44,635 bases of DNA from an uncultured Spirochaetia bacterium (GTDB lineage: Bacteria > Spirochaetota > Brachyspiria > Brachyspirales > Brachyspiraceae): assembly GCA_947038115.1 (NCBI GenBank), contig CAMQVF010000008.1, positions 1 to 44,635 on the forward strand. The letters run 5' to 3'. Position 1 is the stretch's first letter, and each line of letters starts with the position of its first letter. The notes beneath the pieces are model-generated. The model saw only the letters and a list, made by a program, of their open reading frames with translations. It did no database searches and was not told the DNA's origin. The position numbers were made by a program, and so were the translations under genes. Positions 1 to 44,635 of this stretch are shown one piece after another.

Positions 1-12
1 TATCTTACAATT

Positions 13-1059
13 TTATTTTTTTTCAGCAAAAAGCTCCAAATTATCAAGTGCACTTTTTGGTATTGTCTCGCCCTGCCAATCATCTATCTTTGCAAACCCC
101 GTATGACTCTTCGCTCTATAAATTTTATTATCTTTAATTTGAAACACATGAAGAGATTCATGTGCACCGTTAAAATTCCATTCATCATAATAATACATAA
201 TAGCTGTATTACCGTCTATGAATGCTGCTTTTTTATTAGCGACATTATCAGTAACTAATTTATAAATTGTATTGTCCCCACCATATTGCATTTCATCATG
301 ATTTTTAAACCATACAGGCACACTCCATGAGCCACCTCCGCTAATATCTACATCCTTAGTTTGATAATTAGCTACTTTGGTTATATTTTTTGTGTTTGCC
401 ATCCACTGCTTTCGATAATTTTCTTGAGCCTCAGGTGTAGTATCAAAAGGCATATCGACATCAGGAACTTTACTAGTTGCCATAAGAACTAGATTATCAG
501 AATTGAGTGCATTTTTTGGTATTGTTTTCCCATCCCAAGTATTTAGATTTCCAAATCCCCGTGCACCATTTTTTGTTCTATAAATTTTATTATGAGCGAT
601 TCTAACTATATAAAGATTTCCATACAACTTAGGGCTTGCCGAGCCAGTCATGAACATAATAGCGGTGTTGCCATCTATGAATGTTGTTTTATTTACAGTA
701 TCATTATCTTTATCTGTGAGTAATTTATGAAGCACATATCCCGATGGGACGTCATAGTAAGCATCCCATAAGTTTCCATCTTTGAACCAAAAATCTAAAG
801 CCATTTTTCCATCACCCCAAATGTCGGCAAAACCGCTATAACGATTATCTGAATTTATATTTTCAGTATTTATAAGCCATTGTTTTCTATACCCCTCTTG
901 TCTTGTAGCATCTGTTTCAATGGGAATAGATACACCACCACCGCTACTAGATTCATCATTAGGGTCGGTAGGATCTGTAAAGCGTGGAATACAACTTGTA
1001 AAAAAGATAGTCAAAATCATTACCAACATAATTTTTGCGCAAAGTTTTAAGTTTTTCAT
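13..1059 (-). CDS. Two-repeat surface lipoprotein downstream of the BtuB-like receptor
   Basis: Unrecognised family, 348 aa. The N-terminus is a lipoprotein signal peptide (basic start, hydrophobic core, lipobox FTSC at about residue 23), followed by a low-complexity Gly/Ser/Asp linker. The mature part holds two copies of a domain of about 140 aa (about 55-195 and 210-345). Both copies share the landmarks YRKQW..NT.NI, FIDGNTAIM, NKIYR.K and W.G.TIPK.AL, so this is an internal duplication. I chose ATG at 1059 rather than TTG at 1065 because AAGGGA lies 8 bases before the ATG. The gene follows the riboswitch-controlled receptor gene by about 60 bases on the same strand, with only a weak hairpin between them, so the two are probably co-transcribed. 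A role in outer-membrane cobalamin capture is inferred from context only; no similarity to BtuG or BtuH can be read by eye. Confidence 0.85.
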   Translation of the reverse strand: MKNLKLCAKIMLVMILTIFFTSCIPRFTDPTDPNDESSSGGGVSIPIETDATRQEGYRKQWLINTENINSDNRYSGFADIWGDGKMALDFWFKDGNLWDAYYDVPSGYVLHKLLTDKDNDTVNKTTFIDGNTAIMFMTGSASPKLYGNLYIVRIAHNKIYRTKNGARGFGNLNTWDGKTIPKNALNSDNLVLMATSKVPDVDMPFDTTPEAQENYRKQWMANTKNITKVANYQTKDVDISGGGSWSVPVWFKNHDEMQYGGDNTIYKLVTDNVANKKAAFIDGNTAIMYYYDEWNFNGAHESLHVFQIKDNKIYRAKSHTGFAKIDDWQGETIPKSALDNLELFAEKK

Positions 1060-1096
1060 AATCAATATCCCTTATATAAAATAATATTTTTTATCT

Positions 1097-1115
1097 AAAA
1101 GTAGATGTTTCTACT
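1097..1115 (-). terminator. Weak hairpin between btuB-like gene and lipoprotein
   Basis: Read on the minus strand, AGTAGA-AACA-TCTACT forms a 6-bp stem followed by only three or four T residues, just after the receptor stop codon. It could reduce expression of the downstream lipoprotein rather than end the transcript. Confidence 0.35.
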
Positions 1116-1121
1116 ATAATA

Positions 1122-3143
1122 CTAAAATTTCCCTCTGATGCCAACATACCATTCACGCCCAGGCCCTGGAAAGTCTTCGGCTATATTATATTTTGCATCT
1201 AATATATTTCTCACCCCACCCTCAATAGTTAGATATTCGATAAATGTCATACTCGCTGTAATATCGAATGTGTAATATCCATCTATAGAAGCACCACTGG
1301 TATAATCTGTTGATAATGGTGAAGTATAATTAGCTAAAAAATTAAGCCTACCACTAAATATGCCATTAACGTCTCCATCATATATGTATGAAAGGACAGC
1401 GTTTACTGCATGTTCTGGTATAAACGGGGCTCTAAAAATAACGGAACTGTCTATTTGTTTTCCGTCTGCCATAAATTGATATGTGTAGTTTGCAGAAAGT
1501 GATATACTAGATAATGCCACTTGTATTGGAATATTTATCGATAAAGCAGTATCGATACCTTGAGAAATATATTCGCTTATATTTTCCACTTCATAATCAT
1601 CCCCACTACCAATGTATACTATATAATCTGTATATTTTGAAGTGAAATATGCAGCCTCAAGTGTAATCATATTTATTGGAGTTATAATAAAACCAATATC
1701 ACTACCTAATAAGATGTTCTCTTTTTTTAGATCAGGATTGCTACTAGCTCCAAAAAGGTATAGCTCATTAAATGTTGGGTTTCTATAGCCTGTAGCTATA
1801 TTACCTTTAATTAAATATCTGCGTTCTCTGTCAAATGTATAAATACCTCCAATAGAATATGCGGGCTTATAAAAAGTATTATTATCACTTGTGGCATTTT
1901 TAGGATTATAAGAATCGAAAACGGCATCAAAACGAATACCTGGAGTTATTGTCAGTCTTGATACTTCGCTATTTTCATAATTAAAAAAACCTAACGAAGG
2001 TAAATACGCTATAGATACTGTATCTCTATTAACTGTACTTCCTTCATCAAGGCTAGTTCCTTTTTTTACTTCTCCTGCAATAAAATATTCATTTCTATAT
2101 AAAATTTCAGCTACATTTTGAAAAATAAATATACCATTCCCAAAATTGTCTATCCGTTCAATAGAGAAATTTGCCTCAGTTGTAAAGTTGTCAAAACTAT
2201 TATGTATAGCAGCTGTTTCTCCTGAATTTTCTACAGTTTGATAAAGTGTGTAGGCACTAAAAAAGAAATCAAATAGATCAAAAGAATAATGTTCATAAGA
2301 AATATCAGCAGTATACTTATCCGTTTTATATTCAAAATGAGCATTAGCTATATCAGAGAACGATGAGTTTCTATTTTCGTAAAAGTAATTAAATGAAGTA
2401 TGTAAAATATCGCCTTGTTCGTTAAAGCGATAGCTATTTCCTATTCTAGCATTAGCAAGCATTATCTCATTATTTTTAACTTCATCACCTGCTGTTTCGG
2501 CTAGTGCTTCGTCATATATTTTATAATTGCGTGCATTAGTTTCAATAAAACCAGATATGTAAAAATTACCTTGATTTTCTTTGCCATAATAAACATCTGT
2601 TAGTATATCCGCAATGATATTACCATAAGACCCATAATGTATACCAGCCTCAATACCAAAACCCATATCATTATCTGATACTCTATCCTTTGTTATAATG
2701 TTTATAACTCCACCCGAAGCATTCGCTCCATAGCGAGTGGCTGCAGCTCCTTTTATTATTTCAATACGTTCAATATCAGCAACATTATATTGTGATAAAT
2801 CATGAAAAAGGTTTTGTGCAGAAGATTGTCTTCGTCCATTAACTAATACTAATGTCTGCTCATATCTGTTACCTCTTATTTGAGATACTTGGGTACTTAC
2901 GCTATCACGTATGACAAGACCTGAAGTATATTTTAATACTTCAGCTACATTATTTGCACCAGTGGCTTTAATCTCATCTTCTGTGATAATAGTTGTATTT
3001 AAGGATGTTTTTTTTGGGTCAAAGATTTCTCGTTTAGCCCTAATACGAATAGTTTCTGTTTCATTAAAATTTGTATTTTCTTGTGCGTATAAGCACGAAA
3101 TTGTGATAAGTAAATAAGCACATGCTAAAATCTTAACTCTCAT
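1122..3143 (-). CDS. btuB: TonB-dependent outer-membrane receptor, probable cobalamin transporter (BtuB-like)
   Basis: 673 aa. It has a signal peptide ending near LYAQ, a TonB-box-like ETIRIRA close to the mature N-terminus, and a plug domain (about residues 45-155) with the family signatures VNGRR and IERIEIIKGAAATRYG.ASGGVINIIT. A long beta-barrel follows and ends in a terminal phenylalanine (YVGIRGKF), as outer-membrane barrels usually do. The start is ATG at 3143 with AAAGGGG six bases upstream. The substrate is inferred from the cobalamin riboswitch in its leader, not from the barrel sequence; corrinoids or cobinamide are equally possible. Energy would come from a TonB-ExbB-ExbD complex. 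An exbD gene lies at 27391-27798, but no tonB or exbB is visible in this window. Confidence 0.88.
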   Translation of the reverse strand: MRVKILACAYLLITISCLYAQENTNFNETETIRIRAKREIFDPKKTSLNTTIITEDEIKATGANNVAEVLKYTSGLVIRDSVSTQVSQIRGNRYEQTLVLVNGRRQSSAQNLFHDLSQYNVADIERIEIIKGAAATRYGANASGGVINIITKDRVSDNDMGFGIEAGIHYGSYGNIIADILTDVYYGKENQGNFYISGFIETNARNYKIYDEALAETAGDEVKNNEIMLANARIGNSYRFNEQGDILHTSFNYFYENRNSSFSDIANAHFEYKTDKYTADISYEHYSFDLFDFFFSAYTLYQTVENSGETAAIHNSFDNFTTEANFSIERIDNFGNGIFIFQNVAEILYRNEYFIAGEVKKGTSLDEGSTVNRDTVSIAYLPSLGFFNYENSEVSRLTITPGIRFDAVFDSYNPKNATSDNNTFYKPAYSIGGIYTFDRERRYLIKGNIATGYRNPTFNELYLFGASSNPDLKKENILLGSDIGFIITPINMITLEAAYFTSKYTDYIVYIGSGDDYEVENISEYISQGIDTALSINIPIQVALSSISLSANYTYQFMADGKQIDSSVIFRAPFIPEHAVNAVLSYIYDGDVNGIFSGRLNFLANYTSPLSTDYTSGASIDGYYTFDITASMTFIEYLTIEGGVRNILDAKYNIAEDFPGPGREWYVGIRGKF

Positions 3144-3238
3144 CTAAATCCCCTTTTTAAAAATGCATACAAATAGGGGAGTATAAAAAGTTTCTACCTG
3201 CACTATCTAAACAATTTTAGTAGTAAAAGTAGTATAAA

Positions 3239-3257
3239 ACCTCTGCTCCCGAGAGAT
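3239..3257 (-). promoter_or_regulatory. Possible expression-platform hairpin of the cobalamin riboswitch
   Basis: On the minus strand, ATCTCT-CGGGAGC-AGAGGT forms a stem just 3' of the aptamer and is followed by TTTAT. The T-run is short, so transcriptional attenuation is only one option. The next 100 bases up to the start codon are AT-rich and hold no clear second hairpin. Confidence 0.4.
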
Positions 3258-3261
3258 GTAT

Positions 3262-3445
3262 TATTTTAGAAATAGATTTATCTAGTATCCCGGCTACGGC
3301 TATCTACTAACATTACCTTCTCACTCTTTTTAGAGCAATGGTCACTTTTATTAATATAGTAAAAATAAAAGTACAATGTGTTCGCTACCGATTACGGTGA
3401 CGGGCTCGCACAGGAATCTCACCTGTTTCCTTTCAAAATCTGTAT
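3262..3445 (-). ncRNA. Cobalamin (AdoCbl-type) riboswitch aptamer
   Basis: Read on the minus strand, the leader of the TonB receptor carries the class landmarks in order: AGGAAACAGGTGAGATTCCT (compare AGGGAA..GGUG.AAUUCC), then GAGCCCGTCACCGT (the B12-box-like CCCGCCACUG segment) directly followed by AATCGGTAGCGAAC, a long variable region, and AGCCGGGATACTAG (compare AGCCAGGAUACC). Gene context (outer-membrane receptor) agrees. Riboswitches of this class bind a cobalamin and lower expression of uptake genes. Exact 5' and 3' limits are estimated. Confidence 0.87.
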
Positions 3446-3471
3446 AATGTCTAAAAACTCTTATGCTATTA

Positions 3472-3499
3472 AGTCTATTTAATATTTAGCTTTTGTCAA
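3472..3499 (-). promoter_or_regulatory. Promoter of the riboswitch-btuB transcript
   Basis: TTGACA (3499-3494) and TAGACT (3477-3472) are separated by 16 bases on the minus strand, placing the start near 3465, about 20 bases before the aptamer. Confidence 0.55.
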
Positions 3500-3556
3500 G
3501 CATAATTAATTAATTTTATAAGTTCTTAATTTTATCTATAAATTATTTAATTAAAT

Positions 3557-3584
3557 TTGCAATAAATAATCTTTACAATATAAT
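3557..3584 (+). promoter_or_regulatory. Promoter of rseP-ispG
   Basis: TTGCAA (3557-3562), 16-base spacer, TATAAT (3579-3584). The 70-base leader that follows contains the tandem 17-bp repeat listed separately. Confidence 0.6.
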
Positions 3585-3594
3585 AATACCAACG

Positions 3595-3628
3595 GTTATA
3601 GTTTATAAGCAGTTATAGTTTTTATACT
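3595..3628 (+). repeat. Tandem 17-bp direct repeat in the rseP leader
   Basis: GTTATAGTTT occurs at 3595-3604 and again at 3612-3621, a period of 17 bases. The remaining seven positions of each unit match only partly. The second unit runs into TATACT (3623-3628), which could itself act as a -10 box. A regulator site is possible but no protein can be named. Confidence 0.5.
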
Positions 3629-3662
3629 ATGCGAGTTTAAATTTAAAATATGGAGTCTAATT

Positions 3663-5027
3663 GTGAGCTGGATAGCGGCAATTTTTTTATTAGGTATATT
3701 GGTTTTTGTTCATGAGATGGGGCATCTACTAGCAGGTCTTTCTGTTGGTATGAAAGCTGAAGCATTTTCTATAGGGTTTGGACCTACTATAGTAAAAAAA
3801 GAAATTAAGGGTATTTTATTTAAAATTTCAATAATACCTTTTGGTGGATATTGTAAATTTAAAGGAGAGAGCCCTGATGATAAATCTGGCGGTAAAGATA
3901 ATTTTTTACTACTAGCTCCATTAAAAAGAATATGGGTATATTTCGCGGGCCCTCTTTTTAATTTTATTTTTGCAATAATTCTTTTAACTATTTTGGTTTC
4001 GATGCCATTTGCAAAATCTATTTATTCACCTGTTATTGGTGTTTTTACTGATGGTAGATATTTGCAATTCAAACCGGGTACGACAGTTGCTTATGAATAT
4101 GGGCTTAAGTCGGGTGATACAATGAAGTCGGTTAATGGTGTTGCTATAAAATCGGATAGTGATTTTTATAATTATATTCAAGATTTATCAACTTTGTCTA
4201 AAACAGAAAACCTTGATATTGTAGTTCTTAGAAATGGAAATGATGTTACTGTTTCTATACCTTCTTCAGAAATGCTTAAAGGTATTAGTGGCGAAAAAAG
4301 TTTAGGACTTTACTTTGGTGAAGGCTTAAAGATAAAAAGAGTTGCTGACAATTCTTCGGCATCTGAAGCATCGTTAGAAGTTAATGATGAGATTATTGCT
4401 ATAAATGATGTGGCTGTAAATAATATAGCTGAGTTTCGACCAATAATTATGGATAGTGCCTCACAGAAAATAGTGCTAACTATATTAAGAGACGGTACAA
4501 CTATGACAAGAGAAGCCATCCCAAGCCCGACAACAATAGGAGACAATACATTTGGATCTTTAGGTGTCGAGTTTTTATCAGAGCCTATGTCGGTTGAGAG
4601 TATTCCTGGCACTCCTTTTCCAGCATCAATTGGTGTTGCTTTTGTGCGGTCAGGGGAATATTTGAAATCATATTTTGATGGTTTAGCTTTATTATTCACA
4701 GGTAAACTTTCATTACGTGAGAATTTGGGTGGCCCTGTAAGAATATTACAATTAACTTCTCAAGTGGTCGGTAGCGATATTGAATATAGATTTAGAACTA
4801 TTCTATCTTTTACAGCGACTATTAGTTTAGTTTTATTTTTCATGAACCTTCTTCCTCTTCCAGTGGTTGACGGCGGAATGATAGTAATTTCATTTATTGA
4901 GCTTATCAGAGGAAAGCCTATTAAAGAAAAAATATTAGTCAAAATCCAAACGGTTGGAGCTTTATTTTTAATAACTTTGGCTATTTTGATAACTATAAAT
5001 GATATATCTCAATTGTTTAAATTTTAA
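3663..5027 (+). CDS. rseP: RseP-family site-2 zinc metalloprotease
   Basis: 454 aa, close to the 450 aa of E. coli RseP. This inner-membrane protease cuts transmembrane segments of anti-sigma factors and leftover signal peptides. The zinc motif HEMGH lies at about residues 18-22 in the first membrane segment. The third zinc ligand is in the C-terminal LLPLPVVDGG motif. Two PDZ domains lie between (about 115-205 and 210-290), the second with GLKIKRVADNSSASEA at its start. The start is GTG at 3663 with GGAG seven bases upstream; no ATG fits the conserved N-terminus. It is followed immediately by ispG. Confidence 0.95.
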   Translation: MSWIAAIFLLGILVFVHEMGHLLAGLSVGMKAEAFSIGFGPTIVKKEIKGILFKISIIPFGGYCKFKGESPDDKSGGKDNFLLLAPLKRIWVYFAGPLFNFIFAIILLTILVSMPFAKSIYSPVIGVFTDGRYLQFKPGTTVAYEYGLKSGDTMKSVNGVAIKSDSDFYNYIQDLSTLSKTENLDIVVLRNGNDVTVSIPSSEMLKGISGEKSLGLYFGEGLKIKRVADNSSASEASLEVNDEIIAINDVAVNNIAEFRPIIMDSASQKIVLTILRDGTTMTREAIPSPTTIGDNTFGSLGVEFLSEPMSVESIPGTPFPASIGVAFVRSGEYLKSYFDGLALLFTGKLSLRENLGGPVRILQLTSQVVGSDIEYRFRTILSFTATISLVLFFMNLLPLPVVDGGMIVISFIELIRGKPIKEKILVKIQTVGALFLITLAILITINDISQLFKF

Positions 5028-5033
5028 TTGAAT

Positions 5034-6077
5034 ATGAAAAAAGAAACTACTGTTATAAAAATTGGGAATATATTAATCGGTGGTGGAAATAGAATTAGTA
5101 TTCAGTCGATGACAAATACGGATACTAAAAATATTTCTGCTACTGTAGCCCAAATAAAAGAGCTTGAAAATGCAGGCGTCGATATTGTACGTCTAGCGGT
5201 TTTGGATGAAGATGCTGCCATTGCAATTAAGGCTATTAAAGCACAGGTTTCTGTACCATTAATTGCTGACATACATTTTGATCATAAACTAGCATTAAAA
5301 AGTATGGAAAGTGGAATTGACGCCTTACGACTGAACCCAGGTAATATACGAAATAAAGAAAATGTGAAAATTGTTATCAACGAAGCTAAGGATAGAAAAA
5401 TACCAATTCGTGTGGGTGTGAATGGTGGAAGTTTGGACACAACTAAATATAGCCATCCAACTGCCGAGAATATGCTTGCAAGTGCTTCTGAACATATAAC
5501 ACTTATGGAAGATTTAGGCTTTACAGATATAAAAGTTTCACTTAAAGCATCTGACATATTAACAACAATTAAAGTTAATGAACTCTTTAGAGAAAAATAT
5601 AATTACCCACTTCACTTAGGAGTTACAGAGGCTGGCACACTCAAAAGCTCGCTAATTAAATCTACTTCAGCATTGTCATATTTACTGTTAAATGGAATAG
5701 GCGATACGCTAAGATATTCTATAACTGGCAACCCTGTCGAAGAAGTTTTAGCAGGAAAAAAGCTATTAAAATTTTTAGAAATAAGTAAAGAGCCTTCAAT
5801 TGAAATAATATCATGCCCGACTTGTGGACGTACAACATCAGATATTGATTATATAGCAAGCGAGGTTGAGAGACTAACTTTAAATATAAAGAAGAATATT
5901 AAAATAGCGGTTATGGGTTGTATTGTTAATGGACCTGGCGAGGCTAAGCATGCCGACTTTGGAATTGCTGCGACAAATAATAATGCGTTTTTGTTTTTTG
6001 AAAAAGATAACGCCCCTATAAAAATAGAGGCGAATAAAGTTATAGAATTTTTAATTGATAAAATTAATAAGTTCTAA
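5034..6077 (+). CDS. ispG: 4-hydroxy-3-methylbut-2-enyl diphosphate synthase (flavodoxin)
   Basis: 347 aa. IspG (GcpE) performs the reductive ring opening of 2-C-methylerythritol 2,4-cyclodiphosphate in the MEP isoprenoid pathway, using a 4Fe-4S cluster. The cluster cysteines are visible in ISCPTCGRT (about residue 262) and MGCIVNGPGEA (about 296). The N-terminal TIM barrel begins with a conserved QSMTNTDT. It is slightly shorter than the E. coli enzyme (372 aa) and lacks the large insertion of plant forms. ATG at 5034 is preferred over TTG at 5028, which directly abuts the rseP stop. There is no good ribosome binding site, so translation is probably coupled to rseP. Confidence 0.95.
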   Translation: MKKETTVIKIGNILIGGGNRISIQSMTNTDTKNISATVAQIKELENAGVDIVRLAVLDEDAAIAIKAIKAQVSVPLIADIHFDHKLALKSMESGIDALRLNPGNIRNKENVKIVINEAKDRKIPIRVGVNGGSLDTTKYSHPTAENMLASASEHITLMEDLGFTDIKVSLKASDILTTIKVNELFREKYNYPLHLGVTEAGTLKSSLIKSTSALSYLLLNGIGDTLRYSITGNPVEEVLAGKKLLKFLEISKEPSIEIISCPTCGRTTSDIDYIASEVERLTLNIKKNIKIAVMGCIVNGPGEAKHADFGIAATNNNAFLFFEKDNAPIKIEANKVIEFLIDKINKF

Positions 6078-6084
6078 TTATTTT

Positions 6085-6597
6085 TTAGTAAGTTAATAAT
6101 GAATGCACTGGGTAATCACTAATAGCTTGTCTACCATTTAAGAAGGCAAGCTCAACGACAAAAGCACTACCGATAATTTCGCCACCTAATCTTTTAGTCA
6201 TGTCTATCATCGCAACGGCTGTACCGCCTGTAGCAATTAGGTCGTCGACTATCAAGACTTTATCGCCTTGTTTTATTGCATCTTCATGCATATAAAGTAT
6301 ATTTTTTCCGTATTCTAATTCGTACTCGGCTGATATAGTTTTACATGGCAATTTATTTGGTTTTCTTACTGTAATAAATCCTTTGCCCATATAAAATGCT
6401 AATGCAGCACCGATTAAAAATCCTCTGCTTTCAGCACCAACAATTAAGTCAATATCTTCATGTTTAACTTTTTCAGCCATCAAAACTACTGCTTGATGAA
6501 AAGCGTCTTTATCTTTCCAAAGAGGAGTTAAATCTTTAAAGATTATTCCTTTCTTTGGATAATCAACAACATCTCTTATATATTTATTTAAGTCCAT
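6085..6597 (-). CDS. apt: Adenine phosphoribosyltransferase
   Basis: 170 aa, the normal length for Apt. It converts adenine and PRPP to AMP in purine salvage. The PRPP-binding loop VLIVDDLIATGGTA lies at about residues 112-125. PKKGIIFKDLTPL near the N-terminus and GAESRGFLIGAALA are further Apt signatures. The start is ATG at 6597 with GGAG five bases upstream. It converges on ispG with a 7-base gap and no terminator hairpin. It once probably faced lepA directly, before the restriction-modification genes came between them. Confidence 0.95.
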   Translation of the reverse strand: MDLNKYIRDVVDYPKKGIIFKDLTPLWKDKDAFHQAVVLMAEKVKHEDIDLIVGAESRGFLIGAALAFYMGKGFITVRKPNKLPCKTISAEYELEYGKNILYMHEDAIKQGDKVLIVDDLIATGGTAVAMIDMTKRLGGEIIGSAFVVELAFLNGRQAISDYPVHSLLTY

Positions 6598-6628
6598 AAA
6601 AGCTCCGATATTAATTTAATCAGAGTGC

Positions 6629-6657
6629 ATTTTATTTAAGTTTGCTATAAAAAGCAA
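6629..6657 (-). promoter_or_regulatory. Promoter of apt
   Basis: On the minus strand TTGCTT (6657-6652), 17-base spacer, TAAAAT (6634-6629). Confidence 0.5.
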
Positions 6658-6680
6658 GTATTTTTAAACTAAATATTTTC

Positions 6681-6708
6681 TTTACAAAATAGCTTTTTTA
6701 TGTAGAAT
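6681..6708 (+). promoter_or_regulatory. Promoter of the methyltransferase gene
   Basis: TTTACA (6681-6686), 16-base spacer, TAGAAT (6703-6708). This promoter lies in the upstream copy of the direct repeat shared with the lepA promoter. Confidence 0.55.
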
Positions 6709-6746
6709 GCTTTAGAGTAAATTATGATGGGATTAATAAATGTGTA
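6696..6746 (+). repeat. Upstream copy of the degenerate 51-bp repeat flanking the R-M genes
   Basis: It aligns without gaps to 8373-8423 at 40 of 51 positions, including 14 identical bases around the start codon (GGATTAATAAATGT). It covers the -10 box, leader, ribosome binding site and ATG of the methyltransferase gene. See the downstream copy and the finding. Confidence 0.6.
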
Positions 6747-7663
6747 GTGAGAAATTAATGACTGAAGATTCTTCTGGAAGTTCAAATATAGCAATTAAAA
6801 ATCAAGCTCTTGATATGTTTTATACTAAGCCTGCTGTGGCATTAGAGTGCTACAATATTGTAAAAAAGATACTAAAAGACTTTATAAATACCAAAACTTT
6901 TTGGGTTGAACCAAGTGCTGGTTCTGGAAGTTTTTTAAATATTATAGAAGGTAAAAAAATAGGTTTTGATATAAATCCAAAAAATGAAAATATATTAAAA
7001 TTAGATTTTTTGAGACATGAGAATATACTGCAATATTTTTCTGAATATGAAAATATAATTACAATAGGAAATCCTCCATTTGGTAGTAGGGCAAAAAAGG
7101 CCATAGATTTTTTCAACAAATCTGCTGAATTTTCTAGTCATATTGCTTTTATTCTTCCAAATCAATTTAAAAAATATTCTGCTCAATCTAAATTAAATTC
7201 TAGTTTTAAACTTATTCATCAAGACGATTTGGATGAAAATAGTTTTTTAGTGGATGATAAAGATTATAAAATTAGATGCGTATTTCAAATATGGACTAGA
7301 ATTGATACTGGAGATGAAGATATTAGAATACTAAATCGGCCTGAAATAACTCATAAAGATTTCGAAATATTTCAATATAATAATACAAAAGAAGCATTAA
7401 AATTTTTTGATAAAGAAACATATAAGTGGGATTTTGCCGTACCTCGTCAAGGATTTTATGACTATAATACAAAAATAACAGATGAAAAAGATTTGAATAC
7501 AAAAATACAATGGGCATTTTTTAAGGCTAAAAATAAAAAGATTTTGGCTAGGTTGAAAAAAATAGATTTCGAAAAATTGGCTAAAAATAATACTATAATT
7601 CTTGGGTTTGGCAAGCATGATGTTATTAAGGAGTATATAAAACTTTATGAAAAAAATATTTGA
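6740..7663 (+). CDS. Type II restriction-modification adenine-N6 DNA methyltransferase
   Basis: 307 aa. The SAM-binding motif I is EPSAGSGSF (about residues 54-62) and the catalytic motif IV is GNPPFG (about 112-117). The order I then IV with NPPF indicates an N6-adenine (gamma-like) amino-methyltransferase. The target-recognition region should lie in the Lys/Asn-rich C-terminal half. The following gene, overlapping by 17 bases, encodes a PD-(D/E)xK protein, which makes this the modification half of a restriction-modification pair. The gene is more AT- and lysine-rich than the flanking apt and lepA genes, in line with horizontal acquisition. The recognition sequence cannot be read. An orphan methylase role is unlikely with an intact nuclease next door. 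Confidence 0.85.
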   Translation: MCSEKLMTEDSSGSSNIAIKNQALDMFYTKPAVALECYNIVKKILKDFINTKTFWVEPSAGSGSFLNIIEGKKIGFDINPKNENILKLDFLRHENILQYFSEYENIITIGNPPFGSRAKKAIDFFNKSAEFSSHIAFILPNQFKKYSAQSKLNSSFKLIHQDDLDENSFLVDDKDYKIRCVFQIWTRIDTGDEDIRILNRPEITHKDFEIFQYNNTKEALKFFDKETYKWDFAVPRQGFYDYNTKITDEKDLNTKIQWAFFKAKNKKILARLKKIDFEKLAKNNTIILGFGKHDVIKEYIKLYEKNI

Positions 7664-8333
7664 GTATATAGCCCATAATAAGGATTCTTTATTAAAATCT
7701 AGTAAAGGAATAGACTTTGAGGATAGATTCGAAGATATTCTTAGGAAGAATGGTTATAGTAAATTAGACTCTAGAGAATATGATAATTTTATTAAGTCGA
7801 TAAAAAAGAATATTTTAGCAAAAGAAAGTGATGAATTCTTTAAGAATACTTATGATAAAAATATTATATTACCTAAGTCTTTTTTTAGAACCCCATATGG
7901 AAGTCAAAACTATCCAGATTTTTTGATAATTACAGATAACTATATAGTTCCTATTGAAATAAAATATAGCAAAGGAACATCTGTTAGTCCAATGTGGAAT
8001 AGTAATTTACCAAAGTTAAATGGAATATATTTATTTGGTAGTTATGGCAAAAAGGATATAACATTTTTTGCTGGCTCTTTAGTTATTTCACCTAAGGAAA
8101 GAGATGATATGCTTGCATTTTTTACTAAATTAAAAGAACTAGAAAAATACTTTAAGAATAATAGAAAAAATAAATTAAGTGATGAAAACTATACTGCGGG
8201 TAGAGGGTTCTCTCCATATGTTCGAGTAGCATTTGAACAAAAAGCAGACTTTGGCGACACAAACTATTTTGAGGCTATAAATAGAAAGCATGTAGAAGAA
8301 GAGACATTAAATATATTATCAAATTTAGAATAA
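7647..8333 (+). CDS. Probable type II restriction endonuclease, PD-(D/E)xK fold
   Basis: 228 aa with no signal peptide or membrane segment. The nuclease core is visible at about residues 91-107: an NYPDFLI strand carrying the PD aspartate, then VPIEIKYSK carrying the ExK pair, with a spacing typical of PD-(D/E)xK enzymes. A conserved-looking TPYGSQNYPD precedes it. The gene overlaps the methyltransferase by 17 bases and would be co-translated; AAGGAG lies about 13 bases before the ATG, a longer than usual gap. Function is inferred from this motif and from pairing with the methyltransferase. The subtype and cut site are unknown. Confidence 0.78.
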   Translation: MKKIFEYIAHNKDSLLKSSKGIDFEDRFEDILRKNGYSKLDSREYDNFIKSIKKNILAKESDEFFKNTYDKNIILPKSFFRTPYGSQNYPDFLIITDNYIVPIEIKYSKGTSVSPMWNSNLPKLNGIYLFGSYGKKDITFFAGSLVISPKERDDMLAFFTKLKELEKYFKNNRKNKLSDENYTAGRGFSPYVRVAFEQKADFGDTNYFEAINRKHVEEETLNILSNLE

Positions 8334-8356
8334 AAATATATTACTTGTATGAATAT

Positions 8357-8385
8357 TTGCAAAAATTGTCTTTTATATATAAAAT
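8357..8385 (+). promoter_or_regulatory. Promoter of lepA
   Basis: TTGCAA (8357-8362), 17-base spacer, TAAAAT (8380-8385). It lies in the downstream copy of the direct repeat. Confidence 0.55.
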
Positions 8386-8423
8386 GGATTAGATAAAATT
8401 ATCACTGGATTAATAAATGTATA
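8373..8423 (+). repeat. Downstream copy of the degenerate 51-bp repeat
   Basis: It matches 6696-6746 at 40 of 51 positions and covers the lepA -10 box, leader, ribosome binding site and first codons. The distance between copies is 1677 bases, exactly spanning the restriction-modification genes. Confidence 0.6.
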
Positions 8424-10225
8424 ATGCAAAATATATCAGAAACTTTTCAATCATAGCACATGTTGATCATGGAAAGAGTACACTAGCAGATAGAATAATA
8501 GAACATACTAGTGCAATTTCAAATAGAGACATGAAAAACCAAGTTCTTGATAATATGGATATTGAAAGAGAACGTGGAATAACAATTAAAAGCCAAGCAG
8601 TTAGGCTTTCATACACAGCTAAAGATGGAATAACATATACATTAAACTTAATTGATACACCGGGTCATGTCGATTTTAATTATGAGGTCTCAAGGTCTCT
8701 CGCTGCTTGCGAAGGTGCTGTGCTATTAGTTGATGCTGCACAGGGTGTTGAGGCACAGACTATAGCTAATTTTTATCTGGCATTTGAAAATAATTTAGAG
8801 ATTGTACCTGTAATAAATAAAATTGATCTACCAGCAGCCGATGTCGAGGGGACTAGGGCACAAATGGAAAAGGAATTTGCTGTAGATCCTAATGATATAG
8901 TTCTTGCTAGTGGTAAAAATAATATTGGTATTGCTGACGTGCTTGAAGCTGTTATAAGGTTGATTCCTCCACCAAAGGATAATTCAAGTTTGGCTACAAG
9001 GGCTTTGATATTTGATTCATATTATGATCCATTTAGAGGTGCAATAATTATAGCTCGTGTTTTTGATGGCACTGTGAAAAAAGGCGATAAAATTTTATTT
9101 ATGAAGACTGGTGCTGAACATGATGTTGAAGAATGTGGAACTTTACTTTTAGGACTTAAACCAGTAAAAGAACTTAGAAGTGGCGATGTTGGATATATCG
9201 TTGCTGGTATTAAAAATATATCTGATGTGCGAACTGGAGACACTATTACTCTTTCAAATAATCCATCACTTGAAGCACTAGATGGTTATAAAGAAGTTTT
9301 ACCTATGGTTTTTGCGGGTATTTTTCCTGCTGAAGATGAGGACTATGTCGCTTTGCAAAAGGCATTAGAAAAATTAAAATTGAATGATGCTTCACTTGCT
9401 TATCAAGCTGAAAGATCGATAGCTTTGGGCTTTGGATATAGATGTGGTTTTCTAGGACTTCTTCACTTAGAGATTGTTCAAGAAAGACTAGAAAGAGAGT
9501 TTAATTTAAATTTGGTTATAACAAGCCCATCGGTTGAAGTGAAATTAATTCTTACTAGTGGCGAAGAAATTCTGCTTGATAATCCTGCCGATTTCCCAGA
9601 ACCACAAAATATTGCGAAAGCTTATGAACCTTATATTAATGCGCTAATCATTGTGCCTTCCGAGTATTTGGGTAATATTATATCTCTTTGTATTGAACGT
9701 AGAGGGCTTCAAACTTCACTTACATACATAGATGATAAACGTGCTGAAATTCGTTTTGAAATGCCGCTTATCGAAGTTGTTTATGATTTTTATGATAAAC
9801 TTAAATCAGTGTCACGTGGATATGCTTCATTTGATTATGATTTTTTAGATTTTAGAGAAAGTAAAATTGATAAAATTGATATTATCGTTCATGGTGATAG
9901 CGTTGACGCATTATCTTTTATGGCGCATCGATCGAATTCTGAAATGCGTGGACGTCAGATAATTGAAAAACTTAAAACTTTAATTCCAAGACATATGTTT
10001 CAAATACCAATTCAGGCTGCTATTGGCAATCGTATTATTGCTCGTGAAAATATTGCTGCATTACGTAAAAATGTTACTGCTAAATGTTATGGTGGTGATA
10101 TTACAAGAAAGCGTAAACTTCTTGAAAAACAGAAAGAAGGTAAAAAGCGAATGAAAAATATTGGTAGTGTAGCAATCCCACAAGATGCATTCATCAGTGT
10201 TTTGAAAACTACAGACGAAAAATAA
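8417..10225 (+). CDS. lepA: Elongation factor 4 (LepA GTPase)
   Basis: 602 aa, the standard length. LepA is a ribosome-associated translational GTPase involved in initiation, back-translocation and ribosome biogenesis. The G-domain shows AHVDHGKSTL (P-loop, about residue 14), ERERGITIKSQ (switch I), DTPGHVDF (G3) and NKIDLP (G4). The LepA-specific C-terminal domain is recognisable by MRGRQIIEKLKTLIPR.MFQIP and GGDITRKRKLLEKQKEGKKRMK. The start is ATG at 8417 after GGATTAATAA. The gene is intact despite the upstream restriction-modification insertion. Confidence 0.97.
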   Translation: MYNAKYIRNFSIIAHVDHGKSTLADRIIEHTSAISNRDMKNQVLDNMDIERERGITIKSQAVRLSYTAKDGITYTLNLIDTPGHVDFNYEVSRSLAACEGAVLLVDAAQGVEAQTIANFYLAFENNLEIVPVINKIDLPAADVEGTRAQMEKEFAVDPNDIVLASGKNNIGIADVLEAVIRLIPPPKDNSSLATRALIFDSYYDPFRGAIIIARVFDGTVKKGDKILFMKTGAEHDVEECGTLLLGLKPVKELRSGDVGYIVAGIKNISDVRTGDTITLSNNPSLEALDGYKEVLPMVFAGIFPAEDEDYVALQKALEKLKLNDASLAYQAERSIALGFGYRCGFLGLLHLEIVQERLEREFNLNLVITSPSVEVKLILTSGEEILLDNPADFPEPQNIAKAYEPYINALIIVPSEYLGNIISLCIERRGLQTSLTYIDDKRAEIRFEMPLIEVVYDFYDKLKSVSRGYASFDYDFLDFRESKIDKIDIIVHGDSVDALSFMAHRSNSEMRGRQIIEKLKTLIPRHMFQIPIQAAIGNRIIARENIAALRKNVTAKCYGGDITRKRKLLEKQKEGKKRMKNIGSVAIPQDAFISVLKTTDEK

Positions 10226-10243
10226 ATTCAACATTCGTAGAGA

Positions 10244-10269
10244 TAAAAAAATCCGCTTTGCCGCAAGCG
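10244..10269 (-). terminator. Intrinsic terminator of the structured RNA
   Basis: On the minus strand CGCTT-GCGGCA-AAGCG is followed by GATTTTTTTAT. The 3' arm also belongs to the 10-bp closing stem with the RNA's 5' end, so the two structures are mutually exclusive. LepA transcripts arriving from the other side would read through the A-rich complement. Confidence 0.7.
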
Positions 10270-10433
10270 ACATAGGTGCACCCGACTGTTAAATCAGGGG
10301 GGCTCTCTCAGAATGTGACCTTGATTTCTCTAAACCGTAAACGGCGAGCCTATCATTAACATTCATATGCAAGATCCCAAAAAGGTAAGTTATATTGGTG
10401 CAAGAATGTAATCGCATTCACGTGCAAAGCAGA
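10245..10433 (-). ncRNA. Structured small RNA gene, 6S-RNA-like candidate
   Basis: About 189 nt on the minus strand, bounded by its own promoter (10467-10440) and a terminator hairpin plus seven T (10269-10245). The 5' segment TCTGCTTTGC (10433-10424) pairs with GCAAAGCGGA at the 3' end over 10 bp, so the ends close the molecule. Nested pairs inside include TGCACC/GGTGCA, GGG-TCTT with GAGA-CCC, GAATGT/ACATTC and an apical CCGTTTACGG. This long closed rod with internal loops and this length resemble 6S RNA, the sigma70-polymerase decoy. I see no SRP GGAAG, RNase P or tmRNA signature, so those are unlikely. The 6S identity is tentative; the existence of an RNA gene is better supported. Confidence 0.62.
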
Positions 10434-10439
10434 GTCCTA

Positions 10440-10467
10440 ACTATAATCTTTTTTTATTTATTGTCAA
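10440..10467 (-). promoter_or_regulatory. Strong promoter of the structured RNA
   Basis: On the minus strand TTGACA (10467-10462), 16-base spacer, TATAGT (10445-10440), giving a start near 10433-10436. Confidence 0.7.
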
Positions 10468-10506
10468 GGGTTTTATTTTGTATATAAAAAATTTTACTTT
10501 TATCTA

Positions 10507-10535
10507 TTGACAATTTCTTTTAATGCATCTATACT
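10507..10535 (+). promoter_or_regulatory. Consensus sigma70 promoter without a following gene
   Basis: TTGACA (10507-10512), exact 17-base spacer, TATACT (10530-10535). Transcription would start near 10542 and run toward the hairpin at 10628-10663 and then antisense to the lipoprotein gene. Two inverted repeats lie in between: TATATA-TTCA-TATATA and the near-palindrome ACATCATGATTGT. No credible open reading frame follows. Confidence 0.5.
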
Positions 10536-10627
10536 AATATAGTCATTTGTTTGCAGTATTTAATTACAATGTATATATTCATATATAGGGTTTACATCAT
10601 GATTGTATAATGTGAAGTGATTTTATA

Positions 10628-10663
10628 TGGCAGTAGTCTTGTTCCACACCGAGTCTGCTGTCA
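10628..10663. other. G+C-rich 12-bp imperfect hairpin
   Basis: GGCAGTAGTCTT (10629-10640) pairs with GAGTCTGCTGTC (10651-10662) with one mismatch and some G-U pairs, around a 10-base loop. It is strikingly G+C-rich for this region. No T-run follows on either strand, so it is not a standard terminator. It could be the body of a plus-strand small RNA, or a 3' stem stabilising the minus-strand operon mRNA, whose last stop codon is at 10667. Confidence 0.5.
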
Positions 10664-10666
10664 CCT

Positions 10667-11524
10667 TTAATAAAGCTCATACGAAATACTATATTCATAC
10701 GAATCATTGTATTTCTCATCTTCAAGCAGAAGTACTATATATAAAGTTTCATTTTTGCTCCATGTGCTTTTTATATTATATTTAGATTGAGTTTTAAGTA
10801 AATAATTTTCATCGAATAATAAAATTCTCGCATTCTGTTTATATTTTAATTCGATTTTTATATTTGAGTCTATATCTGTTGTATTTTCTATTTTGAATAT
10901 GTCGATATCTATAATATTATTCGAGTCTAAATTAGTTTTTATAGCTTCGTCAATATATATTATATCCGAATATTTTATAAAGTTACCCTTGTAAATATTA
11001 TCAAAATTTATGATTTTTTGTGCAGTGCTAAAAAAATTATTATTTTCTATTTCTTTATTTTCTATTAAATCATTATAAAAATTAAATTTAATGCTATATT
11101 CTAATGATAAATCTTTATTATTAGATGATTTTATGGAAATATGATAGCTAGAATTTTCTTTTAATTTATAGATTGGTGATGAAATATTCCCGAAATAGTT
11201 TTTAATATACTCACTTTTTAAAGTAGCTATTACTTTTTTATCTTCTATTATTTCTATTATTACATCATCTTTTTTACTTTTAGCATTAAAATTAAAAGAT
11301 ATAAATAATGAATTATCAGAATTTATCATATAGTAATCGACATCTGAGACATCTTCAGTATTGCTAATTGTGGCATTTATCGTGGATGATTTGTCAATAA
11401 ACTGAGCATATTCTATTCTAGAATTGGGCTCAATTTCTTTTATAGAACTTTTATTTTCTGAATAATCATTTGCACATGAAGCAATAAAAATTATTATAAA
11501 ACATAAAATTAAATATTTACTCAT
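10667..11524 (-). CDS. Lipoprotein with two PPC-like beta domains
   Basis: 285 aa from ATG at 11524. That start gives a clean lipoprotein signal (MSKYLILCF..., lipobox IASC at about residue 17) and overlaps the pncB stop in ATGAGTAA; the longer frame back to 11587 would add a non-signal-like extension. After the cysteine, EIEPNSR.EYAQ...INATIS...DVSDVDYYMI matches the pattern of bacterial pre-peptidase C-terminal (PPC) domains. A second similar unit starts near residue 160 (EIENNNFFSTAQKI ... DIDIFKIEN). PPC domains are usually appended to secreted proteases; here they stand alone on a lipid anchor. It is the last gene of the operon starting at 13853. Function is unknown; a surface or periplasmic binding role is a guess. 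Confidence 0.85.
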   Translation of the reverse strand: MSKYLILCFIIIFIASCANDYSENKSSIKEIEPNSRIEYAQFIDKSSTINATISNTEDVSDVDYYMINSDNSLFISFNFNAKSKKDDVIIEIIEDKKVIATLKSEYIKNYFGNISSPIYKLKENSSYHISIKSSNNKDLSLEYSIKFNFYNDLIENKEIENNNFFSTAQKIINFDNIYKGNFIKYSDIIYIDEAIKTNLDSNNIIDIDIFKIENTTDIDSNIKIELKYKQNARILLFDENYLLKTQSKYNIKSTWSKNETLYIVLLLEDEKYNDSYEYSISYELY

Positions 11525-12716
11525 TACTAACTTTTTTAAGATAGTGTAAAAAATCTTCATCTTCGCAAATAGTTTTACCTTCATCATCCGATATTTTGGC
11601 TACTGGTCTTCCATTGACTGATTGTAGTTTCATAACAATATTTAATGGAGAGAGAATAGGTTTAAAGTCATTCATTAAATATGTGCCTATTCCAAATGTA
11701 ACATTAGTTTTTCCGCTAAATGCAGAGTGGATATCTAATGCTTTATCAAAGTCAAGGCTATCACTAAATAATAAAATTTTAGTTTTAGGATCAATTCTCA
11801 TCGACTTATAATGATCGATTATTATATTACCCCATTTAATTGGATCCCCCGAGTCATGCCTTACGCCATCATATAATTTAGCAAAATAGATGTCAAAATC
11901 TTTTAAGAATTTCTTAGTGCCTAATGTGTCAGAAAGGGCAATACCTAAATCGCCTCTATATTCATTAATCCAAGCTTGAAGCATATATTTTTGACTTTCT
12001 CCAAGTTGTACGCCTGATAAAGCTTGACCAACTTGATAATATTCATGGGCATTTGTTCCAACGGCTAAGAGGTCATATTTTTTTGCTAAATATACATTAC
12101 TAGTACCTATAAGAGAATTGTTAGGAGATTTAGATTTTAATATTTCAACAGCTTCACTATGCCAATCAAATGAAAATCTTCTTCTAGTTCCAAATTCGGA
12201 AAACATAAAATCATCATATTTATCACATGTTTTTAATAATTTATCATTAATTTTTGAAAGTAAATTATTCTTCCCTTGAGCATATACTTCTTTTGCAATA
12301 TTATCTCTTTTTATAATATAGTCATAGTATATCTCGCTTATCATTGCGAGTATTGGAATCTCCCATAAAATGGTTTGATACCATGGGCCTTCAATTTGTA
12401 AGTCTAGTTTATTATCTATTAATTGAACTTTAACATGCTCCCTTAATGGGCGATATAGTTTTAAGAATTCAATATAATCTCTTTTTATAAATCTTAATGA
12501 CGCTAAATATTCCAACTCGTTAGTATTAAAAGATAAACTGCAAAAATTATCTATTTGATTCAAAAGCTCATCATATAATGTTTTATTCCACTCAAGCGGA
12601 TTTCTTGATGTAAATACATATTTAACCCAAACATCGGAAAACTGCCTAATGGCCGATTGTTGCATTGTAAATTTATATAAATCTGTATCGAGTAAACTAT
12701 TAATAATTTGTTTCAT
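11517..12716 (-). CDS. pncB: Nicotinate phosphoribosyltransferase
   Basis: 399 aa, similar to the E. coli enzyme (400 aa). It makes nicotinate mononucleotide from nicotinate and PRPP in the Preiss-Handler route to NAD, coupled to ATP hydrolysis. Signatures are LLDTDLYKFTMQQ at the N-terminus, EFGTRRRFSFDWH (about 168-180), GTSNVYLAKKY and GTNAHEYYQ (about 204-226), and DSGDPIKWG (about 288). The start ATG at 12716 overlaps the stop of the AtpZ-like gene (ATGA), and its stop overlaps the next lipoprotein gene, so the three are translationally coupled. Confidence 0.96.
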   Translation of the reverse strand: MKQIINSLLDTDLYKFTMQQSAIRQFSDVWVKYVFTSRNPLEWNKTLYDELLNQIDNFCSLSFNTNELEYLASLRFIKRDYIEFLKLYRPLREHVKVQLIDNKLDLQIEGPWYQTILWEIPILAMISEIYYDYIIKRDNIAKEVYAQGKNNLLSKINDKLLKTCDKYDDFMFSEFGTRRRFSFDWHSEAVEILKSKSPNNSLIGTSNVYLAKKYDLLAVGTNAHEYYQVGQALSGVQLGESQKYMLQAWINEYRGDLGIALSDTLGTKKFLKDFDIYFAKLYDGVRHDSGDPIKWGNIIIDHYKSMRIDPKTKILLFSDSLDFDKALDIHSAFSGKTNVTFGIGTYLMNDFKPILSPLNIVMKLQSVNGRPVAKISDDEGKTICEDEDFLHYLKKVSNE

Positions 12717-12970
12717 TTATTACTCTCTTTATCATTTTTATTATTTTTCTTTTTATTATCTTCAGACATTTTATCAAATTTTTTTGCTATCTTAAATAAT
12801 AAGACCATGCCGGAAATAAATCCTATAAATACGCCTAGAATACTAAAAAGTGGTGTAGTGCCTAATTTCTTATCTAAAAATATACCTGCGAATGTGAATG
12901 ATAAAACAGTTACACCAAATTCCATTCCAAGCGAAATATATTTTGCGTAATCATTATTATTATTATTCAT
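12713..12970 (-). CDS. atpZ: AtpZ/AtpI-like small membrane protein
   Basis: 85 aa. Two hydrophobic segments (about residues 10-30 and 36-60) are joined by GIFLDKKLGTTPLFSILGVFIGFISG, close to the pattern of AtpZ/AtpI, the small proteins often encoded ahead of F-type ATPase operons and linked to Mg2+ or Ca2+ transport or c-ring assembly. The C-terminus is a Lys/Asn/Asp-rich charged tail and the N-terminus a run of asparagines. No ATP synthase gene is nearby, which is unusual. It overlaps the upstream gene by 8 bases and pncB by 4. Confidence 0.75.
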   Translation of the reverse strand: MNNNNNDYAKYISLGMEFGVTVLSFTFAGIFLDKKLGTTPLFSILGVFIGFISGMVLLFKIAKKFDKMSEDNKKKNNKNDKESNK

Positions 12971-13853
12971 AGTTGAATGATGTTATTAAAATAGGATCTA
13001 CAAACTGAGAAGCAACTTGAACTTCATATTCAAATGCTGAGTGTCTAGATTTTCCTATTGTATTTCCTTTTTCTATAGTTTTTCCAACAGTATAATTTAT
13101 TGTAGCAAGCCCCATATATTTTGTTTTAAGTGCAAAAGCATGTTCTATTGTAACTTCAAAACCTTTATTTTTTATGAACTTTATTTTTGAAATTTTACCT
13201 GTAGCTGTAGCTCGTACATCAGTTCCAGAAATTGTTTCGATTTCTATCGATTTAGGAAGTAAAATGCCTTCCTGAAATGGGCGTGATATAATAACATTTT
13301 GTCCTGTAACAGGGAGTATTGACGGAATGCTATTCATTGTTTTTGTTCTTGCAGTAATTCTTGAATTTAATTGATTTATTAATTCTTTACTTTTTTCAAG
13401 CTCTTTTGCTTTATTTTCTATTTGTTCGACTATTCCAGTATTAGTATTTGTATTTACAAAAATATCTGAAGTCTTAATTCCACCACGTTTAAGAATATTT
13501 GTTAGTGATGTCATAGACCCATCAGCTTCTATAATTCTTTTAGCCGTTATTTCAAGATTTTTAATTTCCTCAAGTTGTTCTTCATGACTACCTTGAAGAA
13601 TTTTTGTTTTGCTTGCAAGCACTGTGTTTTCTGTGAGTATAACAAAAGCAGACATCATGCTCGATAAAACTATAACAATTAGTATAATTAATGCATATAT
13701 TGGTATTGAGATTGATTTTGTTTTTTTATTAGAATGTGGGACAAACATAAAATATATTTTATGGGATAGAAATTTAAATATTTTATCTAGAAATATAGAA
13801 AAAGAGGGTTCTTTCTTTTCTACGTATTTTTTGTATTTATTTTTGTTTTTCAT
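12963..13853 (-). CDS. Membrane-anchored degenerate LytM (M23-like) protein
   Basis: 296 aa. It has a basic cytoplasmic N-terminus, one membrane segment (about residues 52-75), a helical or coiled-coil periplasmic stretch (about 85-170), and a C-terminal beta domain with the order of M23/LytM endopeptidases: SRPFQEG..., GTDVRATATGKI, GFEVTIEHAFALKTKYMGL, VGKTIEKGNTIGKS, FEYEVQVASQFVDPI. The zinc residues are mostly gone. There is no HxxxD pair, and the HLHFEV position reads SAFEYEV; only the histidine of IEHAF remains. It is therefore probably a non-catalytic divisome or envelope regulator, like EnvC/NlpD-type proteins, rather than a hydrolase. First gene of the operon; no clear Shine-Dalgarno. 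Confidence 0.8.
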   Translation of the reverse strand: MKNKNKYKKYVEKKEPSFSIFLDKIFKFLSHKIYFMFVPHSNKKTKSISIPIYALIILIVIVLSSMMSAFVILTENTVLASKTKILQGSHEEQLEEIKNLEITAKRIIEADGSMTSLTNILKRGGIKTSDIFVNTNTNTGIVEQIENKAKELEKSKELINQLNSRITARTKTMNSIPSILPVTGQNVIISRPFQEGILLPKSIEIETISGTDVRATATGKISKIKFIKNKGFEVTIEHAFALKTKYMGLATINYTVGKTIEKGNTIGKSRHSAFEYEVQVASQFVDPILITSFNYE

Positions 13854-13870
13854 GCTTTATCAATGGAGTC

Positions 13871-13898
13871 ATTCTACATTTTCTATTATTTATGTCAA
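13871..13898 (-). promoter_or_regulatory. Promoter of the LytM-atpZ-pncB-lipoprotein operon
   Basis: On the minus strand TTGACA (13898-13893), 16-base spacer, TAGAAT (13876-13871). The predicted start near 13864 leaves a leader of only about 11 bases before the ATG at 13853, with no Shine-Dalgarno. Confidence 0.6.
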
Positions 13899-13916
13899 GT
13901 TAAATTATAATTAAAT

Positions 13917-13944
13917 TTGACAATAGGAATTTATTCTCTATACT
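13917..13944 (+). promoter_or_regulatory. Promoter of the histidine permease-hutH operon
   Basis: TTGACA (13917-13922), 16-base spacer, TATACT (13939-13944). It is back to back with the divergent promoter at 13871-13898; the two -35 boxes are 18 bases apart. Confidence 0.65.
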
Positions 13945-13987
13945 ATTTATATAGGAACGTAATTTTTTAGAATGAAGAGGAGATTAT

Positions 13988-15292
13988 ATGTTTTTATTAA
14001 ACCCAGTTGTGTTATCAGTTGTTACTATGATAGTTCTTTGTTTATTAAATCTGAATGTTTTATTTTCTTTACTTATAGCTGCTTTGGTTGGTGGAGTAGC
14101 TTCGGGTATGCCGCTTGGTGACGTACTTCCTACTTTAATTGGTGGGATGGGTGGGAATGCTGAAACTGCATTAAGCTATATTATGCTTGGTACTTTTGCT
14201 ATTTTTATAAGTCAAACAGGACTTGCGGCAGTTCTCGCAAAAAAAATCGCTAGAGTTATAACAGGAAAAAGAGCTTTATTATTGATTATGCTTGCTGGTA
14301 TAGCTTGTATGTCTCAAAACTTAGTTCCTATTCACATTTCATTTATCCCTATATTAATACCACCTCTTCTTTATGTTATGAATAAAGAAAAAATTGATAG
14401 ACGTGGAGTTGCTTGTGCGCTGACATTTGGTCTTAAAGCTCCGTATATATCTTTACCTGTAGGTTTTGGTCTTATCTTTCATAATATTATAGTTCGATCA
14501 TTAGGCGATAATGGATTAAATATTACTCTTAAAGATACTTCATCTGTTACATGGCTGATTGGTGTATCTATGATTGTAGGTTTACTTGTTGCTATATTTA
14601 TTTCATATAGAAAACCACGTGAATATAAAGACGTAGATATATCTGGTGGAAATGCTGAAGAAGTTGGCGATCACTTCACTAGAGATCATTATTTTACAAT
14701 GGTTGCTGCTGTCATAGCTTTTGGAGTTCAACTTGTTTTTGGTTCTCTCCCTTTAGGTGCATTAATGGCTATAATGTTTTTAGCTATTACTAGAACAATT
14801 AAGTTTAGTGATATCGATAGTGGTGTTGCTGGCGGTATTGGTCTTATGGGTTTTATAGCATTTGTTATGCTTGTTGCTTCAGGTTATGGTGCAGTAATAA
14901 GAGAGACTGGTGCGGTATCATTATTAGTTCAAGATGTTATAAGTATGGTTGGTGGAAATAAAGCGGTAGCATCTTTTGCAATGCTTTTTGTAGGTCTTCT
15001 TGTTACTATGGGAATCGGTTCATCATTTGGAACTATACCTATTTTAGCAACAATTTATGTTCCATTAGGTATGGAGTTAGGTTTTTCAACAGCTGCGATA
15101 ATTATACTAATTGCTGCTGCTGGTGCTTTAGGGGATGCGGGTTCTCCAGCTTCTGACTCTACATTAGGGCCTACAGCAGGACTTAATGCTGACAAGCAAC
15201 ATAATCACATTTGGGATACTTGTGTGCCTACTTTCTTACATTACAATATTCCTATATTTTTGGCAGGTTGGATTATATCATTAATTCTTTAA
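13988..15292 (+). CDS. NhaC-type permease, predicted histidine transporter (YuiF family)
   Basis: 434 aa polytopic membrane protein with about 11-12 hydrophobic segments. The pattern MGGNAETALSYIMLGTFA, SQNLVPIHISFIPILIPPLL and GDAGSPASDSTLGPTAGLNADKQHNHI fits the NhaC-superfamily group of predicted histidine transporters (YuiF, COG2056). It starts at ATG 13988 after a strong AGAGGAGA. The next gene, 62 bases downstream on the same strand, is hutH, which supports histidine as substrate. Annotation as a Na+/H+ antiporter is the usual alternative from family similarity alone. Confidence 0.85.
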   Translation: MFLLNPVVLSVVTMIVLCLLNLNVLFSLLIAALVGGVASGMPLGDVLPTLIGGMGGNAETALSYIMLGTFAIFISQTGLAAVLAKKIARVITGKRALLLIMLAGIACMSQNLVPIHISFIPILIPPLLYVMNKEKIDRRGVACALTFGLKAPYISLPVGFGLIFHNIIVRSLGDNGLNITLKDTSSVTWLIGVSMIVGLLVAIFISYRKPREYKDVDISGGNAEEVGDHFTRDHYFTMVAAVIAFGVQLVFGSLPLGALMAIMFLAITRTIKFSDIDSGVAGGIGLMGFIAFVMLVASGYGAVIRETGAVSLLVQDVISMVGGNKAVASFAMLFVGLLVTMGIGSSFGTIPILATIYVPLGMELGFSTAAIIILIAAAGALGDAGSPASDSTLGPTAGLNADKQHNHIWDTCVPTFLHYNIPIFLAGWIISLIL

Positions 15293-15354
15293 TTATTATA
15301 GAATTAACGAGTTAGCTTTTGAAAATTAAAAATATTTTAGATTAGAGGATTTTT

Positions 15355-16884
15355 ATGAATAAAGTATCTATTGATGGAAGAAGTTTGACTATAAAAAGTA
15401 TAGTTAATATTGCTAGAAATAATTACCCTGTTTCTATATGTGAGGATGCTAAGGAAAGGGTGAATAAGGCTCAGATGTATGTAAAAAAATTAGTTGATGC
15501 TAATAAAGTTGTATATGGAATAACTACTGGATTTGGTAAATTCTCTGATGTACATATTGGTAAAGACGACACTGAGGCATTACAAAGAAATTTAATTATA
15601 AGCCATGCATGTGGAATGGGTGAGCCACTGTCGATAGAGACAGTTCGTGCGATTATGGCAATGCGAGTTAATGCTCTTGCAAAGGGTAATTCAGGCATTC
15701 GATTATCAACTATGCAAACTTTGGTTGATATGATTAATAAGAATGTTGTTCCTATAATATATGAAAAAGGTTCTCTTGGTGCAAGTGGCGATTTAGCACC
15801 TTTGTCGATGATGGTTTTAGTAATGATTGGTTTGGGTGAAGCTTATTATAATGGTGAAAGAATGAGTGGTCTTGATGCAATGAAAAAAGCAGGTATCACT
15901 CCAATTGTTTTGACTTCAAAAGAAGGCTTGTCACTAATAAACGGAACTCAAGTTATGACAGCTATCAGTGCATTATGTCTTTATGATTCTGTCAATGTTT
16001 TGAAATCGGCAGATATTTCGTCTTCACTTTCAATGGAAGCTTTACAAGGTATTATCGATGCTTTTGACAGTAAAGTTCATGAGGTTAGAGGACATAGTGG
16101 GCAGATAAAAACTGCTTTAAATATGAAAAAATTGGTTGAAGGTAGTGGTCTTATAACAAAGCAAGGCGAGCTTAGAGTTCAAGATGCTTATTCATTAAGG
16201 TGTATATCTCAAGTTCATGGTGCTAGTAGAGATTCTATCGAGTATGTTTACAGTGTTGTTGAACGTGAAATTAATGCTGCAACTGATAATCCGTTAATTT
16301 TTCCTGATGAAGATGAAGTTATTTCAGCAGGAAACTTTCATGGTCAGCCGATAGCATTGGTTATGGACTTTCTAGCTATAGCACTTGCAGAACTTGCTAA
16401 TATTTCAGAAAGAAGACTTGAGAGGCTTGTTAATCATCAATTAAATGATTTACCAGCTTTTTTATCACCTAATGGTGGTTTGCATTCTGGATTTATGATT
16501 GTTCAGTATGCGGCGGCTTCAATGGTTTCAGAGAATAAAGTTTTGGCTCATCCTGCGAGTGTCGATTCAATTACATCTTCTGCTAATCAGGAAGATCATG
16601 TCAGCATGGGTACTACCGCTGCGAGAAAATGCAGATGGGTTTTAGATAATGTTCAAAAAGTTATTGCTTTAGAAACATTTACTGCAAGTCAGGCTATTGG
16701 TTTTAGAGATAGTTCAAAACTTGGAAAATGTACTTCGAAAGTTTATGCTAGAATTAGAGAAGAAATTAAATTTATCGAAGAAGATGTTGTTATGTATGAT
16801 AAAATGGCGATGTTTGATAAATGGATTAAAGATGCTGTTTTAGTAGAAGTTGTTGAAACAGAATTAGGAGAAAGCCTACAATAG
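15355..16884 (+). CDS. hutH: Histidine ammonia-lyase
   Basis: 509 aa, the normal length. It removes ammonia from L-histidine to give urocanate. The MIO prosthetic group forms autocatalytically from Ala-Ser-Gly in GSLGASGDLAPLS (about residues 141-153). Other family signatures are YGITTGFGKF (about 58), QVHGASRD, ATDNPLIF, GNFHGQP and QEDHVSMGTTAARK. GAGGA lies 5-6 bases before the ATG. No hutU, hutI or hutG follows; a terminator ends the unit, so here the operon encodes uptake plus deamination only. Confidence 0.96.
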   Translation: MNKVSIDGRSLTIKSIVNIARNNYPVSICEDAKERVNKAQMYVKKLVDANKVVYGITTGFGKFSDVHIGKDDTEALQRNLIISHACGMGEPLSIETVRAIMAMRVNALAKGNSGIRLSTMQTLVDMINKNVVPIIYEKGSLGASGDLAPLSMMVLVMIGLGEAYYNGERMSGLDAMKKAGITPIVLTSKEGLSLINGTQVMTAISALCLYDSVNVLKSADISSSLSMEALQGIIDAFDSKVHEVRGHSGQIKTALNMKKLVEGSGLITKQGELRVQDAYSLRCISQVHGASRDSIEYVYSVVEREINAATDNPLIFPDEDEVISAGNFHGQPIALVMDFLAIALAELANISERRLERLVNHQLNDLPAFLSPNGGLHSGFMIVQYAAASMVSENKVLAHPASVDSITSSANQEDHVSMGTTAARKCRWVLDNVQKVIALETFTASQAIGFRDSSKLGKCTSKVYARIREEIKFIEEDVVMYDKMAMFDKWIKDAVLVEVVETELGESLQ

Positions 16885-16912
16885 TATAGATAATTATAGG
16901 TTTAATATAAAA

Positions 16913-16957
16913 GTGGGTGGTTTAATTTTTTATGAATTATATCACCCATTTTATTTT
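16913..16957. terminator. Bidirectional terminator between hutH and dus
   Basis: GTGGGTGGTTTAATT (16913-16927) pairs with AATTATATCACCCAT (16935-16949) at 14 of 15 positions, allowing G-U. It is followed by TTTATTTTT on the plus strand. The A/T-rich flanks allow use in both directions. Confidence 0.75.
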
Positions 16958-16963
16958 TAAAAA

Positions 16964-17944
16964 TTAATTAATATTAAATTTATCCAGTAATTTTATAACA
17001 TCATTTATAGACTCACACTGCATGAATTCAACTTTTTTATTTTTATCAAGGTCTGTATAACCCAAATATTTCATAACAAATTTACGCATGAAGTGCACGC
17101 CAGAAGTTTCTCCATAGAGTTCGGCACATCCTTTTAAATGTTTTATTGTTAAGTCTCTAATAGAAATTTTTTTGTAATTAATTGATTCATCAAATATGCT
17201 GTTTAATTCTTGAAATATCCAAGGGCAACCCACCGCCGCACGTCCAACCATGATGCCATCTACTTTTGATGTTTCAAATGCTTTTAAAGCCTCTTCTTTA
17301 GTTTTTATATCTCCATTACCAATGACGATAAAATCACCCAATGCTTGTTTTATTTCAGCGATAGAATCCCAGTCGGCAGTGCCTCGATACATATCGGTAG
17401 CATAACGCCCATGAACAGAAATGAAGGCACATCCCTCTTCTTTTAATGCCAAAGCTCTTTCAATATATCCACCTTCGCCACGGCTGTAACCGAGTCTTAT
17501 TTTTACCGAAACTGGAATTTTAGATGCACTTTTAGCAGCCTTAAGAATAGAAATCATTTTATCTGTATCAGTCAATAATGCTGAACCACCGCCATTTTTT
17601 ACAACTTTTTTTGTGGGGCATCCCATATTGATATCGATAAAAGAATAAAAAGATAAGTCATTCTCTTCTATAGATTTTTTATATTCATCTTCATTATCAC
17701 CAAATAACTGCAATGATAATGGTTTTTCTTTTTCTTGATATTGCATATATCTGTATGTTCTTGATATTTTTCTAGATAGTGCGGCAACGCTCACAAGTTC
17801 AGTAACTAAAAGCCCCGCACCGAAATCACGACAAAGCGATCTAAAAACATGATCAGTATATCCAGCCATTGGAGCTAAAAAGAATTTTGATGGTATATCA
17901 ATATTCGATATAGAAAGCCCAATATTTTTTGTAGATTTATCCAT
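16964..17944 (-). CDS. dus: tRNA-dihydrouridine synthase
   Basis: 326 aa. This FMN enzyme reduces uridines in the tRNA D-loop. The TIM barrel starts with FLAPMAGYTDHVFR (about residues 18-31). The catalytic cysteine lies in NMGCPTKKVVKNGGGSALL (about 106-124), with GRAAVGCPWIFQEL near the end of the barrel and a short helical tRNA-binding domain after it. The sequence fits the DusB-type bacterial group best, but the exact paralogue cannot be fixed by eye. It follows pyk by 37 bases in the same direction. Confidence 0.95.
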   Translation of the reverse strand: MDKSTKNIGLSISNIDIPSKFFLAPMAGYTDHVFRSLCRDFGAGLLVTELVSVAALSRKISRTYRYMQYQEKEKPLSLQLFGDNEDEYKKSIEENDLSFYSFIDINMGCPTKKVVKNGGGSALLTDTDKMISILKAAKSASKIPVSVKIRLGYSRGEGGYIERALALKEEGCAFISVHGRYATDMYRGTADWDSIAEIKQALGDFIVIGNGDIKTKEEALKAFETSKVDGIMVGRAAVGCPWIFQELNSIFDESINYKKISIRDLTIKHLKGCAELYGETSGVHFMRKFVMKYLGYTDLDKNKKVEFMQCESINDVIKLLDKFNIN

Positions 17945-17981
17945 AAGTATAAATTATACCTTTTCTTTCAATAAGAGTCAA

Positions 17982-19412
17982 CTAGTGAATAGTAACAATT
18001 CTAATAGTATTTTCTTGCCATCTACCTTGCCACTGACTACCACTAACAACAAAAGCAGTATCATTATGTTCAACAAACCCACGCTCTATAAGCTCTTTTT
18101 CTAGTAAATCAATTTGTCCACTATGGCTGATAGCTTCACTAAAATTTAAATCTTTTGGAGTATTTATTGTATGCACATTATGACATATCGCAAGAGATGC
18201 ACAATCTTCTAGGTAAGAAGATAAAAATATTATAGGTGTTTTTGGTCTTCTTTTAGATAATGCCTTAACCATTTTTCCTGAACGAGATAATACTATAATA
18301 ACTTTATGATCCATTATATAAGAAAGGTGAGCCGTACTGTCAGATATCGCTCTTGTTATACTGAGAGTATGTTCAGGGGGAGAAAATGTATCTTTTAAAT
18401 AAGCATTCTCTGTGTTCTCTATAATACTAACCATAGCTTTTACAGCCTCAATAGGGTAATCACCATAAGCAGTTTCGCCTGACATCATAACAACATCGGT
18501 TTCATCTAGTACCGCATTGGCTACATCACTAGCTTCTGCTCGAGAAGGTATTGGACTTTTTGTCATACTTTCAAGCATTTGAGTAGCGATGATACTTATT
18601 TTATCAAGTTTATTAGCTAATTTTAATATTTGTTTTTGTTTTGTAGGGACTAATCCAAAAGGAATCTCAACACCCAAGTCGCCACGTGCAACCATTACAC
18701 CATCCGACTCCATGATGATACCTTCTAAATTATCTAATGCTTGAGTATTTTCAATCTTAGATATTATCCCAACTTTTTCATAACCATTTTTTTTCAATAT
18801 AGCTCGAAGTTTGATAACATCATCAGCAGTTCTTACAAAACTCATTCCCAAATAATTAGCACCATTTTCAGCTGCAAATAATGCATCTGACACATCTTTT
18901 TCTGTTAGCACTTCAGTTGTTACATGAGTGCCTGGTAAATTAATTCCTTTGCTACTTAAGATTGTACCACCTGTTATTGTTTTACATGTTACAATTTTAG
19001 CTTCGATGTCTGCACTTTCAACTATTAATTGTATAGTTCCATCAGCGATTAAAAGCATAGAATCTTTTTTTACATCAGTAGCTATATTTGAATGCGTTGT
19101 AGGAATTATATCGCCATCGTCATTTATTTCGTCACCACTTAATCTTATAATATCACCTGCGACAATTTTTCTAGGCTCTTTAAGTTTTCCTATTCTTATT
19201 TTAGGACCTTGTAAGTCTGCCAAAATTGCAACAGTTTTTCCTAGTTTTTGAGAACATTTTCTTATAGTATAAATGTATTGAAAGTGTTCATCATGAGTTC
19301 CAAAAGAAAAGTTTAGACGACAGACATCAGCACCTTCTTTTATAATATTAGTTATTGTATTCTCATCTGACCATCTTGGTCCTATTGTTGCTATAATTTT
19401 TGTTTTTCTCAT
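17982..19412 (-). CDS. pyk: Pyruvate kinase
   Basis: 476 aa. It transfers phosphate from phosphoenolpyruvate to ADP in the last step of glycolysis. Signatures are RKTKIIATIGPRWSD at the N-terminus, RLNFSFGTH, the active-site IISKIENTQALDNLEGI around the conserved lysine (about residues 218-234), VARGDLGVEIP and ATQMLESMTKSPIPSRAEASDVANAV. The C-terminal allosteric domain is complete. The start ATG at 19412 has AGGAAAA upstream. Confidence 0.97.
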   Translation of the reverse strand: MRKTKIIATIGPRWSDENTITNIIKEGADVCRLNFSFGTHDEHFQYIYTIRKCSQKLGKTVAILADLQGPKIRIGKLKEPRKIVAGDIIRLSGDEINDDGDIIPTTHSNIATDVKKDSMLLIADGTIQLIVESADIEAKIVTCKTITGGTILSSKGINLPGTHVTTEVLTEKDVSDALFAAENGANYLGMSFVRTADDVIKLRAILKKNGYEKVGIISKIENTQALDNLEGIIMESDGVMVARGDLGVEIPFGLVPTKQKQILKLANKLDKISIIATQMLESMTKSPIPSRAEASDVANAVLDETDVVMMSGETAYGDYPIEAVKAMVSIIENTENAYLKDTFSPPEHTLSITRAISDSTAHLSYIMDHKVIIVLSRSGKMVKALSKRRPKTPIIFLSSYLEDCASLAICHNVHTINTPKDLNFSEAISHSGQIDLLEKELIERGFVEHNDTAFVVSGSQWQGRWQENTIRIVTIH

Positions 19413-19450
19413 TGTCTATTTTCCTAATTTTTTATTAATTGCTTTTAACT

Positions 19451-19459
19451 ATTATAACA
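19451..19459 (-). promoter_or_regulatory. Extended -10 promoter of pyk-dus
   Basis: TGTTATAAT on the minus strand (19459-19451) is a full extended -10 element. No good -35 box is visible in the A/T-rich sequence behind it. Confidence 0.45.
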
Positions 19460-19547
19460 TACTTTTTAATTTATTTTTTATTTTTTTAAATTTATATATT
19501 GATTTATTTTAATAGTGCAACTTAATATCACTTTTTATAAAAATTAA

Positions 19548-19576
19548 TTGACATTTTGCCGATTAATATATAATCT
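19548..19576 (+). promoter_or_regulatory. Promoter of the tetR-efflux operon
   Basis: TTGACA at 19548-19553; TATAAT at 19569-19574 (15-base spacer), or TAATCT at 19571-19576 (17-base spacer). The start would be near 19582, immediately before the palindromic operator. Confidence 0.6.
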
Positions 19577-19584
19577 TTATCAGA

Positions 19585-19598
19585 ACGGACGGGTCCGT
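19585..19598. promoter_or_regulatory. Perfect palindromic operator for the TetR-family regulator
   Basis: ACGGAC-GG-GTCCGT is a perfect inverted repeat with 6-bp arms. It is G+C-rich in very A/T-rich surroundings and lies just downstream of the predicted transcription start. Binding there would block the promoter of the regulator and pump genes, the usual autoregulatory arrangement of TetR-type efflux repressors. That this protein binds it is inferred. Confidence 0.7.
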
Positions 19599-19627
19599 AT
19601 TTTAATCGGTTATAAAAGAAATTCTTT

Positions 19628-20269
19628 ATGAAAAAATTGCTCAAAGTTGAAAGTCTAACAGACCAAGAAATGCTTATTCTAACTATTGCTCGTGAAGAAT
19701 TTGAAAAAGTTGGATTTCATGCTACGAATGTGGAATCGATAGCAAGTAGAGTTGGTATTGGCAAGGGCACAATTTACAGGCACTTTGGTAATAAGGCTGA
19801 TTTGTTTTATTATACATTATTATTATCAATGTATGAAAATTTAAATAGAATTACAAATCTTTTGAATAGAATTGAGGATCCTTATCAAGCATTAGATTCT
19901 TTGTTTGATGAAGTTGTTCAACGAATTATCTTAGAAGATGTATTAAATAATAGTTTAATCTGGCAGTCTATGTTTATAGATGATTGTAGTGATGAGCTTA
20001 GTTTATACTGCACACAAATTACAGATAAAATTATCACTGAGGTAAGTGTTTTAATATCTCAAATTTTAGAGAGTACTGGTAAAAATACGGTGGACGCTAA
20101 AGTTATAGCAGATTATATATTTTCATCACTAGGTAGTTTTATTTATATGAGAATGAGATATCATAATGAAAGTAGAGATTTGGTTATATCGAAACTAAGC
20201 AATATCAAAATTATTATTTTTAGAGGGCTTGGAATAACTGAAGATATTATACTTAAGTATTGTAAATAA
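19628..20269 (+). CDS. TetR/AcrR-family transcriptional repressor of the efflux operon
   Basis: 213 aa. The N-terminal helix-turn-helix is typical: LTIAREEFEKVGFHATNVESIASRVGIGKGTIYRHFGNKADLF (about residues 19-61 in pieces), with recognition helix KGTIYRHF. The C-terminal ligand and dimerisation domain is all-helical and diverged, so the inducer cannot be predicted. It is the first gene of the operon, followed 27 bases later by the TolC-type channel, and its own promoter carries a perfect 14-bp palindrome. Confidence 0.92.
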   Translation: MKKLLKVESLTDQEMLILTIAREEFEKVGFHATNVESIASRVGIGKGTIYRHFGNKADLFYYTLLLSMYENLNRITNLLNRIEDPYQALDSLFDEVVQRIILEDVLNNSLIWQSMFIDDCSDELSLYCTQITDKIITEVSVLISQILESTGKNTVDAKVIADYIFSSLGSFIYMRMRYHNESRDLVISKLSNIKIIIFRGLGITEDIILKYCK

Positions 20270-20296
20270 AAATTTTATATCGGGAACTTTTAATGT

Positions 20297-21745
20297 ATGA
20301 AAACGTCTAAACTATTAATCAAAAAAAGGCACTATATCTCTTATATGTATTTTCTTAAAACTTTAATTCTATTTTTTATAGTTTGCTTTTCTATTAACGC
20401 TCAAGATTTTGAAGATGAGTGGGCTTTAACAAATGCTATGGATAACAAGTTTACAACTAATGTTGTTAAAGTTATTACCCTAGAACAAGCTATACAATTA
20501 ACTTTAGAAAATGATAAAACTATTAAAGAAGCAGAGTATGATCTTGAGATTGCTAATGTTCAAAAAGACAGAGCTTTTTCTGAACTACTCATGCCAAGTC
20601 TTTCAATTGGTGGATCTTTTAATTATACAGATAGCCGAGAAATTAATGACGGTTTAAATTCTAGTTCTGATTTATGGTCGGCACAAGCTGACCTATCAAA
20701 AGTTATTTTTAATGGTCTAAGAAATTGGAATGCTGACAAAAGACAGGCTATTAATTTTTCTATGTTTAAAGAAATATATGACGAAGTTTTAAAAGATGCT
20801 GTTATAAATACAAAGTTAGATTTTTATAATGCTCTTTTTTCCAGAGAAACTTTTATAGTATTTGAGAAATCTCAATTAGCATTAAGTAATCGTATGGTGT
20901 TTACATATATTCAATATCGAAATGGAATAGTTTCTGAATATGAGTATTTGAATGCTAAGGTTCAATTTGAGAATACAAAGCCTCGTTTAGTGCAATTAAG
21001 TAATCAGTACAATACAATAAAAGTAGAACTGATGCGTTCAATCGGGTTAGAAGATGAACCTATAAATGTCGTTCTTAATGGAGATTTATATTCTGCTACA
21101 AATATAATAATTCCAAGTATTGTTTATGATGAATTGCTTGATATTATTATGGAAAATAATATAGATTTAAGAAATTTAGAAGATAATATACAAATGCTTG
21201 AATATAATAAAAAAATAGCTCAAGCTTACTTTTGGCCAACAGTGAGTGCTTTTGCTGGGGCTAATATATCTCTTAATGATAATATTAATTATTCAGGAGC
21301 TTTTCCAAATACAACTTCAAGCATGTCAAGAGAATGGGAGCCCGGTTTTAATGTCGGTGTAACTTTATCTTACTCACTTGATAGTTTATTACCGTTTTCA
21401 TCATCAGCGAAGATTGCGGAAGAAAGTGAATTGATATTTGAAAAGACAAAAATTAGTTATGATAAACTTAGGGATGCAATAGAAGTTATAAGTAGAGATT
21501 TAATCGCAACTTCAAGATCGCAATCTTTAATGCTTCTTTCGCAAGCTGAAAATGCCACAACAGCTGAGTACGCTTATCAACAAGCACAAAGGCAATACTT
21601 GGGTGGTACAATTTCACAAGTGGAAGTTAATGATGCGGAAGTTACTTATCTTAACGCACAGATTTCATATATACAATCAATATTTGATTACTATTCAAGT
21701 ACTCTTCAGATAATGAAGTTGCTTGGTAGCAAAGGAGACTTTTAA
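20297..21745 (+). CDS. TolC-type outer-membrane efflux channel
   Basis: 482 aa with an N-terminal signal peptide (hydrophobic FLKTLILFFIVCFSINAQ after a basic stretch). Two outer-membrane efflux protein (OEP) repeats follow, with ITLEQAIQLTLENDKTIKEAEYDLEIA (about residues 58-84, split) as the typical first helix and AEYAYQQAQRQYLGGTISQVEVNDAE near the end. It forms the trimeric exit duct for the pump encoded downstream. ATG at 20297 has GGGAA about 10 bases upstream; an internal ATG at the signal core has none. The stop overlaps the adaptor start (TAATG). Confidence 0.92.
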   Translation: MKTSKLLIKKRHYISYMYFLKTLILFFIVCFSINAQDFEDEWALTNAMDNKFTTNVVKVITLEQAIQLTLENDKTIKEAEYDLEIANVQKDRAFSELLMPSLSIGGSFNYTDSREINDGLNSSSDLWSAQADLSKVIFNGLRNWNADKRQAINFSMFKEIYDEVLKDAVINTKLDFYNALFSRETFIVFEKSQLALSNRMVFTYIQYRNGIVSEYEYLNAKVQFENTKPRLVQLSNQYNTIKVELMRSIGLEDEPINVVLNGDLYSATNIIIPSIVYDELLDIIMENNIDLRNLEDNIQMLEYNKKIAQAYFWPTVSAFAGANISLNDNINYSGAFPNTTSSMSREWEPGFNVGVTLSYSLDSLLPFSSSAKIAEESELIFEKTKISYDKLRDAIEVISRDLIATSRSQSLMLLSQAENATTAEYAYQQAQRQYLGGTISQVEVNDAEVTYLNAQISYIQSIFDYYSSTLQIMKLLGSKGDF

Positions 21746-22785
21746 TGTTTGCTATACCGTCACAAAAAATTAATTTAATAATAGTTTTATTATTTTCTTT
21801 AATATTTATATCTTGTAATAAAAACAAAGCAGATGATAGAGAAAGAACGTCAGCTATAAGTGTTTTAGTTGGAGCACCAATTAGGCAGAGTTTGCAAGAA
21901 TATCTAGAACTTTCTGCTGAAATTAAATCTACAAAAGAGGTTGAGATATCATCTGATGTTCCGGGAAAAGTTGCTGCCATAAAAAAATATGAAGGTCAGC
22001 TTGTCAGACGTGGTGAAACTATAGCATTGGTAGACAGGTTTGTAATAGGTGCTAATTATGCTTATGCCACAGTTAGAACACCAATTGCAGGTTATGTAAC
22101 AACGACATATACAACATTAGGGGCATCAGTTACTGCTGGTCAACCTCTAGCAAAAGTCGCTGATATTAATAATTTAGAAGTACAAATTCAAGTGCCTGAA
22201 AGACAAGTATCGAGAATAGCCTTGGGGCAGAAAATATTTATAAGTGTTTCATCAGCTCCGGGTAAAGAAATAGAGGCAACGATAACAAAAAGAGATTTCT
22301 CTGTAAATACAAATACGAGAACTTTAATGGTTAAGGGTGAAATTGATAATAGTGATGGGGCACTTTTACCGGGTATGTTTTCAGATGTTTCTATTCTTAT
22401 GAACTCGGCTGATAATGTTTTAGTTATTCCAAATAGTTCGATATTTCTTGGCGAAGATGGAAAGTCTTATGTTTATGTTGTAGTCGAAGATAATCCTAAT
22501 TTGGCGGATGTCGCTGTTGATACTTCTAAAAAAGATGAAGAGGACAAGAAGAAAGTTTATAAGGCAAGTGTTAGAGAAATTGATATTTTGTTCCCGTCGA
22601 GAGATAGAATTGCTATAAGTGGTGGTATTGAAGATGGCGAAGAGATTGTAATGTTTGGTCGTGAGTTTTTGAAAGAAGGATCACTTTTGAATCCTATTAG
22701 AAATGATAGTTCTTTGTCAGAATATATAAAGATTGAAGATACAAATTCTACAAATGAACTAACTAAAAATCAAGTTAATAATTAG
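21745..22785 (+). CDS. RND efflux periplasmic adaptor (membrane fusion lipoprotein)
   Basis: 346 aa. The signal peptide ends in lipobox FISC at about residue 24, so the mature protein is lipid-anchored in the inner membrane. The barrel-sandwich halves are VEISSDVPGKVAAIKKYEGQLVRRGE (about 60-85, split) and TPIAGYVTTTYTTLGASVTAGQPLAKVAD (about 113-141). The helical hairpin between them is very short, and a beta-barrel and membrane-proximal domain follow. It connects the RND pump to the outer-membrane channel. It overlaps the channel gene by one base and has AAAGGAG before the ATG. Confidence 0.93.
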   Translation: MFAIPSQKINLIIVLLFSLIFISCNKNKADDRERTSAISVLVGAPIRQSLQEYLELSAEIKSTKEVEISSDVPGKVAAIKKYEGQLVRRGETIALVDRFVIGANYAYATVRTPIAGYVTTTYTTLGASVTAGQPLAKVADINNLEVQIQVPERQVSRIALGQKIFISVSSAPGKEIEATITKRDFSVNTNTRTLMVKGEIDNSDGALLPGMFSDVSILMNSADNVLVIPNSSIFLGEDGKSYVYVVVEDNPNLADVAVDTSKKDEEDKKKVYKASVREIDILFPSRDRIAISGGIEDGEEIVMFGREFLKEGSLLNPIRNDSSLSEYIKIEDTNSTNELTKNQVNN

Positions 22786-22808
22786 ATAGGCTTAGAAGGA
22801 AATAATAT

Positions 22809-25800
22809 ATGTATAGTTTTATAGATTTGGTAGTAAAAAAGCCTGTAACTGTGTTTATGATGGTTATAGCAATATCAATAATGGGTTTTATCAGTTTATC
22901 AAGACTAGCCATAGACTTTTTACCTAGTTTAGAAATTCCAATGATTAGTATATGGACTGAGTATGAAGGAGCAGGCCCTGAAGAGGTTGAAAGCTCTGTT
23001 ACTCGTATAATTGAAGGTGCTGTTTCTACAGTTGGAAATATAAAATCTATAACTTCTAGTTCGTCAGAAGGAGCATCTTCTGTGAGGCTTGAATTTGAAT
23101 GGGGTATCGATTTAGATTCAATAACAGTTGATGTGCGTGAGGCATTAGACAGAGTTATATCGGCATTACCTGATGATATTGATAGCCCTATTATATATAA
23201 ATTTTCTACTGATGATATTCCAATTATGACGGTATCTCTTTATGGATCAGACAACTTGGCTGCACTTTATGACCTTGCTGATAATACAGTTTCAGGAAAA
23301 ATTGAGCAAGTTCCGGGTGTTGCTCGTGCTGTTTTAGAGGGAGGGCTTGAAAGTCAAGTAATGGTTGATATATCTTTAAATAGACTTCAAGCTTATGGAT
23401 TAAGTATAAATGATATAGTAAGAATTTTATCTGTAGAAAATAAGAATGTCGCTGGTGGAAATAGTTATGAAGGAATTTATAAATATACTTTGAGGACTTT
23501 GGGAGAATTTGAAAGTATTGATGATATACAAAATGTTGTTATATCGATTGAAAATAGTGTCCCAATAAAACTTAGAGATGTCGCAAATGTATACGAAGGT
23601 TATGATACAGAGACAAGTATAGTTCGTGTTAATGGCTCACCTGCTGTTATTATGGATATCAATAAAGAGGCTGGTCAAAATACAGTTAAAGTTGCTGCAC
23701 AAATTGAGGAGCAGTTAGAGAATTTAAGGCTGCCTCAAGGTGTTGAATATCAAATTGTTTTTAATAGTGCTGATGAAGTTAATGCTGCCATAGGAAATGT
23801 TATTTCTGTTGCTTGGCAGGGTGGTTTATTTGCTATGATAATTCTTTTGGTTTATCTATCTAATTTTAAAACGGTAGGTATTATTGGTATTTCAATTCCT
23901 ATTTCAATTATATCTACATTTATATTAATGTATTTTTCTGATATCACATTAAATATGGTATCATTATCAGGGCTTACTTTAGGTATTGGAATGATGGTTG
24001 ATAACTCCATAGTTGTGCTTGAAAATATATTTTATTATAGGCAAACTGGTAAAGGAAAATATACAGCAGCAGTTCAAGGTACAGCCGATGTCGCATTAGC
24101 AATTTCAGCTTCAACTTTTACTACAGTTGCGGTATTCGCACCGTTTTTATTTGTAGAAGGTCAAACTGGTGAAATGTTTAGAGATTTATGTCTGACAGTA
24201 GTTATTTCGATGCTTGCTTCTTTATTTACAGCATTAACTATTGTGCCAACTTTAAGTGCTAGAATGATTTCGAGTGGTGAGATTATTTTCTTTATGAAGC
24301 CAGTTACAAAAGTTACAAGTGGTTTTCTTTCTAAGGTCGATAATTTTTATACTGGTATCTTAAAAAAATCGATGCAAAATAAAAAGAAAGTAACTATTAT
24401 TAGCCTCGGTATTGTTGTAGCTATTATAGCAATTGGTGTTACATTCATAGGCAAAGAAGGTTTTCCTGAAACAGATGAAGGTCAATTTCAGGCTTATATT
24501 AGAATGCCAGTTGGAACTCGTATGGAGCAGACAGATTTATTTGCTTTAAGAATGGAGAAAGATATTACTTTGGCATTAGGCGATAAACTTGACAGAATTC
24601 AGACTACGGTTATGTCGGGGGGGAATTCACATAGAGCTGGTGTGCGTGTGCAGCTTATAGATAGAGATAAAGGCCGTGAAGATATAAATGTTTATGTAGA
24701 AGAAGTAAGAAAGATTGTTGAAAACTACCCGGGTAAAACAGGTGTTTATGCAGTCAGTCAGTCTATGGGTGGTGGACGTGGTGGAGAAAGTGGAAATATT
24801 AGTATCGAAATTGTGGGTGATGATTTAGAGAGAGCACAAGATATAGCTAATAAAATTTTAGCGACTATCGAGCCAATTGATGGTGTGCGTTCAGCTAGAA
24901 TTACTCGTGAAGATGCTAACCCTGAGCTTTTAATAAGAATAAATAGAGACTTGGCTTCGAAAATGGGTATTAATATTTCTACAGTTGCAGCAGCCGTAGA
25001 GACAGCTTTCGCAGGAACAGATGCTACAAGAATGACGCCGAAAGGTTCTGGAACTGACATTGATGTTTTTGTTCGACTAGATGATAAAGACAGACTCAAT
25101 ATTGAAGATGTTGAAAGAATGATGATACCAACGCCTTTTGGAATGGTTCCTCTTTCAGCAATAGCTAGCATTGAAAAAGATTTTGGACCTACTGCTATCG
25201 ATAGAAAAGATAATAAAAGGCTTCTTAAAATTTCAGCATCAACTTATGGGCGTGCGATAAATGATGTAATTGTTGACATTCAAAACAAAATTGATGAGGA
25301 AGTTTATATTCCAAATGATTACTTTATCAACTATGCTGGTTCGTATGAAGATATGCAAGAAGCAGCGGGTCAACTTATTCAAGCACTTATTTTAGCAATA
25401 GTTTTGGTGTATGCGATTATGGCAAGCCAGTTTGAATCTCTAATTGCTCCTCTTGTAATTTCACTTTCATTGCCATTTGGTATGGCTGGGGCATTAATCG
25501 CTTTGTTTATTGGAAATGAAACTTTAAGTGTTTATAGCGGGGTGGGAGTAATTATACTCGTGGGCATTGTAATAAATAATGGTATAGTCTTAATCGATTA
25601 TATGAATCAACTCATGCTTGGAAAGTATGGGACTAAAATGAAACCAGATGCAGCAGCTATCGAAGCAGGCCCAAGAAGAATGCGTCCTGTTATGATGACT
25701 TCACTTACAACGATATTTGGTCTTTTACCTATGGCATTAGGAATCGGAAGTGGTAGTGAGTTTTATAAACCACTGGCATTATCTGTTTTGGGTGGACTTA

Positions 25801-25934
25801 GTCTCGCTACAGTTTTTACTCTTATAATTATACCTGTTGTTTATTCAGCTATAAGAAATAAAATACCTCTTAAAGATTATGAGTTAAAAGATGAAGAGAG
25901 TAAATCGGAAGTATTCAAAGGTTCAATGATTTAA
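22809..25934 (+). CDS. RND-family efflux pump (AcrB/HAE type)
   Basis: 1041 aa, twelve membrane segments and two large periplasmic loops. The N-terminus FIDLVVKKPVTVFMM and the loop IWTEYEGAGPEEVESSVT are typical. TM4 carries GMMVDNSIVVLENI, the proton-relay segment with Asp-Asn in place of the Asp-Asp of AcrB, as in many HAE pumps of anaerobes and Gram-negatives. TM10 has GVGVIILVGIVINNGIVLIDYMN. This places it with drug or organic-compound exporters rather than metal pumps. Substrates cannot be read. It ends at a strong terminator and forms one operon with tetR, the channel and the adaptor. Confidence 0.95.
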   Translation: MYSFIDLVVKKPVTVFMMVIAISIMGFISLSRLAIDFLPSLEIPMISIWTEYEGAGPEEVESSVTRIIEGAVSTVGNIKSITSSSSEGASSVRLEFEWGIDLDSITVDVREALDRVISALPDDIDSPIIYKFSTDDIPIMTVSLYGSDNLAALYDLADNTVSGKIEQVPGVARAVLEGGLESQVMVDISLNRLQAYGLSINDIVRILSVENKNVAGGNSYEGIYKYTLRTLGEFESIDDIQNVVISIENSVPIKLRDVANVYEGYDTETSIVRVNGSPAVIMDINKEAGQNTVKVAAQIEEQLENLRLPQGVEYQIVFNSADEVNAAIGNVISVAWQGGLFAMIILLVYLSNFKTVGIIGISIPISIISTFILMYFSDITLNMVSLSGLTLGIGMMVDNSIVVLENIFYYRQTGKGKYTAAVQGTADVALAISASTFTTVAVFAPFLFVEGQTGEMFRDLCLTVVISMLASLFTALTIVPTLSARMISSGEIIFFMKPVTKVTSGFLSKVDNFYTGILKKSMQNKKKVTIISLGIVVAIIAIGVTFIGKEGFPETDEGQFQAYIRMPVGTRMEQTDLFALRMEKDITLALGDKLDRIQTTVMSGGNSHRAGVRVQLIDRDKGREDINVYVEEVRKIVENYPGKTGVYAVSQSMGGGRGGESGNISIEIVGDDLERAQDIANKILATIEPIDGVRSARITREDANPELLIRINRDLASKMGINISTVAAAVETAFAGTDATRMTPKGSGTDIDVFVRLDDKDRLNIEDVERMMIPTPFGMVPLSAIASIEKDFGPTAIDRKDNKRLLKISASTYGRAINDVIVDIQNKIDEEVYIPNDYFINYAGSYEDMQEAAGQLIQALILAIVLVYAIMASQFESLIAPLVISLSLPFGMAGALIALFIGNETLSVYSGVGVIILVGIVINNGIVLIDYMNQLMLGKYGTKMKPDAAAIEAGPRRMRPVMMTSLTTIFGLLPMALGIGSGSEFYKPLALSVLGGLSLATVFTLIIIPVVYSAIRNKIPLKDYELKDEESKSEVFKGSMI

Positions 25935-25943
25935 TAGAATATA

Positions 25944-25988
25944 AAAAAATAAAGCGAATAGGTATAAAAACTTATTCGCTTTTGTTTT
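25944..25988. terminator. Bidirectional terminator between RND pump and MATE genes
   Basis: AAGCGAATAGG (25952-25962) pairs with CTTATTCGCTT (25972-25982 approximately) over 11 bp. It is followed by TTGTTTT on the plus strand, and on the minus strand by TATTTTTTT. Confidence 0.85.
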
Positions 25989-25993
25989 ATAAT

Positions 25994-27370
25994 TTATAGA
26001 TCTTCTTTATTCAATTGTTTTATTCTAACATGATTTTTCCATTTTCCGCTTTTATAATAAATTGTGCCTAAGATAGTTCCACTTATCCAAGATAATGGTA
26101 TCGCCATATAAATGCCATCAGGAGTTTTAAGCCAGTATGTAAAAAGATAAGCTAACGGTATTCGTAAAAAAACTTGCCCAAAAGCACCAATAAGCATAGG
26201 AACAAATGTTGCACCAGCACCTCTTATACCGCCTATAAGTGTGAAGAGATATCCTGTAATTATATAAAAAGGAGCTACTATAAGAAGGTATCTAGTTCCA
26301 ACTGCGATTACTTCAGCATCATTTGTGAATAGTGATAGAATAGGTTTACTGAATATTAAAATTATAATACTAGCTATGGCCGATAATAACGAAGCCATTA
26401 TTAAAGATGACCGCACACCAATTTCAACTCTATCCCATTTATTAGCACCAACATTTTGACCTATAAATGTAGCCAATGTCATTCCAAAATTTTGTGCAAT
26501 GAGTACAGCAAACATTTCAACACGAGCTGCCGCATTAACTCCAGCAATAACAACAAAACCAAATGAGTTTACCAATGATTGAATTGCAAATGCTCCCAAA
26601 GCTAAAAAGCTAGCTTGTATGCCTGAAGGAAGTCCAATTCTTACTATATCTTTAAGCACTCTTAGTCGAAATTTTGAGCTTCTAAAATGTATTCCTATTA
26701 TGGTATGTTTTTTATTTATATAAATTATTCCAAATATAAAAGCCACCGCCTGTGAAATTATGGTAGCTAATGCTAGTCCTTCAACATTCATATGGAATAC
26801 AATTACAAATAATAAATCTAAAAATATATTTAATATTGATGAAATTACAAGTAATATTAGTGGAGTTCTAGTATCGCCGACACCACGAAGAGCAGCAGAA
26901 ACTGCATTATATCCAAATAGTGCTATCATGCCAAATAAAAGTATATGCAAGTAACTAAGAGAATGTTCTAGAATATTTGCTGGAGTTTGTAAAAATAAAT
27001 GCAATGTTTTTGCGAAAACTAAACCTAGCCCAGTAAAAAATAATGATGTAATATATACAAATATCATAAACGTATCGATGACATGTCGTAGTTCGGCAGA
27101 ATTTTTAGCACCAAAGTTTTGAGAAATTAATATACTAGCACCCATAGCTATTCCAAAAAATAGAGCTAGAGAAACTTGTAATATTGGCATGTTCGCACCG
27201 ACTGCCGCTAGTGCTTGTGTGCCTATGAATTTACCTGCAACTATTGCGTCAACCGTGCTATATAATTGTTGTATGATATTGCCAAGAAATAAAGTTGTTA
27301 CAAATCGTAATATTTTTTTCCAAGGCGTACCTTCTGTTAGATCATTTTTAAGCAATGCATCGCTTTTCAT
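25994..27370 (-). CDS. MATE-family multidrug/metabolite antiporter
   Basis: 458 aa, twelve membrane segments. It starts with the MATE-like TEGTPWKKILRFVTTLFLGNIIQQLYSTVDAIVAGKFIG pattern (about residues 12-50) and has the internal repeat of the family (second half from about 240, with GLPSGIQASFLALGAFAIQSLVN). MATE proteins export cationic compounds using Na+ or H+ gradients. It fits the DinF/NorM-like bacterial group. AAAGG lies six bases before the ATG. It is 20 bases downstream of exbD and probably shares its transcript. Confidence 0.93.
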   Translation of the reverse strand: MKSDALLKNDLTEGTPWKKILRFVTTLFLGNIIQQLYSTVDAIVAGKFIGTQALAAVGANMPILQVSLALFFGIAMGASILISQNFGAKNSAELRHVIDTFMIFVYITSLFFTGLGLVFAKTLHLFLQTPANILEHSLSYLHILLFGMIALFGYNAVSAALRGVGDTRTPLILLVISSILNIFLDLLFVIVFHMNVEGLALATIISQAVAFIFGIIYINKKHTIIGIHFRSSKFRLRVLKDIVRIGLPSGIQASFLALGAFAIQSLVNSFGFVVIAGVNAAARVEMFAVLIAQNFGMTLATFIGQNVGANKWDRVEIGVRSSLIMASLLSAIASIIILIFSKPILSLFTNDAEVIAVGTRYLLIVAPFYIITGYLFTLIGGIRGAGATFVPMLIGAFGQVFLRIPLAYLFTYWLKTPDGIYMAIPLSWISGTILGTIYYKSGKWKNHVRIKQLNKEDL

Positions 27371-27390
27371 AAAAAACCTTTCAAAGGAAA

Positions 27391-27798
27391 TTACTTACTG
27401 TCTGTAGCTATGTTTAATTTCGAAAAACCAGCTTCTTTTACATCGTCTATTATACTTATAAGTGTTTTAGTTATTACATCTTCATCAGCCCTAATTTGAA
27501 CCACTTTTTCTAATGCAACTTCATTTTGCGCCAGAATTTTTAATTTAGATGGTATATTTTCAATTTCAACTTTGTCCGTACCTATATAAACACCATCATC
27601 TTTAGAAATTGTAATTATTATAGACTCACTTTTGTCTGAGCCTTCAGAGGTGCTAGACTTTGGCAAATTAATTTTTAATTGTGGGGCATCTATTAAGGTT
27701 GCTCCAAGCATAAAAAATATTAGCAAATTAAAAACAACATCTATCATCGGAGTGAGATCGATACCTTTTTTTAATTCATATTGTCTTTTAAATTTCAT
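27391..27798 (-). CDS. exbD: ExbD/TolR-family proton-channel subunit
   Basis: 135 aa. It has a short cytoplasmic N-terminus, a single membrane segment beginning with the conserved IDLTPMIDVVFNLLIFFML (about 14-32) that includes the essential aspartate of the family, and a periplasmic domain (about 60-135). ExbD pairs with ExbB/TolQ/MotA-type subunits to energise TonB or Tol systems. No such partner is encoded nearby, so the rest of the complex must be elsewhere. The gene overlaps the preceding lipoprotein gene by 11 bases. It may energise the BtuB-like receptor at 1122-3143, an inference from function only. Confidence 0.92.
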   Translation of the reverse strand: MKFKRQYELKKGIDLTPMIDVVFNLLIFFMLGATLIDAPQLKINLPKSSTSEGSDKSESIIITISKDDGVYIGTDKVEIENIPSKLKILAQNEVALEKVVQIRADEDVITKTLISIIDDVKEAGFSKLNIATDSK

Positions 27799-28321
27799 CA
27801 GAAATTCTTGCCGATTTAATTATTTTATTTATAGTTTTTTCAGCGGATTTACTGCTTGAATTATATATGCTCATTATCTGTATTAAGTCTTCACCTAATA
27901 ATGCTAGAAATTTACCCTTTGTTTTATTAGGCCCGTAATAAAATTCTGTTTCTACAATGTACCCCTCGATATCACCTATTGTAATTTGTTTTTTTGATAT
28001 AAGTTTAAAGTTTTTTGTAGTTTTGCTTTTTTCTAAATCTTTAATCATTCCATCAACTACCGAGTCGATAGTAACAGTTTTCCTGTATGACTTTTTATAT
28101 CTTGATCTTAATACACTAAAAAGTGCTTCAGTATTCTCTTCTCCATAAGATTCATAAAATTGCATGACATTAAGTACATTTTTTGGCAACTCAATAAAGT
28201 TTGGCTTAAATGTATCGGGTATGTCAATAGTTACATTTCCGAGTGTAAGTTCAACATAATTCTTTGAGCATGAAGTTAGAAACAATACTGCGAGTAGCAA
28301 TATAGCTATATGTTTTTTCAT
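27788..28321 (-). CDS. Small lipoprotein encoded with exbD
   Basis: 177 aa, family not recognised with certainty. A lipoprotein signal ends in lipobox LTSC (about residue 18). The mature part alternates short beta strands and helices: VTIDIPDTFKP, a helical middle with SVVDGMIKDLEKSKTTKNF, and IGDIEGYIVETEFYYG followed by FLALLGEDLIQIMSIYN. This resembles DcrB/PsbP-like small envelope lipoproteins. It is first in the operon with exbD and MATE, and its 3' end overlaps exbD, so it could be an accessory of the ExbD complex. That role is inferred. Confidence 0.8.
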   Translation of the reverse strand: MKKHIAILLLAVLFLTSCSKNYVELTLGNVTIDIPDTFKPNFIELPKNVLNVMQFYESYGEENTEALFSVLRSRYKKSYRKTVTIDSVVDGMIKDLEKSKTTKNFKLISKKQITIGDIEGYIVETEFYYGPNKTKGKFLALLGEDLIQIMSIYNSSSKSAEKTINKIIKSARISDEI

Positions 28322-28356
28322 AATAGTACCTAATTTTATATAAAACGATTGTTCAT

Positions 28357-28384
28357 ATTATATATATTGTATGAAATATATCAA
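28357..28384 (-). promoter_or_regulatory. Promoter of the lipoprotein-exbD-MATE operon
   Basis: On the minus strand TTGATA (28384-28379), 16-base spacer, TATAAT (28362-28357). Confidence 0.6.
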
Positions 28385-28471
28385 GGGATGTATTATTATA
28401 ATCAAACTATTTATTTTTTTAATAAGAATATATTTAAGAGATTAAGATTACTATTAAATTCCTTTTTAATA

Positions 28472-28499
28472 TTGATTTATTTTGTTTATTATATATAAT
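28472..28499 (+). promoter_or_regulatory. Promoter of the leucine-rich-repeat gene
   Basis: TTGATT (28472-28477), 16-base spacer, TATAAT (28494-28499). AAGGA precedes the ATG at 28548. Confidence 0.6.
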
Positions 28500-28547
28500 C
28501 ATTTAACAATAAGCATTGTTTTTTATAAACTTTAAGGATTAATTTGC

Positions 28548-29495
28548 ATGAAGAATATAAGAGTATCAAATTTAAGCGCAGACGAAATTCTTGAATTAGC
28601 AGAGTTGCAAGAAGATTTAATACTGAGTATTAATACTAATGGAATATCAACAGAAAATGCTAAAGCATTAAATACTATTCTTAAAAGTAATTTATTTCAA
28701 GTCGATTTGTCAACGGATAATTATAACAGTTCTAATGATAATTTATGCGGTCTTGAGATAATAAAATATATACCAAATGTTAAAAGACTACGAATGCAAG
28801 GTAGTATGAGATGTCCAATTGAATCTTTAGATATGCTTTCAGAGATAGAAGACTTAGAGGACATAGATATATATGGCGAGATGTCTAGGGCATTATTATT
28901 AGACCCATTAAGAACATCTTTAAGTCTAGAGAAAATTTCACTAGAAGTAGGTTTGTCTTTAAGGCAGCAAACATTTATAGAGTCTTCTTGTAGTTGCCTA
29001 AATACTCTGCAAGTAGCAGACTTTAATGCTAGGTCATTTAATAAGAACTTGTCAATTAAAACACTCAAAATTACATCTAACATAATGGGGCTTGATTCAA
29101 TGTATAGAGCATTGCCTACATTAGAATCTCTTTATCTAAAAAAATGTTCTAATACTTCAGGGTATTCATCAATAAAAGATATTCGTACACTAAAAAAGAT
29201 TGTACTTGAAAATATTGCTAACATCGATGAAATCCCCGGTTTGCATTTAATGAATGATTTAGAAACTTTATATCTTTATAATTTACCTAAAATTAATGAC
29301 TTAAAACCTTTATTACTTGCTAAAAATCTTAAAAATTTAATATTGTCAGACGTTGGAACATTTAGCAGTGAAGACTTTAATATTTTAGAAAAGATAGAAA
29401 CACTAGAAAATGTCGGACTATATTTTAAAAATACTAGAGAAAGTAGCCAAGCTATTAAGTTTATCAAACAAAACAAATGGAATTTAATAAGTTAA
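28548..29495 (+). CDS. Leucine-rich-repeat protein, cytoplasmic
   Basis: 315 aa, no signal peptide or membrane segment. After an N-terminal helical part (about 1-55) there are irregular leucine-rich repeats of about 22-25 residues to the C-terminus, for example VKRLRMQGSMRC, LEDIDIYGEM, LESLYLKKCSN, LKKIVLENIAN, LETLYLYNLPKI and LKNLILSDVG. Such solenoids bind other proteins; no catalytic domain is fused. It is monocistronic with its own promoter and converges on kdsD with a 5-base gap. Partner and process are unknown. Confidence 0.82.
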   Translation: MKNIRVSNLSADEILELAELQEDLILSINTNGISTENAKALNTILKSNLFQVDLSTDNYNSSNDNLCGLEIIKYIPNVKRLRMQGSMRCPIESLDMLSEIEDLEDIDIYGEMSRALLLDPLRTSLSLEKISLEVGLSLRQQTFIESSCSCLNTLQVADFNARSFNKNLSIKTLKITSNIMGLDSMYRALPTLESLYLKKCSNTSGYSSIKDIRTLKKIVLENIANIDEIPGLHLMNDLETLYLYNLPKINDLKPLLLAKNLKNLILSDVGTFSSEDFNILEKIETLENVGLYFKNTRESSQAIKFIKQNKWNLIS

Positions 29496-29500
29496 TATTT

Positions 29501-30463
29501 TTATAAAGCTTTAAATTTCAAGATATCATGTATATGTAAAACACCGATAGGAACATCACCACTTTCAGATTTTTCCACAACGACAAGGGCTGTAACTTTT
29601 CCTTCCATTATTGATATTGCCTCACCGATGAGAGTATCTTTAGTTATAGTTAATGGCTTTTTATTCATTACATCTTTCGCAAGCATTTTCAAAACATCAG
29701 TATTAGATTCAATTAGAAGTCGCTTCAAATCACCATCGACAATTAAACCTTGTAAAATATTATTTTCAACAACTATAGCCATCCCAAGTTTATGCTCTAT
29801 TATATTAAATAATACATCATGTAAATTATCGTTTGATGAAACAGTTGGCAGATTATCCTTATGCATTATACGGTCAACTTTTGCTAATTGTTTTCCCAAA
29901 CTACCAGCAGGATGATATACAGCAAAGTCTTCTTTTCTAAATCCTCTTCTATCCATTAACCCAGTAGCTAATGCATCCGAGAGTGCTATTGATGCAGTTG
30001 TACTTACAGTTGGTGCTAAGTTTAATGGGCATGCTTCTTCAATCATATGAAGTGATAAAACGAATTCAGCGTTTTTTGCTAAGGTCGATTTTTCATCGGC
30101 AGTGATAGCAATGTAATTTATATGTTGCCTGCAAAGCCAGCTAACTATTTCTATAATTTCTCTCGATTCTCCACCTTTAGAATATAAAATTACATAATCA
30201 TCTTTTGTAATCATTCCAAAATCACCATGCACACAATCGGTTGGATCGACAAAAAAACTAGGAGTTCCAGTTGATGCAAAAGTAGATGCTGCTTTTCTTG
30301 CGATATGTCCACTTTTTCCAACGCCACTAGTAATGATGCGTCCTTTTGTATTATATAAAACTTCAACAGCATTAACAAATGTAGAATCTAAATTGTCTGC
30401 TATTGTTTTAAGATTTTCACTTTCTAAAATTAAAGTTTCTTTGCCTCTTTTTAAGATGTTCAT
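29501..30463 (-). CDS. kdsD: D-arabinose 5-phosphate isomerase (KdsD/KpsF/GutQ family)
   Basis: 320 aa, matching the E. coli enzyme (328 aa). It interconverts ribulose 5-phosphate and arabinose 5-phosphate, the first step toward Kdo of lipopolysaccharide. An N-terminal SIS domain (GKSGHIARKAASTFASTGTPS at about 49-69, split; CPLNLAPTVSTTAS further on) is followed by two CBS domains (about 200-320). I chose ATG at 30463, which has GGAG nine bases upstream and matches the family N-terminus; the longer frame begins upstream of the ribosome binding site. Its presence implies a Kdo-containing surface glycolipid or capsule. Confidence 0.93.
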   Translation of the reverse strand: MNILKRGKETLILESENLKTIADNLDSTFVNAVEVLYNTKGRIITSGVGKSGHIARKAASTFASTGTPSFFVDPTDCVHGDFGMITKDDYVILYSKGGESREIIEIVSWLCRQHINYIAITADEKSTLAKNAEFVLSLHMIEEACPLNLAPTVSTTASIALSDALATGLMDRRGFRKEDFAVYHPAGSLGKQLAKVDRIMHKDNLPTVSSNDNLHDVLFNIIEHKLGMAIVVENNILQGLIVDGDLKRLLIESNTDVLKMLAKDVMNKKPLTITKDTLIGEAISIMEGKVTALVVVEKSESGDVPIGVLHIHDILKFKAL

Positions 30464-30487
30464 AAGACTGTACTCCTCAAACACGAT

Positions 30488-30514
30488 ATTATAATATAAA
30501 GGAATATTTTGCAA
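30488..30514 (-). promoter_or_regulatory. Promoter of kdsD
   Basis: On the minus strand TTGCAA (30514-30509), 15-base spacer, TATAAT (30493-30488). The start would lie just before the GGAG of the chosen start codon. Confidence 0.5.
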
Positions 30515-30597
30515 TAAGCTTTATTTATACTAGAATAAAGATATATTGATAAAGTTAAATACTAGACTTTTTTTGAAAAAAATATAATATATGAAGT

Positions 30598-31620
30598 ATG
30601 ATTGGAAAAATATTAATTGTAGAACATAAAGAAGATTTATTAAATAGAATTACCTCAATTCTTAGAGCCAAAGGTTTTAATGTTCAATCATTATTACTAA
30701 AGGCTCAATTAATATCTATGGTAATTGAAAATAATATAGACGTTATTTTAATAGATGCTGATATTAACCAAGGGAATGGTTTAGAGCTGGTTCGTATGCT
30801 TAAAAACGATGAGAGAACAGCGACTATACCTATAGTCTTATTATCCACTCCATACAAAAAATCAGAGTATATCTATGAGGCTATAGATGCTGGCATTGAT
30901 GGGCTTTTACTTATACCATTTGAAGAAGTAGACTTGATAGTTAAAATTAATTCAGCTATGAAAATAAAAAAATTAATTGTTAATTTAGATGAATTTGAAA
31001 TAGAAAAAGAAAATTTAAAAACTCAAATAAAAGATATTTCTGAAGAAAGCTTAAAATTTTCTAATAGTCTTAATGAGTTAAACAAAAAATATGAACAATC
31101 TCTTGAAATTGATGAGAGAATGGGAATTCTTAATAAAAAAGGACTTTATAGTCAATTGGAAAGGTCTGTCCATGAGTATGTGAGACATGGGGAATCGATG
31201 ATTTTAGCATGTTTTTCTATAGACTATTTGGAGAAACTAAAAAATGAATTTGGTCGTGATATTGCTAATTCTATTGAAGAGCAGTTTGTAGAAACATTGA
31301 AAACAGTTATTCGTAAAGAAGACTTGATAGCTACTCTGAGAGAAAATGAAATTGTAGTGGCTTTTAAAAGAATGAGAGAAGATATACTTGAAGAGAAAGT
31401 TGATGAAATAAAAAGATTGGTATCGAAGCAAGAGATAATTGATAATGGAATAGTTATTAAATTTTCAATTACTTCAGGTATCGTTTTAATAAGATATAAA
31501 TCGACATATGCCATACAGGGAATAGAAAATGAGATTTTAGCTGTAGAAATAGCTTTAAATAATGCGAGGAGACGTGGGGCTGGTTCAGTATTCTTGCATC
31601 CTACGATAGTTAGATCGTAA
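30598..31620 (+). CDS. Receiver plus degenerate GGDEF-domain protein
   Basis: 340 aa. Residues about 1-120 form a response-regulator receiver: ILIVEHKEDL, phosphoacceptor aspartate in VILIDADI (about 53), LLST, but the conserved lysine of the KPF motif is isoleucine (LLLIPFEE). A coiled coil follows (about 125-175), then a GGDEF-fold domain from about 178 (MGILNKKGLYSQLER). The active-site motif reads RENEI instead of GGDEF, so cyclase activity is unlikely. RKED, five residues before it, keeps the RxxD spacing of the inhibitory c-di-GMP site. It may therefore act as a c-di-GMP-binding receptor. The ATG at 30598 has no good ribosome binding site and lies 10 bases after a TATAAT (30583-30588). 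Confidence 0.85.
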   Translation: MIGKILIVEHKEDLLNRITSILRAKGFNVQSLLLKAQLISMVIENNIDVILIDADINQGNGLELVRMLKNDERTATIPIVLLSTPYKKSEYIYEAIDAGIDGLLLIPFEEVDLIVKINSAMKIKKLIVNLDEFEIEKENLKTQIKDISEESLKFSNSLNELNKKYEQSLEIDERMGILNKKGLYSQLERSVHEYVRHGESMILACFSIDYLEKLKNEFGRDIANSIEEQFVETLKTVIRKEDLIATLRENEIVVAFKRMREDILEEKVDEIKRLVSKQEIIDNGIVIKFSITSGIVLIRYKSTYAIQGIENEILAVEIALNNARRRGAGSVFLHPTIVRS

Positions 31621-31652
31621 GAATTAAGTAAGAAATATAGAGGTATATTATT

Positions 31653-32237
31653 ATGGTTTTAAATTTAAATGATGAAAACTTTGAATTGGCAGTACAAAAA
31701 GCAGCCGAAGTAATCAATGCTGGTGGGGTAGTAATTGCTCCGACTGATACTGTATATGGTATGCTTGCCGATGCATTTAATATGACAGCTATAAATAAAA
31801 TATATAAAATAAAAGAAAGAGAAAAAGATAAACCATTATTAATACTCATAAAAGATCAAAAATATTGTAATTTTTTTAGTAAAATGAAATTACCTGAAAA
31901 GATATTAAAGCATGTGCCCGGAGAAGTTACATTCATAATGCCTTTAGATCAACTTCTTACAAAAGAACTTAAATATTTGAAAGATACTGTAGCGTTAAGA
32001 ATTCCTGATAATAATTTTATTAATGATATTTTAAGTAAAACTCCACCAATAGTTGCTCCTTCTGCTAACCCAACCGATTATGGTGTTATATTAGACGGTG
32101 ATGAGATTGTTAAAATGTATGAAAATAAAGTTGATCTCATTATAAATGCTGGAATGTTGCAAGAAAAAAAGGCTTCTACATTATTTAGTTGTATTGAAGA
32201 TAAAGTTTTGAGGCAAGGAAGTATTGTAATAGAGTAG
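31653..32237 (+). CDS. tsaC: Sua5/YciO/YrdC-family threonylcarbamoyl-AMP synthase
   Basis: 194 aa, single-domain TsaC/YrdC type without the Sua5 C-terminal extension. It makes threonylcarbamoyl-AMP from threonine, bicarbonate and ATP for the t6A37 modification of ANN-decoding tRNAs. Motifs: GGVVIAPTDTVYGMLADA (about 23-40), KIYKIKEREKDKPLLILI (about 47-64), VALRIPDN and PIVAPSANPTDYG. It lies 32 bases after the receiver/GGDEF gene with AGAGG before the ATG. The close relative YciO, of less certain function, cannot be excluded. Confidence 0.87.
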   Translation: MVLNLNDENFELAVQKAAEVINAGGVVIAPTDTVYGMLADAFNMTAINKIYKIKEREKDKPLLILIKDQKYCNFFSKMKLPEKILKHVPGEVTFIMPLDQLLTKELKYLKDTVALRIPDNNFINDILSKTPPIVAPSANPTDYGVILDGDEIVKMYENKVDLIINAGMLQEKKASTLFSCIEDKVLRQGSIVIE

Positions 32238-32240
32238 CGT

Positions 32241-32570
32241 TTATATTTTTAGGTTTTGTTTTTTTGATATAATTTTAATAAGAAATTTAAGTTCATATTG
32301 TGAGTAATAATCTTTAATCATGTCGACACCTCTTCTGTTAAAAAAAGAAAAATATTTATAAGTTTGTAATGTTTTAATTAAACTATGGAAATGATTTTCG
32401 TCAAGTTTGAATGCATTTGAAACTTCAGTGAGAGAATATAATTTATCTTCGTTAAAGTATTTATCGAAAAATATTTTAGATTTTTTTTTAAGTTTTATAT
32501 TTTGGACAATTTTATAAATTATATAAATTAAAAATAGTGATAAAATGAAAAATGAAAAAATAATATTCAT
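32241..32570 (-). CDS. Small membrane-anchored hypothetical protein
   Basis: 109 aa, not recognised. It has one N-terminal membrane segment (FSFFILSLFLIYIIYKIV, about 5-22), then a positively charged patch and a helical domain (about 35-100) whose spacing (YSLTEVSNAFKLDENHFHSLIKTL) suggests a helix-turn-helix-like fold. It follows the cheX-like gene by 16 bases with no visible ribosome binding site, so translation may be coupled. It converges with tsaC. Confidence 0.6.
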   Translation of the reverse strand: MNIIFSFFILSLFLIYIIYKIVQNIKLKKKSKIFFDKYFNEDKLYSLTEVSNAFKLDENHFHSLIKTLQTYKYFSFFNRRGVDMIKDYYSQYELKFLIKIISKKQNLKI

Positions 32571-32586
32571 GCTAGTAAATAATATT

Positions 32587-33054
32587 TTAAGAGTTGAATA
32601 GTATTATATGTAGATGAATATTTCCGTAGTCTGTATCGTAGCATATTGATAAAATTTTATCTTCATTTTTTTCAAACATAAATAAATTTTCACTTATAAG
32701 TATTGCGGGAGTTGTCATATTTAGGTCGATATGTTCTCTTGATAAAATATTGATAGCACTTCCAGATATTAAATTTGTAACTTCTTTAATTGTCGCTATA
32801 TAAATGTCGTCAAGAGTATCGATTGTTTCATTGTTTAGTTCAGATGCAACTTTAAATGAAGTTTCTTTCTTCATATTAAGTATAATTCTACCGTTTAGAG
32901 TTCCAGTAATTCCTAAAAATGCGATGACTCCACCTATATGGTTAATATTTTCAAATACTCTAATCTTTCCACTTCTCACTTTAATATGGCATGATTTTGT
33001 TAATATGGAAACAGCACTTTTACTAAAGGCATTTATAACATCTAGGTCGAACAT
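32587..33054 (-). CDS. cheX: CheX/CheC-like chemotaxis phosphatase
   Basis: 155 aa, a common CheX length. CheX removes phosphate from CheY-P in spirochaetes and other bacteria. The family's catalytic Glu/Asn pair appears in ATIKEVTNLISGSAINILS (about residues 86-104: E..N with the following G.A). The first half has the paired VRSGKIRVFENINHIGGVIAFLG strands. Residues at the other end of the helix pair are less conserved, so partner specificity is uncertain. The next gene on the strand is a small membrane protein. No flagellar or che genes are near. Confidence 0.78.
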   Translation of the reverse strand: MFDLDVINAFSKSAVSILTKSCHIKVRSGKIRVFENINHIGGVIAFLGITGTLNGRIILNMKKETSFKVASELNNETIDTLDDIYIATIKEVTNLISGSAINILSREHIDLNMTTPAILISENLFMFEKNEDKILSICYDTDYGNIHLHIILFNS

Positions 33055-33172
33055 ACTTGAACTCTTTAAAATTATTTTATATTTTACACTACATTAAAAG
33101 CATTTTTTTTCAAGCAAAAAATTTATTTTTATTGAAGAACTTAAGTAATCTTTATATTTAAAATAAAAGTGC

Positions 33173-33201
33173 TTGCAATTATTTATATATTATAGTATTA
33201 T
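33173..33201 (+). promoter_or_regulatory. Promoter of tRNA-Gln and downstream genes
   Basis: TTGCAA (33173-33178), 17-base spacer, TATTAT (33196-33201). Transcription would start near 33208, 47 bases before the tRNA. The next genes (prs, rplY, pth) follow with no terminator. Confidence 0.5.
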
Positions 33202-33254
33202 TGTCTATCGATAAGTATTGATATTATTAGTGTCAGTACTGTTTGTTATTTTAT

Positions 33255-33326
33255 TGGGGTGTCGTCAAGCGGTAAGACAGTTGCTTTTGGTGCAATCACT
33301 CGGGGGTTCGAATCCTCCCACCCCAA
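33255..33326 (+). tRNA. tRNA-Gln (anticodon UUG)
   Basis: 72 nt cloverleaf. The acceptor TGGGGTG pairs with CACCCCA. The D-arm is GTC-AAGCGGTAA-GAC. Anticodon stem GTTGC/GCAAT holds the loop TTTTGGT, giving anticodon TTG. The T-arm is GGGGG-TTCGAAT-CCTCC, and the discriminator is A. CCA is not encoded. The sequence parallels the E. coli tRNA-Gln start TGGGGTATCG.CAAGCGG. Confidence 0.97.
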
Positions 33327-33366
33327 CTTGTTTTTAGATTTAATTTATTATGGATGTCAACAAGAA

Positions 33367-34305
33367 ATGCTTATACTAAGTGGAACAGCTAATATCCCTT
33401 TATCTCAAAAGATAGTAGATAGGCTTGGCGTAAAACTGGCAGATATGCATATTCGTAGGTTTGCAGATGAGGAGATTTTTGTTCAGATTGAAGAGTCTGT
33501 ACGTGCTAAAGATGCCTACATTATACAGCCTACAGGGAAACCTTCTAATGAAAATCTAATGGAATTATTTTGTATAATAGATGCTTTGAAGAGGGCTGAT
33601 GCTGGACGTATTACAGCAGTTGTTCCTTATTATGGGTATTGTAGACAAGATAGGAAAAATGAGCCTCGTGTTCCAATTTCGGCAAAGTTGGTAGCTAATC
33701 TTATGACGGCCTCAGGGCTTGATAGGCTTTTGACTCTAGATTTGCATGCCGACCAGATTCAAGGATTTTTTGACATTCCTATTGTGCATATGCGTGCTCG
33801 TAATGTTTTTTTAGATAGGATAGAGACTCTTACTGAGTTAGACAAGAATAATATGGTTGTAGTTTCTCCCGATATCGGTGGAGTTGCTCGTGCTCGTGGG
33901 TTCGCTAAAAGTCTAAACTCTGATATAGCAATTATAGATAAAAGAAGAGATAGAGCTAATGAATGTGAAGTTATGAATATTATTGGAGATGTTTGCGGTA
34001 AAGACGTTGTTATAATTGACGACATCGCAGATACTGGTGGTACTTTGATTAATGCCGCCGTTGCTTTGAAAGAAAAGGGAGCGAATAAAATATTTATTTT
34101 TATTACTCATCCTGTTTTTTCTTATGATATTTATGAACGTATTAATGATAGTCTTATAGATAAACTTTTTGTTACAGATACCCTCGTTACCGACACCAAT
34201 AGGTTAGGTAGTAAAATAGAGGTTTTATCGGTTTCGTCTATAATCGCTGACGCTATACACTATGTACATAGAGGACTTTCTGTAAGTACAATTTTTGATA
34301 GATAA
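33367..34305 (+). CDS. prs: Ribose-phosphate pyrophosphokinase (PRPP synthetase)
   Basis: 312 aa from ATG at 33367, matching the family length. The frame is open back through the tRNA gene, but that extension cannot be real coding sequence. The enzyme makes PRPP from ribose 5-phosphate and ATP, the substrate for apt, pncB and the phosphoribosyltransferase at the window end. Motifs: FADEEIFVQIEESVR (about 37-51), the RQDRK-type flexible loop YYGYCRQDRKNEPRVPIS, TLDLHADQIQGFFDIP (about 125-140) and the PRPP loop VVIIDDIADTGGTL (about 215-228). It is probably co-transcribed with tRNA-Gln upstream and rplY and pth downstream. Confidence 0.95.
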   Translation: MLILSGTANIPLSQKIVDRLGVKLADMHIRRFADEEIFVQIEESVRAKDAYIIQPTGKPSNENLMELFCIIDALKRADAGRITAVVPYYGYCRQDRKNEPRVPISAKLVANLMTASGLDRLLTLDLHADQIQGFFDIPIVHMRARNVFLDRIETLTELDKNNMVVVSPDIGGVARARGFAKSLNSDIAIIDKRRDRANECEVMNIIGDVCGKDVVIIDDIADTGGTLINAAVALKEKGANKIFIFITHPVFSYDIYERINDSLIDKLFVTDTLVTDTNRLGSKIEVLSVSSIIADAIHYVHRGLSVSTIFDR

Positions 34306-34328
34306 TCTATTTATTTGAAGGAAAAATT

Positions 34329-34907
34329 ATGAATACAATTAAAGCAACTAAAAGAGATATACAGCAAAAAAGCACAGGTAAAGACTTAAAAAAGAATGGT
34401 TTTGCATTAGCGACTATTTATGGTCGTGGTAATGAACATTCATTGGCAGTCGATTTGAAGGCTTTTAATAAAGTTTTTTCTCGTGCTGGTAAACAAGAAA
34501 TTATTACTCTTGAAATTGAGGGAGAGGGTTCTAAAGAGGTTTTAGTTAAAGACTATCAACTTGATGGAATTAAAAGAACTATAAGACATATTGATTTTTA
34601 TGAAATCGATAGAACTAAAAAAATAAAAACAGTTGTACCTATTCACTTAGCAGGAACTCCAGAATCTGTTCGTTTAGCTCTAGGTGTTTTAGAACAAATT
34701 GAGCATCAGCTTTCTATTAGAGCATTTCCAGGATCTATTCCAAAAGAAGCAATTATTGATGTTAGTGCTCTTGAACTAGGACATAGTCTTCATGTAAGTG
34801 ATATTGTATTAGCTGAAGGTGTTGAAGCTATGGGCGATCATGCTAAAGCAGTTGTTACTATTACAGCAGTAGAAGTTGAGGCTGACGCTAAAGAAGAAAC
34901 TGCATAA
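34329..34907 (+). CDS. rplY: Ribosomal protein bL25 (Ctc, long form)
   Basis: 192 aa. The N-terminal 5S-rRNA-binding L25 domain (about 1-90, with LKKNGFALATIYGRG and KDYQLDGIKRTIRHIDFYEID) is followed by the TL5/Ctc C-terminal beta domain (about 95-185), as in non-enteric bacteria. GAAGGAAAAATT precedes the ATG. It lies 23 bases after prs and just before pth, a prs-ctc-pth order seen in many bacteria. Confidence 0.94.
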   Translation: MNTIKATKRDIQQKSTGKDLKKNGFALATIYGRGNEHSLAVDLKAFNKVFSRAGKQEIITLEIEGEGSKEVLVKDYQLDGIKRTIRHIDFYEIDRTKKIKTVVPIHLAGTPESVRLALGVLEQIEHQLSIRAFPGSIPKEAIIDVSALELGHSLHVSDIVLAEGVEAMGDHAKAVVTITAVEVEADAKEETA

Positions 34908-34911
34908 ATAT

Positions 34912-35535
34912 ATGATGAAATTAGTTATGGGTCTTGGTAATCCAGGAGAACAATATAAAAGCCACAGGCATAATGTTGGCTATATGATACTAGATCGTCT
35001 TGCTAAAAAACTTGATGTTGACTTAAATGTAAGAAAAAAGAAAACAGTTTTTGGGAAGGGGAAGCATGGTAAAATGGATTATCTTTTACTTAAGCCCTTA
35101 ACTTTTATGAATTTGTCAGGAGAGGCTGCTCTTTACATGGCGAGTTTTATGAAAATATCTGTTGAAGATATTATTGTTATATATGATGATATGAATATTC
35201 CTATAGGTTCATTTAAAGTGCAAGTTGGTGGTAGTGATGGTGGTCATAATGGTGTTAAGAGTATAGCTCAATCATTAAAAAGCGATAATTTTACAAGAAT
35301 TAGAGTAGGCATTGGACGTCCACCTCAAGGCGATGATGTTAGTGATTTCGTTTTATCACCTTTTTTGAAGTTAGAGCGTTGTAAGTTGCGAGCTATATTT
35401 GAAGATGTAGTTGAGTCATGCAAGGTTTCTTTACTTGAGTCACCAATTATTGCTATGAATAGATTTAATAAAAGAATTGCTTCTCAAAGTTTTGAGAATT
35501 GCGAAGATAATGACGACGATGATAGCTTAGTTTAA
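34912..35535 (+). CDS. pth: Peptidyl-tRNA hydrolase
   Basis: 207 aa from ATG at 34912 (a second in-frame ATG follows immediately at 34915); the frame is open further upstream inside rplY but the family N-terminus begins here. It recycles peptidyl-tRNA dropped from ribosomes. Signatures are KLVMGLGNPGEQYKSHRHNVGY (split; catalytic His at about residue 22), PLTFMNLSGEAA, and YDDMNIPIG...GGSDGGHNGVKSI with the conserved Asp, Asn and Gly. The C-terminal tail is acidic. The gap to rplY is 4 bases, without its own ribosome binding site. Confidence 0.94.
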   Translation: MMKLVMGLGNPGEQYKSHRHNVGYMILDRLAKKLDVDLNVRKKKTVFGKGKHGKMDYLLLKPLTFMNLSGEAALYMASFMKISVEDIIVIYDDMNIPIGSFKVQVGGSDGGHNGVKSIAQSLKSDNFTRIRVGIGRPPQGDDVSDFVLSPFLKLERCKLRAIFEDVVESCKVSLLESPIIAMNRFNKRIASQSFENCEDNDDDDSLV

Positions 35536-35538
35536 TTT

Positions 35539-36051
35539 TTATTTTATATTTATATTTATCGAACATTGATAATCATCAAGCATTATATTATAATACCCGC
35601 TTTCTAATTCTTTAAAGTATAATTTATTTGTTTTACTTATATTAGTTATTATTTTATCATTTTTTTCTATTGTTAATTTATTATTAATTTTGTGGACTAT
35701 TAGTTTAACATCATTAATACCCGCGTGTATTTCTATATTATTAAATGTATATATTTCTAAATTTTTATTTTCATTACTTCTAGCATCAAGTAGCGATAGT
35801 TTTGTAAATAAGAAAATATCTGTTATATGAAAAGCATCTTTTTTTTCTATTGTTATTCTAGCTTTGCTTTTAATTATATTTTTTTGAAGTGGAGAGTCTT
35901 TAATATTTTCCATATTTGATATATCAAGCTTGAGTGACAAAACATATTCTTGTAATTTAGTATCTGTTTTTAATATTTCTTTAAACTCATCGCTTGTTTT
36001 TTTGTTTTCAATAAATAATAAAATATCATTTTTGTACTTTTTATGCATCAT
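35539..36051 (-). CDS. Hypothetical protein, possible anti-sigma partner
   Basis: 170 aa, not recognised. Residues about 7-42 (NDILLFIENKKTSDEF..ILKTDTKLQEYVLSL) have the layout of the short helical anti-sigma N-terminal domain, without zinc ligands. The rest alternates beta strands (ARITIEKKDAF, LEIYTFNNIEIHAG, LIVHKINNKLTIEKNDKI) and has no membrane segment or signal peptide, so the protein would be cytoplasmic. The start overlaps the sigma-like gene by 4 bases (ATGA), as anti-sigma genes often do. The regulatory role is inferred from this arrangement. Confidence 0.65.
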   Translation of the reverse strand: MMHKKYKNDILLFIENKKTSDEFKEILKTDTKLQEYVLSLKLDISNMENIKDSPLQKNIIKSKARITIEKKDAFHITDIFLFTKLSLLDARSNENKNLEIYTFNNIEIHAGINDVKLIVHKINNKLTIEKNDKIITNISKTNKLYFKELESGYYNIMLDDYQCSININIK

Positions 36052-36908
36052 GCCAAATCCTTATTATCTATATTGAAATTATTTTTTAATTCTAATTTTA
36101 TTTTATTAATCACTTTTGTTATAATATTTTTTGATGCTTCAAATACTCCCGATAAAAAGCAATATGGAACAACAAGTCGGATATTATCAAGCCTATTTTT
36201 GTAGCATTCTTTTTTATAAACTAAGCTTTCTATCGATTTATTTTTTGACTTTAATTCTTCGATTTTTATATTTATATTTGTTATTCTATCTTGGTATTTA
36301 ATTATTTCATTATATTTGCTTAAATATGTGGCTCTCGCATTTTCGCAGATACGGCAAGAATCTTCATAGCTAATATTAAAATAATTCATGAGTATGTTTA
36401 TTATATGCGATATAAATAGCTCTAAATTATGAAGTGCGAATATTGTGATGTCTCTGTCATTATATATTTTATTAATATACTCTAAAATATCATTAGAAAT
36501 ATTTTTTATATAGTCATTATTCGAATCATTTTTCGAGGCGACAATATCATATAAAGTGAGTGAAGCATATGGGTCGAGGTATTTATCAAAAGATAATTCT
36601 TGTTTAATATCTTTATCTTTTCTTTTTTTCATGTCAATATAATTTAAATAGCTATTTTTTAATGTATATGTAAACCAAGTGATAAACTTAACATCTATTG
36701 GAGTATATTTTAGGATAATCTTTTCAATTCTTTCCAAATAATAAATATAAAAATCGATAGCTTTGTCATGGTCTAGTAGAAATATTTTTCTTGGATAATG
36801 ATAAATATAGTTTGAAAGATGTGCGATTATATCATTTAGAACTAGAGAGCTTCTACTCGTTTGATAAGCTAAAATATTTTTCTTTATAAAAGCGTCATCT
36901 ATAGCCAT
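36048..36908 (-). CDS. Highly divergent sigma-70/ECF-like protein
   Basis: 286 aa, Lys/Ile/Asn-rich. Residues about 35-95 resemble sigma region 2: YHYPRKIFLLDHDKAIDFYI (acidic, family-like D.A.DF), then KFITWFTYTLKNSYLNYID followed by basic KKRK, comparable to the F.tWLy.I.rN..iD..R.rkR of ECF factors. Residues about 150-205 could be region 4 (FNISYEDSCRICENARATYLSKY). A helical extension of about 80 residues with a coiled coil follows. It lies between a DciA-like gene and a small protein overlapping by 4 bases. The sigma assignment is tentative; no profile hit can be checked here. Confidence 0.6.
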   Translation of the reverse strand: MAIDDAFIKKNILAYQTSRSSLVLNDIIAHLSNYIYHYPRKIFLLDHDKAIDFYIYYLERIEKIILKYTPIDVKFITWFTYTLKNSYLNYIDMKKRKDKDIKQELSFDKYLDPYASLTLYDIVASKNDSNNDYIKNISNDILEYINKIYNDRDITIFALHNLELFISHIINILMNYFNISYEDSCRICENARATYLSKYNEIIKYQDRITNINIKIEELKSKNKSIESLVYKKECYKNRLDNIRLVVPYCFLSGVFEASKNIITKVINKIKLELKNNFNIDNKDLA

Positions 36909-36916
36909 ATAATTTT

Positions 36917-37381
36917 TTAGTCTCCATTTTTAATGCATTCTATTTTTAATATATTAGCAAATTTTTCTTTTATTAGACTATCTTCGATATCAGATACTTT
37001 CATGACATCATCAATCCATTTATTTTCATTTTCGGTCATATCTCTAGACTCTATTTTTTTTATTATATTTTGATATTCACTATTATTTTTTTCTATAGTT
37101 CCAATTTGTGTTCTTAATGAAGTGACTTCTATCGATAAATGTTTTCTAATATTCTTAAATATTTGAATTTGTTTCATTAGTATTTCATTTGCCCAAGCAC
37201 TATCTTTCACTTTTATTGTGAGTGTATTATTAAGATAGAATGCAGGATGGCATATACTCGATAAAGTTTCGCCTACAATTTGTTCCCATTGCTCTGAGAT
37301 TTTTATATAACATATTAAATTATAGTTTCCTCGATAGTTTCTACTTGAAAACTCATTTAATATATTTTTGACTGTAAACAT
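36917..37381 (-). CDS. DciA-like (DUF721) protein
   Basis: 154 aa. The N-terminal 85 residues match the DUF721/DciA pattern: KISEQWEQIVGETLSSICHPAFYLNNTLTIKVKDSAWANEI (about 27-67, split) with the W..IVG and L.V.V.SS.WA features. DciA proteins interact with the replicative helicase DnaB and are the common loader in bacteria lacking DnaC/DnaI. The C-terminal part is charged and variable. GGAA lies three bases before the ATG. It is first in the operon with the sigma-like gene. Confidence 0.8.
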   Translation of the reverse strand: MFTVKNILNEFSSRNYRGNYNLICYIKISEQWEQIVGETLSSICHPAFYLNNTLTIKVKDSAWANEILMKQIQIFKNIRKHLSIEVTSLRTQIGTIEKNNSEYQNIIKKIESRDMTENENKWIDDVMKVSDIEDSLIKEKFANILKIECIKNGD

Positions 37382-37437
37382 AAATTCCTCTAAATTTTTA
37401 TAGATACTCCGAATCTAGTAGTTAATCTAGTTTTTTA

Positions 37438-37466
37438 ATTGTATAATAGACTGTAAAATTTGACAA
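37438..37466 (-). promoter_or_regulatory. Promoter of the dciA-sigma-like operon
   Basis: On the minus strand TTGTCA (37466-37461), 17-base spacer, TACAAT (37443-37438). The leader contains CTAGATT twice, 13 bases apart. Confidence 0.5.
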
Positions 37467-37500
37467 TATCTAATCTTTAAATAGACTTAAAAATATAAAC

Positions 37501-37529
37501 TTGAAAAACATAGAAAATATGATTATAAT
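37501..37529 (+). promoter_or_regulatory. Promoter of the dehydrogenase-HPr-permease operon
   Basis: TTGAAA (37501-37506), exact 17-base spacer, TATAAT (37524-37529). The start would be near 37536 and the GGGAG ribosome binding site follows. Confidence 0.65.
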
Positions 37530-37566
37530 AGAGTAGTATGTTAATAAAAAATTGGGAGTATTATTT

Positions 37567-38520
37567 ATGGAAAAACTTAAGGTTGTGGTTCTTGATGGAT
37601 ACAATTTAAATCCTGGTGATAACCCTTGGACAGATGTTGCATCTATTTGTAATTTAGATGTTTATGATAGAAGTTCAGAAAGTGAGATTTTTGAAAGGGC
37701 TTCTGATGCTTGGGGAATACTTATAAGTAAAGTTGTTATGACTAAAGAAATTATGAGTAAATTACCAAATCTTAAATATATAGGTGTTTTAGCCACTGGT
37801 TTTAATATGATAGATATTGCAGCCGCTAAAGAACTTGGAATAACAGTTACTAATGTGCGGGCATATGGCCCTCAGTCGGTGGCTCAACTTGTAATGGGTT
37901 TTATACTTTCATATTCATTTAGAATTCCTGAACATAATAAACAAGTGCATGATGGCGATTGGGTTAAATCACCTGACTTCTCATTCTATTCACATACTTT
38001 ATATGAACTTGATAATAAGACAATTGGTATTTTTGGATATGGGGACATCGGTAAACAAGTGGCTAAAATGGCTAAAGGTTTTGGAATGAATGTTATAGTT
38101 CATTCTCGCAGTAAAAAGGATGGGGTTGAAAATGTTAGTTTAGATGAATTATTTTCTAAATCAGATTTTATCTCATTAAATTGTCCTCTAAATACTGAGA
38201 CTCAAGGAGTTGTAAATAAAGCTTTACTTTCTAAAATGAAGAAGACTGCATTTTTGGTAAACACATCGAGAGGTGCTGTTATAGTTGAAGAAGACCTAGC
38301 CTATGCTTTAAATAATGATATGATTGCAGGTGCAGGAGTTGATGTTTTATCGGTTGAACCTCCGAAAGCTGACAATCCATTACTGACTGCCAAAAACTGC
38401 TATATTACTCCTCATTTTGCAGGCGGTACTATTGAAGCACGCACTAGACTTATGAAAATGGTGTATGAAAATTTAAAAGCATTTTTGGACAACAATCCTA
38501 AAAATGTATTAACTAATTAA
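37567..38520 (+). CDS. D-2-hydroxyacid dehydrogenase, glycerate/hydroxypyruvate type
   Basis: 317 aa from ATG at 37567, preceded by GGGAG at eight bases; the frame is open five codons further back but lies in the ribosome binding site. The Rossmann motif is GIFGYGDIGKQVA (about 150-162). The catalytic triad is Arg in VNTSRGAVI, Glu in VLSVEPPKADNPLL and His in ITPHFAGG. The pattern fits the HprA/glycerate dehydrogenase branch (NAD-dependent, glycerate to hydroxypyruvate) rather than SerA or D-lactate dehydrogenase, but substrate is not certain. It is followed by an HPr-like gene and a GntP permease. Confidence 0.88.
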   Translation: MEKLKVVVLDGYNLNPGDNPWTDVASICNLDVYDRSSESEIFERASDAWGILISKVVMTKEIMSKLPNLKYIGVLATGFNMIDIAAAKELGITVTNVRAYGPQSVAQLVMGFILSYSFRIPEHNKQVHDGDWVKSPDFSFYSHTLYELDNKTIGIFGYGDIGKQVAKMAKGFGMNVIVHSRSKKDGVENVSLDELFSKSDFISLNCPLNTETQGVVNKALLSKMKKTAFLVNTSRGAVIVEEDLAYALNNDMIAGAGVDVLSVEPPKADNPLLTAKNCYITPHFAGGTIEARTRLMKMVYENLKAFLDNNPKNVLTN

Positions 38521-38534
38521 TTGGATAGGAAATT

Positions 38535-38849
38535 ATGACATTAACAAATTTTGTAACAATAAAAAGTAAAAATGGAATGCATTTAAGGCCTGCGGGTATT
38601 TTATCGCAAATTGCTAGTAAGAGCGATTATTATGATATTGGTATATTTCTTCTTTACGATGGAATAAGAGCTGATGCTAAAAGTGTATTTAATGTAATGG
38701 GGCTTGGTGCTTTTTATGGAGCGAGCCTTCTTTTAGAAGTTGAGTATGAAGAAAAAGATTCAGATATTGCACATAAAGCATTTGAGGATCTTAATGAGTT
38801 TTTCGAGAGCGGATATCAAAACGCAGAGGTCCCTGATGACTCTAAATAG
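38535..38849 (+). CDS. HPr-like phosphocarrier protein
   Basis: 104 aa, about 15 longer than usual HPr owing to an acidic C-terminal tail. The phosphorylatable histidine is in KNGMHLRPAG (His at about 16) and the regulatory serine position is kept in DAKSVFNVMGLGA (about 51). HPr carries phosphate from enzyme I to PTS permeases, or with Ser-P acts in carbon regulation. No other PTS gene is nearby; here it sits between a hydroxyacid dehydrogenase and a non-PTS permease, so a regulatory role is plausible. AGGA precedes the ATG by six bases. Confidence 0.88.
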   Translation: MTLTNFVTIKSKNGMHLRPAGILSQIASKSDYYDIGIFLLYDGIRADAKSVFNVMGLGAFYGASLLLEVEYEEKDSDIAHKAFEDLNEFFESGYQNAEVPDDSK

Positions 38850-38893
38850 TTTATCCTAATTAATTTTCAATAGTTGAAATAAAAGGTGTATTA

Positions 38894-40297
38894 ATGTTTT
38901 TTGACAGTAATGCCGTTATGGCGATAGTTCTCATTCTTGCGATTGGTATGGTAATGTTCCTAACAATAAAGCTTAAGGTTCATCCATTCATTGCTATGTT
39001 GCTCGCATCATTCTTTGTTGCGTTCACTTTATACGTGCCTTCAGGTTCTATTAGCACCCCCAATTATGTAACTGATGTATCAACTTTAATAGGAAGTGGA
39101 TTTGGATATGTTCTTTCAAGTATTGGTATTATTATCGTACTTGGTAGCATCATAGGTACAATTTTAGAGATGTCGGGTGCTGCTATAAAAATGGGTGAAG
39201 TGGTTATAAGAATAGTTGGCAGAACACATCCTGCATTAGCGATGAATATGTTGGGTTTTTTAGTAGCTATTCCAGTATTTTCCGATTCGGGATATTTAAT
39301 TCTGACCCCACTTAGAAAAGCAGTATCTCAAAGAACAGGAGCATCTCCAGTAGCTTTGTCGATAGCATTATCTACAGGGCTTTATGCTTCTCATGTTTTT
39401 ATACCGCCGACTCCGGGTCCTGTCGTTATGATTTCAGACTTTGGTTTGGGCAATAGCTTACTTTTAGTTATTGTTATTGGTCTTATAGTAGCGATACCGA
39501 CATCTTTAGTTGGAATGCTTTATGGTATTTTTATAGCGAAATATATAAAACCTCCTAAGGCTATTAAAAAATCTCATATATCTTATGAAACTTTAGTTAC
39601 AGAATTGGGAGATTTACCATCAGCTTGGAAGTCATTTATGCCAATATTAGCACCTATTATTTTTATGGCACTAGGTTCTATAGCGAGAGTTCAAGACGCT
39701 CCATTTCAGATTGAGTGGATAAGAAATACATTTATATTTTTAGGTGACCCAGCGACAGCTCTTTTCGCAGGTTTTTTATTTTCACTTCTTTTACTTAAGG
39801 GAGCTAAAATTGAGGTGTTATCGATGTGGGTTAGTGAGGGTGTTCACTCGGCGGGGTCAATACTTGCAATAGCTGGAGCATCGGGTGCATTTGCTCAAGT
39901 TTTAAAGTCTACTAATATTATTGGTTCTATTTCTGAATTGAGTGGGTTATTTTCACATGGTAGTAGCTTTGGTTTATTACTACCATTTTTTGTTGCGTCT
40001 ATTATTAAAATATCTTTAGGATCATCAACTATAGCGATAGTAACAGTATCAAACCTATTCGCACCACTACTTGTAGAAATGGGTTATGTTTCCAATATAT
40101 CTCATGTATTATTTATGATGTCTATTGGCGCTGGTTCTATGATAGCTTCTCATGCTAATGATAGTTATTTTTGGATAGTCGTTGAACTTTCAGGTATGAG
40201 TGTTCATGATGCGTATAAAGCTAGAACAATTGCTACGGCTCTTCAAGGTATAGTTGCGATGATTATAGTTTCAATTTTGTCATCGTTCTTAATGTAA
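38894..40297 (+). CDS. GntP-family permease (gluconate/glycerate/hydroxyacid)
   Basis: 467 aa with about 12-14 membrane segments. The GntP family pattern is clear: KVHPFIAMLLASFFVAF (about 28-44), GFGYVLSSIGIIIVLGSIIG, FSDSGYLILTPLRKAVS and FIPPTPGPV (about 171-179), and a late GAGSMIASHANDSYFWIV. The family imports gluconate, glycerate or related hydroxyacids with protons. The upstream dehydrogenase suggests glycerate or a similar 2-hydroxyacid. It ends 16 bases before dut, which seems to be read from the same transcript. Confidence 0.92.
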   Translation: MFFDSNAVMAIVLILAIGMVMFLTIKLKVHPFIAMLLASFFVAFTLYVPSGSISTPNYVTDVSTLIGSGFGYVLSSIGIIIVLGSIIGTILEMSGAAIKMGEVVIRIVGRTHPALAMNMLGFLVAIPVFSDSGYLILTPLRKAVSQRTGASPVALSIALSTGLYASHVFIPPTPGPVVMISDFGLGNSLLLVIVIGLIVAIPTSLVGMLYGIFIAKYIKPPKAIKKSHISYETLVTELGDLPSAWKSFMPILAPIIFMALGSIARVQDAPFQIEWIRNTFIFLGDPATALFAGFLFSLLLLKGAKIEVLSMWVSEGVHSAGSILAIAGASGAFAQVLKSTNIIGSISELSGLFSHGSSFGLLLPFFVASIIKISLGSSTIAIVTVSNLFAPLLVEMGYVSNISHVLFMMSIGAGSMIASHANDSYFWIVVELSGMSVHDAYKARTIATALQGIVAMIIVSILSSFLM

Positions 40298-40313
40298 TAA
40301 GGGTTTTGAAATA

Positions 40314-40754
40314 ATGTTAAAAGTTAAAATAATAAATAAATCTCGAAACCCATTGCCTAAATATCAGAGTTTAGGAGCTTCTGCTTTAGATTTATATGCC
40401 GATTTAGAGAGCCCAATAGAAGTTAAAAAAAATGATATTCTATTAATTCCTACTGGAATATATATTGAAATTCCTGATGGCTATGAGGCACAAATAAGAA
40501 GTAGAAGTGGGCTTGCATTAAATCACGGTCTTTTCTGTTTAAACTCACCAGGGACAGTTGATAGCGATTATAGAGGTGAAATTAAAATTATACTTGCATC
40601 GTTTTCTGATAAAGTATTTACTATTCAAAATGGCGATAGAGTTGCACAAATTGTTTTTTCGAAAATAGAAAAGATTGAGTTTGAAGAAGTTAGCAGTTTA
40701 GAAGATTCACAAAGAAGCAGTGCTGGCTTTGGAAGTAGCGGAATTAACAATTAA
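40314..40754 (+). CDS. dut: Deoxyuridine 5'-triphosphate nucleotidohydrolase
   Basis: 146 aa, normal length for the homotrimeric enzyme. It hydrolyses dUTP to dUMP, keeping uracil out of DNA. The five motifs are visible: SALDLYADLE (I), RSRSGLA (II), GTVDSDYRGEI (III, catalytic Asp), GDRVAQIVF (IV) and SSAGFGSSG (V, the arm closing the active site). It is the last gene before a terminator. Confidence 0.96.
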   Translation: MLKVKIINKSRNPLPKYQSLGASALDLYADLESPIEVKKNDILLIPTGIYIEIPDGYEAQIRSRSGLALNHGLFCLNSPGTVDSDYRGEIKIILASFSDKVFTIQNGDRVAQIVFSKIEKIEFEEVSSLEDSQRSSAGFGSSGINN

Positions 40755-40756
40755 TG

Positions 40757-40790
40757 ATTAATGATTATTCGATTATTAATTGTATTTTTT
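40757..40790 (+). terminator. Terminator after dut
   Basis: ATTAATGAT (40757-40765) pairs with ATTATTAAT (40772-40780) with one G-U pair, followed by TGTATTTTTT. Confidence 0.65.
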
Positions 40791-40793
40791 AAG

Positions 40794-40822
40794 TTGAAAA
40801 TATTTATTATTTAATATAGAAT
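40794..40822 (+). promoter_or_regulatory. Promoter of pheS-pheT
   Basis: TTGAAA (40794-40799), 17-base spacer, TAGAAT (40817-40822). The start near 40829 rules out the upstream ATG at 40821 as the pheS start. The leader is only about 40 bases, with no T-box or attenuator. Confidence 0.6.
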
Positions 40823-40868
40823 GCAATATTGTGGTTTTAGTAATATTTCGTTTATTTTAGGAAGTTTT

Positions 40869-41891
40869 ATGACAGATGATATTTTAGAGATATATAATTC
40901 AGTGAAAGTAAGTATAGATGAAGCGAATTCTCAATCTGATTTAGATGAAATTCGAGTATCTATGCTCGGACGTAAGGGTTTAATTACAGATAAGCTTAAA
41001 GGCATGTCTTTAATTACTGACTTAGAAGAAAAGAAGTTACTTGGTAAATCTATAAATGAAGTTAAAAATTTTATAGAAGAACAACTTTCATCGAAGCGAT
41101 CTGCTTTTAGTGAAAAGGACTTTTTGGAATCGCTAAAAAAAACACATGTAGATATTACCCTCCCTGGTAGACAACCTAGCGTGGGTGCTATAAATATTCT
41201 CACTCAAGTTGAAGAAGAAATAGTTTCTATATTTAATTCTATAGGCTTTGGAGTTGCTGAAGGTTTTGAACTTGATGATGATTATCACAATTTTGAGGCT
41301 TTAAATATTCCTTATTATCACCCAGCTAGAGATAGCCATGATACATTTTATGTTTCAGATAATAGGCTTATTCGAACGCATACATCTGGAATGCAAATCA
41401 GACTTATGAAAGATATTAAACCACCAATTGCAGCAATTTCTCCGGGTAAAGTCGGCAGAAGAGATGCTATTGATGCAAAACATTCACCAGTGTTTCATCA
41501 AGTGGAAGGTTTTTTAGTTGATAAAAATGTTAGTTTTAATGACCTTAAAGGTATTTTAGAATTATTTTGTCAAAGAATATTTGGATCACGAACACAAATA
41601 AGACTACGACCTGACTTTTTCCCTTTTGTAGAACCGGGTGCCGACTTAAGTGCCACTTGTGTTGTTTGTAAAGGAGTTGGTTGTAAAACTTGTGGATATG
41701 AAGGTTGGATTGAACTTATGGGTGCTGGTATGATTCACCCTAATGTATTTGAGCATGTCGGTTATGACCCGAAGGTTTATAGCGGTTTGGCTTTCGGAAT
41801 GGGAGTTGAGCGAATTGCAATGCTTAAATATGGAATAACTGATATAAGAATGTTTTATGAGAATGATATTAGTTTTCTTAAACAGTGGTAA
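40869..41891 (+). CDS. pheS: Phenylalanine-tRNA ligase alpha subunit
   Basis: 340 aa from ATG at 40869 with GGAAG four bases upstream; the frame's first ATG lies inside the promoter. PheS carries the class II catalytic core. Motif 1-2 region: HPARDSHDTFYVSDN and RTHTSGMQIRLM; VFHQVEGFLVDK; motif 3: GLAFGMGVERIAMLKYGI (C-terminus). A helical coiled-coil tRNA-binding arm occupies about residues 1-85. An insertion with four cysteines (CVVCKGVGCKTCG, about 262-274) suggests a zinc-binding loop, which is found in many bacterial PheS. It pairs with pheT. Confidence 0.96.
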   Translation: MTDDILEIYNSVKVSIDEANSQSDLDEIRVSMLGRKGLITDKLKGMSLITDLEEKKLLGKSINEVKNFIEEQLSSKRSAFSEKDFLESLKKTHVDITLPGRQPSVGAINILTQVEEEIVSIFNSIGFGVAEGFELDDDYHNFEALNIPYYHPARDSHDTFYVSDNRLIRTHTSGMQIRLMKDIKPPIAAISPGKVGRRDAIDAKHSPVFHQVEGFLVDKNVSFNDLKGILELFCQRIFGSRTQIRLRPDFFPFVEPGADLSATCVVCKGVGCKTCGYEGWIELMGAGMIHPNVFEHVGYDPKVYSGLAFGMGVERIAMLKYGITDIRMFYENDISFLKQW

Positions 41892-41932
41892 TAGTAATAG
41901 TTGATGTTTCAATTTATAAGGAAATTTGTTAA

Positions 41933-44332
41933 ATGAAGATACCGTATACTTGGCTTAAGGAATATATTTCATTAGAAGGGATATCTGTAGAAGAGCTTGC
42001 TGAAAAAGTTACTCAAGCTGGAACTGAAATTGCTTCTATCGACACTGTTGATGGTGATATACCCGGTGTTATTATAGGAAAAGTTTTGTCTTTACATAAG
42101 CACCCTGATTCTGATAAACTTGCTATTTGTAAAGTTGATATAGGAAGTGGTGGTATTCTTCCTATAGTTTGTGGTGCTCCAAATGTTGTAGAAAATATTT
42201 TAGTTCCTGTTGCAACTGTTGGTACTAAATTACCTAATGGTATGACAATTAAAAAAACTTCTAAAAGAGGTTTTGAAAGTAATGGAATGATATGTTCTAA
42301 AACAGAGCTTGGATATGTTGATACTGCAACAGTTGATGGAATTTGGGTGCTTGATATTGATGACTCGAAAATTGGACTTGATATTTCTTCGGTTGTTAAT
42401 AGTGTTGAGTATTTATTTAATGCGGAAATTACAGCGAATAGAGGTGATATTTTAAGTGTTATAGGCTTTGCTCGTGAATGCTCTGTTATTCTTGAAAGAA
42501 GAGTGACTATTCCAACTGTGGAGTCATATGATAGCAAGGGTGGAAATATCGATATTGTTGTTGAAAATGCCGACTTATGCCCTAAATATATTGGACGTCT
42601 AATTGAAAATATTACAATTGCTCCTTCTCCTGAATGGATGCAAAATCGACTTATAATGTGTGGAATTAAGCCTATAAATAATATAGTTGATGCTACAAAT
42701 TATGTCATGCTTGAATATGGTCAACCTATGCATGCCTTTGATTTTGATAAAGTTAAGGGTAAAAAAATAATAGTAAGAAATGCTAGAGCAGGTGAAAAAA
42801 TTACTCTGCTTGACACTACAGAACTTGAACTTACAGAAGAAATGCTTGTTGTCGCAGATACTGAAAATGCTATTGCATTGGCTGGCGTTATGGGTGGACT
42901 TGAGACAAGTATTACAGATGAAACTAAAAGTGTACTTATAGAAAGTGCTTATTTTGATAGTATATCAGTAAGGCGAGCGTCTAGTATTACAAATATAAAA
43001 ACTGATGCTTCTTACAGATTTGAAAGAGGAATTGACCACACATTAACACTTCAATCATTGAATAGAGTTGTTGATTTGATTATTACTTTAAATAAAGATG
43101 CTAAAATTGTCTCAAGGGCAAAAGAAATTAATAGTAAAAATTTCGAGAATAGACATATTGTTTTTGATTGTGATTTAGTCAAAAAATATTTATCTCTTGA
43201 GCTTAATAGATTGGAAATTGTTGCATTGTTGAAATATTCAGGGCTTAATGCTTCGGCTTTAGGTGGAAATTCACTTAAAATTGATTTACCTCCACATAGG
43301 CAGGATTTGAATATTTCTGTTGATATTGTTGAAGAGATTGCGAGACTGCATGGATATAATAATCTTAAAACTACTATACCTAGAATAAAATCTAATTATA
43401 TAGAAAGCGATTATTATAAAATATCGAACTTAAAACATTTAATGGCTTCTTATGGCTATTTGGAAGTGAAACATTATTCGATGGGGGATAGTGATATTTA
43501 CTCTAAACTTGATATGGATAAAGATTCTTTTATAAATATATTAAGTCCATTATCTCAAGACCTTGACATATTAAGACCCACTACCTTTGCTTCTATAATG
43601 CGAACCATTGCTTATAATCAAACTAGAAGGAATAAAAGCGGTTTAATTTTTGAAGTCGGAAATATTTTTTATAAAACGTCAGATAATAATTATATTGAAG
43701 AAAAAAGAGTAACAGCTGCGATTTTTGGACAAGCAGTATCTAAAAGTTGGAATAAAGATGCAAGAAATTTTGACTTCTTTGACTTATCTGGAACATTAGA
43801 GCAATTCTTCAGTGATGTTAATGCATCTGACTACAAACTTACTCCTTCTGAGCATAAATGGTTTATACCTGGTCAATATGCGGAAGTTTCTATATTTGGA
43901 GAATGTGTTGGGTATATTGGAAAAGTTCATCCAAAAATTAATTCTATATTCGATATTTCTAATGATGTTTTTTTATTTGATATCGATGCAAAAAAAATAG
44001 TTAATCTTATAAAAGATAAAGGTATTGATGTTCAGTTTCATGACATGGGTAAATATCCTGCCGTTTATAGAGACTTGGCATTGATTTGTGATAGAAATAT
44101 GGAATTTGATAAAGCATTGAATACAATCAAAAAGTTTAATGAGATAATACAAAATGTTAATGTTGTTGATAGATATATTGGTGAGCAAGTTGAAGAAGGT
44201 AAATGTTCGGTTGCAATATCTATTACATATTTTGATCCTAAAAAAACATTAAAAGAAGAAGATGTTAATTCGGTAGAGAAAGATTTACTCGAAACGCTTG
44301 AAAGAGATTTTTCTATCGCTCTAAGACAGTAA
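41933..44332 (+). CDS. pheT: Phenylalanine-tRNA ligase beta subunit
   Basis: 799 aa, the usual bacterial length. It has the N-terminal EMAP/OB-type tRNA-binding domain (about 40-150, IIGKVLSLHKHPDSDKLAICKVD...), the B3/B4 editing domain (about 210-390, with YGQPMHAFDFDKV and ALAGVMGG), the B5 domain (about 400-470), the catalytic-like core (about 490-690), and the C-terminal ferredoxin-fold anticodon-binding domain (FDX-ACB, about 700-799, KYPAVYRDLALICDR). It forms the alpha2-beta2 enzyme with PheS. GGAA lies eight bases before the ATG. Confidence 0.96.
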   Translation: MKIPYTWLKEYISLEGISVEELAEKVTQAGTEIASIDTVDGDIPGVIIGKVLSLHKHPDSDKLAICKVDIGSGGILPIVCGAPNVVENILVPVATVGTKLPNGMTIKKTSKRGFESNGMICSKTELGYVDTATVDGIWVLDIDDSKIGLDISSVVNSVEYLFNAEITANRGDILSVIGFARECSVILERRVTIPTVESYDSKGGNIDIVVENADLCPKYIGRLIENITIAPSPEWMQNRLIMCGIKPINNIVDATNYVMLEYGQPMHAFDFDKVKGKKIIVRNARAGEKITLLDTTELELTEEMLVVADTENAIALAGVMGGLETSITDETKSVLIESAYFDSISVRRASSITNIKTDASYRFERGIDHTLTLQSLNRVVDLIITLNKDAKIVSRAKEINSKNFENRHIVFDCDLVKKYLSLELNRLEIVALLKYSGLNASALGGNSLKIDLPPHRQDLNISVDIVEEIARLHGYNNLKTTIPRIKSNYIESDYYKISNLKHLMASYGYLEVKHYSMGDSDIYSKLDMDKDSFINILSPLSQDLDILRPTTFASIMRTIAYNQTRRNKSGLIFEVGNIFYKTSDNNYIEEKRVTAAIFGQAVSKSWNKDARNFDFFDLSGTLEQFFSDVNASDYKLTPSEHKWFIPGQYAEVSIFGECVGYIGKVHPKINSIFDISNDVFLFDIDAKKIVNLIKDKGIDVQFHDMGKYPAVYRDLALICDRNMEFDKALNTIKKFNEIIQNVNVVDRYIGEQVEEGKCSVAISITYFDPKKTLKEEDVNSVEKDLLETLERDFSIALRQ

Positions 44333-44357
44333 TTATTAAAATTGATGAGGTATTTGA

Positions 44358-44635
44358 ATGCAGTATGATGTTATAAATTGGGATACTATAGACAATGCTA
44401 TTTCGATATTAGTTGAAAAAGTAAAAAAATCGAATGTAAAATATGAAGTCGTTTATGGGCTTCCTCGTGGCGGATTAGTGCCTGCGGTTATGCTTTCACA
44501 TGCGTTGAAACTTCCTTTGGTGCTTAATATGGAAGAAGTGTGGCGGATGAAAGTTGGTGGTAAAGAAGTTTTGATTGTCGATGATATATCAGACACTGGG
44601 AAAACTCTAAAATATTTTACCGATCAACAATTCCA
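44358..44635 (+). CDS. Phosphoribosyltransferase, Gpt-like (truncated by window end)
   Basis: The first 92 codons of a gene that runs past the window end. It starts at ATG 44358, after GATGAGG, 25 bases downstream of pheT. VYGLPRGGLVPAVMLSHAL (about 33-51) and the PRPP loop VLIVDDISDTGKTL (about 72-85) identify a type I phosphoribosyltransferase, most like xanthine-guanine phosphoribosyltransferase (Gpt) or related purine enzymes. The C-terminal half is missing, so substrate is not fixed. A partial frame, not a pseudogene. Confidence 0.85.
   Translation, partial: MQYDVINWDTIDNAISILVEKVKKSNVKYEVVYGLPRGGLVPAVMLSHALKLPLVLNMEEVWRMKVGGKEVLIVDDISDTGKTLKYFTDQQF

What the first reader, a model, noticed from the sequence alone, without database searches (positions are those of the whole stretch)
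10245..10433. Unannotated structured RNA gene with own promoter, terminator and pairing ends
Seen directly: consensus-like promoter (TTGACA-16-TATAGT), about 189 nt, a 10-bp stem joining the 5' and 3' ends, nested internal pairs, and a hairpin plus seven T. Known: 6S RNA has this length, closed ends and long rod shape. Inferred: 6S-like RNA, or an undescribed RNA if no model fits. The 3' arm is shared by the closing stem and the terminator hairpin, giving two exclusive folds that could couple folding with release.
Basis: partly seen in the sequence, partly recalled or inferred. Interest (0 to 1): 0.65.

Follow-up and report, generated by a model that had tools for sequence, protein, structure and literature searches.

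The report
6S RNA gene of a Brachyspira relative
This is the gene for 6S RNA, a well-known small RNA that most bacteria use to park their RNA polymerase, in a relative of the gut spirochaete Brachyspira; it is an ordinary member of a known family that standard annotation may overlook here because its sequence has drifted just below the accepted score.

Summary
There is a TTGACA-16-TATAGT promoter, a ~190-nt RNA whose ends pair over 10 bp, and an ending in T7. The RNA is 6S (SsrS). Rfam RF00013 matches full length at 45.7 bits (gathering score 46.4; whole-genome E = 3.5e-8; the only hit in the genome). All 29 genomes held from the same family carry one homologue; one is cut by a contig end. One of these genomes is Brachyspira pilosicoli P43/6/78, so the family is Brachyspiraceae. 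On 27 distinct sequences, 13 of 47 pairs show compensatory changes and 98.4% of cells pair. The -35 hexamer is invariant. A model built only from Brachyspiraceae finds the accepted 6S locus in an order relative (E = 7.8e-14) and 4 of 8 more distant spirochaete loci. A different, already known switch is conserved: the central-bubble hairpin competing with the neighbouring helix, as in pRNA-induced 6S release. The modest news is that no Brachyspira species tested reaches Rfam's cut-off. New member of a known kind; low interest.

The parts
10462..10467 (-). -35 hexamer TTGACA
   Evidence: invariant in all 28 aligned homologues
10440..10445 (-). -10 hexamer TATAGT (spacer 16; relatives mostly have TATATT or TATAGT at spacing 17)
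10245..10438 (-). 6S RNA gene (SsrS); predicted 5' end between about 10438 and 10433, 3' end in the T-run
   Evidence: RF00013 match 10438-10246, 45.7 bits; Brachyspiraceae model R1 10435-10245, 179 bits (this sequence was in the model)
10424..10433 (-). closing stem, 5' strand UCUGCUUUGC
   Evidence: fold; helix 1 of the consensus has two pairs with compensatory changes
10252..10261 (-). closing stem, 3' strand GCAAAGCGGA
10397..10402 (-). helix next to the central bubble (P2 / downstream helix), 5' strand UGCACC; inferred to be the template for product RNA
   Evidence: helix 5: 96.9% paired, two covarying pairs; template role inferred from E. coli and B. subtilis 6S (PMC8876501)
10277..10282 (-). 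helix next to the central bubble (P2), 3' strand GGUGCA
10379..10396 (-). 5' side of the central bubble, AAUAUAACUUACCUUUUU, predicted unpaired
   Evidence: unpaired in the window fold and in the alignment consensus
10281..10298 (-). 3' central-bubble hairpin CCUGAU-UUAACA-GUCGGG; its outer two pairs use the GG of the P2 3' strand, so the full hairpin and P2 exclude each other
   Evidence: 95.7% of cells paired over 27 sequences, G-C to A-U change kept
10310..10365 (-). apical arm and loop, containing the near-invariant segments AATGATAGGCTCGCC and GAGAAATCAAGGTCA
   Evidence: helix 7 has four covarying pairs; helices 8-10 100% paired
10245..10251 (-). T-run (seven T) at the 3' end

Best explanation
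The locus is the single-copy ssrS gene of a Brachyspiraceae bacterium. It is transcribed from its own sigma-70-type promoter on the minus strand, tail to tail with lepA. The ~190-nt RNA folds into the 6S rod: closing stem, central bubble, apical arm. Shown here: promoter sequence, fold, covariation, family membership by model. Inferred from the family: the RNA mimics a melted promoter and occupies the RNA polymerase holoenzyme carrying the primary sigma factor, mostly when growth slows. When nutrients return, the polymerase copies a short product RNA from the 5' side of the bubble into the neighbouring helix P2. That opens P2, lets the 3' central-bubble hairpin (CCUGAU...GUCGGG) reach its full 6 bp, and releases the polymerase.
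For: RF00013 full-length match, 45.7 bits, E = 2.6e-8 in 301 bases and 3.5e-8 over the whole genome with no second hit. The sister species passes the cut-off at 48.6 bits. 28 homologues in the family share promoter and RNA. 13 of 47 pairs have compensatory changes, 44 such cells against 6.8 in shuffles, and slid structures pair only 31-44% of cells. A model built only from Brachyspiraceae hits the same place as RF00013 in an order relative (G030, 69.6 bits, E = 7.8e-14; RF00013 gives 69 bits there), and full length in four other accepted spirochaete 6S loci (L031, L029, L032, L036). The conserved 3' central-bubble hairpin is a known part of 6S in lactic acid bacteria and B. subtilis. The genome has a 581-aa open frame with a strong sigma-70 region 3 match (1.7e-24), which fits a primary sigma factor.
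Against: The score is 0.7 bits under Rfam's gathering score, and most genus Brachyspira copies tested score 28-42 bits; RF00013 did not list L020, L023 or L028 at E <= 0.1. The Brachyspiraceae model missed four of the eight distant accepted 6S loci (L030, L033, L034, L035). In the best single-sequence folds of some relatives (L002, L011) the apical arm is drawn differently. No transcript, polymerase binding or product RNA has been measured.
Confidence: 0.95

Rival explanations
1. A 6S look-alike that works differently: an Ms1-like RNA that binds the core polymerase without sigma, or another rod-shaped RNA of the same size.
For: Ms1 of Actinobacteria is structurally related to 6S yet binds core polymerase (PMC9130861, abstract), so shape alone does not settle the partner.
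Against: RF00013, a sequence-and-structure model of 6S, matches over its full length, and no other plausible family appears down to E = 10. The reciprocal model search meets accepted spirochaete 6S loci.
Confidence: 0.03
2. A 6S RNA that additionally uses a closing-stem / terminator-hairpin switch.
For: In this window the 3' arm can form either the closing stem or a terminator-like hairpin followed by T7.
Against: Hairpin not conserved (64.4% of cells paired; 25 of 27 broken at one pair, 21 of 27 at another). Pair probability ~0 in the full-length fold. A hairpin formed early and then displaced is simply how an intrinsic terminator at the end of such an RNA would behave.
Confidence: 0.04
3. 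A protein-coding or antisense / 3'-UTR element of lepA rather than an RNA gene.
For: It lies 20 bases beyond the lepA stop codon, on the opposite strand.
Against: Open frames inside are short and interrupted. Homologues differ by insertions and deletions of 1, 2 and 7 bases. LepA adjacency is kept only in the same genus; none of the other 26 loci shows lepA within the fetched flanks, while promoter and RNA are kept.
Confidence: 0.01

Closest known systems
6S RNA / SsrS (Rfam RF00013)
   Same: Length, rod shape, closing stem, central bubble with 3' hairpin, apical arm, stand-alone single-copy gene; full-length model match
   Different: Slightly below Rfam's gathering score (45.7 against 46.4); genus Brachyspira copies lower still (28-42 bits among those listed)
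Borrelia burgdorferi 6S RNA (Bb6S)
   Same: Spirochaete 6S, predicted in 2005, seen by RNA-seq and induced by the stringent response (PMC6041397)
   Different: A different spirochaete lineage; not aligned here
B. subtilis 6S-1 and E. coli 6S release switches (PMC8876501)
   Same: A 3' central-bubble hairpin that can grow when helix P2 is unwound by product RNA, as in E. coli; part of it is already predicted in the free RNA, as in B. subtilis
   Different: Here six conserved pairs, against nine in E. coli; whether a 'central bubble collapse helix' forms was not tested
Ms1 RNA of Actinobacteria
   Same: Structurally related to 6S (PMC9130861)
   Different: Binds core polymerase; no such family appears among the model matches here

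Membership tests
6S RNA (RF00013) | Score at or above the curated Rfam gathering score | tested here: inconclusive
   45.7 against 46.4 bits, so strictly not reached. E-value significant (3.5e-8 per genome); sister species passes with 48.6
6S RNA (RF00013) | Homology to accepted 6S loci shown in the reverse direction | tested here: met
   R1, built only from Brachyspiraceae, hits the RF00013 locus in G030 (E = 7.8e-14) and in L029, L031, L032, L036; four other loci missed
6S RNA (RF00013) | ~200 nt with closing stem, central bubble and apical arm supported by covariation | tested here: met
   13 of 47 pairs with compensatory change; 98.4% of cells paired
6S RNA (RF00013) | Hairpin in the 3' side of the central bubble (seen in several lineages) | tested here: met
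   Six pairs, 95.7% of cells paired
6S RNA (RF00013) | Stand-alone gene with own promoter | tested here: met
   TTGACA invariant in 28 homologues with differing neighbours; sequence evidence only
6S RNA (RF00013) | Binds RNA polymerase holoenzyme with the primary sigma factor | not testable with these tools
   Needs co-immunoprecipitation or gel shift
6S RNA (RF00013) | Serves as template for product RNA and is released by it | not testable with these tools
   Needs in vitro transcription or small-RNA sequencing
   64.4% of cells paired, no more than in shuffles

The most novel reading that the evidence does not exclude
Brachyspiraceae 6S is a divergent subtype. Its apical arm has long, nearly invariant segments in loops and bulges as well as stems (AATGATAGGCTCGCC and GAGAAATCAAGGTCA). 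This could mean a lineage-specific contact with polymerase, sigma or another partner, beyond the usual promoter mimicry.
Probability: 0.12. Interest if true: 0.4.

Novelty: new member of a known kind. Interest (0 to 1): 0.18.

Why it matters
It fills a likely annotation gap. 6S RNA is a global regulator of transcription, and in Brachyspira, which includes gut pathogens of pigs and people, the standard model cut-off misses it in every species tested. The alignment and model made here would let it be annotated. It does not change what is known about how 6S works.

Tried and rejected
Plus-strand gene: fold ordinary (z = -1.05), and promoter and T-run belong to the minus strand. Closing-stem / terminator switch: not conserved. 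Coding gene or lepA-linked element: rejected. Apparent absence of the gene in family member G002: an assembly artefact, since R1 finds a copy cut by a contig end. A LepA search of named genomes returned no Brachyspira, so the family was named from the chromosome length of G021 (2,555,556 bp) matching B. pilosicoli P43/6/78 (PMC3587939). Literature: no held paper has both '6S RNA' and 'Brachyspira'. The two surveys most likely to list it (Barrick 2005, Wehner 2014) are not held, so an earlier listing cannot be excluded.

Full report
What was checked. The finding names 10245-10433 without a strand. The promoter (TTGACA 10467-10462, 16-nt spacer, TATAGT 10445-10440) and the T-run (10251-10245) both lie on the minus strand. 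The minus-strand RNA folds at -54.6 kcal/mol, z = -2.64 against 200 dinucleotide shuffles, one of which folds as well. The plus strand is unremarkable (z = -1.05). The 10-bp stem joining the ends is there, with pair probabilities of 0.875 to 1.0.

What it is. With default thresholds Rfam reports only a tRNA and a cobalamin riboswitch in the window. With a relaxed threshold, RF00013 (6S/SsrS) matches 10438-10246 on the minus strand over its full length at 45.7 bits, just below the gathering score of 46.4. Over the whole 1.77-Mb genome the match has E = 3.5e-8 and is the only one. The sister species in the same genus passes the cut-off at 48.6 bits.

Relatives. A nucleotide search finds one homologue in each of 28 of the 29 genomes held from this family, the window's own included. 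A covariance model built from them also finds a copy, cut by a contig end, in the remaining one. One of these genomes has a single contig of 2,555,556 bp, exactly the published chromosome length of Brachyspira pilosicoli P43/6/78 (PMC3587939), so the family is Brachyspiraceae. In the alignment the -35 hexamer is invariant and the -10 well conserved. LepA is next door only in the two genomes of the window's genus; within the fetched flanks none of the other 26 loci has it. The gene is therefore a unit of its own.

Structure test. On 27 distinct sequences, RNAalifold gives 47 pairs, of which 98.4% of cells are standard pairs. 13 pairs show changes on both sides; 44 cells do so, against 6.8 in shuffles. 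Sliding the 3' partners by 1-3 columns drops pairing to 31-44%. The closing stem has two covarying pairs and the apical helix four. The caveat is that the structure was derived from the same alignment.

Reverse test. The model R1, made without any Rfam sequence, scores the RF00013 locus of an order relative (G030) at 69.6 bits, E = 7.8e-14. It also matches accepted spirochaete 6S loci L031, L029, L032 and L036 full length, E from 3e-12 to 1.6e-5. It misses L030, L033, L034 and L035. Both directions together make 6S membership secure, although the strict Rfam cut-off is missed by 0.7 bits.

The proposed switch. The terminator-like hairpin that would share the 3' arm with the closing stem is not kept in relatives: 25 of 27 sequences break its fourth pair and 21 of 27 its fifth; overall 64.4% of cells pair, no better than shuffles. 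In the full-length fold its probability is effectively zero. Another pair of exclusive structures is conserved: the hairpin in the 3' side of the central bubble (10298-10281, 95.7% of cells paired), whose outer pairs use two G of the helix P2 (10402-10397 with 10282-10277). In E. coli, unwinding of P2 by product RNA lets such a hairpin extend and releases the polymerase; in B. subtilis a smaller hairpin is already present in the free RNA (PMC8876501). By analogy this is the likely release step here; that is inference.

Working. Shown: promoter sequence, transcript-like anatomy, fold supported by covariation, 6S homology, and a likely primary sigma factor in the genome. Inferred from the family: binding to the sigma-bearing polymerase, sequestration in slow growth, product-RNA synthesis and release. 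In the spirochaete Borrelia burgdorferi, 6S is upregulated by the stringent response during nutrient stress (PMC6041397).

Novelty. The family is known. No genome of the Brachyspira genus (26 species genomes, handles G003-G028) reaches the Rfam cut-off (best 42.4 bits), so routine annotation probably omits the gene. A B. hyodysenteriae genome paper lists only three ncRNAs without naming them in the passage read (PMC4991709). No held paper joins '6S RNA' and Brachyspira, but the main surveys of 6S distribution are not held, so prior listing cannot be excluded.

Noticed in passing
window 3263-3473 (-): Cobalamin riboswitch (RF00174, 49.2 bits) upstream of the minus-strand open frame 1122-3143.
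   Followed up: no
most Brachyspira loci (for example L009-L019), apical loop of the 6S homologue: Most Brachyspira copies have a self-complementary apical insert (TATCGCGATA) that this genome lacks; it could lengthen the apical hairpin or allow loop-loop pairing between two molecules.
   Followed up: no
window 10310-10365 (-) and homologues: Apical arm segments AATGATAGGCTCGCC and GAGAAATCAAGGTCA are nearly invariant across the family, including unpaired positions, unlike much of the rest of the RNA.
   Followed up: partly
window 10667-11587 (-): 306-aa open frame with no Pfam match beside the 6S gene, not found in the flanks of any homologous locus; its N-terminus looks like a lipoprotein signal (FIASCAND).
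   Followed up: no
window 10507-10535 (+): A second promoter-like site, TTGACA-17-TATACT, on the plus strand just upstream of the 6S promoter and pointing away from it; no plus-strand open frame of 80 aa or more follows before 12708.
   Followed up: no
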